Below are positions 1-64,000 of a stretch of 64,000 bases of DNA, piece after piece (position 1 is the stretch's first letter; each line of letters starts with the position of its first letter). Made by a program: the position numbers and the translations under genes. Location of the stretch: contig NZ_CP080410.1 in NCBI RefSeq assembly GCF_019448255.1, positions 1,302,001 through 1,366,000 of the forward strand. The letters are read 5' to 3'. The stretch comes from Qipengyuania flava. Its GTDB lineage: Bacteria; Pseudomonadota; Alphaproteobacteria; Sphingomonadales; Sphingomonadaceae. The notes beneath the pieces are model-generated. The model worked only from the letters and a program-made list of their open reading frames with translations. It had not been told where the DNA came from and did no database searches.

Positions 1-1
1 C

Positions 2-574
2 GCTGCCGGAAGAATCCCTGCGATCGGCTCGCTCGATCTGGAGGCGGGAGACGTCGCCTGTGACGCGGGTCGCTTGGCACTTACCGCCCAGCTACGGAGC
101 CAAAGTAACCCCAAGGTCTTCGCGGCAGGTGACGCTGCTGCAAATGGCCCGCCACTGACTCCAGTCTCCAGTAACGATGCCAAGGTCGTGGTAGAAAACA
201 TACTCGATGATACCGGTCGAACTCCGAACTATCGAGGGGTGCCAAGTGCACTTTTCACGGAGCCGCCGGCGGCCAGGGTCGGAATGCTGGAAAGCGAGGC
301 GCGTGAGGCAGGGCTGGATTTCACGGTGCATGCTGGCTCGCACCCTGGTTGGTTCTCGGCGAGGCGGCTGAACGAAGAGATCTACGGCCACAAGCTGCTG
401 GTCGAGAACGGAACGGGACGCATCCTTGGAGCCCACTTGGTCGGCCCTGACGCCGACGAGCTCGTCAATATCTTCGGCTTGGCCATGCGCCATGGGCTAA
501 ACGCGGACGACATCAAATCTACCATGTTCGCTTATCCGACGGCGGCCTCCGATGCAGGGTATATGTTGGGATGA
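2..574 (+). CDS. Pyridine nucleotide-disulfide oxidoreductase, C-terminal part (5' end outside window)
   Basis: The frame is already open at base 2, so this is the 3' part of a longer gene whose start lies upstream. The visible 190 residues contain the end of the FAD domain (VFAAGDAA, the FAD-binding aspartate motif seen in glutathione reductase and mercuric reductase relatives), then the dimerisation domain ending in FAYPTAASDAGYML. Family enzymes transfer electrons from NAD(P)H through FAD to a disulfide or metal ion. The usual HPT...E dyad of this domain is replaced by YPT...D, so classical disulfide chemistry is doubtful, and the CxxxxC motif would lie outside the window. It overlaps the next gene by 4 bp (ATGA), so the two are probably co-transcribed. 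Confidence 0.85.
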   Translation, partial: AAGRIPAIGSLDLEAGDVACDAGRLALTAQLRSQSNPKVFAAGDAAANGPPLTPVSSNDAKVVVENILDDTGRTPNYRGVPSALFTEPPAARVGMLESEAREAGLDFTVHAGSHPGWFSARRLNEEIYGHKLLVENGTGRILGAHLVGPDADELVNIFGLAMRHGLNADDIKSTMFAYPTAASDAGYMLG

Positions 575-963
575 GCAACGCGGAAGCCACCAACAAGCGT
601 GACTTGGCCGCCAACCGTCTGCACCGCATCCTAATCTGGGGCGTGCCGTTTGCGGCGCTAATCGGCCTAAACTTTACCGCAGAACTTCTGCAACCGAACG
701 AGAGGGTGGAAATCGCGGCGGTGCTGTTCCTATGGATGGGGGCGGCGTGCTCGTTAAACGCTTTGCGTTGCCGTCGGCTTCACTGCATGATCGCAGGGCC
801 AGCATTTTTGATTGGTGCTGCGCTTCTTGCCATGGTGGCATTCGGCTTGGCTGATTTCGGGAAACACGGTCCAAGCGTCATCATCTGGGTCACGTTTGGG
901 GTAGTTGCTGGCAGCTTTATCGCCGAACGCATAGCAGGGAAGTATTGGCGAAGACCGGCGTAA
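571..963 (+). CDS. Small integral membrane protein, unknown function
   Basis: 130 residues with four predicted hydrophobic segments (roughly residues 21-38, 46-63, 70-90 and 100-118), a charged N-terminus and a basic C-terminal tail. I do not recognise a family. The start overlaps the stop of the oxidoreductase by 4 bp (ATGA), which suggests translational coupling and perhaps a shared redox or metal-related role. That functional link is inferred from context only. Confidence 0.7.
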   Translation: MSNAEATNKRDLAANRLHRILIWGVPFAALIGLNFTAELLQPNERVEIAAVLFLWMGAACSLNALRCRRLHCMIAGPAFLIGAALLAMVAFGLADFGKHGPSVIIWVTFGVVAGSFIAERIAGKYWRRPA

Positions 964-1497
964 GCTCAGGTTTCTGTTCACAGCGAAATAGAAACGAGAC
1001 CCTCTCCACCAAGAACCTTTTCAAAGCGAACACGAGCGGGTGGTCTCGATCAAGCAGACTGCCGTCTGCTTCTGCTGCGCAGTCGCCTGGGAGCGGACTG
1101 TCAGCAACCGGCCCAGTTTCAGTCATTCCGGGCGTCTACATTCGGTAAGATCCATCTCTCGCGTTTCATGAAAATTCGAAATCCCAAGGATCGTCATAGC
1201 GGCGCAATCTGAGCGCGCTTCGCGCAAATCCAGGTACCGCTGGCGCGGAAACCTGTCGTTGCCGTTGCAAGACCGCGCGTCTCGGTCGCGAAATCGGCAC
1301 GTTAGAAAGAATTCTGCAGAACCGAGAGTTTTCGAGCAATTTGTCCGCAAAGGTCTCTGACGGTCCGTAGATGCTTCAAAGCCGTAAAATCTCTGAAGAT
1401 TTACCTGAAATCCGGCTCAGACGAAGCCTTGTGTTCCGCTTCAAAGTTCTCATTATGTTCCATAGAGGGGCTGGCAATGTCAAAGTGAGAACGCCCA
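964..1497 (+). other. Non-coding stretch before the AlpA-like gene
   Basis: 534 bases with no convincing gene on either strand. The reading frames present are short, have no ribosome-binding site and look random. Its base composition is more AT-rich than its neighbours near the right end (about 1370-1480). The last 60 bases hold a candidate operator, listed separately. It is probably the regulatory or decayed part of a mobile element. Confidence 0.5.
1441..1492 (+). promoter_or_regulatory. Repeat pair upstream of AlpA-like gene, candidate operator
   Basis: TCAAAGT occurs at 1441-1447 and again at 1480-1486. GTTCTCA at 1446-1452 is matched by its reverse complement TGAGAAC at 1486-1492. The pair brackets the likely promoter just before the start codon at 1498. 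Small HTH regulators often bind such sites, so autoregulation by the downstream gene is possible. This is pattern-based only. Confidence 0.35.
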
Positions 1498-1704
1498 ATG
1501 TCCAATACCGAACGCATCATCCGACTTAAGACCGTACTCGACCGCACGGGCCTTTCGCGCTCAACCATTTATCGCAAGATCGCTGAAGGCACATTCCCTT
1601 CGCAAGTGAAGATCAGCGTGCATGGAGCGGGCTGGCACGAGTCAGCCATCAATCGCTGGATCGCCGATCCCGTTCACTACCGCGAAGAGGATTTGGCGGA
1701 ATGA
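1498..1704 (+). CDS. AlpA-family helix-turn-helix regulator
   Basis: 68-residue MerR-like/AlpA-type DNA-binding protein. The helix-turn-helix lies at about residues 12-30 (VLDRTGLSRSTIYRKI), followed by the family's typical wing with FPSQVKIS and an aromatic GW(H)ES...W segment. AlpA proteins control integrase or excision genes of P4-like satellite prophages and genomic islands. It overlaps the following small regulator by 4 bp (ATGA), and a repeat-rich candidate operator lies immediately upstream. Its position close to the proposed attachment core at 2111 suits a recombination-directionality or island regulator. Confidence 0.85.
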   Translation: MSNTERIIRLKTVLDRTGLSRSTIYRKIAEGTFPSQVKISVHGAGWHESAINRWIADPVHYREEDLAE

Positions 1705-1895
1705 GCGGCCAACAACCTGTCGAGCCGATCTGCGTCAGGGTCAATGACGCTGCCCGCATGATCGGTGTCGGGCGCACAAAGCTCTACGAGCTGATCTCCA
1801 GTGGCGAACTCGAAACCGTGAAGATCGGCAAGGCAACGCGCATCACGACAGCCAGTTTGCATAGGCTGGTGGAGCGCCATCGGGCGTTGAATTGA
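1701..1895 (+). CDS. Excisionase-type helix-turn-helix protein
   Basis: 64 residues forming a single excisionase/MerR-type DNA-binding domain: VNDAARMIGVGRTKLYELI, then a wing (SGELETVKIGKATRITTASL). Proteins of this HTH_17 type bind DNA near att sites and bias integrase toward excision, or act as small repressors. Its start overlaps the AlpA-like gene by 4 bp, so both are made from one transcript. It lies about 215 bases before the candidate att core, on the side away from the integrase. It may therefore belong to the element to the left rather than to the integrase-carrying element. Confidence 0.8.
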   Translation: MSGQQPVEPICVRVNDAARMIGVGRTKLYELISSGELETVKIGKATRITTASLHRLVERHRALN

Positions 1896-2028
1896 CCAAG
1901 TCGCTAACTCGCAATTGGACAGTGTCAGAACGTGCCATTATGTTGCGATCAGGCGCTCTGCGGACTGCCAACTTATTCAGCTTTTTGCCCAAAACGCTGA
2001 ACCGAACCACCGTTAAATGAACGAAAAT

Positions 2029-2052
2029 GTGGGGGAGAGTGTGGGGGAGGGC
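2029..2052 (+). repeat. Two 12-bp direct repeats, candidate integrase arm sites (left element)
   Basis: GTGGGGGAGAGT at 2029-2040 is followed at once by GTGGGGGAGGGC at 2041-2052, so the G5 runs are exactly 12 bp apart. The second G5 run begins 68 bp before the candidate core at 2111. Arm-type sites of tyrosine recombinases are short direct repeats flanking the core at such distances. A similar pair sits 71 bp before the far core (17714-17737). Confidence 0.5.
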
Positions 2053-2110
2053 TTACGCTTCTCTCAAGAATAGAATTGATTTCAAAGTGTTATTTTTCCG
2101 GTTCGATTCA

Positions 2111-2128
2111 AGCCCTGCCACCACCGCC
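2111..2128 (+). other. Candidate attachment core (left end of integrase-carrying element)
   Basis: AGCCCTGCCACCACCGCC matches 17799-17817 except for one inserted T. It lies between the two sets of G5 repeats and 157 bp upstream of the likely integrase start (174 bp from its first base). Integrases of this family usually sit immediately inside one end of their element, reading inward, as here. The single-base difference means the true crossover segment could be the shorter CCACCACCGCC. Confidence 0.5.
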
Positions 2129-2237
2129 CTCTGCCAACCTGTGCAAGCAAGTGCCAAAAACCCCGCAGAAATCTGCTATTCTGTCCAGAACAGGCCGGCG
2201 ATTGGTGCCAGCCTGTGCCACTGATTGCCACGATCGA

Positions 2238-2282
2238 CGGGGGCAACTTCGGGGGCTACGGTATTCAGGACGGGGGCAACGG
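2238..2282 (+). repeat. G5 repeats next to integrase start, candidate arm sites
   Basis: CGGGGGCAACTT (2238-2249), CGGGGGCTACGG (2250-2261) and CGGGGGCAACGG (2271-2282). The first two are in 12-bp register. The last copy plus one base, CGGGGGCAACGGT, recurs exactly at 17715-17727, beside the second core. The shared sequence ties this integrase end to the far end rather than to the GTGGGGGAG repeats at 2029. Confidence 0.5.
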
Positions 2283-2284
2283 TC

Positions 2285-3529
2285 ATGCGATCGGACGCCA
2301 AAGCGCGGAAGGCTCGCCCAGGCGAGAAAGATTACAAGCTGACCGACGAGAAGGGGCGCTTCCTGCTTGTCCATTCGAACGGCTCTAAGCTGTGGCAGCA
2401 CAAGTACCGTTTCGCAGGTAAGGAGAGTAAGGCGAGCTACGGGGCCTATCCCGAAGTGTCGATTAAGGAGGCACGCAACAAGCGGGACGAAACCCGCGCC
2501 CTCCTGCGGGACGGAAAGAACCCGCGCGTCGAGAAGCTACGCCAGGTGGCTTCTGCCGGTGTGGCATCGGAGCATACGTTCGAATCGCTCGCCCGCGAGT
2601 GGCATGATCTCCAAAGCGAGCGCTGGACCGACCGGCATTCCGGCAACGTCCTTCGCAGCCTCGAGCGTGATGTGTTCCCCATGCTCGGCGCGGTGCCGCC
2701 GGCCGATATCACCGCTCCGCTAGTGCTGGTCTGCTTGCGACAGGTTGAGGGGCGTCACGCGATCGAAACGGCGCGCCGCATCCGGCAGCGTATTTCGATG
2801 GTATTCGTATACGGGATATCGCTGGGGCTACTCTCGGAAGATCCCGCAGCGACGGTCAAGCCGGCGATGAAGCCGATGCGGAGCAAGGGCAGGCAACCGG
2901 CGGTCACTGAGATCGTCGAGCTGCGCGAACTGATCGAGAAGGTCGAAAGCAGCCCGGCCTATCCGGTGACCATCCTAGCGTCTCGCTTCCTCGCGCTCAC
3001 CGCGCAGCGCCCTGGCACGGTGCGACACGCCCGATGGGAGGACATGCTCAATATCTCTTTGGACGACGACGCTCCTGCCCCTAGCGCCATCTGGCATATT
3101 CCCGCCGATGAGATGAAGCTGACACGCGATCGCAAAGAGGACGTGGCGAACGACCACATCGTTCCTCTCGTTCCCGAAGCGGTGGCCGTCTTGCGGGCTG
3201 TGCGCGGGCTGTCGGGCAGGGCGGCGCTCGTTTGCCCCGGGCAGCGGCACACACACCGCCCACTATCCGAGAACGCCATCGACTATCTCTACAACCGCGT
3301 TGGTTGGCACGGGCGCCATGTGCCACATGGGTGGCGCGCTTTATTTTCCACGATCATGAACGAGCGCAGGCGCGAAGATCGCGCGGTGATAGACATGATG
3401 CTGGCACACGTCCCGAAGGATAAGGTTGAGGCAGCCTACAACCGCGCCGAACATATGACCCGACGGCGCGAGATAGCGATGGAATGGGCGGGCTGCTGCT
3501 CAAGGACGCGCGGCCAGTTGAAGCCCTAG
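2285..3529 (+). CDS. P4-type tyrosine recombinase (island integrase)
   Basis: About 414 residues: an N-terminal DUF4102 arm-binding domain (residues 1-80, with KLTDEKGRFLLV and SYGAYPEVSIKEAR), a SAM-like core-binding domain (about 95-190) and a catalytic domain (about 210-390). Visible catalytic parts are the first arginine box (QRPGTVRHARW, where family members usually have RPGE), HGWR, LAHV and the tyrosine in AAYNRAEH. It catalyses site-specific integration and excision. The ATG at 2285 is chosen over an upstream TTG at 2225 because the family N-terminus begins here. It reads away from the candidate core at 2111. No frameshift is seen, so it appears intact. Confidence 0.93.
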   Translation: MRSDAKARKARPGEKDYKLTDEKGRFLLVHSNGSKLWQHKYRFAGKESKASYGAYPEVSIKEARNKRDETRALLRDGKNPRVEKLRQVASAGVASEHTFESLAREWHDLQSERWTDRHSGNVLRSLERDVFPMLGAVPPADITAPLVLVCLRQVEGRHAIETARRIRQRISMVFVYGISLGLLSEDPAATVKPAMKPMRSKGRQPAVTEIVELRELIEKVESSPAYPVTILASRFLALTAQRPGTVRHARWEDMLNISLDDDAPAPSAIWHIPADEMKLTRDRKEDVANDHIVPLVPEAVAVLRAVRGLSGRAALVCPGQRHTHRPLSENAIDYLYNRVGWHGRHVPHGWRALFSTIMNERRREDRAVIDMMLAHVPKDKVEAAYNRAEHMTRRREIAMEWAGCCSRTRGQLKP

Positions 3530-3836
3530 TTATACTGGCTCGCCGAAGTTGACGGCGCTATCTGCATTGCGGTTCTTTGCAGCTCTAGGAACAGTTTTAC
3601 GCCCGAATCCGGCATCTGAGCTGAACCCAGAGGCGCGTCAATTCTGAGTTTGGAATCTCGCTGTCTGTTGCTCGCGCGAGTTCGACAAGAATCATTGGTC
3701 AGTAATGACGCAATCCGACCCCTCCATGTTACGAAAGCGCGCACAGCTTCACGCATGTCAATCTCCCTAGAAGCGTTAATATGTGTTGTCCTAACGCTAA
3801 TAAGAAAAAGAGGAAAAGCCGCTTCGGCGCGCAACG
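3530..3836 (+). other. Non-coding stretch after the integrase
   Basis: 307 bases that are more AT-rich than the flanks (for example around 3770-3820). A 102-codon frame on the minus strand covers it, but it overlaps the integrase end, lacks a ribosome-binding site and has no recognisable domain. I see no RNA gene or clear terminator. Confidence 0.4.
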
Positions 3837-5348
3837 CTAAGGCAGGACGATTGCCGCCTCACCCTCCGCTTCGGCGAGCATCAAGAGCCCTGACCCAGTT
3901 GACGTTATCTTGCCATGTCGGACCTGGTCGATGGTGAAGGACAAGGTGACGGCACCTACCCGAATTGCCCTGAGCGCCTGCCGTGCCTTCGACAGGACAC
4001 GGTCGTAATCCTCCTGGAAATCCTCGACCAGCGCTGTCTCGATTTCCGCTTTCACTTCCGGGCTGGAGACGACGCGAACCAGCAGGTCGCCGACATCGGT
4101 GTCCATGTCGCCAAAGATTTCGACGTCGCGGACGCTGATGATCTCGCTTCCGGCTTCGCTTATCGGGAGGGCCGTCAACCAGACGGTCCCGCGAGACCGG
4201 CCCCAAATCCGCCCGGTCACATTGCCGATCGGCTCCACTGTCGTCTCGACACCGACTGCCAGGCGCCCACCGTCGGTGGCGTAAAGCTCCACGCTCTCGA
4301 AATCGATCTCGAGCCGACCGAGGTCGTCGTTTGCTATTCCCTTCGCTGCGAGCCTTTTGAGAGCGCGAAGGATTACCGGTTCGACTTCGTCGTAGTCGGC
4401 AAGGATGGGGACCTGCAGAGAATAGCCCTCGGACCGTGCGACACCCTCATTGGGCGGCAAGGCAGAGATTGCGGGCCGTTCAGGACGCTCGCCAACCCTC
4501 AGCCCGGCATTGGCGCGAAGCATGACGTCAATCGCAAGGCTGTCGCCGCGAATACGGACGGCGCCGACCCCGGCGCCTTCGGGATCGAGGGTAAGCCACA
4601 CGGGCGGATTCTCGCGGTTGACCGATTCAACGGTGTGAACCTGCCGCCACAGCTTCTCGATGTCCGGGCGAACACGGACGGCGGCGATTTGAGCCGCAAG
4701 TTGCCTCTCGATCTTCGGCAGGATTTTCGCCAGCTCCGCGTCGGCTTGCCTGGTGAACCGGATGCGCTGGCCGACGAAATCGACGCCGGGCTCCTCGAAC
4801 CATTCGTAGGACAGGTCGATATCGGGTTGCAGTTCCCACCGCCGACCGAGGCCGAGCCGGGCGCGCATGGTCACCATGGCCGTAGCCGTAGCGGTTTCGC
4901 GTTTGATGATGTCGCCGATGTTGCGAATTTCGATGGTTGCATTGATCGGCATGCGGGCATGCAGGGTCGAACCCTCGCTTTGGGCGAAAGAGATTGATCC
5001 GCGCCTGATATTTCCCACAAGGTCGCAGCCGAAACGCGGCGTCTTGAACAGATTTTTCTTGAACAGCCTGACGGTTTCGCGCGGGACGCAATCGTCGACC
5101 CGTTCGTTGATCGTGACAAGGGTCCGGGGCACGTCCTTTTCCAGACCGAGGCGTAGCTCGCGCATCGGAACCGAAACGGACGTCACGACGACCGACTCCT
5201 GTTGCGCGTACTGCGGCGCGGCAGCGGAACGCGCGGGAACCGGGTAGTCCTCGATGCGGACTTGGTGGACGACGAGATAGTAGATCGCGGCCGCTATCGC
5301 TGCCGCAAGGACAAGGGCTGCGATGAGGAGCTTTCGCGAAAGTCTCAT
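3837..5348 (-). CDS. DUF4403 family membrane-anchored protein
   Basis: About 503 residues. An N-terminal signal anchor (LIAALVLAAAIAAAIYYLVV) is followed by a long periplasmic domain of the DUF4403 family, a mostly beta, TULIP/BPI-like fold found in Gram-negative envelopes and of unknown function. The start at 5348 (MRLSRK) gives a 4-bp ATGA overlap with the patatin gene. The longer frame to 5384 would run 40 bp into that gene. The pair is therefore almost certainly one operon, suggesting a joint role in envelope lipid handling; this role is inferred. Confidence 0.85.
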   Translation of the reverse strand: MRLSRKLLIAALVLAAAIAAAIYYLVVHQVRIEDYPVPARSAAAPQYAQQESVVVTSVSVPMRELRLGLEKDVPRTLVTINERVDDCVPRETVRLFKKNLFKTPRFGCDLVGNIRRGSISFAQSEGSTLHARMPINATIEIRNIGDIIKRETATATAMVTMRARLGLGRRWELQPDIDLSYEWFEEPGVDFVGQRIRFTRQADAELAKILPKIERQLAAQIAAVRVRPDIEKLWRQVHTVESVNRENPPVWLTLDPEGAGVGAVRIRGDSLAIDVMLRANAGLRVGERPERPAISALPPNEGVARSEGYSLQVPILADYDEVEPVILRALKRLAAKGIANDDLGRLEIDFESVELYATDGGRLAVGVETTVEPIGNVTGRIWGRSRGTVWLTALPISEAGSEIISVRDVEIFGDMDTDVGDLLVRVVSSPEVKAEIETALVEDFQEDYDRVLSKARQALRAIRVGAVTLSFTIDQVRHGKITSTGSGLLMLAEAEGEAAIVLP

Positions 5349-6535
5349 TCGCCCTTTTCTAACGAAGGCGGAGCGGAACGCCAAAAATCGCCCGTGCTGC
5401 CGATTTCGCGGCCAAGCTCGGCCAGTTCGTTCATATATGCAGGGTCGAATTCGGACGAGCGGTTCGCATTGAACTCTTCAGGTATGGCAATGGTTTTGAA
5501 CGCGATACCGTCGCGCCTGCTCTGCCAGTAGATGTTCTCGATATTGGACGTCAGCTGCGACTGCAGCAGCCCGTCGAGCGAACGCATCATGATCGGCAGC
5601 GTCTTGACGGGCGCAGGCGTGTACCGGCTCGCCACATTGGAGTTTCGGATGACGAATATCTCGCGCTCGATGTCGAACCCTATGGCCTTGTCGAGCGCTT
5701 CGATGTCGACGCCTGCAGGGTAGGCGAATATCTGGCTCGTTACCGCGCCATCGACATGAAGCTCGCTGAATGCCTTGCCCTTGGCATTCCACGATAGCGG
5801 GACGGGCGGGAAGAAACCCGGGATCGAAGCACTGGCGACGATGACGTCGCGGATAAGCTGGACGCCTGCCTCGCCCCGGTTGTCGGCGATTGCCCCGATG
5901 TCCCACACCACCGGGCGCAACGCGCCCAGATGCGTCGTAATGACCGACAGGGTTCGCCCCTTGCGGTGTTCCGCCGCGATCGCAGCGACCATTTCGGTCG
6001 TCAGATAGCGCGCCACGAGCGCGCGCAAGGGTGCGGTATCGCCGATTGCCGAGCCGAACAGCAGCCCTGCCGGACCTTTGTTGTCGACGATGTCCTGCAG
6101 CGTGATGGACGTGTAGGCGTCGACCATCTGCTCGTCATACGCCGGGCCGAGAAAGGCGAACGGCGCAATCATCGCCCCGGTGCTGACGCCGGTCACATAG
6201 TTGAAGCTCGGGCGCGTTCCAGACTGCGTCCAGCCTGCGAGCAATCCTGCTCCGAAAGCTCCGTTCGCGCTCCCGCCGGAAAGTACCAGGGCACTTTCCC
6301 TCGGTATCTCTCCGCGTTCGATCGCAGGCAAATGTAGTTCGCGCAGGAGCGGGGCGCGTGCCGCCAATGCCGCTTCGAGATTGGGCGGTGGTTCGTCGCC
6401 CCAGTAGCGTTCCGGCACAACCTGGGCGAAATCGACCCGAGCAAACTCGGAGGACGTGAGCGGGCTGTGCGAAACCGTTTGCGCGCATCCCCCTAGCGAG
6501 AATGCTGCAACACCGGCGGCGACCACCATGCGCAT
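5345..6535 (-). CDS. Patatin-like phospholipase lipoprotein
   Basis: 396 residues with a lipoprotein signal (SLGGC, lipidated Cys17). The patatin domain shows the oxyanion box GGSANGAFGAG (residues 87-97), the nucleophile elbow GVSTG with Ser118, and the dyad aspartate in VDGA (Asp262). All catalytic parts are present, so it should be an active acyl hydrolase of phospholipids, tethered to the envelope and probably facing the periplasm. It is followed directly by the DUF4403 gene with a 4-bp overlap. Secreted patatins act as toxins in some bacteria, but the lipoprotein anchor fits self-membrane lipid turnover better. Confidence 0.93.
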   Translation of the reverse strand: MRMVVAAGVAAFSLGGCAQTVSHSPLTSSEFARVDFAQVVPERYWGDEPPPNLEAALAARAPLLRELHLPAIERGEIPRESALVLSGGSANGAFGAGLLAGWTQSGTRPSFNYVTGVSTGAMIAPFAFLGPAYDEQMVDAYTSITLQDIVDNKGPAGLLFGSAIGDTAPLRALVARYLTTEMVAAIAAEHRKGRTLSVITTHLGALRPVVWDIGAIADNRGEAGVQLIRDVIVASASIPGFFPPVPLSWNAKGKAFSELHVDGAVTSQIFAYPAGVDIEALDKAIGFDIEREIFVIRNSNVASRYTPAPVKTLPIMMRSLDGLLQSQLTSNIENIYWQSRRDGIAFKTIAIPEEFNANRSSEFDPAYMNELAELGREIGSTGDFWRSAPPSLEKGE

Positions 6536-6545
6536 GGGCTTTGTG

Positions 6546-6926
6546 CTATCCTTGCTTGAACGCTTCGAGAGCCATGGAGTCCGGATTCTCGACGCAGAAT
6601 TCGATCGCGCTCACAATCCGCGCTTCGACTTCCTCGCTGTTTTGGGCGCTCTGCCCGGCTTGCCCTGCGGCGTAGCCATAAAGCATCGTGGAAGCGAAGG
6701 CGCGATCTTCGTCTTCGCTCGTTGAGAGGTCCCAGCAAGTGATTTGCGCGAGGTCGAATTCGACAGGCTCTGCAGGTGCTTCTGCGGTCTCGGCGGTTTC
6801 TTCGGTCGCTGCCTCGGCTTCGACGTTTGCTTCGCCGGTGTCGGCTTCTTCTGCCGCTTGCTGGTTGCAGCCGATCAATGCGACCGACAGGCCGACGGCG
6901 AAGGTGGATTTTGCAATGAAGTTCAT
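6546..6926 (-). CDS. HdeA-like periplasmic lipoprotein, copy 1
   Basis: 126 residues starting at 6926 (MNFIAKSTFAVGLSVALIGC); the longer frame to 7025 would overlap the upstream gene. Lipidated Cys20 is followed by an acidic Ala/Glu-rich linker (about residues 22-55). The C-terminal HdeA-like domain has two conserved cysteines (TCWDLST and EFCVENP), probably a disulfide, and the block EDRAFA...YGYAAGQAG. HdeA proteins are small acid-stress chaperones, but activity here is unproven. It follows the glycine-zipper gene by 37 bp. A second copy of this two-gene unit lies at 15896-16641. Confidence 0.75.
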   Translation of the reverse strand: MNFIAKSTFAVGLSVALIGCNQQAAEEADTGEANVEAEAATEETAETAEAPAEPVEFDLAQITCWDLSTSEDEDRAFASTMLYGYAAGQAGQSAQNSEEVEARIVSAIEFCVENPDSMALEAFKQG

Positions 6927-6963
6927 CGTTTTGTTTCCCTGAATCCTGGAGCGTTGGCTCGGC

Positions 6964-7341
6964 TCAATATCCTGACATGCAACGGTCGAGTTCGCGCTGG
7001 TAGCGCCTGCGCGCATCGCGCTCACGGTCGCGCTCGATGCTGCGGCGGATGATACCGCCGATCACCGCGCCCCTTGCCGCCCGGCGGGCTGCACGGTCCC
7101 TTTCGCGCTTGTTCGCGCCGAACACGCCGCTGATGACCCGGCCCCTGATGCCGCCGCGAATGGCGTCACCGACTACGTTTCCTTGACGATAGCGTCGCGG
7201 AGAATTGCCGTAATAATCGGCAATGTCGGCAGCACGCTGGCGGCAATATTCGTAGTCGCCGCGCTGGGCCGCTGCAGGCTGCTCGGCCGCGACAATCGTC
7301 AGCGCCCCGACCAGAGGAACCAGGAGTAATGATGGTTTCAC
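6964..7341 (-). CDS. Secreted glycine-zipper protein, copy 1
   Basis: 125 residues: signal peptide (to about residue 25, VAAEQPAAA), a cysteine-containing N-terminal motif (YEYCRQRA), a glycine-rich amphipathic stretch (GDAIRGGIRGRVISGVFG, then RGAVIGGIIR), a very basic Arg-rich segment and a final cysteine (LDRCMSGY). It is probably periplasmic or outer-membrane-associated with one disulfide. No function is assigned. It is the first gene of a pair with the HdeA-like lipoprotein, and the same order is repeated at 15896-16641. Confidence 0.7.
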   Translation of the reverse strand: MKPSLLLVPLVGALTIVAAEQPAAAQRGDYEYCRQRAADIADYYGNSPRRYRQGNVVGDAIRGGIRGRVISGVFGANKRERDRAARRAARGAVIGGIIRRSIERDRERDARRRYQRELDRCMSGY

Positions 7342-7397
7342 GGGTTTCTCCCTCCCTTTTGCAGCTTAATCAATTGGCTGCATGGGACAGGGGTAGA

Positions 7398-7829
7398 TCA
7401 CTCCTCGTCGGCGTTCACGTCGTGTAGTCTTCTGACAAACTCGATCAGATAGGCGGTGACGAGGCTGAAGAGGATCAGCCCATTTGCCGCGATCACGCCG
7501 GATAGCAGACGCCATTTGGGGCCGATCACGATGTCCCCGAAACCGAGCGTCGTGAACGCGACCGCAGAAAAATAGAGCGCTTCTTCCAGCGTCCCGAACA
7601 GGCCCAGGCCCACGAAGGCACCTGCCCACACCCATACGGACACAGAAAGCGCACCCAGCAGCCAGAGGGCGACAAGAGCCAAGGCAAAGGCAATGCGCAC
7701 CATACCCGCATTGCCGGCGAGCCGCGCCCCGTTATTCCTGAGTACTGCGCTGGCTGTGGCCATGAAACCGACGGTGATGAAAATCGATACGCACACCAGT
7801 GCGGACCCCAGGAGCAGCTGCGTGATCAT
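7398..7829 (-). CDS. Two-transmembrane ion channel (potassium channel family)
   Basis: 143 residues from the ATG at 7829, which has AGAGG about 11 bp upstream. An N-terminal segment (residues 5-30) and another at 45-68 precede a pore helix and the selectivity-filter-like TTLGFGD (residues 93-99), then a last membrane helix (110-130). TxGFGD differs slightly from the potassium signature TVGYGD but is common in bacterial two-TM channels. There is no regulatory domain. Four subunits would be needed for a pore. It is divergent from the RND adaptor gene with about 115 bp between starts. Confidence 0.82.
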   Translation of the reverse strand: MITQLLLGSALVCVSIFITVGFMATASAVLRNNGARLAGNAGMVRIAFALALVALWLLGALSVSVWVWAGAFVGLGLFGTLEEALYFSAVAFTTLGFGDIVIGPKWRLLSGVIAANGLILFSLVTAYLIEFVRRLHDVNADEE

Positions 7830-7944
7830 TTGTCGTAAGCCTCTAGGACATGGTATCAATCTGGTTCGGGGTATTGTCGCAGGTCTATCGTCTGAAGCGA
7901 TTCAAATTCAAGCTGAGGGCGGGATCGAAGGGATCGATCGGGGG

Positions 7945-9015
7945 ATGAAATTGATGGTTTCTCGGGTTGGCTGGCGCGCTTTCGCGCTGGCAGCAGCTGT
8001 ATTTGTCGCCGGTTGCGGCGGCTCGGATATCGAGGAGCCGGAACTTGTCCGTCCGGCCAAGCTATTCACGGTAAAGGCGGCTAGCGACCAGCTCGACGCG
8101 AGTTTTCCGGCAATCGTGGAAGCGCGCAATTCCTCCACGCTGACCTTCCAGGTCGGCGGGCTGCTCACGCATTTCCCGGTCTCGGAATCGCAGTTCGTGC
8201 GCCAGGGCCAGGTGCTTGCGCGGCTGGACCAGCGCCGGTTCGCCAATGCCGTCGCGTCGGCCAAGGCCCAGTACGACGTTGCCCAGCGCGACTACGAAAG
8301 CGCCGCAGCGCTGCTCGAAGAAAACGCCATCGCCGAAATCCAGGTGCGCCAGCGAGCAGCGCAGCGCGATGTCGCGGCCGCCAATCTCGATAGCGCGCGC
8401 AAGGACCTCGCCGACACTGTTATCCGTGCACCTTTCAGCGGTGTCGTCGCTCAAAAGCTGGCCGTCCGGTACGAGAACGTCGCGGCGCAGCAGGATATCG
8501 TGACGCTGCAGTCGACCGGCTCGGCAGAGGCTGTGGTCAATGTGCCCTCGCGCCTCGTGGCACGGTTTGCCGGTCGCAGGGCGACCAACGAATACATCAC
8601 GTTGTCCTCAGCTCCGGACATCCAGATTCCGGGCCGCTTCCTTGCCGCCCGAACGCAGGCCGACACCGAAAGCCAGACCTTTCGCGTGAAGTTTGCGTTC
8701 AACCCACCACCGAGTGTCACGGTGCTGCCCGGGATGACCGCCACGGTCTATGTCAGCCGCGACCTGGTCGAGGACGAGCTGCCCGGTGACGGGATTGCTG
8801 TGCCGCTGGGAGCGGTGCAGTCCGACGGCAAGCAGCGCTTTGTGTGGATCGTGGATCGGGAAGACATGACGGTATCGCGCCGTGCCGTGACTATTGCCGA
8901 TAGCATCGGCGAGGAAGTGCTGGTTTCGAAGGGCCTGAAGGCCGGAGAAACCATTGTCGCCGCCGGGGCAGCATACCTGCACGACGGCATGAAAATCCGT
9001 CCCTACGAGAGCTGA
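7945..9015 (+). CDS. RND efflux periplasmic adaptor (membrane fusion protein), lipoprotein
   Basis: About 356 residues from ATG 7945, which follows a purine-rich CGGGGG. The longer frame starting at 7693 would run through the divergent channel gene. A lipobox (VAGC, Cys24) leads into a barrel-sandwich half (LTFQVGGLLTHFPVSESQFVRQGQVLARLD), a coiled-coil hairpin (about residues 110-150) and the second lipoyl half (IRAPFSGVVAQKLAV). The beta-barrel and membrane-proximal domains follow. It links the inner-membrane pump to the outer-membrane channel. It is the first gene of a complete tripartite operon, 10 bp before the permease. Confidence 0.93.
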   Translation: MKLMVSRVGWRAFALAAAVFVAGCGGSDIEEPELVRPAKLFTVKAASDQLDASFPAIVEARNSSTLTFQVGGLLTHFPVSESQFVRQGQVLARLDQRRFANAVASAKAQYDVAQRDYESAAALLEENAIAEIQVRQRAAQRDVAAANLDSARKDLADTVIRAPFSGVVAQKLAVRYENVAAQQDIVTLQSTGSAEAVVNVPSRLVARFAGRRATNEYITLSSAPDIQIPGRFLAARTQADTESQTFRVKFAFNPPPSVTVLPGMTATVYVSRDLVEDELPGDGIAVPLGAVQSDGKQRFVWIVDREDMTVSRRAVTIADSIGEEVLVSKGLKAGETIVAAGAAYLHDGMKIRPYES

Positions 9016-9025
9016 GGCCAGACCG

Positions 9026-12000
9026 ATGGGGGCAGCCGAATTCTCGATCAAGAACCGTCTCATTATGTTCATCATCATCACGCTGGTGATGGTGGGCGGA
9101 TGGTACAGCTACCAGAACATCGCGCGCTTCGAGGACCCCGAGTTCACGATCCGCACGGCGCAGGTGATCACGCAATATCCCGGCGCAACGCCCGAGGAAG
9201 TCGCCAACGAGGTCACCGAGACGCTCGAAAGCGCGATCCAGCAGCTGGGCGAGGTCAAGGAGGTCAAATCGGTTTCCTCGGCTGGCCGCTCCGAGATCAG
9301 CGTCGAAATCCTTTACGGCGCTTCGCCGACCAAGGAGAGCCTGCAGCTCATCTGGACCAAGCTGCGCAACAAGGTGAACGATGCAGCCGCGCAGCTGCCG
9401 CCGGGAGCCGGGACGCCATACGTCGCTGACGACTTCGGCGACGTGTATGGCCTGCTCTACCTCGTCACCGGGGATGGCTACACCTCGGCAGAAATCCACG
9501 AATACGTCCGCTCGCTGCGCACGGACCTGCTTGAGGTCGATGACGTCGCGAAGGTCGCCGTATTCGGGGCACAGCAGGAAGCGATCTACGTGGAGGTCTC
9601 GCGCGAGCGTGCCAATGCTCTGGGCCTGTCGGTCGAACAGATTTACGCCGATCTGGCGCAGCAGAACTCGGTGGTGTCGGCGGGCGATGTGCAGTTCGGC
9701 GAACGGCGCAACCAGATCCAGATCACCGGCGAAATCGGTTCCGTCGAAGCCATTCGCAACCTGATCGTCTCGACCGCCACTTCGGGCCGGATCGTGACCC
9801 TGCGCGATGTGGCCGATGTCACGCGCGGCTACATCGATCCTCCCGGCAACATCGTTCGCTGGAACGGGAAGCCCGCCGTGGCGATGGGCGTCTCAAACGT
9901 TTCAGGCGCGAACGTCTCGAAAATGGGCGAGGGGATCGACGCCAAGCTGACCGAAACCGAGGCGCTGCGCCCGGTCGGCATCGAGGTCCATGAGTTCTAT
10001 CATCAGGGCAAGGTAACGACCGAGGCCGTCTCCAATTTCGCGGTCAACGTGATCGCCGCACTGGTGATTGTCCTCGTCACGCTGTTCTTCTTCATGGGCC
10101 TGCGCTCTGCCATCATCATCGGAGCGACACTGATCGTGACAATCGCTGCGACACTGGCGGTGATGTATGTCTGGGGCATCCCCATGCACCGCATTTCGCT
10201 CGGCGCGTTGATCATCGCTCTCGGCATGCTCGTCGACAACGCCATCGTGGTGACCGAAGGCATTCTCGTTGGGACGCAGCAAGGCCGCAAGAAGCTCGAT
10301 ATCGCCAAAGAGATTGTCCAGCGGACCAAATGGCCGCTGTTCGGAGGTACGCTTGTCGGCATCATCGCCTTTGCCCCGATCGGCTTCGCTCCGGGGGCGA
10401 CCGCGGAGTTTACCGGCGACCTGTTCTGGGTGGTGATGATTTCGCTGCTGTTCAGCTGGGTTTTCGCGATCACCGCCGTGCCGCTGTTTGCAGACCTTCT
10501 GTTCCAGGAAAGCGACGGAGATGCCGAGCCCAAGCCCGAGCATCCGTTCTTCGGCAAGTATCGCGACTTCATGCGAAAGGTCATGGCGAATGCGAACAAG
10601 GCCATCATCGGCGTGGTTGCGCTGTTCGCTTTGGCGATCGTGGGCTTCAATTTCGTCAAGGCAGGGTTCTTCCCGCCGTCCACCAGTCCACAAATCGTGG
10701 TCGATTTCACGATGCCGGAAGGCACCGACATCTCGGTCACGAATGCGAATATGCGCGAACTCGAGGGCTATCTCGCAGGCTTGGAGGGTGTCGAAGGGGT
10801 CAAGACGCTCGTGGGGCAGGGAACGCTGCGCTACATGCTCGTCTATTCTCCGGAATCGCCGAACTCGGCCTACGGCCAGTTCCTTATCAAGACCGAGAGC
10901 TACGACGTGATCGCGGACCTGCTGCCGCAGATCCAGAACCACATCGACGGCAACTTCCCCAACGCGCAGGCCAAGGTCTGGCAGTTCCAGCTTGGCCCGG
11001 GCGGTGGCTCGAAGGTCGAAGCCGAATTCTCCGGTCCCGACCCAACCGTCCTGCGCGAGCTGGCGGACCGGGCCAAGGGCATCATGGCCGCCGATGGGGG
11101 CGCTATCTCGATCAAGGACGACTGGCGCCAGCCGGTAAGCGTGGTCGAGGTCCAGTACGACGAAGACAGCGGGCGCCGCCTTGGCATCTCGCGCGAGGAC
11201 CTCGCCAATGCACTGCGGACCAATTTCTCGGGCCGGGACGTCGGTGTCTATCGTGAAGGCGATCAGCTGATCCGCATCATCGTCCGCGCACCTGCCCGCG
11301 AGCGTCTCGACGAAGCCTCGCTCCGCGGTGTGCAGATATTCAGCCAGGCGTCGGGCCGTGCGGTGCCGATCCTGGAAGTCGTCGATGGCTTCGAGACCGT
11401 CTGGCAAAACGCGAAGCTGCGCCGCCTCGACCGGGTCTGGACCATCAACGCCCAGGCCGACCCCTTGCCGGGCGAGCTGGCATCGGACCTGTTCGAACGC
11501 CTGCGCCCGCAGATCGAGGACATCCCGCTGCCCGACGGCTACGCGCTGACATGGAACGGCGAGTTCGGCGACAGTGCCGAAGCGAACGAGAGCCTTGCTG
11601 GCACCTTGCCGCTCGGCTTCCTCGCGATGGTCCTGACGGTGATCGTCCTGTTCAATGCGTTGAAGCAGCCGCTCGTCATCTGGCTGATCGTCCCGCTCGC
11701 CCTCATCGGTGTGGTGTTCGGTCTGCTCCTGACCAACACGGCCATGGAATTCATGGCGATCCTCGGCCTGCTTTCGCTGTCAGGCCTGTTGATCAAGAAC
11801 GCGATCGTCCTCGTCGACCAGATGGATTTGGAGATAGCCGAGGGCAAACCGCGCTTCGACGCCGTACTCGATTCCGCAGCTAGCCGTGTCAGGCCCGTGA
11901 TGATGGGTTCGCTGACCACCGTGCTGGGCGTCATTCCGCTGTTCCTCGACGCGTTTTTCAAGTCGATGGCGGTCGTGCTCGTCTTCGGTCTGACCTTTGC

Positions 12001-12130
12001 CACGGTGCTGACGCTGATCATCCTGCCGGTGTTCTACGCCAAGGCCTTCGGCATCACCTCCGATGAGACGGCAAAGGACACACCGCCCACCAACGATCCG
12101 GTCGAACCCATCGAAGGAGCGGTCGCATGA
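9026..12130 (+). CDS. RND efflux pump inner-membrane permease
   Basis: 1034 residues, the normal length for the AcrB/MexF-like family, with the expected 12 transmembrane helices and two large periplasmic loops. Recognisable parts are the N-terminal helix, GATPEEVANEVT at the start of the porter domain, the central membrane block with LIIALGMLVDNAIVVTEG (proton-relay helix 4, Asp present) and the C-terminal LSGLLIKNAIVLVDQ. It exports small molecules by proton exchange; the substrate cannot be read from sequence. The 4-bp overlap with the outer-membrane factor gene gives coupled translation. Confidence 0.95.
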   Translation: MGAAEFSIKNRLIMFIIITLVMVGGWYSYQNIARFEDPEFTIRTAQVITQYPGATPEEVANEVTETLESAIQQLGEVKEVKSVSSAGRSEISVEILYGASPTKESLQLIWTKLRNKVNDAAAQLPPGAGTPYVADDFGDVYGLLYLVTGDGYTSAEIHEYVRSLRTDLLEVDDVAKVAVFGAQQEAIYVEVSRERANALGLSVEQIYADLAQQNSVVSAGDVQFGERRNQIQITGEIGSVEAIRNLIVSTATSGRIVTLRDVADVTRGYIDPPGNIVRWNGKPAVAMGVSNVSGANVSKMGEGIDAKLTETEALRPVGIEVHEFYHQGKVTTEAVSNFAVNVIAALVIVLVTLFFFMGLRSAIIIGATLIVTIAATLAVMYVWGIPMHRISLGALIIALGMLVDNAIVVTEGILVGTQQGRKKLDIAKEIVQRTKWPLFGGTLVGIIAFAPIGFAPGATAEFTGDLFWVVMISLLFSWVFAITAVPLFADLLFQESDGDAEPKPEHPFFGKYRDFMRKVMANANKAIIGVVALFALAIVGFNFVKAGFFPPSTSPQIVVDFTMPEGTDISVTNANMRELEGYLAGLEGVEGVKTLVGQGTLRYMLVYSPESPNSAYGQFLIKTESYDVIADLLPQIQNHIDGNFPNAQAKVWQFQLGPGGGSKVEAEFSGPDPTVLRELADRAKGIMAADGGAISIKDDWRQPVSVVEVQYDEDSGRRLGISREDLANALRTNFSGRDVGVYREGDQLIRIIVRAPARERLDEASLRGVQIFSQASGRAVPILEVVDGFETVWQNAKLRRLDRVWTINAQADPLPGELASDLFERLRPQIEDIPLPDGYALTWNGEFGDSAEANESLAGTLPLGFLAMVLTVIVLFNALKQPLVIWLIVPLALIGVVFGLLLTNTAMEFMAILGLLSLSGLLIKNAIVLVDQMDLEIAEGKPRFDAVLDSAASRVRPVMMGSLTTVLGVIPLFLDAFFKSMAVVLVFGLTFATVLTLIILPVFYAKAFGITSDETAKDTPPTNDPVEPIEGAVA

Positions 12131-13554
12131 GCAAGCCTCCCTTCAAGCTCGTCTCCGCTGTCGCGATGGCGACCCTTCTCGCCGGATGCAGCACCGTGCG
12201 GGCCGTGAACGACGAGCGCGCAGAAGCTCTCGCTGCCGAAAGCGTTCCGCCGGTGCCCGATCAGTGGACTTCGGTTCGCGAGCGGGTCGGACCGGTCGAT
12301 GTCGGTTGGATCGCCGCGTTCAACGATCCCGTCCTGACCGCGCTCGTCGAGGAAGCGCAGCGCAACAACCGAAACCTGCAGGCCGCTGCGGCAAGCGTGC
12401 GACGCGCCAATGCCTTTGCGCGCCAGGCCGGGGCGCCGCTTCTCCCGTCGGTCGGTTTGTCGGCCGATGCCGCACGTACCGAAGTCTTCGAAGGCCCGGG
12501 CAGCGGCAACCGCTTCGGCGTCGGGCTGCAGGTCTCTTACGAGGTCGACCTGTGGGGCCGCATCGCGGCTGGCGAGGCCGCAGCTATCGCCAGCGCGCAG
12601 GCTGCCGAAGCAGACTATATCTTCGCCCAGTACTCGATCGCAGCTTCGGTTGCGCGGACGTATTTCCTCGTCATCGAGTCCCGCGAACAGGCCGATGTCG
12701 CTGCCGGGATCGTCGATGCGCTGACGGAAATCGTAAGGATCGTGAACCTTCGTTTCCGCTACGGGTTTGCCTCCGAATACGACACTTCACTCGCAGAAGC
12801 TGACCTGCAATCCGCCCGCGACAGCCTTGCGGCAGCGCGCAACGGCGAAATCGAGGCGCTGCGTGCCCTAGAGGCGCTAGTGGGCCGCTATCCTGCAGGT
12901 CTTCTCGAGACAGCAGAGAACCTGCCCGGTGTCCCGCCACCTCCGGGGGCGGGACTGCCCTCGCAGCTGCTTGAAAGGCGCCCTGATGTCATCGCTGCCG
13001 AGCGCGATGTCGCCGCCGCTCTCAACTCCCTGTCGGTAGCACGCGCAGCAAGACTGCCGAGCCTGTCGCTCTCGACCTCGGTCGGTGGGTCGTCGGCGCA
13101 GCTTGAGAATATCCTCGATCCGGTCAACCTCGCCTGGACGCTGGCCGGCAATCTGCTCGCCCCGATCTTCCAGGGCGGCGCCCTGGATGCGCAGGTCGAT
13201 ATCGCGCAGGCGGATGTCGATGCGGCTGCGGCAATCTATGCCGACACGGCGATCAATGCCTTCACCGAGGTCGAGTCCGCGCTGGATCGCGGCGTCTTCC
13301 TGCGGACCCGGCGCGAGGCTCTGGAAACCTCGGTCGCCCGCTCGCGCAACGCGCTGCGCCTCTCCAACCTCCAGTTCGGCCAAGGCGAGATCGACCTGTT
13401 CGATGTGCTCGGGACGCAGCAGCGGGTTTTCGGCGCTGAGAGCAGCCTGCTCGCAATCAAGCGCGCGCAACTGAACCAGTATGTCGAGCTGAGCCTCGCG
13501 CTGGGCGGCGACTGGCGAAACGCGACCCCGATCGCCGTCGAGCCGGAGCAGTAG
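12127..13554 (+). CDS. RND outer-membrane factor (NodT/TolC-like lipoprotein)
   Basis: 475 residues with lipobox LLAGC (Cys21) and the duplicated OEP (TolC) repeats: QRNNRNLQAAAASVRRANA..., SYEVDLWGRI, then RRPDVIAAERDVAAALNSLSVARAARLPSLSL in the second half. It forms the trimeric outer-membrane channel of the pump encoded just upstream. Its start overlaps the permease stop by 4 bp. The next gene, gltS, begins 6 bp after its stop, so transcription probably continues. Confidence 0.94.
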   Translation: MSKPPFKLVSAVAMATLLAGCSTVRAVNDERAEALAAESVPPVPDQWTSVRERVGPVDVGWIAAFNDPVLTALVEEAQRNNRNLQAAAASVRRANAFARQAGAPLLPSVGLSADAARTEVFEGPGSGNRFGVGLQVSYEVDLWGRIAAGEAAAIASAQAAEADYIFAQYSIAASVARTYFLVIESREQADVAAGIVDALTEIVRIVNLRFRYGFASEYDTSLAEADLQSARDSLAAARNGEIEALRALEALVGRYPAGLLETAENLPGVPPPPGAGLPSQLLERRPDVIAAERDVAAALNSLSVARAARLPSLSLSTSVGGSSAQLENILDPVNLAWTLAGNLLAPIFQGGALDAQVDIAQADVDAAAAIYADTAINAFTEVESALDRGVFLRTRREALETSVARSRNALRLSNLQFGQGEIDLFDVLGTQQRVFGAESSLLAIKRAQLNQYVELSLALGGDWRNATPIAVEPEQ

Positions 13555-13560
13555 CGTCTA

Positions 13561-14778
13561 ATGGAATTCCTCGACGCCAACACGCTGCAGCTCGACAACT
13601 TCGTAACGCTCACGCTCGGGATCATCGTCCTGTTCGTGGGCATCAAGGTCACCGAGCGGATCGGCTTCCTGCAGAAATACAACATCCCGGAGCCGGTCAC
13701 CGGTGGGATCGTTGCCTCGCTGCTCGGCCTGTTCGCCTATCTGGCGTTTGATTTCGAGGTCGAGTTCAGCCTCTACGCGCGCGACGTATTCCTCGTCTAT
13801 TTCTTCACGACGATCGGGATAAACGCACGCTTCGCCCAGCTTCTGGCAGGCGGCAAACCCTTGCTGATATTTCTCGGCCTGACGTTGGCCTATCTCGCAC
13901 TGCAGGACGGTGTGGGCTACGCCGCAGCCGCTGCCATGGGCCAGCCGAGCGGTGTCGGCGTACTGGTCGGCTCCGCCTCGCTGGCAGGTGGCCACGGAAC
14001 CGCCATTGCCTGGGCGCCGACCATTTCGCAGCAGCAGGGCGTGGCCAATGCGCTAGAAATCGGTGTGGCTGCTGCAACGATAGGCCTGGTCATCGCCAGC
14101 CTCCTCGGCGGGCCGATCGCGAAAGTGCTGCTGTCTCGATACAATTTGAAGCCAGAGTCGGACGGCGACCTTTTGGTCGGTATCCAGCGCGAGAAGCAGG
14201 ACGAGACCGCAATCACTCACCTCAATCTGATGGGCGCGATCCTCGTCATTCATATCGCGATGATCCTCGGCTACGTCCTCAATCTCGCCATTGGCGAGAT
14301 GGGCCTGCGCCTTCCTTTGTTCGTGTCCTGCATGATGGTCGCGATCCTGCTCACCAACACCATCCCTCTCATGTTCAAGACAGTCACCTGGCCAACGGGT
14401 TCGAAAGCCCTTGCGCTCATATCCGACCTATCGCTCGGCCTGTTTATAGCCATGTCGCTCATGGGGATGCAGCTGTGGGAAGTGGCTGGCCTCGCTGGGC
14501 CCTTGTTCGGCATTCTTGCGGCTCAGGTGGTCGTCGCGGTGCTGTTCATCCTCTTCGTGGTCTTTCCGCTCATGGGGAAAAACTACTTTGCCGCGGTCCT
14601 TTCGGCGGGCTTTGCGGGCTTTTGTCTTGGGGCGACCCCCACCGCGATCGCCAACATGTCGGCGGTGACGAAAACGCATGGCCCGGCACCGACCGCCTTT
14701 ATCATCGTGCCGCTCGTCGGAGCCTTCTTCGTCGATGTCGCCAACGCGTTTCTGATCCAGTTTTTCTTGTCGCTTTGA
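13561..14778 (+). CDS. gltS: Sodium/glutamate symporter
   Basis: 405 residues, about ten hydrophobic segments. It carries the GltS signature SLAGGHGTAIAW (about residues 140-151) and the second-half pore-loop region AGFCLGATPTAIANMSAVT. The family imports L-glutamate with Na+. It begins only 6 bp after the RND outer-membrane factor gene, an unusual pairing that suggests co-expression with the pump. A DUF4136 lipoprotein follows about 20 bp downstream. Confidence 0.93.
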   Translation: MEFLDANTLQLDNFVTLTLGIIVLFVGIKVTERIGFLQKYNIPEPVTGGIVASLLGLFAYLAFDFEVEFSLYARDVFLVYFFTTIGINARFAQLLAGGKPLLIFLGLTLAYLALQDGVGYAAAAAMGQPSGVGVLVGSASLAGGHGTAIAWAPTISQQQGVANALEIGVAAATIGLVIASLLGGPIAKVLLSRYNLKPESDGDLLVGIQREKQDETAITHLNLMGAILVIHIAMILGYVLNLAIGEMGLRLPLFVSCMMVAILLTNTIPLMFKTVTWPTGSKALALISDLSLGLFIAMSLMGMQLWEVAGLAGPLFGILAAQVVVAVLFILFVVFPLMGKNYFAAVLSAGFAGFCLGATPTAIANMSAVTKTHGPAPTAFIIVPLVGAFFVDVANAFLIQFFLSL

Positions 14779-14799
14779 TCATTGAGAGGGAGAATGGGA

Positions 14800-15378
14800 A
14801 TGAGGACTCTTGCAATCGCAGTGGCTGCTAGCGCGCTGGCCTTGTCAGGCTGCGCAACCACTGGACAGATCAGCACCGACTACGACCAGGCGCAGAATTT
14901 CAGTGAGTACTCGACCTTCTCATGGGCTGGGATCCGGCCGATGCTCGCGTTTGGCAATCGCATGGTCCCGACAACCGTACAGGCAAGCATCGCGGAAGCC
15001 ATTATCGCGGACCTGTCGGCCAAGGGCTACACCTTCACCGACGACATGGAGAACGCCGACTTCGCCGTTTCCTTCACCGTAGGTACGCGCGACAACGTCG
15101 AGTTTCGGGAGGCTATCGATCCGTTCTGGAACAATCGCATGAACTGGCGCTGGGGCGGCCCCTTCTGGCCTTCGATTGCTACCCCGTCCATCTCGCGCAT
15201 GCAGTACCGCGAATATACGGAAGGCACGCTTTCGATCGACATCTACGACGTCGAGCGGCGAGCTCCGGTATGGCATGGGGCTGGAACGCGTGATCTTACG
15301 CGCAGCGAGCTGCGAGGAGAGACCAACACTGCCGGAGAAGCAACCCGGCAAATCCTGGCTGGCTTTCCGCCGGGCTGA
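14800..15378 (+). CDS. DUF4136 family lipoprotein
   Basis: 192 residues. Of two in-frame ATGs, 14800 is preferred because GAGAGGGAG ends 7 bp upstream; ATG 14794 is too close to it. Lipobox LALSGC (Cys18) is followed by the family pattern TDYDQAQNFSEYSTFSW, AIIADLSAKGYTF, ADFAVSFTVGTRDNVEF and the C-terminal GTLSIDIYDVERRAPVWHGAG. DUF4136 lipoproteins sit in the envelope and have no established biochemical function. It is probably in the same transcript as gltS. Confidence 0.85.
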   Translation: MRTLAIAVAASALALSGCATTGQISTDYDQAQNFSEYSTFSWAGIRPMLAFGNRMVPTTVQASIAEAIIADLSAKGYTFTDDMENADFAVSFTVGTRDNVEFREAIDPFWNNRMNWRWGGPFWPSIATPSISRMQYREYTEGTLSIDIYDVERRAPVWHGAGTRDLTRSELRGETNTAGEATRQILAGFPPG

Positions 15379-15398
15379 CCGACACGAGGGGCGTACAG

Positions 15399-15899
15399 AT
15401 GAAGGAACACACCTTCGCCTTGCTGAAGGACAGCCTCGATGAGGCCCAGATCTCAGTGCGCACCTACGACACCAAGGCGCAGATCGTCGGCGTCGGCTAC
15501 ATATTCGCGCTTAACGTCATCGGCGACATCGGGCGCTTCGCGTCGAGCAACGAGAGCGGCAATGTCATCACGGTGGTCGCGGCTTGGATACTGGTCATCT
15601 TGCCCATCGTCCTGTTCGGTTATGTGCTCTATCCTAAGCGCAAGTCGCAGTCGCTCGCAGGCAATGATGCCTACAAACACATCCTGTTCCTGCACCCTGA
15701 GCGATATGGGTCCAGCACCCAACTTATCGAGGCGGCCGAGGAGGCCGATCCCTACCAAGAGCTGGCCCACGAGCTGATCGCCGTCGCGGCGCTCAGGGAA
15801 AGCAAGCGCCGTCGGTTCGTGGTGGCGCTGGTCAGCGCCGGAGTGACCTTCGCGGTACTATTTGCCAGCCAGGTGCTGATCAGTCTTGGGCGGCTTTAA
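15399..15899 (+). CDS. Three-helix membrane protein resembling Pycsar effector PycTM (DUF5706-like)
   Basis: 166 residues: an amphipathic N-terminus, then DTKAQIVGVGYIFAL (first helix), AWILVILPIVLFGYVLYP (second helix), a soluble helical stretch and a final helix (VVALVSAGVTFAVLFASQVLI) after a basic RESKRRRF. The D-x-KA entry motif, the LYP exit and the late helix-plus-basic-turn resemble the transmembrane effector family of cyclic-pyrimidine (Pycsar) defence. No nucleotide cyclase gene is adjacent, so a defence role is speculative. It starts 20 bp after the DUF4136 gene. Confidence 0.55.
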   Translation: MKEHTFALLKDSLDEAQISVRTYDTKAQIVGVGYIFALNVIGDIGRFASSNESGNVITVVAAWILVILPIVLFGYVLYPKRKSQSLAGNDAYKHILFLHPERYGSSTQLIEAAEEADPYQELAHELIAVAALRESKRRRFVVALVSAGVTFAVLFASQVLISLGRL

Positions 15900-16234
15900 C
15901 CGGGTAGGTGCGTTTTGAGCACATCGAGCACGAGGTCATCGGGCTTGTCCACGCATTCCATCATCGTGTTGACGACGGCAACCTGGATGTCGCGCGGCGA
16001 GAAAACCGTCGCTCCGGCCTGGCCCTGGGCGAAACCGTAGACAAGCACCATTGCGAATGCCCTGTCGTCCTCGCTCAATGTGACAATGTCCCAGCAACGC
16101 AGCTGCGAGACATCGACGGTGATGTCGGAATTTAGCGCAAAAGGATTGGCAGCTGTCTGTGAATCAGCTGGCTGCGCAGCCAGGGGGGCAGCTGCGAGCG
16201 AAAGCGCGGAGAGCGCTGCGAACACTTTGAACAC
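15896..16234 (-). CDS. HdeA-like periplasmic protein, copy 2
   Basis: 112 residues from a GTG at 16234 that shares one base with the stop of the upstream gene (TAGTG), preceded by GGAGA. A signal peptide with an AAPLAAQ cleavage region leads to the HdeA-like domain. That domain shares with copy 1 (6546-6926) the blocks RCWD, EDDRAFA, YGFAQGQAG and a second cysteine in MECVDKP. Unlike copy 1 it has no lipobox, so it should be soluble in the periplasm. It ends tail-to-tail, overlapping the PycTM-like gene by 4 bp. Confidence 0.75.
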   Translation of the reverse strand: MFKVFAALSALSLAAAPLAAQPADSQTAANPFALNSDITVDVSQLRCWDIVTLSEDDRAFAMVLVYGFAQGQAGATVFSPRDIQVAVVNTMMECVDKPDDLVLDVLKTHLPG

Positions 16235-16641
16235 TATTGGTCTCCTTGAGCGGCGCCCATGCAGGCGTCCAGTTCCAGCCGGTAGATGCGGGCGATGCGC
16301 TTCTCTTCGCGGTTGGCATTGCCGCGCTTGATCGCGCCGACGATGCCGCCGAAGATTGCACCCCGGCCAATGGCCTTGCGGCGTTCCTTCTTGTTCTTCC
16401 CGAAGATCAGCGCACCGATCCCGCTGGTCACTGCGCCTTGGGCAGCGCCTTCGAGCAGGCCGCCCTTCTTGTATTTGTCTGGCACGGGGCCGGTGTAGCC
16501 CGAGAATTCGACAGCCCGTTCGTGACAGTATTCGTAGCGCGACTGTTGGGCGGAAAGCGGGCTCGCCAGCATTGCGGATGCGGCGAGAAGCGCGGCAAGC
16601 CGGGCAGTGGCCTTGCGTGCAATTGGTCGTGTTCGCGTCAC
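16234..16641 (-). CDS. Secreted glycine-zipper protein, copy 2
   Basis: 135 residues from GTG 16641, with GGGGGAG 6-7 bp upstream; a longer frame to 16722 lacks such a site and would spoil the signal peptide. Signal sequence (LAALLAASAMLASPLSA), then YEYCHERAVEFSGYTG, a glycine zipper (GAAQGAVTSGIGALIFG, then RGAIFGGIVGAI), basic KKERRK patches and a terminal LDACMG. Its layout matches copy 1 at 6964-7341, including the two cysteines. It is coupled by a 1-bp overlap to its HdeA-like partner. Confidence 0.72.
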   Translation of the reverse strand: MTRTRPIARKATARLAALLAASAMLASPLSAQQSRYEYCHERAVEFSGYTGPVPDKYKKGGLLEGAAQGAVTSGIGALIFGKNKKERRKAIGRGAIFGGIVGAIKRGNANREEKRIARIYRLELDACMGAAQGDQ

Positions 16642-16801
16642 GTGATGCTCCCCCAAGTCGGTTCGCGACCACGTATCGGCTGACCGCCGTGACGCCTTCA
16701 TGCGAACCATCGATCCGACCACCGGGCTACACCCAAACCCACGCGGTGCCTTGTCCTACAACTTTCCGACAAAAAGCGTCTGATGCGTGTATAGCGGCCT
16801 G

Positions 16802-17560
16802 ATGCATGGTCCACGCCACATCGCCTCGGAGCTTTCCAATGATGCGGCCGCACGCTTTCGGCGATCGGCACAGGGCTGCAGCACGATAGCCGCCTTGAAC
16901 ATCGCATGCCTGCGCCTTGCGGCAAGGATTGGCGCGACCGGCGTTGCCTACCACCATTTTCCGGCTGTCGGTTCACTCGAGCCTGTCGGCATAAATGTCA
17001 TCTGTGTGGGTTTCCCGCGCGAGTGGTCCGACCACTTCGAGCAGAACCAACTGATGAAAGTCGAGCCGACGATCCAGGTGGTCCTTGCCGAAGGTCGCGC
17101 GCAGTGGTGGGATGAGACCGAGCCTGCCAAGCGTCTAAGTAAGGCAGAGCGGGAATATCTCGAGCAGGTGAATGCGCACGTTGGTGTCGGGGTGCATCTG
17201 CCCACGTATGGCCCGTTCGGCAGGGACGGGTATGTGGCCATCGAGTTCGGACACGAGAAACCAGCCTTCGACGAGGATGATCTGGCCAACCTGCAGCTGT
17301 GCTGCCAGGCCGCCCACCAGCAGTATTGCCAGCTCCTGCGCACGCCGCTTTCGCCCAAGAAGCGATTGTCTCCGCGCGAGCGTGAAATCCTCGCCTGGGT
17401 GGCAGAAGGCAAGAGCAATGGAGTGATTGCGGAAATCCTCGAGATCACGGAGAGCAGCGTGATCACCTACTTGGAACGCGCCTTCAAGAAACTCGAAGTC
17501 GACAACCGCGTGACCGCCGCCCTACGCGCTTCGGCCACAGGGGAATTGGCGCAATTGTAG
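16802..17560 (+). CDS. LuxR-type transcriptional regulator with autoinducer-binding-like domain
   Basis: About 252 residues from ATG 16802; GTG 16787 is an alternative and neither has a strong ribosome-binding site. The N-terminal domain (about 20-170) resembles the LuxR autoinducer-binding fold (DEDDLANLQLCCQAAHQQY at its end). The C-terminal LuxR helix-turn-helix (about 185-245) contains LSPREREILAWVAEGKSNGVIAEIL and SVITYLERAFKKLEV. No LuxI synthase lies in the window, so it may be an orphan receptor. It is divergent from the glycine-zipper/HdeA cassette (160 bp between starts) and may control it. Confidence 0.85.
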   Translation: MHGPRHIASELSNDAAARFRRSAQGCSTIAALNIACLRLAARIGATGVAYHHFPAVGSLEPVGINVICVGFPREWSDHFEQNQLMKVEPTIQVVLAEGRAQWWDETEPAKRLSKAEREYLEQVNAHVGVGVHLPTYGPFGRDGYVAIEFGHEKPAFDEDDLANLQLCCQAAHQQYCQLLRTPLSPKKRLSPREREILAWVAEGKSNGVIAEILEITESSVITYLERAFKKLEVDNRVTAALRASATGELAQL

Positions 17561-17713
17561 CGGCTTCGCAGCTTGGACCGGTGCCAGTATCGCTATCAAT
17601 GCGCGATACCAGGACAAGAAAAGACAAACGGTCATGAAACTCCAAAAATCCTCTAGACCGAATGACTGATTCGAACTCGATCGGCATCCGATCAATGCTT
17701 TAACCGGGAGCTA

Positions 17714-17737
17714 GCGGGGGCAACGGTGGGGGCAATA
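17714..17737 (+). repeat. Two 12-bp G5 repeats, candidate arm sites at far end
   Basis: GCGGGGGCAACG at 17714-17725 and GTGGGGGCAATA at 17726-17737 have G5 runs exactly 12 bp apart. CGGGGGCAACGGT (17715-17727) is identical to 2271-2283 beside the integrase. The second run starts 71 bp before the core at 17799, almost the same spacing as at the left locus (68 bp). Confidence 0.5.
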
Positions 17738-17798
17738 CGTGGAAGGACCTTCCAAAATTCGTCGCTTATTCAATATTCTCTCAGCGTAAAGTGATAGC

Positions 17799-17817
17799 AG
17801 CCCTGTCCACCACCGCC
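17799..17817 (+). other. Candidate attachment core (right end of element)
   Basis: AGCCCTGTCCACCACCGCC matches the core at 2111-2128 apart from one extra T. It lies just outside the G5 repeats, as expected for an attR-type end. No tRNA is recognisable at either core, so the chromosomal target gene is not identified. Confidence 0.5.
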
Positions 17818-17969
17818 ATCCCTCAAAACCCGTGCTAGCTCGAAACTCGACCGTATCGGTCAATGATCGATGACGCATACCCCGCGTTTTCAGCGGTGTC
17901 GCAAGGGCGAGGGCGCGGCCCGGACATGGAAGCCCGGATCTGCGCGGTGATGGGAAAGTAGGGGAACGC

Positions 17970-18680
17970 CTAGCCGGCGCGCGCTTCCAGCGCACCCGTG
18001 TCGATCAGTACTACTTCACGCCGCGAAGGCAGTTCGATCGCGCCGTCTTTCTTGAGGCGCGTCAACTGGCGACTCACCGTCTCGATCGTCAGGCCGAGGA
18101 CGTCGGCCATCTGCTGCCTAGAGAGGGGCAGGGCGATGACGATAGCGCCATCGGCCGTCTTGGTGCCGAGCCGCTCGCCCATCTCCAGAAGGAAGCTGGC
18201 AACCTTCTCTTCGGCGTTCATGCGGCCGAGCAAAAGCATCCAGCGGCGCGTCCGGTCGAGCTCGCCCAGAGTGCGTTCGAGAAGCTTGTGCTCGAGGCGC
18301 GGATGTTCGCGGGCGAAACGGTCGAAATCCTTGCGTTCGAACACGCAGATATGCGCATCGGTCAGTGCTTCAACGCCGTAGGGTGTCGTCTGACCGAACG
18401 GGCGGCCGAGGAAGTCCGAGGGGTAAACCAGACCGAGGATTTGTTCCTTCCCCTCAGCGGTTTGGGTCGAAAGCTTGAGAACCCCTTCGATCACGTTGGC
18501 GACCAGGATCGCCTCGTCGCCTTCCCACAGGATCTGTTCGCCAGCGCTCACGCGGCGCCGCCGACCGATGCCGTTCAAAAGGCCAATCTCGTCATTGTCG
18601 AGATCGGCGCAGATTGCACGGTTGCGGATCGAACAGGCGTCGCAAAAATTCGTCGTGCGGAGAGGCGGCATTTCGTTCAT
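17970..18680 (-). CDS. FNR-type oxygen-sensing Crp family regulator
   Basis: 236 residues from ATG 18680 (AGGA about 9 bp upstream); the frame extends further but the family N-terminus begins here. Cysteines at about 13, 16 and 24 (NFCDACSIRNRAIC) plus Cys112 fit the four ligands of an oxygen-labile [4Fe-4S] cluster. A cyclic-nucleotide-like beta-roll follows. The HTH contains LSRQQMADVLGLTIETVSRQL; the E-x-x-S-R reading residues favour a TTGAT-N4-ATCAA box. It likely switches respiratory genes at low oxygen. It is divergent from the ketosynthase gene. Confidence 0.92.
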   Translation of the reverse strand: MNEMPPLRTTNFCDACSIRNRAICADLDNDEIGLLNGIGRRRRVSAGEQILWEGDEAILVANVIEGVLKLSTQTAEGKEQILGLVYPSDFLGRPFGQTTPYGVEALTDAHICVFERKDFDRFAREHPRLEHKLLERTLGELDRTRRWMLLLGRMNAEEKVASFLLEMGERLGTKTADGAIVIALPLSRQQMADVLGLTIETVSRQLTRLKKDGAIELPSRREVVLIDTGALEARAG

Positions 18681-18792
18681 TCGCGCAATCCTAGGGCGGG
18701 CGCTGGAAACTGCCAAGTGGCCAAATGGCGGTCCGTGTTGCGATGTTCGCAAGCGTCTTGCGACCGGCCGCGCGGCGGCCTAGTCAGCGCGC

Positions 18793-19935
18793 ATGACAAA
18801 CAACACAGAACTCACCGGGCGCCCCGTCATCTCCTCCACGGGCCTGTTCACCCCGAGCGAGACCATCACCAACGAAGAGCTGGTGGATAGCTTCAACCGC
18901 TATGTCGAGCTGTTCAACACCGAGAACGCCGAAGCCATTGCGGCAGGCGAGGTCGAGGCCCTCCAGCCCAGCTCGGTCGAATTCATCGAGAAAGCGAGCG
19001 GGATCAAGGCGCGCCATGTCATGGCGAAGGAGCCGATCCTCAACCCGGAAATCATGGTGCCGCGCTGGGACGAGCGTTCGGACGACCAGCTGTCAATGAT
19101 GGCGGAAATCGGCGTGATTGCCGCGCGCCAGGCGCTTGAGCGTGCGGGCCGCGATGTTGCCGATGTCGACGCGGTTCTCTGTGCTGCGTCGAACATGGAG
19201 CGGCCCTATCCAGCCATGGCGATCGAAATCCAGCAGGAGCTGGGCATCGACGGTTTCGGCTTCGACATGAACGTGGCGTGCTCGTCGGCCACTTTCGGTA
19301 TCCAGACAGCCGCGGACTATATCCGCTCGGGCAACGCCAAGAGCGTCCTTGTCGTTAGCCCCGAGATCACCAGCGGCCACCTCAATTGGCGCGACCGCGA
19401 CAGCCATTTCATCTTCGGCGATGTCGCCACGGCCGTGCTGGTCGAAGACGCCGCGGTCGCGCCGGCAGAGCATTGGGACATCCTTGGCACCAAGCTGAAG
19501 ACCGTGTTCTCCAACAACATTCGCAACAATTTCGGCTTCCTCAACCGCGCGTCGCCCGAGGGTGAGGGCAAGAAGGACAAGCTGTTCGTCCAGGAGGGGC
19601 GCAAGGTCTTTAAGGAAGTCGTGCCGATGGTGGCCGAGATGATCGTGACCGAAGCGGAGAAGCTCGGCATCGATCCGCAGGGGCTGCGCCGCCTGTGGCT
19701 GCACCAGGCCAACGCCGGAATGAACCGCCTGATTGCCCAGCGCGTCCTGGGCCATGAAGCCAATCCGGACGAAAGCCCGACTGTGCTCGACACCTACGCC
19801 AACACCTCGAGCGCCGGCTCGATCATCGCCTTCCACCAGCACAGCGAAGACCTCGTTGGCGGCGACACCGGCCTGATCTGCAGCTTCGGGGCGGGCTATT
19901 CCGCGGGCGCCGTGTTCGTGCGCAAGGTCGCTTAG
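18793..19935 (+). CDS. Beta-ketoacyl-ACP synthase III-like enzyme (FabH superfamily)
   Basis: 380 residues, longer than classical FabH (about 320) because of extra sequence near residues 35-65 and 250-275. The catalytic triad is visible: Cys163 (NVACSSATF), His304 (LHQANAGMN) and Asn337 (ANTSSAGS). It should condense an acyl-CoA starter with malonyl-ACP, or a related acyl pair. The size and the context beside phospholipid genes fit a variant that uses unusual starters, but the substrate is not deducible. ATG 18793 is supported by the alignment of the first beta strand. Confidence 0.88.
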   Translation: MTNNTELTGRPVISSTGLFTPSETITNEELVDSFNRYVELFNTENAEAIAAGEVEALQPSSVEFIEKASGIKARHVMAKEPILNPEIMVPRWDERSDDQLSMMAEIGVIAARQALERAGRDVADVDAVLCAASNMERPYPAMAIEIQQELGIDGFGFDMNVACSSATFGIQTAADYIRSGNAKSVLVVSPEITSGHLNWRDRDSHFIFGDVATAVLVEDAAVAPAEHWDILGTKLKTVFSNNIRNNFGFLNRASPEGEGKKDKLFVQEGRKVFKEVVPMVAEMIVTEAEKLGIDPQGLRRLWLHQANAGMNRLIAQRVLGHEANPDESPTVLDTYANTSSAGSIIAFHQHSEDLVGGDTGLICSFGAGYSAGAVFVRKVA

Positions 19936-19975
19936 CGCCTTGTGACAAAAGGCAACTGCGCCTACGTGGCGACCC

Positions 19976-20728
19976 ATGGCAGGTGATCTTCTCGACAATC
20001 GTGGCCGCGGCGATGTCCGCTGGTCGTGGCCCCCGATCCATCCGGAGGGGCGCAAGTTCGGCGTAATCGCCGTTGTGATCAGCCTCGGTTTCCTTGTCGG
20101 GCTCGACTGGGAAATCGTCGGCTGGCCTCTGTTGCTGCTTTCGCTGGGCGTCTTTGCCTTCTTCCGCGATCCCGAGCGCGTGGTGCCGCAGGACGACAAT
20201 CTGATCGTTGCCCCGGCCGATGGCCTCGTCTCGCTGATTGCAGAGGTGGATCCGCCCGAGGAAATGGTGCTCGACGATGGCACCGGCCACGCCGGGCTCG
20301 AACCGGGCAAGGTCACCCGCATCTCGATCTTCATGTCGGTCTTCGATGTGCACATCAACCGCGCCCCGATCGCGGGCACGGTGCGCCGCGTGATCTACAT
20401 CCCGGGCAGCTTCGTTGACGCGGGGCTCGACAAGGCGAGCGAGGAGAACGAGCGCCAGCACATCCTGATCGAGCGCACCGATGGCCTGAAGGTCGGCTTT
20501 ACCCAGATCGCGGGCCTCGTCGCACGGCGGATCGTGCCGTTCGTCAAGCCAGGTGACAGCGTCGGCGTGGGCCAGCGGGTCGGCCTCATCCGCTTCGGCA
20601 GCCGGGTGGATGTCTATCTGCCCGCCGGCACCGATTCCAAGGTCCTGCTAGGCCAGCGCATTATCGCGGGTGAGACGGTCCTTGCCGAGATCGGTTCGCA
20701 GAAGCTGATCGAGGGTGTGTCGCAGTGA
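19976..20728 (+). CDS. psd: Phosphatidylserine decarboxylase
   Basis: 250 residues. A membrane-associated N-terminal part (hydrophobic residues about 28-62, ending FFRDPER) is followed by the PSD domain with [13 protein letters not shown]. The self-processing site FGSRVD (Gly208-Ser209) creates the pyruvoyl cofactor. Converts phosphatidylserine to phosphatidylethanolamine. The next gene, pssA, makes its substrate and starts with a 4-bp overlap. This short class lacks the long C-terminal alpha chain of the E. coli type. Confidence 0.95.
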
Positions 20729-21537
20729 GCGGCACGCCGACCAACGCGGACGAGAACACGCGCCTTGGCCCCAAGGCGACCGAAGACGAACAGCCCGAAG
20801 GCGGCCGCACGCGCACGCTGACGCTGCGGGCGATGATCCCCAACGCGATTACTGCAGGCGCGCTTTGTGCCGGCCTTACTGGCATTCGTTTCGCAATCGA
20901 CGCGAAGTGGGAAGCGGCTGTTGTCGCCGTGATCATTGCGGGCGTCCTCGACGGGATCGACGGGCGCATTGCTCGGGCGCTCAAGGCGCAGTCCCGCTTC
21001 GGCGCAGAGCTCGACAGCCTTGCCGATTCGCTCAGCTTCGGCACGGCACCGGCGATCATCATCTTCCTGTGGTCGCTTTCGGCCGAGCCCCGCCTAGGCT
21101 GGTTCGCTGCACTCGCCTTCGCAATCTGCTGCGCTCTGCGCCTCGCAAGGTTCAACGCGCAGATTGACGTGAGCGACCAGCCGCACAAATCGCTCGGCTT
21201 CCTTACGGGTGTTCCTGCACCAATCGGGGCAGGGCTTGCCTTCGCTCCGTTCTATCTATGGATTGCCACCGGGGTCGAGGAGTTCCGCAACCCGCTGCTG
21301 GTCGGCATCTGGCTCGCTGTCATTGCGCTGCTCATGATTTCGAACATGGCAACGCCAAGCTGGACGTCGCTGCGCCCGCGCCGCGGCATCCGGCTCGAAG
21401 TCCTGGCTTTTGTCGGATTGATGGTGGCGGCGCTGCTTGTCGAGCCCTGGTGGACGCTGAGCGCGATCTGCGTCGGCTACTTCCTGCTGCTGCCTTATTC
21501 GCTCTTCCGCTACGCGCGGATCAAGCGGCGCGGCTGA
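20725..21537 (+). CDS. pssA: CDP-diacylglycerol-serine O-phosphatidyltransferase
   Basis: 270 residues starting with GTG that overlaps the psd stop by 4 bp. The CDP-alcohol phosphotransferase motif DG-x2-AR-x8-G-x3-D-x3-D is complete (residues 79-101: [15 protein letters not shown], then AELDSLAD). The N-terminal 30 residues are charged and cytoplasmic, followed by about eight membrane segments. It makes phosphatidylserine from CDP-diacylglycerol and serine, the step before Psd. With cdsA and pgsA elsewhere in this window, the main phospholipid branch points are covered. Confidence 0.95.
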
Positions 21538-21751
21538 CCCGCTGGCTGCAGCTGCGCGCCGGTACCTGGCGCGATCCACAGACATAGCTGGCTGCCGGGC
21601 GCAGGGCCGGCAGGTGCGGGGCGCCGTCGCCCTTCAATTCCCGCCGCAGCGCACCGAAAGCGGACCACCAACGCAGTCCGCCATCGGCAAGCACGCCTGC
21701 AACAACCACCGCAGTGGCGAGGAACAGGCCGGTAAGGAACAGTGCGAACAT
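21521..21751 (-). CDS. Small single-pass membrane protein, unknown function
   Basis: 76 residues from ATG 21751 (GGGAG about 9 bp upstream); ATG 21766 is possible. One N-terminal membrane helix (FALFLTGLFLATAVVVAGVLA) is followed by GLRWWSAFGALRREL and a basic tail. Its 3' end overlaps the end of pssA by 17 bp, tail-to-tail. I recognise no family. The ribosome-binding site and clean helix make it plausible as a real gene. Confidence 0.5.
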   Translation of the reverse strand: MFALFLTGLFLATAVVVAGVLADGGLRWWSAFGALRRELKGDGAPHLPALRPAASYVCGSRQVPARSCSQRVSRAA

Positions 21752-21766
21752 CTCGAAATCTCCCAT

Positions 21767-22102
21767 CCCGGCTGTCGAAAATCGTGTTGACAGACCGGGG
21801 AAATCTAGTGGAAAACCCGTATTGCCCACCGGAAGTTCCGGCGATGAGAACAATGTTCCTGTTTTGTTCTCGGCTGTCAAGCGCTTTTCGCGCCCAGATT
21901 CCCTTTTTTGGCGATGAATCGAGTCTGGATTTCCTCTCCGGACCCCGCTAAAGGCGCGCGGTCCGCACGGGATTCGGCCATTTCCGGCTGCTTCCAGAGC
22001 GGGCAAATCCACATGGAAGGCGCACATACCGGTGCCCGTCGCGGGATAACTCCGCACAAGGGTTCCAGCTTTCCAGAGGCATAACCGGAAAGGAATACGA
22101 TT
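21767..22102 (+). promoter_or_regulatory. rpsB upstream/leader region with palindromes
   Basis: 336 bases without a gene before rpsB. A perfect TTGACA lies at 21787-21792 but no good -10 follows at normal spacing. CCGGAAGTTCCGG (21829-21841) is a perfect palindrome. GAGAACA (21846-21852) pairs with TGTTCTC (21865-21871). Ribosomal operons of this type often have regulated leaders, so these may be promoter or leader elements. The rpsB ribosome-binding site GGAAAGGAA is at about 22087-22095. Confidence 0.4.
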
Positions 22103-22855
22103 ATGGCGGCTCCTACCGTCACGATGCAGCAATTGATCGAGGCCGGCTCGCACTTCGGCCACCAGACCCACCGTTGGAACCCGCGCATGAAGCCGTACAT
22201 CTTCGGTGCGCGCAACGGCATCCACATCATCGACCTGTCGCAGACCGTGCCGCTGTTCGCGCGTGCGCTCGACTTCGTCAGCCAGACCGCGCGTTCGGGC
22301 GGCAAGGTGCTGTTCGTCGGCACCAAGCGCCAGGCGCAGGACGCGATCCGCGAAGCCGCGCTGTCGTCGGGCCAGCACTACGTCAACCACCGCTGGCTGG
22401 GCGGCATGCTGACCAACTGGAAGACCATCAGCGAGCGTATCAAGTACCTCAAGACTCTCGACGAGCGCCTTGCCGGTGACACCGCCGGTCTGACCAAGAA
22501 GGAAGTCCTCGACCTGACGCGCAAGCGCGACAAGCTCGAGCTGTCGCTGGGCGGCATCCGCAACATGGGCGGCATTCCGGACGTGATGTTCGTGATCGAC
22601 GCCAACATGGAAGACCTGGCCATCAAGGAAGCCAACGTTCTCGGCATCCCGGTCGTCGCCGTGCTCGACACCAACGTCGATCCCGAAGGCATCGCTTTCC
22701 CGATCCCGGGCAACGATGACGCCGCGCGCGCCATCCGCCTGTACTGCGAAGCCGTCGCCGAAGCTGCCAAGAGCGGCAAGGGTGAGGGCGTGCAGGATTC
22801 GGGTGCCGATGTCGGCGCCATGGAAAACCCGCCGGAAGAAACCGCGGCGGCCTAA
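22103..22855 (+). CDS. rpsB: 30S ribosomal protein S2
   Basis: 250 residues, full-length S2. Family landmarks: [19 protein letters not shown] at the start, the central [12 protein letters not shown] and the C-terminal [28 protein letters not shown]2 joins the 30S subunit late and helps bind S1. A strong ribosome-binding site precedes the ATG. It is the first gene of the rpsB-tsf unit and is separated from tsf by 120 bp with a long hairpin. Confidence 0.97.
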
Positions 22856-22867
22856 GCCAAACCCTCC

Positions 22868-22898
22868 TGTGACCGGGCGCCATCACGCGCCCGTCACA
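22868..22898 (+). other. Hairpin between rpsB and tsf
   Basis: TGTGAC (22868-22873) pairs with GTCACA (22893-22898) and, after a bulged C, GGGCGC pairs with GCGCCC around a 6-base loop. No T-run follows, so it is unlikely to be a simple terminator. It may act as a processing site or partial attenuator that sets the S2:EF-Ts ratio. Confidence 0.5.
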
Positions 22899-22975
22899 AA
22901 GCGGAGATACGCGCCGGGCCGCTTCCCCCCGAGGCAGGCCCGGTGCCCGCACATTGAACCAAGAAGGATACTATC

Positions 22976-23902
22976 ATGGCTGCATTCACTGCTGCTGACG
23001 TTAAGGCCCTGCGCGAGAAGACCGGCGCAGGCATGATGGACGCCAAGAAGGCCCTCGAAGGCGCCAATGGCGATATCGAAGCCGCAGTCGACGCGCTGCG
23101 CGCCAAGGGTCTCGCAACGGCCCAGAAGAAGTCGAGCCGCACCGCGGCCGAAGGTCTTGTCGGCGTTGCCGTCGAAGGCACCAAGGGCGTTGCCGTCGAA
23201 GTGAACTCGGAAACCGACTTCGTCGCCAAGAACGACAAGTTCCAGGACTTCGTGCGCAAGACCACCCAGGTCGCGCTGACGGTTTCGGGCGACGATGTCG
23301 ACGCGCTCAAGGCTTCGGCCTACCCCGATGGCGGCACCGTTGCCGACAAGCTGACCGACAACGTCGCGACCATCGGTGAAAACCAGCAGGTTCGCCGCAT
23401 GAAGACCGTGACGGTCACCAACGGCGTGATCGTCCCCTACATGCACAACGCGGTTGCCGGTGACCTCGGCAAGATCGGCGTGCTCGTCGCTCTCGAAAGC
23501 GAAGGCGACGCCGCCAAGCTTGAAGAGCTGGGCAAGAAGCTGGCCATGCACATCGCCGCCGCCTTCCCGCAGGCCCTGACCGCCGAAGGCCTCGACGCCG
23601 ACGTGATCGAGCGTGAGCGCGCGATCGCCAAGGAAAAGGCTGCCGAAAGCGGCAAGCCCGAAAACGTCCAGGAAAAGATGGTGGAAGGCGCGATCGCCAA
23701 GTACGCCAAGGAAAACGCGCTGCTCAGCCAGATCTTCGTGATGGACAACAAGACCCCCATCGCGCAGGTCGTCGAGCAGGCCGGCAAGGACGTCGGTGCC
23801 AAGGTCGAGCTGGTGGACTACGTCCGCTTCCAGCTTGGTGAAGGCATTGAAAAGGAAGAAGCCGACTTCGCCGCTGAAGTCGCTGCCGCCGTCGCCGGCT
23901 AA
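22976..23902 (+). CDS. tsf: Translation elongation factor Ts
   Basis: 308 residues. The N-terminal UBA-like domain ([20 protein letters not shown]) contacts EF-Tu, and the TDFVAKN-type motif ([12 protein letters not shown]) marks the core nucleotide-exchange domain. Two core subdomains follow. It recharges EF-Tu by releasing GDP. It lies downstream of rpsB as in most bacteria, and is followed by two hairpins that probably end the transcript before pyrH. Confidence 0.97.
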
Positions 23903-23923
23903 TACTTGTGCACTATGTGTAAA

Positions 23924-23947
23924 AAAGGACTGGAACTTTAGTCCTTT
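23924..23947 (+). terminator. Hairpin after tsf
   Basis: AAAGGACT (23924-23931) pairs with AGTCCTTT (23940-23947) over an 8-base loop, 21 bases after the tsf stop. The 3' arm ends in TTT, followed by GAACG rather than a long T-run, so termination may be partial. Confidence 0.5.
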
Positions 23948-24006
23948 GAACGCGTAGCTGCACCTCTCGGTGAAACTACTCCGAGATTCGCTTGAATTCG
24001 GGAATG

Positions 24007-24042
24007 GCCGCTGGACTTCGGTTCAGCGGCTGTTTTCGTTTT
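24007..24042 (+). terminator. Intrinsic terminator with UUCG tetraloop between tsf and pyrH
   Basis: GCCGCTGGAC (24007-24016) pairs with GTTCAGCGGC (24021-24030), including one G-U pair, around a TTCG tetraloop closed by C-G. TGTTTTCGTTTT follows. This is a strong rho-independent terminator for the rpsB-tsf transcript. Confidence 0.8.
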
Positions 24043-24070
24043 GGAGGGTTGAAAGGCCGGTGACTACGTG

Positions 24071-24100
24071 TTGACGGATGGCGCCGTCTCCCCTTGGCAT
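24071..24100 (+). promoter_or_regulatory. Candidate promoter for pyrH cluster
   Basis: TTGACG at 24071-24076 is followed after 18 bp by TGGCAT (24095-24100), a weak -10 match. It lies between the terminator and the pyrH start at 24151, where a new promoter would be expected. Confidence 0.3.
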
Positions 24101-24150
24101 CGGCCCCCATGCGCTCTAAGGCCGCGCAAACCTCACGGAAGCGAGACTCC

Positions 24151-24867
24151 ATGCCCTTTTCGACGATGAAACGTGTTCTCCTGAAGCTTTCGGGCGAAGT
24201 CCTCATGGGCGACCAGCAGTTCGGGATCGATCCGGCCTTCGTACTGGAGCTTGCCAAGGAAGTGAAAGCGGCCAAGGAAACGGGGCTGGAAATCTGCCTC
24301 GTGATCGGCGGCGGCAACATCTTCCGCGGTATGGCGGGCGCAGCGCAGGGGATGGACCGCGCGCAGGCCGATTACATGGGTATGCTCGCGACCGTGATGA
24401 ACGCGCTCGCCATGCAGAGCGCGCTCGAGCAGCTCGGCGTCCAGACCCGTGTGCAGAGCGCGGTGCAGATGGACCAGGTGTGCGAACCGGTGATCCGCCG
24501 CCGCGCGGAGCGCCACCTTGAAAAGGGCCGCATCGTGATCTTCGCAGCGGGCGTCGGCGCACCCTATTTCACCACCGACAGCGGCGCGGCCCTTCGCGCC
24601 GCCGAAATGAACTGCGACGCGCTGCTCAAGGGTACCAGCGTCGACGGCGTCTACGACAGCGATCCGAAAAAGAACGCCGATGCGACGCGCTACGACACCG
24701 TGTCCTATGGCAAGGTGCTGGCCGACAACCTCAAGGTGATGGACGCAAGCGCCGTGGCGCTGTGCCGCGACAACGACATTCCGATCGTCGTGTTCTCGAT
24801 CCGCGAAAAGGGCAACCTTGCCCGGGTCATCGCGGGTGAGGGCACCCAGACGATCGTAAAGAACTAA
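24151..24867 (+). CDS. pyrH: Uridylate kinase (UMP kinase)
   Basis: 238 residues from ATG 24151; an in-frame ATG at 24094 would add an atypical tail. Amino-acid kinase fold with [14 protein letters not shown] at the N-terminus, the IGGGNIFRG phosphate-binding loop, and [27 protein letters not shown] typical of bacterial PyrH. It phosphorylates UMP to UDP and is usually allosterically inhibited by UTP. It opens the pyrH-frr-uppS-cdsA-dxr-rseP-bamA run. Confidence 0.96.
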
Positions 24868-24898
24868 GACCAGACGAGACAAGACAGAGGAAGCCGCC

Positions 24899-25456
24899 AT
24901 GGCCAAGTACGACAAAGCCGACATCGAGCGCCGCATGAAGGGCGCCGTCGAGAGCCTGAAGGGCGATCTTGCGGGCCTGCGCACCGGCCGCGCCAACACC
25001 AGCCTGCTCGATCCCGTAGTGGTCGAAGTTTACGGCTCGATGATGCCGCTGAACCAGGTTGCTACCGTCAGTGCGCCCGAACCGCGCATGCTGAGCGTGC
25101 AGGTGTGGGACAAGGCCAACGTCACCGCGGTGGAAAAGGGCATCGCCAAGGCCAATCTCGGCCTCAACCCGATGATCGACGGCCAGAACGTGCGCCTGCC
25201 GATGCCGGACCTGACCGAAGAGCGCCGCAAGGACCTCGCCAAGCTCGCCGGTGAATATGGCGAGAAGGGCAAGATCGCGATCCGCAACGTGCGCCGCGAC
25301 GGCATGGAAGCGCTGAAGGAAGACGAGAAGAAGAAGGAAATCTCGGAAGACGAACAAAAGCGCGGCGAAGCCGAAGTCCAGAAGCTGACCGACCAGTACG
25401 TCGCCGAATGCGACGCGGCGGTGGCGAAGAAGGAACAGGAAATCCTGGCCCAGTAA
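24899..25456 (+). CDS. frr: Ribosome recycling factor
   Basis: 185 residues, the normal length. Three-helix-bundle landmarks include LAGLRTGRANTSLLDPV at the N-terminus and EERRKDLAKLAGEYGEKGKIAIRNVRRDG in the second long helix. With EF-G it splits the post-termination ribosome. It begins 31 bp after pyrH, with GAGGAAG upstream of the ATG. Confidence 0.97.
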   Translation: MAKYDKADIERRMKGAVESLKGDLAGLRTGRANTSLLDPVVVEVYGSMMPLNQVATVSAPEPRMLSVQVWDKANVTAVEKGIAKANLGLNPMIDGQNVRLPMPDLTEERRKDLAKLAGEYGEKGKIAIRNVRRDGMEALKEDEKKKEISEDEQKRGEAEVQKLTDQYVAECDAAVAKKEQEILAQ

Positions 25457-25481
25457 GGCGGCAGGGGCTGGGAGCGCGAGA

Positions 25482-26165
25482 ATGAGCGGGGAGGAACAGC
25501 ACGCCCGGCATGTGGCCATCATCATGGATGGCAACGGCCGCTGGGCGAAGCGCAAGCACCTGCCGCGCGCCATGGGTCACCGCAAGGGTGTGGAGGCCGT
25601 GCGCGCGCTCGTGCGCAGCATCAAGGACACCTCGATCGAATGCCTGACGCTCTATGCGTTCTCCTCGGAGAACTGGAAGAGGCCCGAGGAAGAGGTCGAC
25701 GACCTGATGAACCTCATGCGCAAGTTCATCAAATCGGACTTGCCCGAATTCATCGCCAACGACGTGAAGCTCCATATCCTGGGTGACTGGCAGGGCCTTG
25801 CGCCCGATATTGTCGCCATGCTTCAAGACGCGCTCGAGAAAACCTCGGGCGGCTCGCGGACCCTTGCCGTCGCGCTCAATTACGGCGCGCAAGCGGAAAT
25901 CGTGCAGGCGGCGCGCAAGGCCGCCGCCGAGGGTGAGATCGACGAAGCCGCGCTCGAACGTCACCTCTACACCGCCTCGCTCCCCCCGCTCGACCTGTTG
26001 ATCCGCACCAGCGGTGAAGTGCGCCTGTCGAATTTTCTCTTGTGGCAGGCGGCTTACGCGGAGATGCTGTTCATCGACGTGCTGTGGCCGGACTTCACGC
26101 CCGACCACCTGAAGCGCGCATTGGCCGATTTCGCGGATAGGGAGAGGCGATTTGGCGGACGCTGA
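25482..26165 (+). CDS. uppS: Isoprenyl transferase (undecaprenyl diphosphate synthase)
   Basis: 227 residues. Cis-prenyltransferase landmarks: HVAIIMDGNGRWAKRK with catalytic Asp16, GHRKGVEAVR, YAFSSENWKRP, and LLIRTSGEVRLSNFLLWQ near the C-terminus. It extends farnesyl diphosphate to the C55 carrier used for peptidoglycan and surface polysaccharide. Its 3' end overlaps cdsA by 14 bp. Confidence 0.96.
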   Translation: MSGEEQHARHVAIIMDGNGRWAKRKHLPRAMGHRKGVEAVRALVRSIKDTSIECLTLYAFSSENWKRPEEEVDDLMNLMRKFIKSDLPEFIANDVKLHILGDWQGLAPDIVAMLQDALEKTSGGSRTLAVALNYGAQAEIVQAARKAAAEGEIDEAALERHLYTASLPPLDLLIRTSGEVRLSNFLLWQAAYAEMLFIDVLWPDFTPDHLKRALADFADRERRFGGR

Positions 26166-26868
26166 GACAGCTGAGGCGGCAAAGCCGCAATCGAAGACAT
26201 CCGACCTGCCGGTACGCATCGTATCCGCGCTGGTCATGGTTGCAATTGCGGTCGGGGCGCTGGTGGCAGGCGATCCCTGGTTCACATGGTTTATCGCTGC
26301 GGTCATCCTCGCCACCTTCATCGAATTCCTGCTGCTGGTCGTCAAAGCGACGCAGAACGTGCCTTTCCGCCTCGCCGGACTGCTAGCAGGTGCTGTCTAC
26401 ATCGGCCTTGCGGGTGTCGTCCTCTCGCGGTTTCCGGTGTTCATCGTTGTGGGTGTGGTCGGCGCGGTCGTGTTTGTGGACGTCTTCGCCTATTTCACCG
26501 GTCGCGCGCTGGGCGGCCCAAAGATTGCTCCATCGATCAGCCCGTCGAAGACCTGGGCGGGTCTGCTGGGCGGCGTTATCGGCGCAACCGTCTGGCTGGC
26601 CGGTTTCATCTATGTCGCCGCACGTTCGATCTCCGGCGATACGACGACCTTCTTCGATGGCGCCGAGCTGGTTCAGATCCTCGCCATGGGCGCGGCGACG
26701 GCGGTTGCAGCGCAGGCGGGCGATTTCTTCGAGAGCTGGCTCAAGCGCAAGGCGGGCGTGAAGGACAGCTCGCGCCTCATTCCCGGCCACGGCGGTGTGT
26801 TTGACCGCGTGGACGGCATGATCCCCGTGATCCTGCTGGCTGGCGGCGTCCTCGGGGCTGCGGCCTGA
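26152..26868 (+). CDS. cdsA: Phosphatidate cytidylyltransferase
   Basis: 238 residues with a TTG start at 26152 placed after AGGGAGAGG inside the uppS coding end. About six to seven membrane helices. The family C-terminal signature appears as VDVFAYFTGRALGGPKIAPSISPSKTW and later RLIPGHGGVFDRVDGM. It makes CDP-diacylglycerol, the precursor for PssA (20725) and PgsA (54087). The ATG of dxr shares its last base with the cdsA stop (TGATG). Confidence 0.95.
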   Translation: MADAETAEAAKPQSKTSDLPVRIVSALVMVAIAVGALVAGDPWFTWFIAAVILATFIEFLLLVVKATQNVPFRLAGLLAGAVYIGLAGVVLSRFPVFIVVGVVGAVVFVDVFAYFTGRALGGPKIAPSISPSKTWAGLLGGVIGATVWLAGFIYVAARSISGDTTTFFDGAELVQILAMGAATAVAAQAGDFFESWLKRKAGVKDSSRLIPGHGGVFDRVDGMIPVILLAGGVLGAAA

Positions 26869-28016
26869 TGCGCACTATTTCGGTCCTTGGCGCGACGGGG
26901 TCGGTGGGCGAGCAGACGCTCGACCTCATCCGGCGCAACGCTGCGGACTGGAAGGTCGAGGTGCTGACGGCGAACTCCAATGTGGAGAAGCTGGCAGCCG
27001 CCGCGCGCGAATTCGGCGCGAGCGTAGCCGTCGTTGCGGACGACCGGCACCTCGCTGCGCTGCGCGAAGCGCTGGCGGGAAGCGGTATCGAAGCGGCTGC
27101 GGGTCGCAGAGCTCTGTGTGAAGCGGCGGGGCGCCCGGTCGACATGACCGTTGCTGCGATCGTCGGCTGCGCGGGGCTGGGCCCGGTCATGGCCGCGGTA
27201 GAGCAGGGCGGGACCATCGCACTCGCCAACAAGGAGGCGCTGGTTTCGGCCGGCGAAGTCCTTACCGCCGCGGTGACCAAACATGGCGCCACGCTGCTCC
27301 CGACCGACAGCGAGCATAACGCCATCTTCCAGTGCCTGCAGGGCGGGTCGATCGAGGATGTGCGCTCGATCACGCTGACGGCCAGCGGCGGCCCCTTGCG
27401 CACGGTGGAGGATCTCTCCGCCGTGACGCCCGAACAGGCCATCGCGCATCCCAACTGGGACATGGGTGCCAAGATCAGCGTCGACAGCGCAACCATGTTC
27501 AACAAGGGCCTCGAACTGATCGAGGCGCATCACCTGTTCCCGGTCGGCCTCGACAAGATCCGTATCGTGGTTCACCCGCAAAGCGTGATCCATTCGATGG
27601 TCGAATACCGTGATGGCTCCACGCTCGCCCAGCTCGGCCCGTCCGACATGCGGGTGCCGATTGCCAGCTGCCTTGCCTGGCCCAAGCGCATGGATACGCC
27701 GATGGCGCCGCTCGACCTGCCGGCGATTGGCGAGATGACCTTTTTCCATCCCGATGAAGAGCGCTTCCCGGCGACCCGTCTCGCCCGCGAGGCGGCCGAA
27801 GCGGGCGGGGCGGCCCCGGCCGTTCTCAACGCCGCCAACGAGATTGCAGTTGCCGCGTTTCTCGATCGTAAGATTGCGTTCAGCCGGATTGCGATATTGG
27901 TCGAGAGTGTCCTCGACCAGGGCGAGCTGCCCGCAGCCCCGAGGACCCTTGAAGAGGTGTTGCGCGTTGATGAAGAAGCGCGCGCCCGCGCAACCCGAAT
28001 TCTGGAGCCTGCATAA
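26868..28016 (+). CDS. dxr: 1-deoxy-D-xylulose 5-phosphate reductoisomerase
   Basis: 382 residues. The NADPH-binding GATGSVGEQTLDLI starts the protein; ALANKEALVSAG and LLPTDSEHNAIFQCL hold metal and substrate ligands; ASGGPLR and NWDMGAKISVDSATMFNKGLE complete the active site. It catalyses the committed step of the MEP isoprenoid pathway, feeding UppS in the same operon. Confidence 0.97.
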   Translation: MRTISVLGATGSVGEQTLDLIRRNAADWKVEVLTANSNVEKLAAAAREFGASVAVVADDRHLAALREALAGSGIEAAAGRRALCEAAGRPVDMTVAAIVGCAGLGPVMAAVEQGGTIALANKEALVSAGEVLTAAVTKHGATLLPTDSEHNAIFQCLQGGSIEDVRSITLTASGGPLRTVEDLSAVTPEQAIAHPNWDMGAKISVDSATMFNKGLELIEAHHLFPVGLDKIRIVVHPQSVIHSMVEYRDGSTLAQLGPSDMRVPIASCLAWPKRMDTPMAPLDLPAIGEMTFFHPDEERFPATRLAREAAEAGGAAPAVLNAANEIAVAAFLDRKIAFSRIAILVESVLDQGELPAAPRTLEEVLRVDEEARARATRILEPA

Positions 28017-28019
28017 CCC

Positions 28020-29162
28020 GTGGACCTGAACCTGCCCCTCTGGCTTTACTATGTGCTCGGCTTCCCGCTGCTGCTGGGCCCGCTGGTCACCATTCACGAG
28101 CTTGGACATTATCTGGTCGGCCGTTGGTTTGGCGTCCAGGCGGAGGCTTTCTCCGTCGGTTTCGGTAAGGAAATCTGGGGCTTCACCGACAAACGTGGCA
28201 CGCGCTGGAAACTTTCCGCACTGCCGCTGGGCGGCTATGTCCAATTCAAGGGCGACATGAACCCGGCCAGCATTCCCGATGCCGATGCGGTGGCCCAGGC
28301 CTCGCCCGAAGAGCGCAACGGGAGCTTCCACCACGCCGCGCTGTGGAAGCGCGCGCTGATCGTGTTCGCGGGTCCGGCCACGAACATACTTCTGACCCTT
28401 GCCATCTTCGCGAGCTTCTTTGCCTTCTACGGCAAGCCCGTCCCGACCGATCTGGACGCGCAGCTTACGGTTGCCGAGTTTGCGGAAATTTCGCCTGCTC
28501 GGGCTGCCGGTATCGAGATCGGCGACCGCATCGTCGCGGTCGAAGGCGAGGTGATGGAGGAGTTCCGCGACGTCCAGAACGCGATCATGCTTTATCCCGG
28601 TCGCACTCTCGACATCACGGTCGAGCGCGACGGAGCGGAGCAGATCATTCCGGTGCCCGTGCGCAGCGTCGAGATGGAAGACGATTTCGGCAACGTTTCC
28701 AAGGTGGGCCTCATCGGAATTGCCTCGGGCGCAGCCGGGTTCGAGTTCGAACCCCAGGGCATCGTCTCCTCGCTGGGCCTGGCGGTCGACCACTCGATCG
28801 GGATCGTCGACATGATGGTCACCGGCATCGGCCAGATTTTCACTGGCGAGCGTTCGGTTCAGGAGCTCGGCGGGCCGGTCAAGATTGCCAAGTTCTCCGG
28901 CGAGCAGCTCAGCCTAGGCGCGCTGGCGTTCATCAATTTTGTCGCGCTGATCTCGCTTAACTTGGCATTCATCAACCTCCTGCCAATCCCGGCTCTCGAC
29001 GGCGGGCACCTGGCTTTTTACGCGGCTGAAGCAGTCCGCCGGAAGCCGATTGGTCCGCGCGGTCAGGAAGTGGCGTACCGCGCCGGCGTGGCTCTCGTGC
29101 TCATGCTGATGGTGTTCGTCACGATCAACGATCTGGCGACGCTTCCCGTTTTCGGGAATTAG
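28020..29162 (+). CDS. rseP: Site-2 intramembrane metalloprotease RseP
   Basis: 380 residues from GTG 28020. HELGH at residues 26-30 is the zinc site in the first membrane helix; a PDZ domain follows (about residues 130-210). The late FINLLPIPALDGGH supplies the third zinc ligand and substrate groove. It cleaves anti-sigma factors and signal-peptide remnants in the membrane as part of envelope stress control. It lies immediately before bamA as in many proteobacteria. Confidence 0.95.
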   Translation: MDLNLPLWLYYVLGFPLLLGPLVTIHELGHYLVGRWFGVQAEAFSVGFGKEIWGFTDKRGTRWKLSALPLGGYVQFKGDMNPASIPDADAVAQASPEERNGSFHHAALWKRALIVFAGPATNILLTLAIFASFFAFYGKPVPTDLDAQLTVAEFAEISPARAAGIEIGDRIVAVEGEVMEEFRDVQNAIMLYPGRTLDITVERDGAEQIIPVPVRSVEMEDDFGNVSKVGLIGIASGAAGFEFEPQGIVSSLGLAVDHSIGIVDMMVTGIGQIFTGERSVQELGGPVKIAKFSGEQLSLGALAFINFVALISLNLAFINLLPIPALDGGHLAFYAAEAVRRKPIGPRGQEVAYRAGVALVLMLMVFVTINDLATLPVFGN

Positions 29163-29303
29163 CCGGGGAAAGGGAGCGGGATACCGGCATTTCGCCGCAG
29201 CAAAGCTTGATTGGTAAAGGCGCATGGGGCAGGGGACGGCATGGCCGCCTCGCACAGTGTGGCCTGACGCCGGATCGGGGCTGCGACAGCCGGATCTGCT
29301 GTA

Positions 29304-32045
29304 ATGCAAACGAGGACGGGAATCTCCTTGTCGATGACTGATTTTGCTTCTGCCGCCACGCGACGCAAGAACGCCCCTGCGCGTCTGGCGATCGGCCTGC
29401 TGGCCGGGACCATGCTTGCCGGGATGCCCGGCCTCGCTTTCGCCCAGGACGAGGAAGGCGCCGAACCGGCGGCTCCGGCTCCTGCCCCGGTGATCCAGCA
29501 GGAAATCGTGCAGACCATCGCGGTCAGCGGCGCGCAGCGCCTCGAGCCGCAGACGATCCTGTCCTACATCGAACTGCGCCCGGGCGACGCCTGGACCCAG
29601 GCCGCCGGCGACGAAGTCCTCAAGGACCTCTACGCGACCGAGCTGTTCTCGACCGCCAGCGTGATCAACAACAACGGCAATGTGGTCATCAACATTGTCG
29701 AGAATCCGGTCATCAACCGCATCATCCTTGAGGGCAACCGCCGCCTCAAGAACGACAAGATCCTGCCCGAGATCAAGCTGGCTCCGCGCCAGATCTTCAC
29801 GCGCTCCAAGGTGCGCGCGGACGTGGCCCGCATCATCGAGCTTTACAAGCGCCAGGGCCGCTTTGCTGCCACTGTCGAGCCGAAGATGGTCGAGCTGTCG
29901 CAGAACCGCGTCGATATCGTGTTCGAGATCAGCGAAGGGCCGAAGTCCAAGGTCCGCCAGATCAACATCATCGGCAACGAGGCCTTCTCGGATGGCGAGC
30001 TGCGCGGTGAGATGGTCACCAAGCAGGCCCGTATCACCAGCTTCCTCAGCTCGAACACCAGCTACGACCCCGATCGCCTCGCGTTCGACCAGCAGAAGCT
30101 GCGCCAGTTCTACCTGACCGAAGGCTATGCCGATTTCCGCGTGATTTCGGCTGTGGCCGAACTGACGCCGGACAAGCGCGACTTCATCATCACCTACGTG
30201 GTCGAGGAAGGCGAGCGCTACAAATTCGGCGAAGTTGCGGTGGATTCGCAGCTGCGCGATTTCGACGACGACGCCATGACCCAGCGCCTGCCGATGCAAG
30301 GCGGCGATTGGTACGACGCAAAGCTGGTTGAGGACACGGTCGAACAGCTGACCGAGCTGGCCGGTACCTTCGGCTACGCCTTTGCCGATGTCGCACCCCA
30401 GTTCTCGCGCAACCAGGACGACCTGACGATGGACGTCACCTTTGTCCTGCGCCAGGCGCCGCGCGTTTACGTCGAGCGGATCGACGTCAACGGCAACACG
30501 CTGACGCAGGACAAGGTCGTGCGCCGCGAGTTCCGTATTGCGGAAGGCGATGCCTTCAACTCGCTGTCGGTTGCCCGTTCGACCGCGCGCATCAACTCGC
30601 TCGGCTTCTTCCAGGAAAACTTCGAGGTGAACCAGGTCGAAGGCAGCGCGCCCGACCGGATCGTCCTCGAAGCAAACGTGGAAGAGCAGGCGACCGGCGA
30701 ACTCCAGCTTTCGGCCGGTTTCTCGAGCCTGGAAAGCTTCATCCTCGCCGGCTCGATCCGCCAGCGCAACTTCCGCGGCCGCGGCCAGACCATCGGCCTC
30801 AGCCTCAACTATTCGCGCTTCTCGCAGTCGGCGCAGGTGAGCTTCACCGAACCCTATGTGTTCGACCGGAACATCTCGGCCGGTGTCGATATCTACCGCC
30901 GCGATCTCAACAACTTCAACCCGCGCAGCGCGGACCGCGATACGACATTCGAACAGTCGACCACGGGTCTTTCGCTGCGCGCCGGTGTGCCGCTGACCGA
31001 ATACATCAGTGCGATCGCCAGCTATACGTTCAACTACGATGAAGTGTCGCTCGACGAGTCGATCTACTTCTCCGACCGCGACGGCGACGGCATCGCGACC
31101 TGCGACCCGCTGCTGGCAAGCCGCTTCCTGTGCGAAGCGATCGGCGAACGCACGAGCTCGATCCTCGGCCTCACCTTCAACTACAACACGCTCGACAGCC
31201 GCCTGCGCCCGACGCGCGGCGAAACCTTCAGCTGGACGACCGAATTCGCTGGCCTCGGCGGCAGCGTGAAGTACATCCGCTCGCGCCTGCGTGGCGGCAA
31301 GTACTGGCCGCTGGGCAGCGGCTTCATCTTCTCGGTTACGGGCGAAGCAGGCTGGATCAAGGGGCTCGAAAGCAACGTCCCTGCCGGTCAGGACGAAGTG
31401 CGCCTGACGGATCGCTTCTTCCTGGGCGAGCCGCAGATCCGCGGCTTCGACATTCGCGGCGTCGGCCCGCGCATCGTGCGCCTCAACTACTTCGACGACG
31501 ATGGCGATCCCAGCACGCCGCTGGTGTCGCAGACGGTCGAAGACGCGCTGGCGCAGGACGCCCGCGTCGATGACGCCATCGGTGGTCGCGCCTACTACCT
31601 CGGCCGCGCCGAGATCGAGATTCCGCTGGGCAGCGGTGCCCGCGAACTCGGCCTGCGCCCGTCGATCTTCCTCGATGTCGGTTCGCTGTTCAACGTGACG
31701 CCGCCGCTCCTGCAGGACTTTCCGAACGGCGTGCAGCGTAGCGATGCGGACGGCAACCTGCTGTTCGAACAGCTGGGCACGGATGCCGATGGCAATCCGA
31801 TCCTTGAACTCGTGCCCAACGCGACTGCGCCTGATGGCACGCCCAACAACCCGAGCATTTTCCCCGGCACCTTCTTCCGTGAAGTGTTTGTCGGTGACAG
31901 CCCGTCGCCCCGCGTTTCGGTGGGTGTCGGCGTGAATTGGAACTCGCCCTTCGGTCCGTTCCGGATCGACCTCTCGCATGTGCTGAAAAGCCAGCTGGGC
32001 GACCAGACCAAACTCTTCTCCTTCAACGTAGGAACGTCTTTCTAA
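29304..32045 (+). CDS. bamA: Outer membrane protein assembly factor BamA
   Basis: 913 residues (or 903 if ATG 29334 is used; neither start has a clear ribosome-binding site). A signal peptide ending near GLAFAQ is followed by five POTRA domains (about residues 65-450) and the Omp85 beta-barrel. The barrel contains the loop-6 motif VRGF-like as IRGFDIRGVGPR, and ends in a C-terminal Phe. It folds and inserts outer-membrane proteins. Unusual acidic, glycine-rich insertions occur in extracellular loops (SDRDGDGIATCDP near 31072-31110 and two DADGN segments near 31745-31800). Confidence 0.96.
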   Translation: MQTRTGISLSMTDFASAATRRKNAPARLAIGLLAGTMLAGMPGLAFAQDEEGAEPAAPAPAPVIQQEIVQTIAVSGAQRLEPQTILSYIELRPGDAWTQAAGDEVLKDLYATELFSTASVINNNGNVVINIVENPVINRIILEGNRRLKNDKILPEIKLAPRQIFTRSKVRADVARIIELYKRQGRFAATVEPKMVELSQNRVDIVFEISEGPKSKVRQINIIGNEAFSDGELRGEMVTKQARITSFLSSNTSYDPDRLAFDQQKLRQFYLTEGYADFRVISAVAELTPDKRDFIITYVVEEGERYKFGEVAVDSQLRDFDDDAMTQRLPMQGGDWYDAKLVEDTVEQLTELAGTFGYAFADVAPQFSRNQDDLTMDVTFVLRQAPRVYVERIDVNGNTLTQDKVVRREFRIAEGDAFNSLSVARSTARINSLGFFQENFEVNQVEGSAPDRIVLEANVEEQATGELQLSAGFSSLESFILAGSIRQRNFRGRGQTIGLSLNYSRFSQSAQVSFTEPYVFDRNISAGVDIYRRDLNNFNPRSADRDTTFEQSTTGLSLRAGVPLTEYISAIASYTFNYDEVSLDESIYFSDRDGDGIATCDPLLASRFLCEAIGERTSSILGLTFNYNTLDSRLRPTRGETFSWTTEFAGLGGSVKYIRSRLRGGKYWPLGSGFIFSVTGEAGWIKGLESNVPAGQDEVRLTDRFFLGEPQIRGFDIRGVGPRIVRLNYFDDDGDPSTPLVSQTVEDALAQDARVDDAIGGRAYYLGRAEIEIPLGSGARELGLRPSIFLDVGSLFNVTPPLLQDFPNGVQRSDADGNLLFEQLGTDADGNPILELVPNATAPDGTPNNPSIFPGTFFREVFVGDSPSPRVSVGVGVNWNSPFGPFRIDLSHVLKSQLGDQTKLFSFNVGTSF

Positions 32046-32722
32046 TGAACCTCTTTGCCAAGACCATCGCCGCGGCCGCACTTGCCGGCACGGCCGCCAT
32101 TGCAACGCCTGCCGCAGCCCAGGTTTCGGGCATCGCCACCAGCAGCCCGGAAGCCGTGATCGTGCGCAGCCAGGCGCGCATCAACGCCTACCAGCAGATC
32201 GACCAGCAGTACGCGACGCAGATCCAGCAGGCCGTCACCCTGCGCCAGGAAATGGCCACGCTGCAGCAAAGCCTCGATACCAACAACGACGGTCAGGTCA
32301 CGCAGGCCGAAGCCCAGGCCAATGCCGGTGTCGTGCAGCAGCTCCAGCAGAAGGAGCAGCAGCTCGCACAGATCTCGCAGCCGATCGTGCTCGCGCAGAC
32401 CTACGCCATCGAGCAGCTGATCAACGACTACAACAACGTCCAGCAGCAGGTCATCCAGCAGAAGGGCATCCAGCTCCTCCTGACGCCGGAAGCCATCCAG
32501 TGGGGTCCGGACACGCTGAACGTGACCAACGACCTGGTTGCGACGATGAACCAGCGTATGCCGAGCGTGCAGATCACCCCGCCGGCCGGCTGGCGCCCGC
32601 GCCAGGAATCGCTGCAGACCCAGCAGACCGTTTCGCAGGTCCTGCTCGGCGTTGCACAGCGCCAGGCTGCCGCCCAGCAGCAGCAACAGCAGCAACAGAC
32701 CCAGCAGCCGACCGGCCGCTAA
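32045..32722 (+). CDS. Skp/OmpH family periplasmic chaperone with EF-hand-like loop
   Basis: 225 residues from an ATG sharing one base with the bamA stop (TAATG). A signal peptide (to about residue 26, PAAAQ) leads to a long Gln-rich helical hairpin typical of Skp. At residues 78-89 lies [12 protein letters not shown], which has the ligand positions of a 12-residue calcium-binding EF-hand loop (D1, N3, D5, G6, T9, E12). The protein ends in a poly-Gln tail (about 213-220). Skp chaperones carry unfolded outer-membrane proteins to BamA, encoded just upstream. The EF-hand is unusual for the family. Confidence 0.88.
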
Positions 32723-32744
32723 TCGCACTATCGGGAGCAGGGGC

Positions 32745-33197
32745 ATGAGCGAGACCGGTTTCGACGTTGTCGAGGTGCTGAAGCGCCTTCCGCATCGCTA
32801 TCCCCTGCTGCTGGTTGACCGCGTGAAAGTGCTCGTCGTCGACGAGCGCATCCACGCGGTCAAAGCGGTCAGCTTCAACGAGGATTTCTTCCAGGGGCAT
32901 TTCCCCGGCGCGCCGATCATGCCCGGCGTGCTCCAGATCGAAGCGCTGGCTCAGGCCGCCGGCGTGCTCGCGGTGGAAAGCCTCGGTCTCGCAGGCTCGG
33001 GCAAGCTGGTCTATTTCATGGCGATCGAGAACGCGAAGTTCCGCGCTCCGGTCACACCCGGTGTGCTGCTCGATCTCGAAGCCGAGTTCGTCCAGAAGCG
33101 CGCCCGCGTGTGCAAGTTTGCCGGCAAGGCCAGCGTCGACGGCAAGGTGACCTGCGAGGTGCAGTTCACCGCCATGATCGCCGACGCCCCCGAATAA
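32745..33197 (+). CDS. fabZ: 3-hydroxyacyl-ACP dehydratase FabZ
   Basis: 150 residues from ATG 32745 (GGGAGCAGGGG upstream). Hotdog fold with [13 protein letters not shown], the catalytic [20 protein letters not shown] (His and Glu) and [14 protein letters not shown]. It dehydrates 3-hydroxyacyl-ACP in fatty-acid elongation. In LPS producers lpxD precedes and lpxA follows this gene; here skp precedes and rpmE follows. Confidence 0.96.
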
Positions 33198-33292
33198 GGT
33201 TGCCAATCCCTGCGCTCGCCGCTATGCGCGCGCCTTCTCCACACAACAGCTGGACCGGTCGGAACCGTTCCGAGGCTAAGAGGACGCTTACA

Positions 33293-33517
33293 ATGAAGAC
33301 CGAAGGTCACCCCGATTATCACATGATCACGGTCAAGATGACCGATGGCACCGAATTCCAGACGCGCTCCACCTGGGGCAGCGAGGGCGATACGCTGCAG
33401 CTCGATATCGACCCGACCAGCCACCCGGCATGGACCGGCGGCACCAAGCAGATTCAGGAAGGCGGCCGCGTTGCAGCCTTCAACAAGCGTTTCGGCGGCC
33501 TCTCGCTCAAGAAGTAA
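33293..33517 (+). CDS. rpmE: 50S ribosomal protein L31
   Basis: 74 residues, the alphaproteobacterial cysteine-free form of L31 ([18 protein letters not shown]..., ending [12 protein letters not shown]). No zinc-ligand cysteines are present, so it is the C-minus type. It begins 95 bp after fabZ and is followed by a clear terminator. Confidence 0.95.
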
Positions 33518-33543
33518 GAGCGGCAAGCCACGCTGGCTTTTCG

Positions 33544-33571
33544 AAGGGCGGTCCTGCGGGGCCGCCCTTTT
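33544..33571 (+). terminator. Intrinsic terminator after rpmE
   Basis: AAGGGCGG (33544-33551) pairs with CCGCCCTT (33562-33569), followed by TT, 27 bases after the rpmE stop. The site also lies at the 3' end of the convergent DksA-like gene and could serve both strands, because the stem begins with AA. Confidence 0.7.
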
Positions 33572-33580
33572 GCGTTCCGG

Positions 33581-33898
33581 TCAGGATGCGCAGTCGATGC
33601 AGCGCGTGGCAATCGGGCGCGCCTCGAGACGTCCTTGCGAGATCGGATTGCCGCACTGGCTGCATATGCCGTAGCTGCCGTTTTCGATACGCAGCAGCGC
33701 CAGGCGGATCTGCCCGATCTCCGTGCGCAGCACCTCGTCGATCCCTTCCAGGGCCTCGTCGTCGGACAGGTCGACTGCCTGCTCGCTGAAATCGGCATCA
33801 AGTGGCTGGCGCAGGTCGTCTTCGATGACTTCGGCGCGGCCGAGCAGGTCCGCAAGGCGGGTCTGCAATTGGGTGCGCATGGCGCTGTAATCGGTCAT
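33581..33898 (-). CDS. DksA/TraR-type zinc-finger protein
   Basis: 105 residues: an N-terminal helical hairpin and a C-terminal four-cysteine zinc finger (YGICSQCGNPI and ATRCIDC). Such proteins bind the RNA polymerase secondary channel and modulate transcription with ppGpp. At 105 residues it is shorter than classical DksA (about 150) and lacks its longer coiled coil with the DxxDxA tip, so it is one of the small paralogues rather than DksA itself. Confidence 0.88.
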   Translation of the reverse strand: MTDYSAMRTQLQTRLADLLGRAEVIEDDLRQPLDADFSEQAVDLSDDEALEGIDEVLRTEIGQIRLALLRIENGSYGICSQCGNPISQGRLEARPIATRCIDCAS

Positions 33899-33969
33899 TC
33901 CTCGATCCCCGATGCTATTTGCGTTGAGGAACCGCTATCACAGGGCAAGGCGCGGGGAGTTGATGTGGA

Positions 33970-34392
33970 TCAATCCGGTTCCCGGACATAGCGCATCACA
34001 CCGACGTAGCGGTCTTCGCCCCCGTCGGCAGGGTGGTTCTGCCCGTCGAAAACGCGCACTTCGTCCATGTCGTAGATCGTCATCCCGTCGATGCAGGCGA
34101 AATTGACGCCATAGTGATCGGGTTCCGAGCGAAGTTGGTGGAACGGGTGGATGCCGCATTTCGAGCAGAAGTGGTGCTTCGCAGCCCCCGTGCCGAAGGT
34201 GTAGAGGGTCAGCGCATCCTCGCCTTCCAGAATTTCGAGCGAGGCGATGGGTACGTCGAACATGACGACGCCTTTCATCCCGCAGATGGTGCAGTTGCAG
34301 CGGCGCACCACGGGGTCTTCGGGGACAGTGAAGCGGAAGCGTACCGTGCCGCAATGGCATCCGCCTTCGTGCACATCGCCAGCCTTGAGCAT
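33970..34392 (-). CDS. GFA family zinc protein
   Basis: 140 residues from ATG 34392, which shares one base with the stop of the upstream oxygenase gene (TGATG). Zinc-binding cysteine sets are GGCHCGTVRF, RCNCTICG and FCSKCGI, as in the glutathione-dependent formaldehyde-activating (GFA/CENP-V) superfamily. The name does not guarantee that activity. Tight coupling to a 2OG oxygenase suggests it may detoxify a small aldehyde released by demethylation, but this is inference. Confidence 0.88.
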   Translation of the reverse strand: MLKAGDVHEGGCHCGTVRFRFTVPEDPVVRRCNCTICGMKGVVMFDVPIASLEILEGEDALTLYTFGTGAAKHHFCSKCGIHPFHQLRSEPDHYGVNFACIDGMTIYDMDEVRVFDGQNHPADGGEDRYVGVMRYVREPD

Positions 34393-35027
34393 CACCAGCC
34401 CCATTCCTTCTCGCGGTACCATTTCGTGATCACGTATTTCAGGCCCTTGCGCACTTTCATGCCGTGATGAAGCGTGTTGGGATTCTCGCTCCCGTCGGGG
34501 CGCATGTTGTTCCAGCACACCAGCTTTCCCGCCTCGGGCTGGAAGGTCTTCTTGACTGCCTTGAACCGTGTCGCGCCGCCGGCCTCGACATCGTTTAGAT
34601 AGACCATGAAGGTCCAGGTCCGCTGGCCCGCGACCGAACAATACTTTTCCCAATCCTGCCCGCCGCGATTGAAGTAGTCGCAGTGCGCCTTGAACTCCTG
34701 CCCGACATCATAGCGCTGGCCCTGGACCGGCTCGCCATGGGCCCTGTCGATCCCGTTCAGCGCCTCGAACAGCGCTTCGAGCCGTTGCACTGCGGGCTCA
34801 TCGGCAGACAGGTCGCAGGTCTCGCTGGTGCGGAAATAGCGGTCATCGCCCGCATCGGCGAGGGTGGAGGGCCGCCGGTCCTGTTCGATTAGCGCGATCA
34901 GCTCCTCGCGCAGGTCCGCGGGCACGAAGTCGCGCAACTGGAATAGCTCGATCTTCTCGCTCGGCACACGCTGCACGCCGCTGTGTGAAAGCAGTTTCTC
35001 TGCCGAAGATTCGCCCGGTCCCGTCAT
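34392..35027 (-). CDS. 2-oxoglutarate-Fe(II) oxygenase, prolyl 4-hydroxylase-like
   Basis: About 211 residues from ATG 35027. The double-stranded beta-helix carries AHCDYF (H-x-D iron ligands), later LHHGMKVRKGLKYVITKWYRE (distal His and 2OG-binding Lys) and WTFMVYLNDVEAGGATRF. These are all features of the P4Hc family that hydroxylates protein prolines or small molecules. The substrate is unknown. Its stop shares a base with the start of the GFA gene. Confidence 0.88.
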   Translation of the reverse strand: MTGPGESSAEKLLSHSGVQRVPSEKIELFQLRDFVPADLREELIALIEQDRRPSTLADAGDDRYFRTSETCDLSADEPAVQRLEALFEALNGIDRAHGEPVQGQRYDVGQEFKAHCDYFNRGGQDWEKYCSVAGQRTWTFMVYLNDVEAGGATRFKAVKKTFQPEAGKLVCWNNMRPDGSENPNTLHHGMKVRKGLKYVITKWYREKEWGW

Positions 35028-35159
35028 GCGCCCAGTGATAGCGCCCCGCGAAGCGGCGGCAACCGCGAAAGAAAATTGCGTCCACTGCCCCGATGCGCGT
35101 TTTTCGCTTCCCAATCCCGGCTCATTGTGCAACAGGCACGCGCCGTTGCGCAGGGCGGG

Positions 35160-35187
35160 TTGACGCTGTCACCGCGAGGCGTATCAG
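35160..35187 (+). promoter_or_regulatory. Promoter of tRNA-His
   Basis: TTGACG (35160-35165), a 16-bp spacer and TATCAG (35182-35187). The predicted start near 35194 is about 25 bases before the mature tRNA. Confidence 0.6.
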
Positions 35188-35218
35188 GCCTGCTTCCCGG
35201 ACGGTTCCGGGGGCATGT

Positions 35219-35296
35219 GGCGATCGTAGCTCAGTTGGTTAGAGCGCCGGTTTGTGGTACCGGAGGTCGCGGGTTCGAACCCCGTCGATCGCCCCA
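35219..35296 (+). tRNA. tRNA-His (GTG anticodon)
   Basis: Cloverleaf visible: acceptor GCGATCG (35220-35226) pairs with CGATCGC (35286-35292). The extra G-1 (35219) faces C73 (35293), the histidine identity pair. The D-arm contains AGCTCAGTTGGTTAGAGC, the anticodon stem CCGGT/ACCGG encloses GTG, and the T-arm is GCGGG TTCGAAC CCCGT. The CCA is encoded (35294-35296). Confidence 0.97.
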
Positions 35297-35346
35297 TTTT
35301 TCCCCTCATCTGCCGTCCATAACAGCTCTTTGGGGGCACGCACGGC

Positions 35347-36411
35347 ATGACGGCTTTCTGGACCGAAGCGGATTTTGACGACCACGAACTCGTTCAGGTG
35401 GTTCGCGACGCGAAGAGCGGTCTGACGGCGATTATCGCGCTGCATTCCACCCATCTCGGCCCCGGCGCCGGCGGCACGCGCTTCTGGCACTACGCCGAAC
35501 CTGCGGACGCAATGCGCGATGCGCTGCGCCTGTCGCGCGGCATGAGCTACAAGAACGCCATGGCCGGCCTGCCCATGGGCGGCGGCAAGGCCGTGATCCT
35601 GGCGGACAAGGACAGGACCAAGACGCCGGAAATGCTCGCAGCCTTCGCCGACGCGGTCGAAGGGCTCGGCGGGCGTTACGTGACCGCCGAAGATGTCGGC
35701 ATTTCGGAAGCCGACATGGCCGCCGTTGCCGAGCGTACCCAGCATGTCTCGGGTCTCCCGGTCGAAGGCGAGGACGCCGCTGGCGGTGATCCGGGTCCCT
35801 TTACCGCCCTTGGCATCTTCCTCGGCATCAAGGCCGCCGTGCAGCACAAGATGGGCAAGGACAGCGTCGAAGGCGTGCATGTCGCCCTGCAGGGCACCGG
35901 CAGCGTCGGCGGCGGCGTTGCCCGTTTGCTGGCGCGCGATGGCGCGAAGCTTACCCTTTCGGACATCCACGAAGACCGCGCCGAAGCTCTGGCTGCGGAA
36001 CTCGGCGCGGAAACGGCTGCGCCCGATGCGATCATGTCGGTCGCCTGCGATGTGTTCAGCCCCAACGCGCTTGGTGCGATCCTCGATGATGAGGGCATTG
36101 CCCGTCTCGATTGCCAGATCGTTGCCGGCGGCGCCAACAACCAGCTTCGCCGGCCCGAACACGGCCCGATGCTGGCGAAGCGCGGCATCCTCTACGCGCC
36201 CGATTACGTCATCAACGCGGGCGGCATCATCTCGGTCACGCTCGAGTATCTGTGCCGCAAGGACAAGGCGCCCTGCGACATCAACGAAGTGCGCAAGCGC
36301 ATCGCGCTGATCCCCGGCCGCCTCGAGCAGATCTGGCAGGAAAGCGACGCCAGCGGCGTCTCGCCCGACCAGGTTGCCGACCGCATGGCGCAGGAACTCA
36401 TCGGCCGTTGA
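35347..36411 (+). CDS. Leucine/Glu/Phe/Val-type amino acid dehydrogenase
   Basis: 354 residues, the size of leucine dehydrogenase. The N-terminal catalytic domain has GPGAGGTRFWHY and the active-site LPMGGGKAVI with the catalytic lysine; the Rossmann domain has LQGTGSVGGGVARLL. It oxidatively deaminates branched-chain amino acids with NAD+. The gene stands alone after tRNA-His. The exact amino-acid preference is not certain from sequence. Confidence 0.92.
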   Translation: MTAFWTEADFDDHELVQVVRDAKSGLTAIIALHSTHLGPGAGGTRFWHYAEPADAMRDALRLSRGMSYKNAMAGLPMGGGKAVILADKDRTKTPEMLAAFADAVEGLGGRYVTAEDVGISEADMAAVAERTQHVSGLPVEGEDAAGGDPGPFTALGIFLGIKAAVQHKMGKDSVEGVHVALQGTGSVGGGVARLLARDGAKLTLSDIHEDRAEALAAELGAETAAPDAIMSVACDVFSPNALGAILDDEGIARLDCQIVAGGANNQLRRPEHGPMLAKRGILYAPDYVINAGGIISVTLEYLCRKDKAPCDINEVRKRIALIPGRLEQIWQESDASGVSPDQVADRMAQELIGR

Positions 36412-36471
36412 AACTGCGCCCTTGCGACGCCGGGAGAGCGCTGCCAAAGCGGGTCTGAACGGTAATAGTCG

Positions 36472-37194
36472 ATGCATGGTTTCGCCAATCCCAAGCGCTT
36501 TCTGTCCCTCGCGCGCTGGCTGACGCCGCTGCTGCTTGGCAGCGGGCTGCTGCTTGTGGCGGGCTCGCTTTACTGGGGCCTGTTCCAGGTCCCTCCCGAC
36601 CGCCTGATGGGCGAGACGGTGCGCATCCTGTTCCTGCATGTTCCGTCGGCCTGGCTCGGCATGGGTGGATGGACCGCTATTGCCATTTCCAGTCTCGTCT
36701 TTCTTGTCTGGCGGCATCCGCTGGCCGCGCTCGCGGCGCGGGCCGCTGCCGTCCCGGGCCTCGTCTTCACCGTCATCTGTCTCGCCACCGGATCGATCTG
36801 GGGGCGCCCGACCTGGGGCACATGGTGGGTGTGGGACGGGCGGCTGACCAGCATGCTTGTGCTGGCGTTCCTCTACCTCGCCTATATCGCGCTGGCGCAG
36901 GCCGCCGAGCGTGAGGGCGTCTCGCCTCGCATCCCGGCCATTTTCGGTCTGCTGGGGGCGATCAACATCCCGATCATCAATCGCAGCGTCGTATGGTGGA
37001 ACTCGCTCCACCAGCCGCCCAGCATCACCATGGGCAAGAGCGCGATCGACCCTGAATTTCTCGTGCCGCTGCTCGTCGCCGTGATCGGCTTCTCCCTGCT
37101 GTTCGGCGGCGTAGTGCTCGCACGGATGCGGGCGCTGCTCGCCGATATCCAGGCCGAAGCGCGCCTGCGCCGCAAGGCGATGGAGGCGGCGTGA
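36472..37194 (+). CDS. ccmC: Heme exporter permease CcmC
   Basis: 240 residues, six membrane helices, with the tryptophan-rich heme-handling loop WGRPTWGTWWVWDGRLTS. Conserved histidines flank it, in LHVPSAW and the SLHQPPS segment. It loads heme onto CcmE in the periplasm. It is the first gene of a tightly overlapping ccmCDEFGHI run; ccmA and ccmB are not in this window. Confidence 0.96.
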   Translation: MHGFANPKRFLSLARWLTPLLLGSGLLLVAGSLYWGLFQVPPDRLMGETVRILFLHVPSAWLGMGGWTAIAISSLVFLVWRHPLAALAARAAAVPGLVFTVICLATGSIWGRPTWGTWWVWDGRLTSMLVLAFLYLAYIALAQAAEREGVSPRIPAIFGLLGAINIPIINRSVVWWNSLHQPPSITMGKSAIDPEFLVPLLVAVIGFSLLFGGVVLARMRALLADIQAEARLRRKAMEAA

Positions 37195-37334
37195 TGCGCG
37201 AGGCGCTGGACCAGTGGGATTTCGTGATTGCAGCCTACGCCGTGGGTGTGCTGGGCACGCTTGCTATGATCGTGTGGGCTTGGGCCGATATGAAACGCGC
37301 TGAGAAACGGCGCGAGGAGAGCCGGAAGAAGTGA
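37194..37334 (+). CDS. ccmD: Cytochrome c maturation protein CcmD
   Basis: 46 residues, too short for most gene callers. Its ATG shares a base with the ccmC stop (TGATG) and its stop overlaps the ccmE GTG. One membrane helix (FVIAAYAVGVLGTLAMIVWAW) is followed by a charged tail (KRAEKRREESRKK), the standard CcmD layout. It helps release holo-CcmE from the CcmABC complex. Confidence 0.9.
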   Translation: MREALDQWDFVIAAYAVGVLGTLAMIVWAWADMKRAEKRREESRKK

Positions 37335-37801
37335 GCGCGCTCAAACCGAAACACCAGCGGCTGGTCCTAGTCGTGCTGGCGCTTGTGGCGCTGGTCGGGG
37401 CAGGGCTTCTGGCCGCCTACGCTCTGCGCAACCAGGCGAATTATTTCTACCTGCCCGAGCAGATGCTCGCCGATCCGCCCGAAGTGGGCCAGGCCGTGCG
37501 GCTTGGCGGCATGGTCGAGCCCGGCTCGCTTGAGACCGCGGCCGATGGCATCACCCTGACCTTCGCAGTGACGGGCAATGACAATGCGCGCGTTCCGGTG
37601 CGCTTTGCCGGCATTGCGCCCGACCTCTTCGTGGAAGGGTCCGGCGTTGTTGCCGAAGGGCGGCTCGGCGCTGACGGGACCTTCGTTGCCGACAATCTGC
37701 TGGCGAAGCACGACGAGAATTACATCCCCCGCGAGTTGCAGGAGATGGAGCAGCACGAAGCGGCGCGCATGGCGGAAGAAACGACGGTCGGCCTCGAATG
37801 A
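37331..37801 (+). CDS. ccmE: Heme chaperone CcmE
   Basis: 156 residues from GTG 37331, overlapping ccmD by 4 bp. N-terminal anchor helix (about residues 10-30), an OB-fold domain and the covalent heme attachment motif HDENY with His127 and Tyr131. It carries heme from CcmC to the CcmF/H ligase. The extended C-terminal tail after the motif is charged. Confidence 0.96.
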   Translation: MSALKPKHQRLVLVVLALVALVGAGLLAAYALRNQANYFYLPEQMLADPPEVGQAVRLGGMVEPGSLETAADGITLTFAVTGNDNARVPVRFAGIAPDLFVEGSGVVAEGRLGADGTFVADNLLAKHDENYIPRELQEMEQHEAARMAEETTVGLE

Positions 37802-39753
37802 TCGCCGAACTCGGTCTCGCTGCCCTGTGGCTCGCTGCGGCGCTCGCCGCGCTGCAGATGATCGCGGGCTTCCTCGCGGTTCGTGACGGCGGCGAAAGCG
37901 CGCTGGCGCAGCTGATCCGACCGGCCGCCATCGTCCAGGGCGCTCTGGTGACCTTCTCCTTTGCCATGCTGGTCTGGCTGTTCGCCATTACCGACCTTTC
38001 GGTAAAGCTTGTCGCGACGAATTCCCACTCGATGAAGCCGCTGATCTTCAAGCTTTCCGGCAGCTTCGGGAACCACGAAGGGTCGATGCTTCTGTGGGTC
38101 ATGGTCATGGGCCTTGCCGGCGGCCTGATCGCGCTGGTCGAACGCCGCCTGCCCGAGCGCACGATGAACGCGACGCTTGCCGCGCAGGGCGTGGTGAGCG
38201 TGGGTTTCTACGCATTCCTGTTGCTGAGCTCGAACCCGTTCGAGCGCCTGCCGACACCGCCTGCCGAAGGCATGGGCCTCAACCCGCTGCTGCAGGACAT
38301 CGGCCTCGTGTTCCATCCGCCGACGCTTTATCTTGGCTATGTCGGCCTGTCGGTCGCCTTCAGCTTTGCCGTGGGCGCGTTGTTGACGCGGCAGGTTACC
38401 CCCGATTTTGCCCGCGCAATGCGCCCCTGGATCCTCGGCGCCTGGGTGCTGCTGACCATTGGCATCATCGCTGGGAGCTACTGGGCCTATTACGAGCTGG
38501 GCTGGGGCGGCTGGTGGTTCTGGGATCCGGTCGAAAACGCCTCGCTCATGCCCTGGCTCGCCGCGACCGCGCTGCTGCATTCGGCCAGCGTCCTTGCCAG
38601 CCGCGACGCGCTGCGCACCTGGACGATCATGCTGGGCGTGGTTGCCTTCTCGATGAGCATGGTCGGCACCTTCCTTGTCCGCTCGGGTATCCTGACCAGC
38701 GTGCACGCTTTTGCCGTCGATCCGGAGCGCGGATCCTTCATCCTCTTGCTCCTCGCCATCTACATCGGCGGCGCACTGCTGCTGTTTGCCCTGCGCGCAG
38801 GCACGATCAGCGAAGGCCAGCGCTTCTCCGTCGCGAGCCGCGAAGGCGCACTGGTGTTCAACAATGTGATGCTGAGCGCGATCCTCGCCATCGTGCTTCT
38901 CGGCACGCTCTACCCGCTGCTGACCGAGGCATTCGATGTGCGCGTTTCCGTCGGTCCCCCGTATTTCAACCCGGTCGGGGCGATATTCACCCTGCCGATG
39001 CTGGCGGTGATGGCGGTCGGTCCGCTGCTGCGCTGGCGGCAGGACCGGATGGACCGGATCGGCAAGGAAATTGCGCTGTTTGCCGCGCTTGTCCTGGCCG
39101 CGCTGATCCTCACCAGCCTGCTGGCGGACATCGCCATCCTGCCGCTGCTTGGCCTTGCCCTTGGCTTGGGCCTTGCCGTGGCGAGCCTCCTGCCGCTGCG
39201 CGGCCGCAAGCTTTCGCGCACGCCGCTTTCCACTTGGGGCATGGTGGTCGCCCACTTCGGCGTTGCCGTCGCGCTCATCGGCATGGCGAGCGAAAGCGCC
39301 TTCACCAGCGAACGCCTTGCCGCGGTCGAGGAAGGCGGCACCACCACCGTCGGGCCCTGGACCATCACGCTCGAAGCCGTGGAACCCGTGGCCGGCCCGA
39401 ACTGGACCGCGATCCAGGGCCGGATGACCGCCCGCTACAATGACGGCGAAGCGCGGCAGGTTGCACCCCAGGCGCGCAATTTCTGGGCGCCCTTGCAGCA
39501 GACGACGGAAAGCGCGCTGGTGACGCGATGGAACGGCCAGCTCTACGCCGTGATGGGCGACCGCGCGCCCGATGGCCGCTGGCAGGTGCGCCTGTGGTGG
39601 AAGCCCTTTGTGACGCTCATCTGGTACGGCGGCTTGATCGTGGCGCTGGGCGGCGTGCTGGCGCTTATCGGACGGGTTCTCAGCGATCTTCGTCACCGGC
39701 GCCTTGCCGCGCGCATTGCCGAACGCCGCGCTGACCGGGAGGCCATGGCATGA
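37798..39753 (+). CDS. ccmF: Heme lyase subunit CcmF
   Basis: 651 residues with about 13-15 membrane helices. The WWD domain GWGGWWFWDPVENASLMPW and paired histidine regions (FHPPTLYLGY and LLHSASVLASRD) bind heme and holo-CcmE. It overlaps ccmE and the ccmG gene by 4 bp each. Catalyses thioether bond formation to apocytochrome c together with CcmH and CcmI. Confidence 0.97.
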   Translation: MIAELGLAALWLAAALAALQMIAGFLAVRDGGESALAQLIRPAAIVQGALVTFSFAMLVWLFAITDLSVKLVATNSHSMKPLIFKLSGSFGNHEGSMLLWVMVMGLAGGLIALVERRLPERTMNATLAAQGVVSVGFYAFLLLSSNPFERLPTPPAEGMGLNPLLQDIGLVFHPPTLYLGYVGLSVAFSFAVGALLTRQVTPDFARAMRPWILGAWVLLTIGIIAGSYWAYYELGWGGWWFWDPVENASLMPWLAATALLHSASVLASRDALRTWTIMLGVVAFSMSMVGTFLVRSGILTSVHAFAVDPERGSFILLLLAIYIGGALLLFALRAGTISEGQRFSVASREGALVFNNVMLSAILAIVLLGTLYPLLTEAFDVRVSVGPPYFNPVGAIFTLPMLAVMAVGPLLRWRQDRMDRIGKEIALFAALVLAALILTSLLADIAILPLLGLALGLGLAVASLLPLRGRKLSRTPLSTWGMVVAHFGVAVALIGMASESAFTSERLAAVEEGGTTTVGPWTITLEAVEPVAGPNWTAIQGRMTARYNDGEARQVAPQARNFWAPLQQTTESALVTRWNGQLYAVMGDRAPDGRWQVRLWWKPFVTLIWYGGLIVALGGVLALIGRVLSDLRHRRLAARIAERRADREAMA

Positions 39754-40274
39754 GCTGGCGCGTGTGGGTTCCACTATTCGCCTTTGCGCTGTTCCTCGGC
39801 CTTGCGGGCTACCAACTGACGCAGCCGAAGGATGAGTTCGTCGAAAGCCGCATGGTCGGACGCGAATTGCCCTATTTCGACCTGCCGCCCGCGATGGATG
39901 GCGTGGCAGGCGCGACGAATGCGGACTTTGCCGACGGCACGCCCAAGCTGCTGAACATCTGGGCGAGCTGGTGCCTGCCGTGCATTGCCGAGGCCCCGCA
40001 TCTTGAAGCGCTGAAGGAGCAGGGCGTCGAGATCATCGGGGTCGCCATCCGCGACCGGCCCGAAGATGTCACTCGCTTCCTCGCACAGCATGGCAATCCC
40101 TATACGCGCATTGCCGCCGACGACTTGTCCGAGGTGCAGCTTGCGATTGGCTCTTCGGGCGTGCCCGAAACCTTCGTCATCGATGGCGAGGGGGTGATCC
40201 GGTACCAGCACATCGGAGATATCCGCGCAAACGACGTGCCGATCCTGCTGGCCGAGCTGGAGAAAGCCCGATGA
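39750..40274 (+). CDS. ccmG: Thiol:disulfide oxidoreductase CcmG/DsbE
   Basis: 174 residues. N-terminal membrane anchor (about 5-22), then a thioredoxin domain with NIWASWCLPCIAEAP (Cys75 and Cys78) and the cis-proline SSGVPETFVIDG. It keeps apocytochrome c cysteines reduced. Overlaps both neighbours by 4 bp. Confidence 0.96.
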   Translation: MSWRVWVPLFAFALFLGLAGYQLTQPKDEFVESRMVGRELPYFDLPPAMDGVAGATNADFADGTPKLLNIWASWCLPCIAEAPHLEALKEQGVEIIGVAIRDRPEDVTRFLAQHGNPYTRIAADDLSEVQLAIGSSGVPETFVIDGEGVIRYQHIGDIRANDVPILLAELEKAR

Positions 40275-40678
40275 TCCGCGCACTCCTCGCAGCGCTGCTG
40301 GTGGCCCTGTGTGCACCGGCCATCGCCCAGCAGACCATGCCTCCGGCGCCCTTCGCCTACCGCCAGCTCGACGATCCCGCGCAGGAAGCCGCCGCGCAGG
40401 AGCTGATGGAGACGCTGCGCTGCCTCAAGTGCCAGTCGCAATCGATCGCGGACAGCGATGCGCCCATGGCCGGCGATATGCGCCACCAGGTGCGCATCCG
40501 GATCGCTGCGGGCGAGAATCCCGAAGATGTGCGCGCCTGGCTGGTCGAGCGCTACGGCGACTACGTCAGCTACAAACCGGAGATCAACGCGGCGACCTGG
40601 CCGCTGTTTGCCATTCCGGTGGCCCTGATCCTGCTTGCGCTCGGGGTGCTGCTTAGCCGCTACCGGAGGCGCGCATGA
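40271..40678 (+). CDS. ccmH: Cytochrome c maturation protein CcmH (CycL type)
   Basis: 135 residues: signal peptide, a short three-helix domain with the redox pair LRCLKCQSQS (Cys51, Cys54), and a C-terminal membrane helix (about 110-130). It reduces or holds apocytochrome during heme ligation. This is the short single-domain form, with the CcmI part as a separate downstream gene that overlaps it by 4 bp. Confidence 0.94.
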   Translation: MIRALLAALLVALCAPAIAQQTMPPAPFAYRQLDDPAQEAAAQELMETLRCLKCQSQSIADSDAPMAGDMRHQVRIRIAAGENPEDVRAWLVERYGDYVSYKPEINAATWPLFAIPVALILLALGVLLSRYRRRA

Positions 40679-41319
40679 CCTGGCTTCCGGTCCTTCTCCT
40701 GGCGGTCCTCGTTTTCGGGCTGGCGGTGGTGCTTCTCAAAATTCCGCGCACTCTGTGGATGCTGTTTGGCTCTACCCTGCTGTTCGGTCTTGCCGGCTAC
40801 GCGATGCAGGGCAATCCGGGGCAGGCCGCATCTCCCGCCGCGCCGAGTATCGAAGCAGCTTCGCAAACGGGCGAGCTGATGGTCGAGGCGCGGCGTGAAT
40901 TCTATTCGGAAAGCCAGCTTCCTTCGCGATTTGTGGTCACGGCAGACGCCTTTACGCGCCGCGGCCAGCACGAGCAGGCAGCCAACTTCCTGCGCAACGC
41001 CGTTGCCGAGAACCCGAACGACGGAGAAGCGTGGATCGCGCTGGGCAACGCGCTGGTCGAACACGCGGATGGCCAGCTGACGGCCGCCGCCCTTTTCGCC
41101 TTTTCGCGGGCCGAGCAGGTCGCGCCCCGTAACCCCGCGCCGACCTACTTCCTCGGCCTGTCCTATCTGCGGGCGGGCGAGCCGGGCCGGACCCTCGCGC
41201 TATGGCGCGAGCTGCTCGAAAGCGCGCCCGAGGACGCACCCTGGAGGCCCGCCCTCGAGGCCCGACTCGCACGGCTGCAGGACATTCTCGGGATGCCGGC
41301 GTCGCAGATTCCGGAATAA
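40675..41319 (+). CDS. ccmI: TPR protein of cytochrome c maturation, CcmI-like
   Basis: 214 residues. Two N-terminal membrane segments (about 4-22 and 26-42) are followed by tetratricopeptide repeats (FTRRGQHEQAANFLRNAVAENPNDGEAWIALGNAL..., then APTYFLGLSYLRAGEPGRTLALW). It captures apocytochrome c C-terminal ends for the lyase. It closes the ccm operon, overlapping ccmH by 4 bp. Confidence 0.88.
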   Translation: MTWLPVLLLAVLVFGLAVVLLKIPRTLWMLFGSTLLFGLAGYAMQGNPGQAASPAAPSIEAASQTGELMVEARREFYSESQLPSRFVVTADAFTRRGQHEQAANFLRNAVAENPNDGEAWIALGNALVEHADGQLTAAALFAFSRAEQVAPRNPAPTYFLGLSYLRAGEPGRTLALWRELLESAPEDAPWRPALEARLARLQDILGMPASQIPE

Positions 41320-41434
41320 GGCGTTACAAAGCAGAAACTTGCCTCGCGTGTTGCGGGTGCGAAGCCTTGCTGCTAGTTCCCGCGCCTTCGCCGCCATGGT
41401 GGAGTGACCCGATGCAATCGGAATCCAATCTTTC

Positions 41435-43378
41435 ATGAACGACACCGCGCCAGCGCTAGACCCGATCCCCGAGGGCGACTCCGCCAAGGGGCAGCATGGT
41501 CATGGCCATTCCGGATCCAAGGCCGCCTTGGCCGTGGGCGCAATCGGCGTGGTCTTCGGCGACATCGGTACGAGCCCGCTCTACGCGTTCCGCGAAACCT
41601 TTGCCGGAGCGGCGAACATTGCGATCGACCGCCTGCATGTGCTCGGCGTCGTCAGCCTGATTTTCTGGTCGATGGTGATCGTGGTGGCCCTGCAATATGT
41701 CACCATTCTGATGCGGGCGGACAACAAGGGGCAGGGCGGCAGCCTCGCCCTGATCGCGCTGATCAGCCGCCATATCGGCCAGACGAAATACGCCTGGCTG
41801 GTCGTCTTGCTGGGCGTTTTTGCGACCTCGCTGTTCTACGGCGACAGCATGATCACGCCGGCGATCTCGGTGCTCTCCGCGGTCGAAGGCCTGACCGTCG
41901 TCGATCCTGGCCTGCAATCCTACGTCATTCCGATCGCCCTGGTGCTGCTGGTATGCCTGTTTGTCCTGCAGCAACGCGGGACCGCCAAGGTCGGCGCGCT
42001 GTTCGCGCCGGTGATGATCGTCTGGTTCGCGACGCTTGCCGGGCTGGGCCTTAACCAGATCATCCAGCACCCCGAGATCCTGTGGGCGCTCAATCCCTAT
42101 TACGCGGTGATGTTCTTCGTCACCGACGGGTTCGTCGCCTTCCTCGCGATGGGCGCCGTGGTGCTGGCAGTCACCGGTTCCGAGGCGCTCTATTCGGACA
42201 TGGGGCACTTCGGGCGCGGTCCGATGCGCCTTTCCTGGTTCGGTTTCGTGATGCCGTGCCTGCTGCTCAACTACTTCGGGCAGGGAGCCATGATCGCTTC
42301 GCTTCCGCCCGAGCAGGCAGCCGAAGTGGTTCGCAACCCGTTCTTCTTGCTGGCAGCTGAGGAATTCCGCCTGCCGCTGGTGATCCTCGCTACCGTGGCG
42401 ACCTTCATCGCCAGCCAGGCGGTCATCTCGGGCGCGTTCAGCATTACCCACCAGGCCATGCAGCTGGGCTTCATGCCGCGCATGACGATCCGCCACACCA
42501 GCGAGACCGAGGCGGGCCAGATCTATATCCCGGTGATCAACTGGGCGCTGATGGTGGCGGTCATCATCCTCGTGCTGACCTTCCAGAGCTCGTCCAACCT
42601 CGCCGCTGCTTACGGCATTGCCGTGACCGGCGCGGTCACGATCGATACGCTGCTGATGGGCGTCTTGTTCGTTGGCGTTTGGAAGTGGAAATGGTGGTAC
42701 GCCGCCCCCGTGGTGATCTTCTTCCTGATCATCGACGGGGCCTATTTCGCGGCAAACCTGTTCAAGGTTCCACAGGGCGGCTGGTTCCCGCTGGTCGTGG
42801 GCCTTGTAGCCTTCACCCTGCTCACCACCTGGGCGCGCGGGCGCAAGCTGATGCGCGACCGGATGAGCGAGACCGCGCTGCCGATCGAGATCTTCGCCAA
42901 GAGCGCCAAGAATTCCGCCACGCGCGTGCCGGGCACGGCCATCTTCATGGCCAGCCAGACCGCCGGCGTGCCTTCGGCGCTGCTGCACAACATCAAGCAC
43001 AACAAGGTGCTGCACGAACGCGTGGTGATCCTGACCGTGCTGATCGCCGATACGCCCTATGTCGACGCGAGCGAGCGGTGCGAGATGCAGGACCTTGGCG
43101 ACGGCTTCTACCGCGCGATCCTGCACTACGGCTTCATGCAGGAAACCGACGTGCCGCAGGGGCTGAAGGAAATGACCCGCTGCGGCGGTGAGTTCGACAT
43201 GATGCACACCAGCTTCTTCCTGAGCCGCCAGACCCTGCTGCCGAGCGACAAGCCCGGCATGCCGATCTGGCGCGAGAAGATCTTCGCGTGGATGCTGCGC
43301 AACGCGGCGACGGCGATGGACTTCTTCCGCCTGCCGACCAACCGTGTGGTGGAGCTGGGGAGCCAGGTGGAGATTTAG
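41435..43378 (+). CDS. kup: Potassium uptake protein Kup
   Basis: 647 residues, full-length KUP/HAK/KT transporter. The signature [19 protein letters not shown] begins the membrane domain, followed by about 12 helices, [16 protein letters not shown] and [20 protein letters not shown] cytoplasmic C-terminal domain follows after about residue 450. It imports K+ with protons. About 115 bp separates it from the ccm operon. Confidence 0.96.
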
Positions 43379-43427
43379 CTCCGGTAGAAGAAAGCGGTCA
43401 TTCTGCTAGCGACCCGCATCCGGCCGT

Positions 43428-43868
43428 CTAGTGTGGCCCGTTACATTCTGGTTCTGAGAGTGTTTGAGGAGGTGCGCTCAGATGAATTGTGACGACGCTG
43501 CACCCCCCGCCTAGCCTCACAGGTAAATCGAATTCGGTTGGAACCCACTTCTTATCGCCCGCGTCCGCGATTCCATAGTCCGCTTGGTCGCAAGGATACT
43601 CGCCATGGCCTTGGCGTTCACATTCCGCCTTGACCATCTTCCGCCATTCTTGACTGTTTGGAAAGTGCATCACGAAGATGCCCTCTACCGAGCCGTCCTC
43701 GTGCTCGAAGTAATACTGAGAGTAATCGGCAACGGGATTTACAGGTAGCTCGCTATCCAGAACCGCAGCCTCCATTCGATCCGGAACGTGATTGTCCTTA
43801 GGCACCCCACAGCCTACTACGCAAAAACAAGAGAATATCTTTAGAAGTGTTCGCACTTCGCGTGCCAT
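43428..43868 (-). CDS. Hypothetical lipoprotein, lower G+C than neighbours
   Basis: 146 residues with a lipobox (FCVVGC, Cys20), several further cysteines (ECERQGHGEYPC, GGGCSVV, PECNGPH) and no family I recognise. The codon choice is visibly more AT-rich than in kup or yciB, which flank it, suggesting recent acquisition. It probably faces the periplasm. Confidence 0.6.
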   Translation of the reverse strand: MAREVRTLLKIFSCFCVVGCGVPKDNHVPDRMEAAVLDSELPVNPVADYSQYYFEHEDGSVEGIFVMHFPNSQEWRKMVKAECERQGHGEYPCDQADYGIADAGDKKWVPTEFDLPVRLGGGCSVVTIHLSAPPQTLSEPECNGPH

Positions 43869-43963
43869 TTTCGCCTAGCCAATCGGTGTGAGCGCACCCT
43901 AGCTTTTCACAACGAGCAGCGAAAGCGGATTGGCAGTTTGCCACCCACGAGTGGACATTTACC

Positions 43964-44611
43964 TCACGCGGTCGGCGGCTCGTCCTTCAGCACCTCGTCC
44001 TTTTCCTCCAGCGCGAGGCCATGGCGCAGGAGCATCGGGATTTGCGTGAAGGTGAAGAGGAAGCTCAATGGCATGAAGACCCACAGCTTGGCCCAGAGCC
44101 AGCTTTCGAAGCTCAGTTGCATTCGCAGGACTTCGTTCAACCCGGCCATGAACACGAAGAAGATGCCCCAGTTGCGCGACAGCTTGAGCCAGCCTTCCTT
44201 GTCGACGCCCTCGAAGGCCGCCTCGAGCAGGATCTGCAGCAGCGCCTTGCCGCGCATCCACCCGCCGATCAGCAGCGCGCCGAACAGCAGGTAGATCGCG
44301 GTCGGCTTGATCTGGATGAACTTCTCGTCCTGCAGCCAGATGGTGAGGCCGCCGAAGCCGACAATCAGCGCGGTCGAGAGGATCAGCATCGGGCTGACGT
44401 GGCCGAACTTCAGCTTGCTGAAGACCAGCGCCGCAACCGCCGCCATCATGAAGGCGATCGTGCCGTAGATCACCGCCGCGATCTCGCCGAAGGTCGATGT
44501 CTCGGGCGGCTGGTAGAACTTGTAGACGCCGAGGAAGACCAGCAGCGGGCCATAGTCGACGAGGATGTTGAGCCAGCCGGACTTGGGCTTGGGCTTGGTC
44601 TCTTCGGTCAT
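43964..44611 (-). CDS. yciB: Inner membrane protein YciB (septation protein A/IspZ family)
   Basis: 215 residues, five to six hydrophobic helices, with the family pattern LVDYGPLLVFLGVYKF at the N-terminus, YLLFGALLIGGWMRGKALL and a conserved W-LSRNWGIFFVFMAGLNE. YciB proteins interact with division and elongation machinery and affect envelope integrity. Its ATG shares a base with the ftsY stop (TGATG), so it is the last gene of the dapF-mtaB-ftsY-yciB unit. Confidence 0.94.
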   Translation of the reverse strand: MTEETKPKPKSGWLNILVDYGPLLVFLGVYKFYQPPETSTFGEIAAVIYGTIAFMMAAVAALVFSKLKFGHVSPMLILSTALIVGFGGLTIWLQDEKFIQIKPTAIYLLFGALLIGGWMRGKALLQILLEAAFEGVDKEGWLKLSRNWGIFFVFMAGLNEVLRMQLSFESWLWAKLWVFMPLSFLFTFTQIPMLLRHGLALEEKDEVLKDEPPTA

Positions 44612-45537
44612 CAGGCCACCCCTGCAATCACGCGCGCCACAAGGTCGGGATCGAAGGGGCGCAAATCGTCGATCTTTTCGCCGACGCCAATGGCGTGGAT
44701 CGGCAGGCCGTATTGCTCGGCCGCCTGCACCAGCACGCCGCCGCGCGCGGTACCGTCCAATTTGGTCATGACGAGGCCGGTGACCCCGGCGACTTCCTTG
44801 AACACGTCGATCTGGCTCAAGGCGTTCTGGCCGTTGGTGGCGTCGAGCACGAGGACCACGTCATGCGGCGCTTCGGGGTTGAGGCGGCCGAGGACTTTGC
44901 GGATCTTCGCCAGCTCGTCCATCAGCTCACGCTTGTTCTGGAGGCGCCCGGCGGTGTCGACGATCAGCGCGTCGGTGCCGACATCGGTCGCCTGCTTGAC
45001 CGCATCGAACACGATGCTTGCCGGGTCGCCGCCTTCGGGGCCGCGCACGATGGGAACATCGATCCGGTCCGCCCAGGTCTGCAGCTGGCCTATGGCGGCC
45101 GCGCGGAAAGTGTCGCCCGCTGCCAGCATGACGGCGTAGTCGTCTTCCTGGAAGAGATGCGCGAGCTTGGCGATCGTGGTGGTCTTGCCGCTGCCGTTGA
45201 CGCCGATGACCAGCAGCACCTGCGGACGGGGGAAGGCGGTGATCTCCAGCGGTTTGGCTACGGGGCGCAGGATGGCCGCGATTTCCTCGGCCACCGCTTC
45301 CTTCAGTTCGGTCTCGCTGATTTCGAGGCCGAAGCGCTTTTCGCGCAGTTTCTCGCGGATGCGCGCTGCAGCGGCGGGGCCAAGGTCGGAGAGGATTAGC
45401 GCGTCTTCGACATCGTCCAAGGTCGCGTCGTCGAGCTTGGCCGTGCTCACCACTTCGGTGAGGTTGCTGGTGAGTTTTTCGGAGGTCTTGCGGAAGCCTC
45501 CGAACAGCCGGTCGGTCCAGCTCTGCTTCTCGGTCAT
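44611..45537 (-). CDS. ftsY: Signal recognition particle receptor FtsY
   Basis: 308 residues: N domain (about 1-90) and a complete GTPase G domain with GVNGSGKTTTIAKLA (P-loop), DTFRAAAIGQLQTW, DTAGRLQNKRELMDEL and TKLDGTARGG. The long acidic A domain of E. coli FtsY is absent, as is common in alphaproteobacteria. It docks SRP-ribosome complexes at the membrane. Start overlaps the mtaB stop (ATGA). Confidence 0.97.
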   Translation of the reverse strand: MTEKQSWTDRLFGGFRKTSEKLTSNLTEVVSTAKLDDATLDDVEDALILSDLGPAAAARIREKLREKRFGLEISETELKEAVAEEIAAILRPVAKPLEITAFPRPQVLLVIGVNGSGKTTTIAKLAHLFQEDDYAVMLAAGDTFRAAAIGQLQTWADRIDVPIVRGPEGGDPASIVFDAVKQATDVGTDALIVDTAGRLQNKRELMDELAKIRKVLGRLNPEAPHDVVLVLDATNGQNALSQIDVFKEVAGVTGLVMTKLDGTARGGVLVQAAEQYGLPIHAIGVGEKIDDLRPFDPDLVARVIAGVA

Positions 45538-46709
45538 TCTAGAAGGCCATTTCCGTGCTTGGTCGGCGTCATCGTGACAAGGGAGCCTGCGGGCGTGCTG
45601 TCGGGCAGCGCCACACGGGCGAAATGGGGTGTGTAGCCTGTCCCGTCGCGCTCGGCGAGGACGGTGTGGGGCTTATCGACGAGCGACGCCAGCCACTCGT
45701 CGCGCGCCTGCGAGGTGGCCGCGCGCAGTTCGGCCGCGCGGCGCTTGACCGTCTGGCGCTCGACCTGCGGCATGCGCGCTGCGGGCGTGCCGGGGCGGGG
45801 CGAATAAGGGAAGATGTGGCCGTGGACGATCCCGAGTTCGGCGATGATCGAGAGATTGGCCGCGTGATGCTCCTCGCTTTCCGTCGGGAAACCGGCAATG
45901 AGGTCGGCGCCGATTGCGATTTCGGGGCGCTGCTCTTTCAGGCGCCTGACGAGTTCCACCGCATCGCCGCGCAAGTGCCGCCGTTTCATGCGCTTCAGGA
46001 TGAGGTCGTGCCCGTGCTGGAGCGAGAGATGGAGGTGCGGCATCACCCGTTCCTCGCTCGCAAACAGCTCGAACAGCAGCGGGTCGATCTCGATCCCGTC
46101 GAGCGAGGACATGCGCAGGCGCTTGAGCTGGGGGAAGGAGTCGATCACCGCTCGGACAAGCTCCCCCAGGGGAGGGGCGCCGGGCAGGTCATGCCCCCAT
46201 GAGGTGACATCCACGCCGGTGAGCACGATTTCCGGCGCGCCATGGTCGAGGTGGCGTTCCACTTCGGACAGGACCTGAGCGATAGTCAGCGAACGGCTGG
46301 CGCCGCGCCCCTGCGGGATGACGCAGAAGGTGCAGGCGTGATCGCAGCCGTTCTGGATGGCGATAAAGGCGCGGGTGCGGTCCTGCGGCACGGGCGGGGC
46401 TTCGGCCGGCACGTTCCAGGCGCGCGCGTCGAGCTTTTGCGTGTTGGCGACCAGCCCGTCCACTTCGGGCATGGCGGCGAGCTGTTCGCGCTCGATATCG
46501 GCGGCGCAGCCGGTCACCAGCAGCCGCGCATCGGGATTGGCACGTCGCGCGCGGCGGATCGCCTGACGGGTCTGGCGCACGGCTTCGCTGGTCACGGCGC
46601 AGCTGTTCACCACCACGAGGTCGCTTTCCTTCGCCAGCATGGCGCGGATTTGCTCGCTTTCGGAAATGTTGAGCCGGCAGCCGAGCGAAATGACTTGCGC
46701 CTCGCTCAC
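45534..46709 (-). CDS. mtaB: tRNA t6A37 methylthiotransferase MtaB
   Basis: About 391 residues from GTG 46709, which gives a 4-bp overlap with the dapF stop; ATG 46724 is an alternative. N-terminal UPF0004 domain (VISLGCRLNISESEQIRAML, VVVNSCAV, VTGCAA) holds one [4Fe-4S] cluster. The radical-SAM box QNGCDHACTFCVIPQGRG holds the other; a TRAM domain ends the protein. It adds a methylthio group to t6A at position 37 of ANN-decoding tRNAs. Confidence 0.94.
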   Translation of the reverse strand: MSEAQVISLGCRLNISESEQIRAMLAKESDLVVVNSCAVTSEAVRQTRQAIRRARRANPDARLLVTGCAADIEREQLAAMPEVDGLVANTQKLDARAWNVPAEAPPVPQDRTRAFIAIQNGCDHACTFCVIPQGRGASRSLTIAQVLSEVERHLDHGAPEIVLTGVDVTSWGHDLPGAPPLGELVRAVIDSFPQLKRLRMSSLDGIEIDPLLFELFASEERVMPHLHLSLQHGHDLILKRMKRRHLRGDAVELVRRLKEQRPEIAIGADLIAGFPTESEEHHAANLSIIAELGIVHGHIFPYSPRPGTPAARMPQVERQTVKRRAAELRAATSQARDEWLASLVDKPHTVLAERDGTGYTPHFARVALPDSTPAGSLVTMTPTKHGNGLLE

Positions 46710-47515
46710 CCGAAGTGGTCCCATTCGAAACTGCCGCGATAGCTTTCGGTGGCCGGGCCGGTCATGCGGATGCAGTTGCTTTCGTCCCAGGCGATGACGA
46801 GGTCGCCGCCGGGAAGCGTGACGGTCACCTCGCGCTCCACCAGCCCGCGGCGCATGGCGTGGATGGCCGTGGCGCAGGCGCCGGTGCCGCAGGCGCGCGT
46901 GAGCCCCACGCCGCGCTCCCATACGCGCAGGCGGATGTGGGTGCGGTCCTCGATCGTGGCGACGTTGACGTTCACGCGTTCGGGAAAGAGCGGATCGTGC
47001 TCGATTTCCGGGCCGAGCTTTTCGAGCGGCACGGCATCGGTGTCTTCGACGAAGAAGATCACATGCGGGTTGCCGACATTGACCGCGCCGGGCTGGTCCA
47101 GGCCCTCCCAGCCCACCGGCATGACCGCCGTATCCATGCCATAAGCGAGCGGGATCGCGTCCCAGTCGAAGCGCGGAGTGCCCATGTCGACGCTGGCGCC
47201 CATGGCGTGCGGTTCGACATGGATCGTGCCGCCGCTGGTCTCCACGCTGGCCGCTTCGCCGTGGAGAAGCGCAACTGCGCGGCTGGCGTTGCCGCAAGCT
47301 TCCACCTCGCCGCCGTCATGGTTGAAAATGCGCATGCGGAAATCCGCTGCATCGCTCGGTTCGAGCAGGATCAGCTGGTCGCAGCCGATGCCCGTTCGCC
47401 GGTCAGCGATGGCCTTGGCGGCCGCGTTGGTCATAGCGGGCAGGGCCTGGGTGCGTGCGTCGAGCACGACGAAGTCGTTGCCCAGACCGTGCATCTTGGT
47501 GAAATCAACCCGCAT
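46706..47515 (-). CDS. dapF: Diaminopimelate epimerase
   Basis: 269 residues from ATG 47515 (MRVDFTKMHGLGNDFVV, the classical start). Active-site cysteines are in EACGNASR and RACGTGACATA. It interconverts LL- and meso-diaminopimelate for lysine and peptidoglycan. It heads an operon with mtaB, ftsY and yciB; all three junctions overlap. Confidence 0.96.
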   Translation of the reverse strand: MRVDFTKMHGLGNDFVVLDARTQALPAMTNAAAKAIADRRTGIGCDQLILLEPSDAADFRMRIFNHDGGEVEACGNASRAVALLHGEAASVETSGGTIHVEPHAMGASVDMGTPRFDWDAIPLAYGMDTAVMPVGWEGLDQPGAVNVGNPHVIFFVEDTDAVPLEKLGPEIEHDPLFPERVNVNVATIEDRTHIRLRVWERGVGLTRACGTGACATAIHAMRRGLVEREVTVTLPGGDLVIAWDESNCIRMTGPATESYRGSFEWDHFG

Positions 47516-47563
47516 AGCGTGGCCGCATCTATGCACTCGGGCGGGCAGCGTCCAGTGGGCGCG

Positions 47564-49327
47564 TCAGCCCGCGGCCTTGTCTCCGCTGCGCGAAGGGCTG
47601 GCGGAGGTGAAATCGACCTCGGTTACGTTGTCGAGCTTGTCCTTGGCCAGCAGGTCCTGCTTGCCAAGGCGCGCAAGGACGTCGGCGGCCGGTTCCGGGC
47701 GGCCGTAGTGGTATCCCTGGCCCTTCATCTTGCCCATGCGCTTGAGCGCATCGAGCACGACCTCGTTCTCGATGCCCTCGGCGGTGACCGGGAGCTTGAG
47801 GCCGTCGCTCATGGCGAGGATCGCATCGACCAGCTTGGCGCCGTGCTCTTCTTCCTTGAGTTCGGAAATGAAGGCGCGGTCGATCTTGAGGCGATCGAAG
47901 GGAAGGCTGCGCAGCTGCGAAAGGCTCGAGTAGCCGGTTCCGAAATCGTCCAGGCTGACATGCACGCCCTGGTTCCGCAGCGAGGTAATCATCGACCGGA
48001 CCATGCCGACATTCTCATGCAGGCAGCTTTCGGTGATTTCGATGTCGAGGCGATGTGGCGGGAAGTTGTGCGCGACGAGCAGTTTGAGGAGCTTTTGCGC
48101 AAACCACGGGTCGCGCATCTGCACGGGCGAAATGTTGACCGAAAGGGTAAGCTCCGAATCCCATTCCTTCGCATCCTCGAAGGCCTGCGAGATCAGCCGC
48201 TCGCTCATCTCGCCGATCACGCCGATTTCCTCGGCGATGGGAATGAAGATGTCGGGACCGACGACGCCCATTTCGGGCGATTCCCAGCGCGCGAGCATTT
48301 CGAAACCGGCCAGCTTGCCCGTGTCGAGATCGACCTGCTGTTCGTAATAGGGACGGAATTCGCCGCGTGCGATGCCCTTGCGGATGCCCGCTTCCAGTTC
48401 GTTGCGGAAGCGCAGCTCATTTTCCATCGGCGCTTCGAACCAGTAGAAGCGGTTCTTGCCCTGCTTCTTGGCGTGGTACATCGCGATATCGGCCTTGTGC
48501 ATCAGCTTCTGTGCCGATGCGGTGCCGTTGTGCATGTCGTCCATCTGGGTGCTGGAAGCGATCCCGATCGAAATGGTGATATCGATAGCGGTTTCTGCGC
48601 ATTCGACCGGACGCGCGACCTGCTCGATCATGCGCGTGGCAAGTTGGTCGACCCGGTCGGGGACCTGCGGATGGTAGGGGACGACACAGACGAATTCGTC
48701 GCCTCCCAGCCGGGCGACAACCGCGCCATCGGGAAGCAGGCGCTGGATCCGCGCTGCGGTTGCGCGCAGGACTTCGTCACCCGCCTGGTGCCCGTGAAGG
48801 TCGTTCACCTGCTTGAAATTGTCGAGGTCGACCGCAACGGCCGCCAGCGCCTGTTCGCGCTTCTGAAGATCCGCCAGCAGATCGCCCAGGACGGCTGTGA
48901 AACTGCGGCGGTTGTGGCAGCCGGTGAGGTGGTCGATGTCGGCAAGCCGGCGCGCCTCTTCTTCCGATTGGCGACGGGCCTGAAGCTCGGTGTTGAGGGC
49001 CTTGTAGCGATGCCAGCCGAGGAGGATCAGGGCGATGTTCAGGAGCAGGGCATTGGTCAGTGCGACGTCGAGTGACGCAGCATCGCCCTGCCAGGCCTTG
49101 GTGAGGTTCGGCAGAACCACACCTGCGGTGCCGACAAACAGAATGATCGCGGCAAAGGCGATGCCCAGCGTAATCAAGTCGTGCTCGCGGCCGGAAGCAT
49201 CCCTTCCGCCGCTCAAGCGCCGATTTTCCCGTTCATGTTCAGTCTTCGCGGCCAATCCCGCCCCCTGGAGTCTTTCGCCGATCGTTTGTAGGGCCGCGGC
49301 GCCTAAAAAGGCGTTAATCTCGGGCAT
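47564..49327 (-). CDS. Membrane GGDEF-EAL cyclic-di-GMP protein
   Basis: About 587 residues from ATG 49327 (GTG 49354 is possible; neither has a clear ribosome-binding site). Two membrane helices (about 51-74 and 88-105), a short linker, then a GGDEF domain with DLDNFKQVND (167-176) and intact GGDEF (208-212). The EAL domain has EMLARW in place of EALIRW, SVNISPVQM, ESCLHEN and DDFGTGYSSLSQL. The diguanylate cyclase half looks active. The EML variant and the presence of DDFGTGYSS suggest phosphodiesterase activity is possible but not certain. Confidence 0.93.
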   Translation of the reverse strand: MPEINAFLGAAALQTIGERLQGAGLAAKTEHERENRRLSGGRDASGREHDLITLGIAFAAIILFVGTAGVVLPNLTKAWQGDAASLDVALTNALLLNIALILLGWHRYKALNTELQARRQSEEEARRLADIDHLTGCHNRRSFTAVLGDLLADLQKREQALAAVAVDLDNFKQVNDLHGHQAGDEVLRATAARIQRLLPDGAVVARLGGDEFVCVVPYHPQVPDRVDQLATRMIEQVARPVECAETAIDITISIGIASSTQMDDMHNGTASAQKLMHKADIAMYHAKKQGKNRFYWFEAPMENELRFRNELEAGIRKGIARGEFRPYYEQQVDLDTGKLAGFEMLARWESPEMGVVGPDIFIPIAEEIGVIGEMSERLISQAFEDAKEWDSELTLSVNISPVQMRDPWFAQKLLKLLVAHNFPPHRLDIEITESCLHENVGMVRSMITSLRNQGVHVSLDDFGTGYSSLSQLRSLPFDRLKIDRAFISELKEEEHGAKLVDAILAMSDGLKLPVTAEGIENEVVLDALKRMGKMKGQGYHYGRPEPAADVLARLGKQDLLAKDKLDNVTEVDFTSASPSRSGDKAAG

Positions 49328-49396
49328 CTGCGGGCTGGCCAGCGCGGTCCCCACGGTCTAACCGCCGCACTTCAAGTCAATCACGGAGAGGCCCCG

Positions 49397-49804
49397 ATGC
49401 GCTACTGGCTGATGAAGTCCGAACCCTTCAAATACAGTTGGGACGATCTCGTCGCCGAAGAAGAGGGTACGTGGGACGGGGTTCGCAACCATCGGGCGAA
49501 GAACAATCTCGCTGCCATGGAAGTGGGTGACCAGGCGTTCTTCTACCATTCGCGCGAGGGGCTCGAGATCGTCGGCATTTGTGAGGTCAGCGTTGCCGGC
49601 ATCACCGACCCCACCGATCCGGAAGGCAAATGGGCGGCAGTCAAGGTGAAGCCCAAGACCAAGCTGCCGCATCCGGTTACGTTGAAGCAGATCAAGGCCG
49701 AGCCCCAGCTTGCCAATTGCGAGTTGGTCAAGCTCTCGCGCCTGTCGGTTGCCGAGATCACGCCCGACGAATGGTCCGTGATCTGCGCCATGGCGGGCAT
49801 TTGA
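49397..49804 (+). CDS. EVE domain protein
   Basis: 135 residues forming a single EVE domain: YWLMKSEPFKYSWDDL, GVRNHRAKNNLAAM, DQAFFYHSREGLEIVGICEV. EVE/PUA-like domains bind modified bases in DNA or RNA and turn up in modification-dependent restriction as well as housekeeping proteins. This stand-alone form is widely conserved near housekeeping genes, and its exact ligand is unknown. Confidence 0.93.
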   Translation: MRYWLMKSEPFKYSWDDLVAEEEGTWDGVRNHRAKNNLAAMEVGDQAFFYHSREGLEIVGICEVSVAGITDPTDPEGKWAAVKVKPKTKLPHPVTLKQIKAEPQLANCELVKLSRLSVAEITPDEWSVICAMAGI

Positions 49805-49876
49805 CCCGCCAGGTTGAAGGAACGCTCTGCTGAAATCTCCCGTTAGGGTTGAAACCCCTAACGACGGAGACCGGAC

Positions 49877-50626
49877 ATGAAGCGATTTGAAGGCAAGCGC
49901 ATCCTTATCACGGGTGGCACGAGCGGCATGGGGCTTGCTGGTGCCAAGATGATTGTCGAGGAGGGCGGAGAGGTCGCCGTTACCGGGACCAGCCAGGGCC
50001 ATCTCGACGAAGCCGGGGAAGCGCTGCCTTCCGGATCGCTTGTCCTGCGCAACGACGCCTCCGATCCCGAAGCAGCCAAGGAACTCGGCGCCAAGGTCAA
50101 GGAACAGATGGGTTCGATCGACGGCGTGTGGCTCAACGCCGGCTTTGGCAAGTTCGGTGACAATACCAAGATCGATGCGGATACCTTCGATGGCATGACC
50201 AACGTCAATGTGCGCGGTCCGGTCCTCCAGATGGCGCAGCTCATTCCGCTCATCTCCGATGGCGGATCGGTCGTCGTGACGGCCTCGGTCTCACCGTATC
50301 TCGGGCAGCCGCAGGGCGCCGTTTACGCCGCGACGAAGGGCGCGGTCACAGCGCTGACCCGTGCCTGGGCCGCCGACCTCGCTGGACGGAATATCCGCGC
50401 GAACTCCATCGCGCCTGGCCCGATCGAGACCAATTTCTTCGAAGGGATGGGGTTGTCGGACGAAGAGGTCGAAGGCTTCAGCAAGCAGATCAAGAAGCAG
50501 GTCCCGCTTGGCCGGTTCGGCTCATCGGAAGAAGCGGCGCAGGTCGCCCTGTTCCTTCTTTCCGATCAGTCCAGCTACGTCACCGGTTCGCAATACATGG
50601 TCGATGGCGGAATGACGATGCGTTGA
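49877..50626 (+). CDS. Short-chain dehydrogenase/reductase
   Basis: 249 residues. Classical SDR motifs: nucleotide-binding TGGTSGMG (residues 12-19), NAGF, and catalytic Ser followed by YAATK (AVYAATKGAV). The C-terminal ASYVTGSQYMVDGGMTMR is the standard family ending. It oxidises or reduces an unknown alcohol or ketone with NAD(P). It is convergent with the ThDP enzyme gene. Confidence 0.92.
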   Translation: MKRFEGKRILITGGTSGMGLAGAKMIVEEGGEVAVTGTSQGHLDEAGEALPSGSLVLRNDASDPEAAKELGAKVKEQMGSIDGVWLNAGFGKFGDNTKIDADTFDGMTNVNVRGPVLQMAQLIPLISDGGSVVVTASVSPYLGQPQGAVYAATKGAVTALTRAWAADLAGRNIRANSIAPGPIETNFFEGMGLSDEEVEGFSKQIKKQVPLGRFGSSEEAAQVALFLLSDQSSYVTGSQYMVDGGMTMR

Positions 50627-50629
50627 GGC

Positions 50630-52297
50630 CTAGCGGCTGCGCAAACCGCTGACACTCGCTCCACTGGCGGCGAGCTGTTCGATGTCGATCGTGCAATGAA
50701 TGAGGCGTAGCCCGCTGCGGCCCTGAGCCGCGACAAGCGCATCCTTGAACTCCTGCGTCGTCCCGGCGCTGGCAGACCAGCCACCGAAGGCTGCACCGAG
50801 CGCGGCGAAATCGGGGTTGGCGAGGCGCGTGGCGCTGATCCGTTCTTCACCCGGAAACTCGCGTTCCTGGTGCATGCGGATGGTCCCGTAAGCGGAGTTG
50901 TCGACCACGATCACGATCATGTTGGCACCGTGCTGCGCGGCGGTTGCAAGCTCCTGCCCGTTCATCAGGAAATCGCCATCGCCGGCCACTGCAACGACGG
51001 TGCGGTCCGGAAAGCGGAGTGCGGCCGAAACCGCTGCGGGGACGCCGTAGCCCATGGCGCCGCAGGTGGGCGCGAGCTGGGTCGGGAAGCCGGCGTAGCG
51101 CCAGTAGCGGTGCCACCAGCCGGAGAAATTACCGGCTCCGTTGCAGATGATCGTATCGGCAGGCAGCGTGTCGCGCATGAACTGCACCGCCTGGCCCATG
51201 TCTAGCGCGTGATCGTTGGGGTGCGCGGTCGCCCACGCTTCCCATTCCGCGTGGGCTTCGCGCCCGGCGTCGAAATCGATCGCATCGCCATCGTCCCACA
51301 GCGCCGCGCTTTCGGCGAAATCGTCCATGGCGGCGCAAATGGCGAGGTCAGCGGGATAGACGCTACCAAGCTCGTTGGGATCGGGATGAATGTGGATCAG
51401 CGTGCGATCGGGCGCGGTGAGCGGAGGCACAGTGTAGCCGTCGGTCGTCGCCTCGCCGAGACGCGCGCCAACCGCGAGGATGAGGTCTGCGTTCTTTACT
51501 CGCTCGACCAGTTTTGGATTGGGGCCATAGCCGAGGTTACCGGCATAGACCGGGCTCGACGGCGCGATTGCGTCCTGACGCCGGAAGGCGGTGGCCACAG
51601 GAATGCCCAGGCGCTCTGCAAACAGCTGGAAGTGTTCGCGCGCCTTCGCATTCCAGCCCGCACCGCCGATGATGGCGACGGGCGATGCGGCATCGGCGAT
51701 CAGCGCCATCATGGCCTGCATTGCGTCAGGGCAGGGGGCCTGTGCAGGGCGCTCTGCGCGCGGGCGAGGGCGCGCATCGGTAGCGCGGCTCAGCATGTCT
51801 TCGGGCAGGGCAAGCACGACCGGGCCGGGGCGTCCCGAAACCGCCGTGGCGTAGGCGCGCGCGATATACTCAGGGATGCGGTCGGCCGAATCGATGCGGG
51901 CGGCCCATTTGGCGATCGGCCCGAAGAAGGCCGCGAAGTCGACCTCCTGGAAGCCTTCTCGGTCCCGCATCTCGCTGTCGACATCGCCCACGAACAGGAT
52001 CATCGGCTGAGAATCCTGCATGGCGACATGCACGCCGATGCTGGCGTTGGTCGCGCCGGGGCCGCGCGTGACGAAGGCGACACCGGGTCGGCCGGTCATG
52101 GCGCCATCGGCGCAGGCCATGAAAGCAACGCCCCCCTCCTGGCGGCAGGTGACGACATCGATTGTCTCCTGCTGGCCGAGCCCGTCGAGGACCTGGAGAA
52201 AGCTCTCTCCGGGCACGGTGAAGACCCTGTCGCAGCCCTGTTCGATCAGGCAGTCGACGAGGAGCTGGGCGGCTTGTGGCGTAACAGGTGCGGTCAT
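50630..52297 (-). CDS. Thiamine diphosphate enzyme, acetolactate synthase-like
   Basis: About 555 residues from ATG 52297 (MTAPVTPQAAQLL). PYR domain with the ThDP glutamate in VFTVPGESFLQVLD, a central domain, and the PP domain with GDGDFLMNGQELATAAQHG, where GDG...N binds Mg-diphosphate. The fold matches acetolactate synthase large subunits and related decarboxylases, but no small subunit (ilvN) is adjacent. A catabolic or biosynthetic 2-keto-acid role is likely, and the product is undefined. Confidence 0.9.
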   Translation of the reverse strand: MTAPVTPQAAQLLVDCLIEQGCDRVFTVPGESFLQVLDGLGQQETIDVVTCRQEGGVAFMACADGAMTGRPGVAFVTRGPGATNASIGVHVAMQDSQPMILFVGDVDSEMRDREGFQEVDFAAFFGPIAKWAARIDSADRIPEYIARAYATAVSGRPGPVVLALPEDMLSRATDARPRPRAERPAQAPCPDAMQAMMALIADAASPVAIIGGAGWNAKAREHFQLFAERLGIPVATAFRRQDAIAPSSPVYAGNLGYGPNPKLVERVKNADLILAVGARLGEATTDGYTVPPLTAPDRTLIHIHPDPNELGSVYPADLAICAAMDDFAESAALWDDGDAIDFDAGREAHAEWEAWATAHPNDHALDMGQAVQFMRDTLPADTIICNGAGNFSGWWHRYWRYAGFPTQLAPTCGAMGYGVPAAVSAALRFPDRTVVAVAGDGDFLMNGQELATAAQHGANMIVIVVDNSAYGTIRMHQEREFPGEERISATRLANPDFAALGAAFGGWSASAGTTQEFKDALVAAQGRSGLRLIHCTIDIEQLAASGASVSGLRSR

Positions 52298-52433
52298 GGC
52301 TCCGGCGGTTAGCCCGCCTGATGACGCGGCGCAATCGCAGCCATCATGGTTAATATCGGGAAAACCGTGCCATCCGGGGACAGACGCAAGAGCAAAGGAT
52401 ACCAAAGCGTTAAAAAAGCGTTAACCCGTCATC

Positions 52434-52628
52434 ATGAGACGCGCATTAGTCCTTACCAGCGAAGCCGCACGCCACTGGTTCCGTGCCAGCCTGCCGCAGC
52501 GCCGCAGCCAATTTGCGGACCTTCCGGCGAGCGGTACGATCGACTGGCGGCTGACGGCGGACGACGTCCGCGGGGTCGCGACGACCTATTTCGCAACGGT
52601 CGCGGCGGTTCTCGCCTTTATCGTCTGA
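52434..52628 (+). CDS. Small hypothetical protein with C-terminal membrane helix
   Basis: 64 residues: an arginine-rich N-terminus (RRALVLTSEAARHWFRASLPQRRSQF), then TIDWRLTADDVRGVATTYFATVAAVLAFIV with a hydrophobic C-terminal segment. It fills the gap between two divergently oriented genes. No strong ribosome-binding site and no known family, so it could be a chance frame. Confidence 0.4.
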   Translation: MRRALVLTSEAARHWFRASLPQRRSQFADLPASGTIDWRLTADDVRGVATTYFATVAAVLAFIV

Positions 52629-52631
52629 CGC

Positions 52632-53969
52632 TTACGCGCCTGCCGCGGCGGCCTGTTCGGCCGCCTCTTTCTCGGCCGCGATCAGGCGCTTGCCCAGCCA
52701 TGCCGAAAACAGGCACATCGCCGCGCACAGCAGGACCTGTTCGGTAATCGGCACACCCGCCGCACTCAGCGCCATGGCGACGAGCGAGCCGCCTACCATG
52801 GCCCCGGAATTGACGATGTTGTTCGCCGCAATGGTGCGCGAGGCCTTGTCGGGCGAAACGCGCGTGGTGAGGAAGGCGTAGAGCGGGACCACGAACATGC
52901 CGCCCGCCACCGAAATACCGAGCAGGCAGAGTAGCAGCACTGTCGCCATGGGCCAGGCGAGGAACTCGGTCACGCCGAGCAGGGTGTCCGGCTGGTCGGA
53001 TTCCCAGATCTTGGCGACCACGTAGAAGGCCACCACGAAGAGGCCCATCACGATCACCGAAACGGGCGAATACCGCGCCGACACCTTGCCCTTGAGCAGC
53101 GCGTTCACGGCCACCGAGCCAATCGCCACACCGATCGAGAAGACGACGAGGAACAGGCTGGCGACTTCGGGGCTGGCCATGATCGTGTTCTTGGCCAGCG
53201 GCGGGAACTGGATGAACAGCACCGCCCCGATGGTCCAGAAGAAGCTGATGGCGAGGATGGCGTAATAGACTTCCGCGTTATGCATCGTGTCGCGCACCAG
53301 CTTCACCGAGGCGCGCAGAATGTGCCAGTCGAGCTTTTCGACCTCGCCCATGGGCGGGGCGGGGGGCACCTGGCGGCTGACGAGGTAGCCGATGCACGCC
53401 GTGACGATGATCCCGATGGCGGCCCAGCCGGTGTAGTCGACGGCCAGCGGGCCCGCGAGGATGGTCCCGGCAAGGATGGCGATATAGGTGCCGGCTTCGA
53501 CCAGCCCGGTGCCGGCCAGCACTTCGTCCTTCTTCAGGTGCTGGGGCAGGATCGCGTATTTGATCGGGCCGAGGAAGGTCGACTGCACGCCGGTCAGGAA
53601 CAGCGCCAGCAGCAGCAGCGGGATCGCCACCGTGTTCACCATGATCCCCTGCCAGGCCATGTAGAGCCCGGTCGCGCCGATTATCATCAGGCCGATTTCG
53701 CACAGCTTCACCGTGCGGATGATTTTCGCCTTGTCGCGCATGTCGGCAAGCTGGCCGGCCAGCGCCGAAAGGATGAAGAACGGCAGGATGAACAGGCCCG
53801 AGGCCAGCCCGCTGAAGCTCGCTTCGGTCGCCGGGTCGCTGTACACCGCGTAGACGACGAACAGGACCATGGTGGTCTTGTAGAGATTGTCGTTGAAGGC
53901 GTTGAAAAGCTGCGTGACGAACAGCGGCAGGAAACGCCTGCGGCTGAGCAGATGCGTGGATGTAAGCAT
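52632..53969 (-). CDS. MFS transporter, LplT-like
   Basis: About 445 residues from ATG 53969 (GGGGGG a few bases upstream), 12 membrane helices. The N-terminus FVTQLFNAFNDNLYKTTMVLFVVY and FLGPIKYAILPQHLKKDEVLAGTGLVEAGTYIAILAG match the lysophospholipid transporter (LplT) branch. Other organisms fuse this carrier to acyltransferase domains, absent here. It probably flips lysophospholipids inward. It is divergent from pgsA with 117 bp between them. Confidence 0.88.
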   Translation of the reverse strand: MLTSTHLLSRRRFLPLFVTQLFNAFNDNLYKTTMVLFVVYAVYSDPATEASFSGLASGLFILPFFILSALAGQLADMRDKAKIIRTVKLCEIGLMIIGATGLYMAWQGIMVNTVAIPLLLLALFLTGVQSTFLGPIKYAILPQHLKKDEVLAGTGLVEAGTYIAILAGTILAGPLAVDYTGWAAIGIIVTACIGYLVSRQVPPAPPMGEVEKLDWHILRASVKLVRDTMHNAEVYYAILAISFFWTIGAVLFIQFPPLAKNTIMASPEVASLFLVVFSIGVAIGSVAVNALLKGKVSARYSPVSVIVMGLFVVAFYVVAKIWESDQPDTLLGVTEFLAWPMATVLLLCLLGISVAGGMFVVPLYAFLTTRVSPDKASRTIAANNIVNSGAMVGGSLVAMALSAAGVPITEQVLLCAAMCLFSAWLGKRLIAAEKEAAEQAAAAGA

Positions 53970-54086
53970 GACCCCCCGGGGAAAATCCCATTCTCTCGCT
54001 CGCGACTCTAGAGAGAACGCGGTCGCGGACAAGGCCAATGAGCGGCTTTTGCGACAGGCCGAATACCGCTAGGGCGTTCGCCCAAG

Positions 54087-54680
54087 ATGCTGACGCTGCC
54101 CAACATACTGACGCTGACGCGCATTTTCGCGATTCCCTTGCTCGCCTATTTCCTGTGGTGGCCGGGTTGGGAGACGGGCTATCTGCTCGCCTTCGCGCTC
54201 TACTGCGCGATGGGCATCACCGACTATTTCGACGGCTACCTCGCCCGCACCAGCGGTACGGTCTCGAAGCTCGGCATTTTCCTCGATCCCATTGCCGACA
54301 AGATCATGGTCGCCTCCGTCATCCTCGTGCTGGCGGCGCAGGGCGTGCTGCGCGGGCCCTATGTGGGCGATGCCCATGTGGTGGCCGGGCTCATCATTCT
54401 TGCGCGTGAGATTGCCGTTTCGGGCCTGCGCGAATTTCTCGGCCCGCTCCAGGTGTCGGTGCCCGTGTCGAAGCTCGCGAAATGGAAGACGACCTTCCAG
54501 ATGGTCTCGCTGGGCTCGCTGATCGGCGGCCAGGGACTTCCGGGCTGGACGGTCATGATCGGCACGGTGGAAGCGAATGTGCCGCACACGGTCGGGCTTG
54601 CCACGCTCTGGGCAGCGGCGGTGCTGACGGTGATTACCGGATGGGATTACCTGAGGGTCGGTCTCAAGCACATGGATTAG
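54087..54680 (+). CDS. pgsA: CDP-diacylglycerol-glycerol-3-phosphate 3-phosphatidyltransferase
   Basis: 197 residues with a complete CDP-alcohol phosphotransferase motif: DGYLARTSGTVSKLG followed by IFLDPIADK. It makes phosphatidylglycerophosphate, the first step to phosphatidylglycerol and cardiolipin, using CDP-diacylglycerol from CdsA. It ends tail-to-tail, overlapping the flippase gene by 4 bp. Confidence 0.96.
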   Translation: MLTLPNILTLTRIFAIPLLAYFLWWPGWETGYLLAFALYCAMGITDYFDGYLARTSGTVSKLGIFLDPIADKIMVASVILVLAAQGVLRGPYVGDAHVVAGLIILAREIAVSGLREFLGPLQVSVPVSKLAKWKTTFQMVSLGSLIGGQGLPGWTVMIGTVEANVPHTVGLATLWAAAVLTVITGWDYLRVGLKHMD

Positions 54681-56146
54681 GCGCGCGTCAGGCGCCGCTT
54701 TACGAAACGGCCCAGTTCCGCCTCTGCGGAGTTCGGCCTGCCGCTGGCCAGCCAGAGCAGGCCCAGCACGGCAAAATAGATCACAGCGCCGAGCGGGCCG
54801 CGCCAGGCAAGCTCGAAGAGGGGTGTGGGCGAGAGCCCCGGCAATCGCTGCAAGAGGGCAAACATGGCTGCGCCGGCGAGGAAGGGCCGCGCAACGGCTG
54901 CCAAGTACCGCCAGGCAGAGCTCCGCGAGCGCCAGGCTATCACGAAGATCCCGGCGACGAGCAGCCCAAAGGTGACCGCGAGGCCTACCATCGCAATGGC
55001 AAGGGGCGAGCCCGATTGCTGCGCTGTGCGAGCAACCGCCAGGACGAGGACGGCCAGCCCCGAAAGGCTCATTATCCCCGATGTCCGCTCGAAGCCCCCG
55101 GCTTGAAGCGAGGACGCGATCAGCTTGTAGACGGCCATCAGCGCGCTCGCCGTGGCGATCGGCATCACCAGCGTGACCGCCGCCCCCCACTGATCGCCGA
55201 GGAAAACTGCGATGAAGCTGGCTGCGACCGCCGCGAGGCCGAACCCCATCGGCGCTGCCATCATGGCGTAGCCGCCAAGCGATCGGGCAATGCGCTCGCC
55301 TTGCTGTTTGAAGTCGCCGCTGCGGGCCGTCTGCACGAAAGTTACCCGGTTGAGCGCGGTCGCGATTTCCTGCGTGAGGATGTTCGAAACGTCCTTGCTC
55401 ACCGCAAAGGCACCAACAGCGCCCGTTTCGGCTGTGCGGCCGACTGCGATGCGTTCGACCTGCGAATAGACGATCTGCGCGGCGGTGCCGACGAAGATCC
55501 ACAAGGAAACGGCCAGCATCTCCGCACGCCGTGCGAGCGAGAAGCGGGGGCGAAAGGGCTGCATGACATAGGAGAGCGCGGTGAGCGCCAGTGACTGGAC
55601 GATCATCCCGGCAACCAGCGCCCAGTAGCTGCGTAGCGTCAGCGCGAGGCCCACCGTTACGATAAAGGAAACGATACGCGCGCTCGCCCGCATCTTGAGA
55701 TCACGTCCGAAGTCCATCTCTCGGTCGAATTCGACCACGCCGATATTGGTCAGGCCGAGCATGACGTAGCGCAGCGACAGGGCATGGATGACAGGCTCGA
55801 CCCGCGGTTCCTGATAGAATGCCGCAGCAGGTTCGGCGATGGCGAGAAGCACCAGGGCGAGCACGGCGAAGATGATGAACTGGATCGTCCACGCGGTGTC
55901 GTAATAGTCCCGCGTGGGCGCTTCCATGCGCAGCAGTGTCTGCCGCAGGCCGAGCAACGAGAAAGTCTCGACCAGCGCGACCACCGTCATCGCCAGCCCG
56001 ACAACGCCGAAATCCGCCGGTGTAAGAAGCCGGGCGAGGATGAAGACCGAAACCAGCCCGATGGCGCGAAGGCTCCATGTAAGGGCTACGGCCAAGGCCG
56101 CGCCGCGGTACACGTCGCCGGTCTTCTTTCCGGAAGGGTCGCTCAC
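54677..56146 (-). CDS. Polysaccharide flippase (Wzx/MATE-like lipopolysaccharide biosynthesis protein)
   Basis: 489 residues with about 12-14 membrane helices, MOP superfamily. The start (GAALAVALTWSLRAIGLVSVFILARLLTPADFGVVGLAMTVV, read here as a family pattern) and the repeated GLRQTLLR and QVERIAVGR segments are typical of oligosaccharide flippases of the WzxC type. It should flip a lipid-linked glycan to the periplasm. It is the last gene of a four-gene operon, overlapping the ATP-grasp gene by 4 bp. Confidence 0.9.
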   Translation of the reverse strand: MSDPSGKKTGDVYRGAALAVALTWSLRAIGLVSVFILARLLTPADFGVVGLAMTVVALVETFSLLGLRQTLLRMEAPTRDYYDTAWTIQFIIFAVLALVLLAIAEPAAAFYQEPRVEPVIHALSLRYVMLGLTNIGVVEFDREMDFGRDLKMRASARIVSFIVTVGLALTLRSYWALVAGMIVQSLALTALSYVMQPFRPRFSLARRAEMLAVSLWIFVGTAAQIVYSQVERIAVGRTAETGAVGAFAVSKDVSNILTQEIATALNRVTFVQTARSGDFKQQGERIARSLGGYAMMAAPMGFGLAAVAASFIAVFLGDQWGAAVTLVMPIATASALMAVYKLIASSLQAGGFERTSGIMSLSGLAVLVLAVARTAQQSGSPLAIAMVGLAVTFGLLVAGIFVIAWRSRSSAWRYLAAVARPFLAGAAMFALLQRLPGLSPTPLFELAWRGPLGAVIYFAVLGLLWLASGRPNSAEAELGRFVKRRLTRA

Positions 56147-57360
56147 CGGTCGCGGCTCGTCGTTCGCCCGCCGATCGGGGCATTGTTGGTAATACGCGAG
56201 CGGAAGCGCCCGAGAACCTGCGCTCGCTCGCGCTCGAAGGGCTCCGGATCGTCCTTTGCGTAGCTGTCGAACCCTTCGCGCTTGGCCAGCGCACCTAGGA
56301 ATTGCGTGAGCCGCCTCATGAAGGCGATTCTCTCAAGCCCCCCGCCGGCGGTTTCGAATGCCTGCGATAGCGCGTCAAATTCTCCCCAGACAGAGCGCTT
56401 TTGCAGGCCTGACGGAAAATCGAAGCGCTTCCCGGGCACCTGCCCTTCGATCAGCATGTCATGGAGGAGCGCCGGATAGTCCGCACCTGCATCGGCGGCG
56501 AGTTGCATGGAGCCCCAGAACCGCGGGTTCACTTCGAGCAGCGCAAACTCGCCGGTCTCGTCGTTGCAGCGGTATTCGAACATCGCGACCCCGGTGAGGC
56601 CTGAGTGTGCGACGATTCTGCGTGACGCCTCCAGCAGGGCGGGGTCGAGGTCTTCCGAAACACGCCAGCTGCTCGGGCCTGTCGCGTGTTCCTGGCGAAG
56701 GCGCTTGTGCTGGAAAGCTTGCAGGACTTCTCCGTCCTTGGCGAGCACCGATACGCCGCGGCAAAAACCGGGCAGGAATCCTTCTACGAGCGCGGTCTCC
56801 CGGCCGGAAAGTGCATCGGCGATCTCCTCGCGGCTCTCAACCAGCGCAACGCCGGTTTTCTGGCTGGCTTCGCCGAGCGAATAGGAGCGTGGCGATTTCA
56901 CGATCAGCGGAAGCCCCAGTTCGTGTGCGAGCTGATCCGCGTCATGCGGGGCGCTCGACAGGCGACCGGACGCGGTGGGCACGCCCAACTTACGCGCCGC
57001 CTCGCGTGTGGCGCCCTTGTCGACCAGGATCTCCAGCGTGGCGTCGCTCGGCGCCGCCACCCGATGTTCGCCCAAATCGGCGCGGTGGGCCGCCAGTTGC
57101 GCGATCGAGGCGTCGCTGGTCGGTACGAGAAGGGAGAAGCCGTGCTGCTCGATAAGCGCCTTGATGCGCTCGACCCAGGCCATGCCGTCGCCTGTGTAGA
57201 GCGGTATCTCATGGTCGGCGACGATGTAGCGGGACGATGACGCCGGCATGTGCGCGTCGCAGCCGGCAGAATGGACGGGAACGCCAGCCCTACCGAGCGA
57301 GCGCACGGTGCCCAGAAAGGCGTTTGTATCGGAACCGAAGACGAGGACGGGCGCGTTCAC
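56143..57360 (-). CDS. ATP-grasp carboxylate-amine ligase-like protein
   Basis: 405 residues. N-terminal pre-ATP-grasp domain (VLVFGSDTNAFLGTVRSLGRAGVPVHSAG), ATP-binding lobe with LPLIVKSPRSYS, and the Mg-binding FALLEVNPRFWGSMQLAADAGADYP in the C-terminal lobe. It should form an acyl phosphate and ligate it to an amine, for example an amino acid on a sugar or peptide. Being flanked by a flippase and a beta-propeller lipoprotein points to decoration of an exported polymer. Overlaps both neighbours by 4 bp. Confidence 0.9.
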   Translation of the reverse strand: MNAPVLVFGSDTNAFLGTVRSLGRAGVPVHSAGCDAHMPASSSRYIVADHEIPLYTGDGMAWVERIKALIEQHGFSLLVPTSDASIAQLAAHRADLGEHRVAAPSDATLEILVDKGATREAARKLGVPTASGRLSSAPHDADQLAHELGLPLIVKSPRSYSLGEASQKTGVALVESREEIADALSGRETALVEGFLPGFCRGVSVLAKDGEVLQAFQHKRLRQEHATGPSSWRVSEDLDPALLEASRRIVAHSGLTGVAMFEYRCNDETGEFALLEVNPRFWGSMQLAADAGADYPALLHDMLIEGQVPGKRFDFPSGLQKRSVWGEFDALSQAFETAGGGLERIAFMRRLTQFLGALAKREGFDSYAKDDPEPFERERAQVLGRFRSRITNNAPIGGRTTSRDR

Positions 57361-58244
57361 GGGCTCGAGGCCCCTGCCACAGAACCGGGAACGAGCCGGA
57401 CGATATAGCCTTCACCAGCGTCGAGATCGGACTGGATCGAGACGTAGATCGTTCCTTCAGCAGTCGCGGCGACACCGTTGATGTTGGCGAAGTCGCCAAG
57501 GAACAGCGCCACGGTTTCCGGGGGCTGGTCGCGCTCCATCCGGTAGAGCCGGCCATTGTGGCTGTCGGTGATCCACAGGACGTCGCCGGCAAGCGCGATC
57601 GACTCAGGCGAAAGGTCCGCAGGGATGGAAAGTTCGCGCATCGCGCCCGCGCTGGAAATTCGGATTAGGCGATCTTCCCGGTTATCGGCCACCAGCAGCG
57701 ATCCATCCGCAGCGCGAACCATGCTTTCCGGCTTGGCAACGCCCCAGCGGCGGCCTTGGAACGGTTCGGTCTCACCTGTTGGCAGAACACGGAGGATGCG
57801 CTCGGATTCGCCGCTTCCGACCTCGACGCCGCCCTCGGGATCAACTGCAATTCCCTCGCTACCGGCAAGGATCGCGCCAGCGGCAACGCGCTCCGCTCCG
57901 CCGGCCTGCAACACACGCCACAGCCCGCCTGCGCTGTCGTCGGTGAAATAAAGCTGCCCGTCGCTCGCTATCCGCAAGTCTTCGGGCGACATGAGCCCGG
58001 AGGAGGCATCAGCCAGGGTGGTGAGCTGCCGCCCGTCCCATTTGCGGATGGCGGAGCCGCCTTCGTCTGCGATGTAGAGGCTCCCCTCATGCCACAGAAG
58101 GCCATCGGGCGAGGTGATGCCATCCGCGGTTTCGAGCACGGTCTCCAGCGCGTAGCCCCGGTCGTAAAGGACCACGGCGGCTTCGTCGCCCGGCGCAGAG
58201 CAAGCGGCAAGCGTGAGGGAGGCGAGGGCAGCAAGAGCTCTCAT
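57357..58244 (-). CDS. Beta-propeller lipoprotein (SMP-30/NHL-like)
   Basis: 295 residues from ATG 58244. Lipobox TLAAC (Cys15), then six repeating blades of the type ADGITSPDGLLWHEGSLYIADEGGSAIRKW, EDLRIASDGQLYFTDDSAGGLWRV and SEGIAVDPEGG. It resembles gluconolactonase/SMP-30 or Vgb-like propellers, which are often metal-binding sugar lactonases or binding scaffolds. Periplasmic. It starts with a 4-bp overlap to the PAP2 gene. Confidence 0.86.
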   Translation of the reverse strand: MRALAALASLTLAACSAPGDEAAVVLYDRGYALETVLETADGITSPDGLLWHEGSLYIADEGGSAIRKWDGRQLTTLADASSGLMSPEDLRIASDGQLYFTDDSAGGLWRVLQAGGAERVAAGAILAGSEGIAVDPEGGVEVGSGESERILRVLPTGETEPFQGRRWGVAKPESMVRAADGSLLVADNREDRLIRISSAGAMRELSIPADLSPESIALAGDVLWITDSHNGRLYRMERDQPPETVALFLGDFANINGVAATAEGTIYVSIQSDLDAGEGYIVRLVPGSVAGASSP

Positions 58245-59032
58245 CGCGTAAGTATCCCGATAACGAGTTCGACCAGGCGCTGGAGGGTTTCCATGGCGCT
58301 CGCCGCTTCGACGAGGAGGAGGAACAGGGCAGCCTGGGCCCATCCTCTGTGCCGGTCTGCAAGAGCAGCGACCCGATCGACAAGCCCTCTGGCGGGCCCG
58401 CGCGCGACAAGGACCGTCACGGCCAGGATGACAAGTCCGGCCAGAGCGCCGGCGGCCATGTCGCTTGGCCAGTGCATTCCGGTCGCCACGCGGGGAAGCA
58501 GGATGCCTAGAAAAGTCCAGCCCAGCGCGAAGATGCCGGCCGAGCGCGTGGCGAGGAAAATGCCCACCGCGAAGGCGACGAACAGGGCGGCGTGGTCGCT
58601 CGGGAAGGAGGCAAGATCGTTATTCGCAACGCGGCCCGCGCGCGCATCGGCCGCCAGACGGGCTGCGAGGCCTGTAGCGGGCGGCGTGTACGCCACGCGC
58701 GGTTGAACATGAAGCGCGCCGTCTTCGTACATCACGACCTGCTCCGCCATGACCAGCGGACGGGGTGACATGTCGGTCGCGGTCGAAACGACTTTCATGA
58801 GCGGCGCGATCAGGAAGAGAGTGGCCAGCGTCACCAGCAAGGTGGCGCGGCGGCGCGCCTGAGTCTTGTCATCGGCGCGGTGCCACCATGCAAAGAGGAA
58901 ACAGGCTGCAAGCGGCCCGCCCTTGATCACAGGGTTTTCCATCGCGAGCGCCATCAACGCATCGAGCGTGAAGCTCCGGCCAGCCAATTGGTTGGCCGCT
59001 TCAAAGAGCGTGATGTCGAGCGTTGAGACCAT
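58241..59032 (-). CDS. PAP2-family membrane phosphatase
   Basis: 263 residues, about six membrane helices. Acid-phosphatase motifs: K80...R91-P92 region, SFPSDHAA (residues 142-149) and RVATGMHWPSD (181-191), all with their catalytic His, Arg and Asp. It hydrolyses a lipid pyrophosphate or phosphate, for instance undecaprenyl diphosphate. As the first gene of the flippase operon it may recycle the carrier lipid after export. Overlaps the propeller gene (ATGA). Confidence 0.9.
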   Translation of the reverse strand: MVSTLDITLFEAANQLAGRSFTLDALMALAMENPVIKGGPLAACFLFAWWHRADDKTQARRRATLLVTLATLFLIAPLMKVVSTATDMSPRPLVMAEQVVMYEDGALHVQPRVAYTPPATGLAARLAADARAGRVANNDLASFPSDHAALFVAFAVGIFLATRSAGIFALGWTFLGILLPRVATGMHWPSDMAAGALAGLVILAVTVLVARGPARGLVDRVAALADRHRGWAQAALFLLLVEAASAMETLQRLVELVIGILTR

Positions 59033-59074
59033 GGTCAGCGTTTAGCTGCCGCGAGGGTTTTGCAAAGGGGCGCG

Positions 59075-59106
59075 AGAGGCTGTGTCCCGCAATGATTCAC
59101 ACTATA
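59075..59106 (-). promoter_or_regulatory. Candidate promoter of the PAP2-flippase operon
   Basis: On the minus strand TATAGT (complement of 59101-59106) is a good -10 and lies about 70 bp before the PAP2 start at 59032. The -35 region (GTGAGC about 17 bp upstream, near 59124-59129) is poor. The short span between oxyR and the operon fits its own promoter. Confidence 0.3.
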
Positions 59107-59125
59107 GTTGCCCGGAGGTTTCCGC

Positions 59126-60022
59126 TCACCCAGCCCGCAATTCCTCGGCCAGCAATTCGAAGTCGTCGCGCCGTGGAGAGTTCTTGCGCCAGATCAGCGC
59201 AATCTCGCGCGTCGCGGTCTTGCTCTTGAGCGGCCGCGCGACGACCTCGGTTCCGGTTAGGATCCCGGCGTCCACGGCCATCTTGGGCAGCATGGTCAGG
59301 CCAAGGTCGTTGTCGACCATCTGGACCAGCGTGTGCAGGCTGGTGCCGATCATGGTGGCAGAGGCGCGCATTTCGGGGCGATTGCAGGCCGCCAGCGCAT
59401 GGTCCTTAAGGCAGTGCCCGTCTTCGAGCAGGAGCAGGCGTCCCTCGTCGATCATGCTGGGCGGGACCGTGTCGGGCGGATCGCGCGGATCGTCCTTCGG
59501 GAAGGCAACATAGAGCGAGTCGTCGGCGATATGCGCTTTCTCGACTTCCCCCGTGGCGAAGGGGAGCGCCAGCAGCACACAATCGACCCGTCCATGCTGG
59601 AGCGATTCCACAGCATCTTGGCTGGTCTCTTCCCGCAGGAAGAGCTGTAGCTCGGGACGTTCTTTGCGCAGGCGCGGCAGGAAGCGCGGCAGCAGGAAGG
59701 GCGCGATCGTGGGGATCACGCTCATGCGCAACTGCCCGGCAAGCGGTTTGCCCGCGGCCTGCACGAGATCCGCCAGCTCTTCCGCTTCGCGCAGGATGCG
59801 GTGGGCCTTTTCCACCACTTGGTTGCCGAGCGCGGTGAACCGGACGACGCGCCGACTGCGCTCAACCAGCGTGACGCCGAGCAGTGATTCCAGTTCGCGA
59901 ATCCCTGCCGACAAGGTCGACTGGGATACGAAGCTCGCCTCCGCAGCGCGGCCGAAGTGCCCGTGCTCGTGAAGAGCGACGAGGTACTGGAGCTGCTTGA
60001 GGGTGGGGAGGTAGGTGCTCAC
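59126..60022 (-). CDS. oxyR: LysR-type peroxide regulator OxyR
   Basis: 298 residues from GTG 60022. N-terminal LysR helix-turn-helix (FGRAAEASFVSQSTLSAGIRELE), then the sensing domain with Cys204 and Cys213 (LLEDGHCLKDHALAACN), spaced C-x8-C as in the E. coli disulfide switch (199/208). Peroxide oxidation should change DNA binding and activate catalase or peroxiredoxin genes. It ends 93 bp before the PAP2 operon start and follows rnd by 10 bp. Confidence 0.93.
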   Translation of the reverse strand: MSTYLPTLKQLQYLVALHEHGHFGRAAEASFVSQSTLSAGIRELESLLGVTLVERSRRVVRFTALGNQVVEKAHRILREAEELADLVQAAGKPLAGQLRMSVIPTIAPFLLPRFLPRLRKERPELQLFLREETSQDAVESLQHGRVDCVLLALPFATGEVEKAHIADDSLYVAFPKDDPRDPPDTVPPSMIDEGRLLLLEDGHCLKDHALAACNRPEMRASATMIGTSLHTLVQMVDNDLGLTMLPKMAVDAGILTGTEVVARPLKSKTATREIALIWRKNSPRRDDFELLAEELRAG

Positions 60023-60032
60023 GCAGCGAGGC

Positions 60033-61235
60033 CTATTCCGCCGCCTGCGATTCGACCATGCCGGCATGAACCTCGTCGACATGGGTCATGAGCAATCGCC
60101 CGTCCTTCACCGCAAAGGCGAGGCGGCCTTCGACCAGTTCCAGCGCGTCCTTGCCGAACACGTCGTAGCGCCAGCCTTCGAGAATCTTGAGGTCGCGCAC
60201 ACCGGCCGCAAGCGCTTCCATCTCGTCGGCCTTGGTCAGCAGGCGAGCGGCGACGTCGATCTCGCGGGCGCGGATCTTGAGCAGCAGCTTGAGCAGGTCG
60301 GCAACCAGCGCGCCTTCCTTGCCGAGCGGCGCGCCGCGTTTCGGCTTGTCGGGCATCTCGTCCTTTGAAAGTGGCTCGGCCTTTTCGAGCACTTTCATCA
60401 GGCGCTTGCCTATGTCGTTGTCTTTCCACGCATTCGACAGGCCGCGCACCTTGGTCAGGTCCGGCTGTTTCTTGGGCGGATGGCTGGCAATATCGGCCAG
60501 CGTCTCGTCGCGCATGATGCGGCCGCGCGGGATGTTCTTGTGCTGCGCTTCGCTCTCACGCCAGGCGGCCAGTGCCTTGAGGCGGCCGAGCACGGCGGGG
60601 TTGCGGCCCGGCGAGCGGATGCGCTGCCAGGCCTTGCCCGCATCGTTGGCATAGTTTTCCGGATCGGCGAGCTTTTCCATCTCGGCATCGAGCCAGGCGC
60701 CGCGGCCGGTCTTGATCAGCTTCTTGAGGATGCGCGGGAAGATATTCGCCAGATGGGTGACGTCGCCGATGGCGTATTCGATCTGGCGCTCCGTAAGCGG
60801 GCGGCGGCTCCAGTCGGTGAAGCGCGCACCCTTGTCGATCGGGAAGCCGAGCCAGCTTTCGACGAGGTTTGCATAGCCGATCTGTTCGGACTGGCTGATC
60901 GCCATCATCGCGATCTGCGTGTCGAAGATCGGGTGCGGAGTCTTGCCGGTGAAATTATAGACGATTTCAACGTCTTGCCCGCCTGCGTGGAAGACCTTGA
61001 GCACGTCCTCGTTTTCGCACATCAGGTCCCACAGGGGGGTCAGATCGATGCCGTCTGCCAGCGGATCGATCGCGGCTGCTTCTTCCTCATTGCCGATCTG
61101 CACCAGGCACAGTTCCGGCCAATAGGTGTTCTCGCGCATGAACTCGGTATCGACGCAGACGAAATCGCTTTTCGCCAGGCGCTCGCACAGTTCGGCGAGC
61201 GGTTCGGTCTCGGTAATTAGGTCGTGTATTTTCAT
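60033..61235 (-). CDS. rnd: Ribonuclease D
   Basis: 400 residues from ATG 61235; a longer open frame to 61511 has no support. DEDDy exonuclease domain with VCVDTEFMRENTYWPELCLVQ (Exo I), VFHAGGQDVEIVYN, and the Exo III tyrosine region ERQIEYAIGDVTHLANIF, then an HRDC domain near residues 210-290. It trims tRNA 3' ends. It is followed by oxyR after 10 bp. Confidence 0.94.
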   Translation of the reverse strand: MKIHDLITETEPLAELCERLAKSDFVCVDTEFMRENTYWPELCLVQIGNEEEAAAIDPLADGIDLTPLWDLMCENEDVLKVFHAGGQDVEIVYNFTGKTPHPIFDTQIAMMAISQSEQIGYANLVESWLGFPIDKGARFTDWSRRPLTERQIEYAIGDVTHLANIFPRILKKLIKTGRGAWLDAEMEKLADPENYANDAGKAWQRIRSPGRNPAVLGRLKALAAWRESEAQHKNIPRGRIMRDETLADIASHPPKKQPDLTKVRGLSNAWKDNDIGKRLMKVLEKAEPLSKDEMPDKPKRGAPLGKEGALVADLLKLLLKIRAREIDVAARLLTKADEMEALAAGVRDLKILEGWRYDVFGKDALELVEGRLAFAVKDGRLLMTHVDEVHAGMVESQAAE

Positions 61236-61310
61236 CGTTCTCAATTCTTGGTCGGGGCGGAGTGCCGCCCTCGGGCCCGATGGCCCAGATTCACAGCGCC
61301 GTCGCAAGCC

Positions 61311-61339
61311 TTGACAAAAACCCGCCGGTGCCCTGTTAG
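61311..61339 (+). promoter_or_regulatory. aspS promoter
   Basis: TTGACA (61311-61316), a 17-bp spacer and TGTTAG (61334-61339). The predicted start near 61346 gives a leader of about 65 bases before aspS at 61413. It lies in the divergent rnd-aspS intergenic space. Confidence 0.6.
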
Positions 61340-61412
61340 CGCGCGCGTTTCCTGCTAGAGGAGCGCGCGACGCGCCCCTAGCGCCATAGCTCCGAAAATG
61401 GAAAGATTTTAG

Positions 61413-63233
61413 ATGCACGCCTATCGTACCCACAACTGCGCACAGCTGACGAAGGACAATGTCGGCGAAACCGTTCGCCTGTCGGGCTGGGTGCATAACA
61501 AGCGCGACCATGGCGGCGTCCTATTCGTCGACCTGCGCGACCATTACGGGATCACGCAGATCGTTGCCGACGAAGACAGCCCGGCGCTGCCGATCCTCGA
61601 CAAGATCAAGCTGGAATCGGTTGTCACGATCGACGGTACGGTCAAGGCGCGCGCCGATGTGGCGGTGAACCCGAACCTGCCGACCGGCGAGATCGAAGTG
61701 TTCGCCCGCGATGTCAGCGTGCAGAGCCGCGCGGATGACCTGCCGCTGATCGTGAACTCGGCGGAAGACTATCCGGAAGAAACGCGTCTCAAGTACCGCT
61801 TCGTCGACCTGCGCCGCGAGCGCGTTCACAAGAACATCATGCTGCGCAACCAGGTGATCACCAGCCTGCGTCGTCGCATGACCGACCAGGGCTTCAGCGA
61901 GTTCCAGACCCCGATCCTCGGCGCGTCCTCGCCCGAAGGTGCGCGCGATTACCTCGTGCCGAGCCGTCTCCATCCGGGCCGCTTCTACGCGCTTCCGCAG
62001 GCGCCGCAGATGTTCAAGCAGCTGCTGATGGTCGCCGGTTTCGACCGCTACTTCCAGATTGCACCCTGCTTCCGCGACGAAGACCTGCGCGCCGACCGCA
62101 GCCCCGAATTCTACCAGCTCGACTTTGAGATGAGCTTCGTGACGCAGGAAGATGTCTTCCAGGCGATCGAACCGGTCCTCGCGGGCGTGTTCGAGGAATT
62201 CGCGAACGGCAAGAGCGTGACGCCTGCCGGTGAATTCCCGCGCATCCCTTACGCCGAAGCGATGCTGAAGTACGGCACCGACAAGCCCGACCTGCGCAAC
62301 CCGCTGATCATCAGCGACGTGACGCATCACTTCGAGAAGAGCGGTTTCGGCCTGTTCGAGAAGATCGTCGGCACCGGCGGCAAGGTCCGCGTGATCCCGG
62401 CTCCGAACACCCATGAAAAGAGCCGCAAGTTCTTTGACGAGATGAACGAGTGGGCGCGCAAGGAAGGCTTTGCCGGCCTTGGCTACGTCACCCGCAAGGG
62501 CGGCGAGTTCGGCGGCCCGATCGCCAAGAACCACGGCACCGAAGGCATGGAAAAGCTCTATGCCGAGCTCGGCCTTGGCGAAAACGACGGCCTCTTCTTT
62601 GCAGCGGGCAAGGAGAAGGATGCCGCCAAGCTGGCCGGCGCTGCGCGCACCCGTGTTGCCGAGGTACTCGAGCTGATCGAGGAGGGCTGCTTCAAGTTCT
62701 GCTGGATCGTCGATTTCCCGATGTTCGAGTATGACGAAGAGGCGAAGAAGGTCGACTTCAGCCACAACCCCTTCTCGATGCCGCAGGGCGAGATGGAAGC
62801 GCTGGAAACCAAGGACCCGCTCGATATCCTCGCCTGGCAGTACGACATCGTCTGCAACGGCTACGAGCTGTCCAGCGGCGCCATCCGTAACCACCGCCCG
62901 GACATCATGTACAAGGCCTTCGAAATCGCCGGCTACAGCCAGGCCGACGTCGACGAGAACTTCTCGGGCATGATCGAGGCGTTCAAGCTGGGCGCACCGC
63001 CGCACGGCGGCTCGGCCCCGGGTATCGACCGTATCGTGATGCTGCTCGCCGACGAGCCGAACATCCGCGAAGTGATCGCCTTCCCGCTGAACCAGAAGGC
63101 GCAGGACCTGATGATGGGCGCTCCGTCGCTCGTCAGCCCGCGCCAGCTGCGCGATGTGCACATCCGCACGGTGGAGGCTCCCAAGCCCCAGGGTGCGGAA
63201 GCCACACGGGTCGACCAGAGCGGCGGGCAGTAA
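61413..63233 (+). CDS. aspS: Aspartyl-tRNA synthetase
   Basis: 606 residues, bacterial type. OB-fold anticodon domain ([26 protein letters not shown]), class II motif 2 ([23 protein letters not shown]), a GAD insertion domain, and motif 3 ([14 protein letters not shown]). In many alphaproteobacteria AspRS is non-discriminating and also charges tRNA-Asn for later amidation, but this is not decidable here. It is followed by acpP after 129 bp. Confidence 0.97.
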
Positions 63234-63362
63234 ACCGGCCCACCTTCACATTCCCGGCCGGGCTTCCCACATGTGGTCCGGCCGGTTGCACTTGCCTAAG
63301 GGCGCTCCGTTCATTAGGGCGACAGGCAATTCCATAACCCCCATTTTTCGAGAGGGATAAAA

Positions 63363-63599
63363 ATGAGCGATACTGCCGACCGCGTGCAGAAAATTGTCGT
63401 CGAGCATCTCGGTGTCGAAGGCGACAAGGTCACCCAGGAAGCCAGCTTCATCGATGATCTCGGTGCAGACAGCCTCGACATCGTCGAGCTGGTGATGGCC
63501 TTCGAAGAAGAATTCGGCGTGGAAATCCCCGACGACGCGGCTGAGAAGATCACCACCGTCGGCGACGCAACCAAGTACATCGAAGAGCACAAGGGCTAA
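63363..63599 (+). CDS. acpP: Acyl carrier protein
   Basis: 78 residues, highly acidic, with the phosphopantetheine site [21 protein letters not shown] (modified serine in GADSLD). GAGAGGGAT precedes the ATG. It carries acyl intermediates for FabZ, FabF and the FabH-like enzyme of this window. A terminator-like hairpin separates it from fabF. Confidence 0.98.
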
Positions 63600-63638
63600 G
63601 CCCCAGCTGCCTTCATGCCCGCCAGCGCGCGGGTTCGG

Positions 63639-63680
63639 ACAGGCCCGACCCGCTAACTGGGCCGGGCCTGTTGTCTTTTT
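63639..63680 (+). terminator. Terminator-like hairpin between acpP and fabF
   Basis: ACAGGCCCG (63639-63647) pairs with CGGGCCTGT (63663-63671) across a 15-base loop, followed by TGTCTTTTT. Only 12 bases later comes the fabF start, so it probably attenuates read-through, giving more acpP than fabF message. Confidence 0.7.
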
Positions 63681-63692
63681 GCGGAGAATAGC

Positions 63693-64000
63693 ATGCGTCG
63701 TGTGGTCGTTACCGGACTTGGCCTCGTCACCCCCCTGGGCGCCGATGTCGAAACCTCGTGGAAGAACCTGATCGCGGGTGAAAGCGGAGCGGGGCAGATC
63801 ACCCGTTTCGACGCCTCGAACCAGAAGGCGACGATCGCCTGCGAGGTTAAGGCGAAAGACCACCCCTGGGGCTTCGATGCGGACAAGCGCGTCGACCACA
63901 AGGTGCAGCGCCAGGTCGATCCGTTCATCGTCTACGGTATCGACGCCGCTGGCCAGGCGCTCGAAGACGCCGGCCTTGCCGAGATGGACGATGCGCTCAA
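63693..64000 (+). CDS. fabF: Beta-ketoacyl-ACP synthase II, 5' part (runs off window)
   Basis: The first 102 codons of FabF, open to the end of the window. MRRVVVTGLGLVTPLGADVETSW is the standard KAS II N-terminus; the later DHKVQRQVDPFIVYGIDAAGQAL is also characteristic. GCGGAG precedes the ATG. The catalytic Cys-His-His lie beyond base 64000. It elongates acyl-ACP and forms the usual acpP-fabF pair. Confidence 0.95.
   Translation, partial: MRRVVVTGLGLVTPLGADVETSWKNLIAGESGAGQITRFDASNQKATIACEVKAKDHPWGFDADKRVDHKVQRQVDPFIVYGIDAAGQALEDAGLAEMDDAL

Follow-up and report, generated by a model that had tools for sequence, protein, structure and literature searches.

A Skp/OmpH-type chaperone with a predicted calcium loop at its arm tip, and two Skp types that appear to replace each other in place among the Sphingomonadaceae

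The chaperone Skp is well known, works without ATP and has arms that do not fold until the trimer is formed. PMC7577714 describes the E. coli protein as having flexible arms and a disordered monomer, with the barrel of the trimer acting as a "staple" for the arm ends. Calcium or an EF-hand in Skp was not found among the literature matches listed, which were titles and the starts of abstracts with subscription journals mostly uncovered. Another known process that bears on our results is xenologous gene displacement in situ, in which a distant homologue takes the place of one operon gene and the genes on either side are kept. Here we describe a skp gene of Qipengyuania flava whose product carries an EF-hand-type loop. 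It lies in a stretch of 64,000 nucleotides of contig NZ_CP080410.1, analysed as a whole and called the window below, and its features and flanks are as follows:

29304-32045, + strand: bamA, the upstream flank and an input to the reference tree (Pfam Omp85 and POTRA)
32045-32722, + strand: skp/ompH gene of the EF-loop type, 225 amino acids plus stop (Pfam OmpH match)
32045-32119, + strand: signal peptide, residues 1-25, by inspection, with presumed cleavage between AAA and Q
32213-32284, + strand: first arm helix, residues 57-80, equivalent to an E-helix and running into the loop (AlphaFold model)
32276-32311, + strand: EF-hand-type loop, residues 78-89 (sequence and conservation)
32303-32461, + strand: second arm helix, residues 87-139, opening at loop position 10 (AlphaFold model)
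32603-32707, + strand: predicted C-terminal helix and Q-rich linker, residues 187-221 (low model confidence)
32708-32719, + strand: C-terminal PTGR (homologue comparison)
32745-33197, + strand: fabZ, the downstream flank and an input to the reference tree (Pfam FabA-like)

The stop codon of bamA shares one base with the ATG of skp at 32045-32047 (TAATG), and lpxD is absent between skp and fabZ (window 32722-32745). Two other open reading frames called on the + strand of the window we take, from their sequences, to be dxr and rseP. The Pfam OmpH profile (PF03938) matched the window protein just above its cut-off (34.8 bits against 32.4), and it also matched, at E-values of up to 10, 26 of 26 members of an alignment of diverse relatives, which comprised the window protein and 25 others that are 30-81% identical to it. 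No NCBIfam model matched over its cut-offs. The Skp profile of 26 relatives in turn matched 4kqt, an OmpH-like protein of Caulobacter, at E=3.5e-9. At the presumed cleavage site, A25 and Q26 were present in 47 of 47 loop-form representatives. GR forms the end of the protein in 93 of 104 Skp homologues of both forms, mostly as PTGR or PSGR, and this ending, which follows a variable Q/A/P-rich linker, is possibly a conserved C-terminal tail motif.

These 104 Skp loci came from 14 relatives, one MAG (L015), 29 loci of a family search and 60 chosen stretches. The family search matched 350 of 397 genomes, and the 60 stretches were picked from the resulting list, which favoured the better matches. 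The loop was present in 73 of the 104 homologues; the 31 loopless ones are 29 family members, L014 from another family, and L015. The 73 loop and 29 loopless family loci make up the 102 that we used for the flank and Skp trees, and a second set of 45 loci was hand-picked for genera holding both forms. Conservation was ranked over 225 positions in the 47 representatives of the loop form, all less than 70% identical to one another. An even draw of 199 family genomes yielded 187 with a match to the Skp profile, with 46 scoring at least 232 bits and the remainder no more than 162 bits. Sequence confirmed the EF loop in all 46 of the high-scoring genomes (one of them with E at position 9), so that the loop form was found in 46 of the 199.

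By translation, the loop at 32276-32311 is exactly residues 78-89 of Skp/OmpH, as a preliminary description of this DNA had placed it. That description had also recognized an EF-hand ligand pattern in a Skp-like chaperone, and the pattern proved to be kept in the 73 loop-form relatives and to exceed what shuffling produces. Among 20,000 shuffled versions of the mature protein, 8 had a PROSITE-like 12-residue EF pattern, and in a further 20,000 a stricter pattern occurred once. As judged from sequence, the loop is more than chance, and its conservation is stronger evidence of this than the shuffles. The pattern D-x-[DN]-x-[DN]-x-x-h-[DSTN]-x-x-E holds in 73/73 loop forms, save for N at position 1 and T at position 8, once each. 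Position 12 is E in every one of the 73, and position 1 is D in all but the one with N. Position 3 is N in 66 and D in 7, position 5 is D in 68 and N in 5, and the two residues trade with each other (ND 65, DN 4, DD 3, NN 1), such that D3 accompanies N5 in four of the five N5 cases. Position 6 is looser (G 50, N 11, R 5, K 4, Q 3), position 8 is L, V, I or F in 72 of 73, and position 9 is T, S, D or N throughout, with D in 15; a later locus, L138, has E there. The residue just ahead of the loop (L77 in the window) is L, F or I in 72 of 73. Position 13 is Ala in the window protein, at a place where PROSITE expects a hydrophobic residue. Codon usage at E12 (GAA 41, GAG 32) shows synonymous variation, and D1 is encoded by GAC in 45, GAT in 27 and AAC in one, and D5 by GAC in 50, GAT in 18, AAC in three and AAT in two.

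The alignment of homologues that the preliminary description had proposed as a check bears the pattern out, as the ligand positions do not vary freely among close relatives. E89 is one of six invariant columns in the 47 representatives, where D78 ranks 8th, D82 13th and N80 15th among the 225 positions; V85 (71st), G83 (76th) and T86 (116th) are middling, and the free position 81 ranks 137th. Among the 26 diverse members, D78 and E89 belong to the eight invariant columns. Profile searches connect the loop with EF-hands in part: Pfam EF-hand models matched up to 10 of the 26 members (E up to 10), the best being EF-hand_7 in one member at 1.3e-5, and the window Skp itself had no Pfam EF-hand match. 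The Skp profile matched EF-hand proteins in the PDB, best 2jnx at E 2.5e-5, where the best single stretch is weak (i-Evalue 0.72). Each of the 73 chains has one loop and no paired hand, and because the hand is unpaired, its affinity may be low.

As the 73 loop forms were picked by pattern, we checked for circularity by leaving the tip columns out of a Skp tree of the 102 loci. One branch (SH-aLRT only 82) parts the 73 loop from the 29 loopless proteins, with L072, L074 and L075 as long-branched loop rows that adjoin the loopless side. Since the tip-less tree yields the same 73, their conservation is not a product of selection by pattern. In the set of 45, the split between the forms has support of 100/99 with one exception, L117. 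L074 and L117 (G175, genus code g99) have an EF loop on a body that is nearest to loopless Skp, and may be described as either mosaic or intermediate.

Both forms are found at one locus, bamA-skp-fabZ, in the 102 family loci, although the stretches of L027 and L092 showed no fabZ. The 199-genome draw contained ten genus codes with both forms (g11, g17, g23, g46, g53, g75, g87, g97, g99 and g104), each with at least one member per form confirmed by sequence. A tree of the bamA and fabZ ends of the 102 loci, from a quick search, required 19 changes of form, at least 6 of them forced by well-supported branches. The corresponding tree of the chosen 45 required 13, at least 11 of them forced, and 0 of 200 bootstrap trees gave a single change. 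The Skp tree needs 1-2. Restriction of the loop to one species clade is ruled out by both flank trees. The preliminary description had called the variant lineage-specific; it is restricted to a lineage, but it does not follow the species lineage, and belongs instead to one of the two principal Skp types, between which close relatives differ at this locus. On the flank tree of the chosen 45, form was no more clustered than shuffled labels (119 of 500 shuffles as low), and on that of the 102 loci it was somewhat clustered (1 of 500 as low).

Comparisons of individual loci point in the same direction as the trees. Nineteen cross-form pairs from the same genus had flanks that were 0.66-0.87 identical and Skp proteins that were 0.27-0.53 identical outside the tip. 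For example, the loopless L113 and the loop-bearing L038 of g11 share 87% of flank residues and 36% of Skp outside the tip, whereas L038 and L041, both with the loop, share 86% and 82%. Along the DNA, L113 and L038 are about 0.8 identical ahead of skp, about 0.45 within it and again about 0.8 in fabZ. Four discordant pairs have this drop at skp and recovery at fabZ, and three same-type pairs, L038/L041 among them, have no comparable sustained drop at skp; in some pairs identity also dips inside bamA. Divergence of Skp is also found within the loop form. L002 and L007, from the window's own genus and both with the loop, are 87% identical in their flanks and 40% in Skp. In the comparison across the 102 loci, two loop-bearing subtypes replace each other between close relatives among L002, L007, L043, L071, L032 and L064, where flanks are 0.85-0.86 and Skp 0.35-0.40 identical. 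Flank identity reaches 80% or more in 82 pairs of these loci, of which two are cross-form and 80 same-form, and Skp is less than 50% identical in 18 of these 80, a count of non-independent pairs in which a few loci recur.

The shared locus, the mixed genera, the discordant trees and the drop in identity together suggest that the whole skp gene has seemingly been replaced in situ, and repeatedly. On the sequences compared, this would most simply have happened by homologous recombination in the conserved flanks. A search for donors among the 102 loci gave no near-identical skp genes with distant flanks (the largest excess of Skp over flank identity was 0.12), so the swaps are either not very recent or came from donors that were not sampled.

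Whole-gene replacement through conserved neighbours is the simplest account, and its rival is differential loss: two once-adjacent paralogues, one or the other of which was lost, would give the same distribution with no recombinational transfer. The gene order is the same in both forms, and if tandem genes recombined with each other, the deletion could remove all but a single copy. Duplicates of OmpH do exist. More than one match was obtained in 13 of the 199 family genomes, and on re-searching all 13, we found that eight encode a further OmpH-like protein that is divergent, lacks the loop and lies away from bamA (G077 has two), while in the other five the extra match was an exported multi-EF-hand protein. 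However, no tandem skp pair is present among the 102 family loci, and the loopless profile found one match in each of 22 genomes, save for two on separate contigs in G326, a genome with 6% contamination; G177 and G265, with two matches in the family search, had one with this profile. Neither profile found a second Skp copy in the window's genome. The further OmpH-like proteins score low (26-46 and 36-52 bits on the two profiles) and the stretches examined around them matched neither bamA nor fabZ. Most of these divergent proteins (L202-L206, L208-L210 and L215) contain the motif GGPVxxGxCLLSREAIF, from which L202 and L215 differ. Paralogy also has to accommodate the further swap between loop subtypes in the window's own genus (L002/L007), and we consider it unlikely as the explanation of the pattern.

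For the position of the loop in the protein, we made an AlphaFold model of the window Skp as a monomer, from a two-sequence alignment of the window protein and L015. The model has a helix at 57-80, the loop, and a helix at 87-139, with mean pLDDT 64 and pTM 0.54. In this low-confidence model the loop would be the turn at the arm tip, with a helix on either side and, as in an EF-hand, a tenth residue that opens the second of them. In the monomer model of the loopless L015 (mean pLDDT 62), helices 74-107 and 111-151 are joined by a turn of three residues. Foldseek gave no match in the PDB at E <0.001, the best being a SkpA chain at E 0.035. Structural re-ranking placed 4kqt at the top (Z 10.3, rmsd 7.2, 144 aligned), followed by 1u2m and 1sg2 (Z 8.8, rmsd 6.5 and 6.0, 135 aligned) and then by an unrelated helical protein (8.2). 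Skp entries lead, but as these proteins are helical, the Z ranking lends mild support.

Our preferred reading, to which we give a probability of about 0.78, is that the window encodes a derived EF-hand type of Skp, in which a single, unpaired predicted Ca2+ loop braces the arm tip, and that this type has been swapped in situ with the loopless one. In each coiled-coil arm, the turn at the tip would have become a lone EF-hand calcium loop. As in EF-hands generally, periplasmic Ca2+ would be bound through D78, N80, D82, the backbone carbonyl of residue 84, T86 via water, and E89. The ligand roles also draw on PMC3123361. There would be one site per arm, and three per trimer if the protein trimerises like E. 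coli Skp. Bound calcium would fix the two arm helices at the tip, and the site may thus be a second "staple" opposite the barrel of the trimer. The stiffness of the arms, and hence the holding and release of clients, would then depend on calcium; where calcium outside the cell is high, the site may simply be a permanent brace.

The tip could instead be a structural helix-capping turn, an Asp/Asn/Gly-rich hairpin that binds no metal. D, N, T and G cap helices well, Skp arms need a turn, and the loopless relatives have their own at this place. A capping turn nevertheless leaves unexplained the Glu kept at position 12 in 73/73, the exchange of D and N between positions 3 and 5, the T/S/D/N at position 9, and the hydrophobic residue at position 8 (L/V/I/F in 72/73, with T in one), and it seems to us improbable. 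We regard it as very unlikely that a loop of this kind binds another ion in vivo, such as Mg2+, Mn2+ or a lanthanide. More than one metal can occupy loops of the EF type, the Skp profile touches lanmodulin (E=0.88), and position 9 is D in 15/73, but Glu at 12 in all 73 is generally understood to favour Ca2+ over Mg2+, and Pro at position 2, which is typical of lanmodulin, is present in 0/73. We hold it to be highly improbable that the incongruence is an artefact of fast Skp evolution, with convergent composition clustering the loop forms. In favour of an artefact, Skp is divergent and of low complexity and two rows have odd composition, but at equal flank identity (0.75-0.80) Skp outside the tip is 0.66 identical in same-form pairs (16) versus 0.32 in cross-form pairs (8), and DNA identity steps down at the edges of the gene.

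To return to the EF-hand type of Skp, its origin can be considered from outgroups. A survey of the class matched 122 of 289 genomes, and the eight best from outside the family were read (L153-L160). No loop was found in the Skp of 24 outgroup loci, namely these eight and 16 order outgroups (L161-L176), or in that of four low-scoring family loci (L177-L180). Because all outgroups read are loopless, we treat the loop as a derived state and its lack as the ancestral one. Five family genomes encode exported proteins (L207, L211, L212, L213 and L214) that have three to five loops of the EF type, and one of these proteins, L214, ends in QPGR, as many Skp proteins do. Hands of exported EF-hand proteins are very like the Skp loop: DTNNDGSITQAE (G093), DTNGDGAISQAE and DTNKDGKISQAE. 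From this resemblance in sequence, an exported EF-hand protein could have been the template for the Skp tip, or the tip could be convergent.

We also considered other features that might accompany the loop. The preliminary description had tied the poly-Gln tail to it, and this link failed, as loopless forms have such a tail too. The poly-Gln of the window protein is a run of 8 within one variable Q/A/P-rich linker among many; the longest Q run is 8 in both forms, and the Q fraction of the last 45 residues has a mean of 0.32 in 73 loop forms versus 0.18 in 31 loopless ones. We therefore rejected poly-Gln as part of the feature, given that the linker varies and loopless forms share it. Sphingomonas is cited as lacking LPS in PMC2635482. 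We found no LpxD match in 9/9 genomes with loop or loopless Skp, including the window's own and two members of other families of the order; in the control, four of 14 known genomes were matched, including E. coli and Caulobacter. The loop was thus rejected as a marker of LPS-less lineages, since LpxD is unmatched with either form and LPS loss alone does not explain the loop. In the window BamA, a DxDGDG motif stands beside a cysteine (FSDRDGDGIATCD) in a predicted surface loop whose placement is tentative. Such BamA loops were dismissed as a linked calcium feature: they are common, though not universal, in 45 relatives and independent of the Skp form.

Taken together, the original observation of the loop is confirmed and is stronger than had been stated, while its earlier reading was right about the loop and incomplete with regard to evolution. 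If the preferred reading is true, a metal site at the free end of the arm would offer another means of controlling a chaperone of this kind, and a natural calcium-loop Skp would be a ready tool for asking whether arm stiffness sets client holding. For a housekeeping protein of the periplasm, one would not expect types to be swapped in place among close relatives, and a question that follows is what selects for this. It is tempting to consider, as a tentative idea that we hold to be somewhat less probable than even, that the skp locus of this family is an exchange site at which two or more types are swapped whole, one of them with putatively calcium-braced arms that resemble the exported hands, so that related species might differ in the calcium response of OMP delivery.

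The window protein resembles the known members of the Skp/OmpH family (PF03938; 1u2m, 1sg2 and 4kqt) in its signal peptide, its place after bamA, its match to the OmpH profile and, in the low-confidence model, a long two-helix arm. Unlike them, it has an EF-hand-type loop as the predicted turn of the arm tip and a C-terminal extension of a predicted helix and a Q-rich linker, and its gene lies in a genome with no LpxD match. With EF-hand proteins it shares the predicted helix-loop-helix arrangement, the ligand pattern at 1, 3, 5, 9 and 12, and the hydrophobic residues at position 8 and just before the loop, and the profile of its relatives finds such proteins in the PDB, but it differs in having a single predicted hand with no partner in the chain, on the tip of a chaperone arm. 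Single-handed EF-hands in bacteria are raised by a title cited in PMC3123361, and the lone hand therefore limits the comparison rather than the site. The Dx[DN]xDG loops outside EF-hand proteins, as treated in PMC3123361, are a further parallel, in that the motif lies in an unrelated bacterial exported protein. The words "Skp", "OmpH" and "coiled" are absent from the main text of that paper. Unlike the loops described there, the Skp loop is flanked by helices on both sides and has Glu at position 12, which brings it closer to a full EF-hand. Finally, the skp case differs from plain xenologous displacement in that the replacement is recurrent and takes place between a few standing types within genera.
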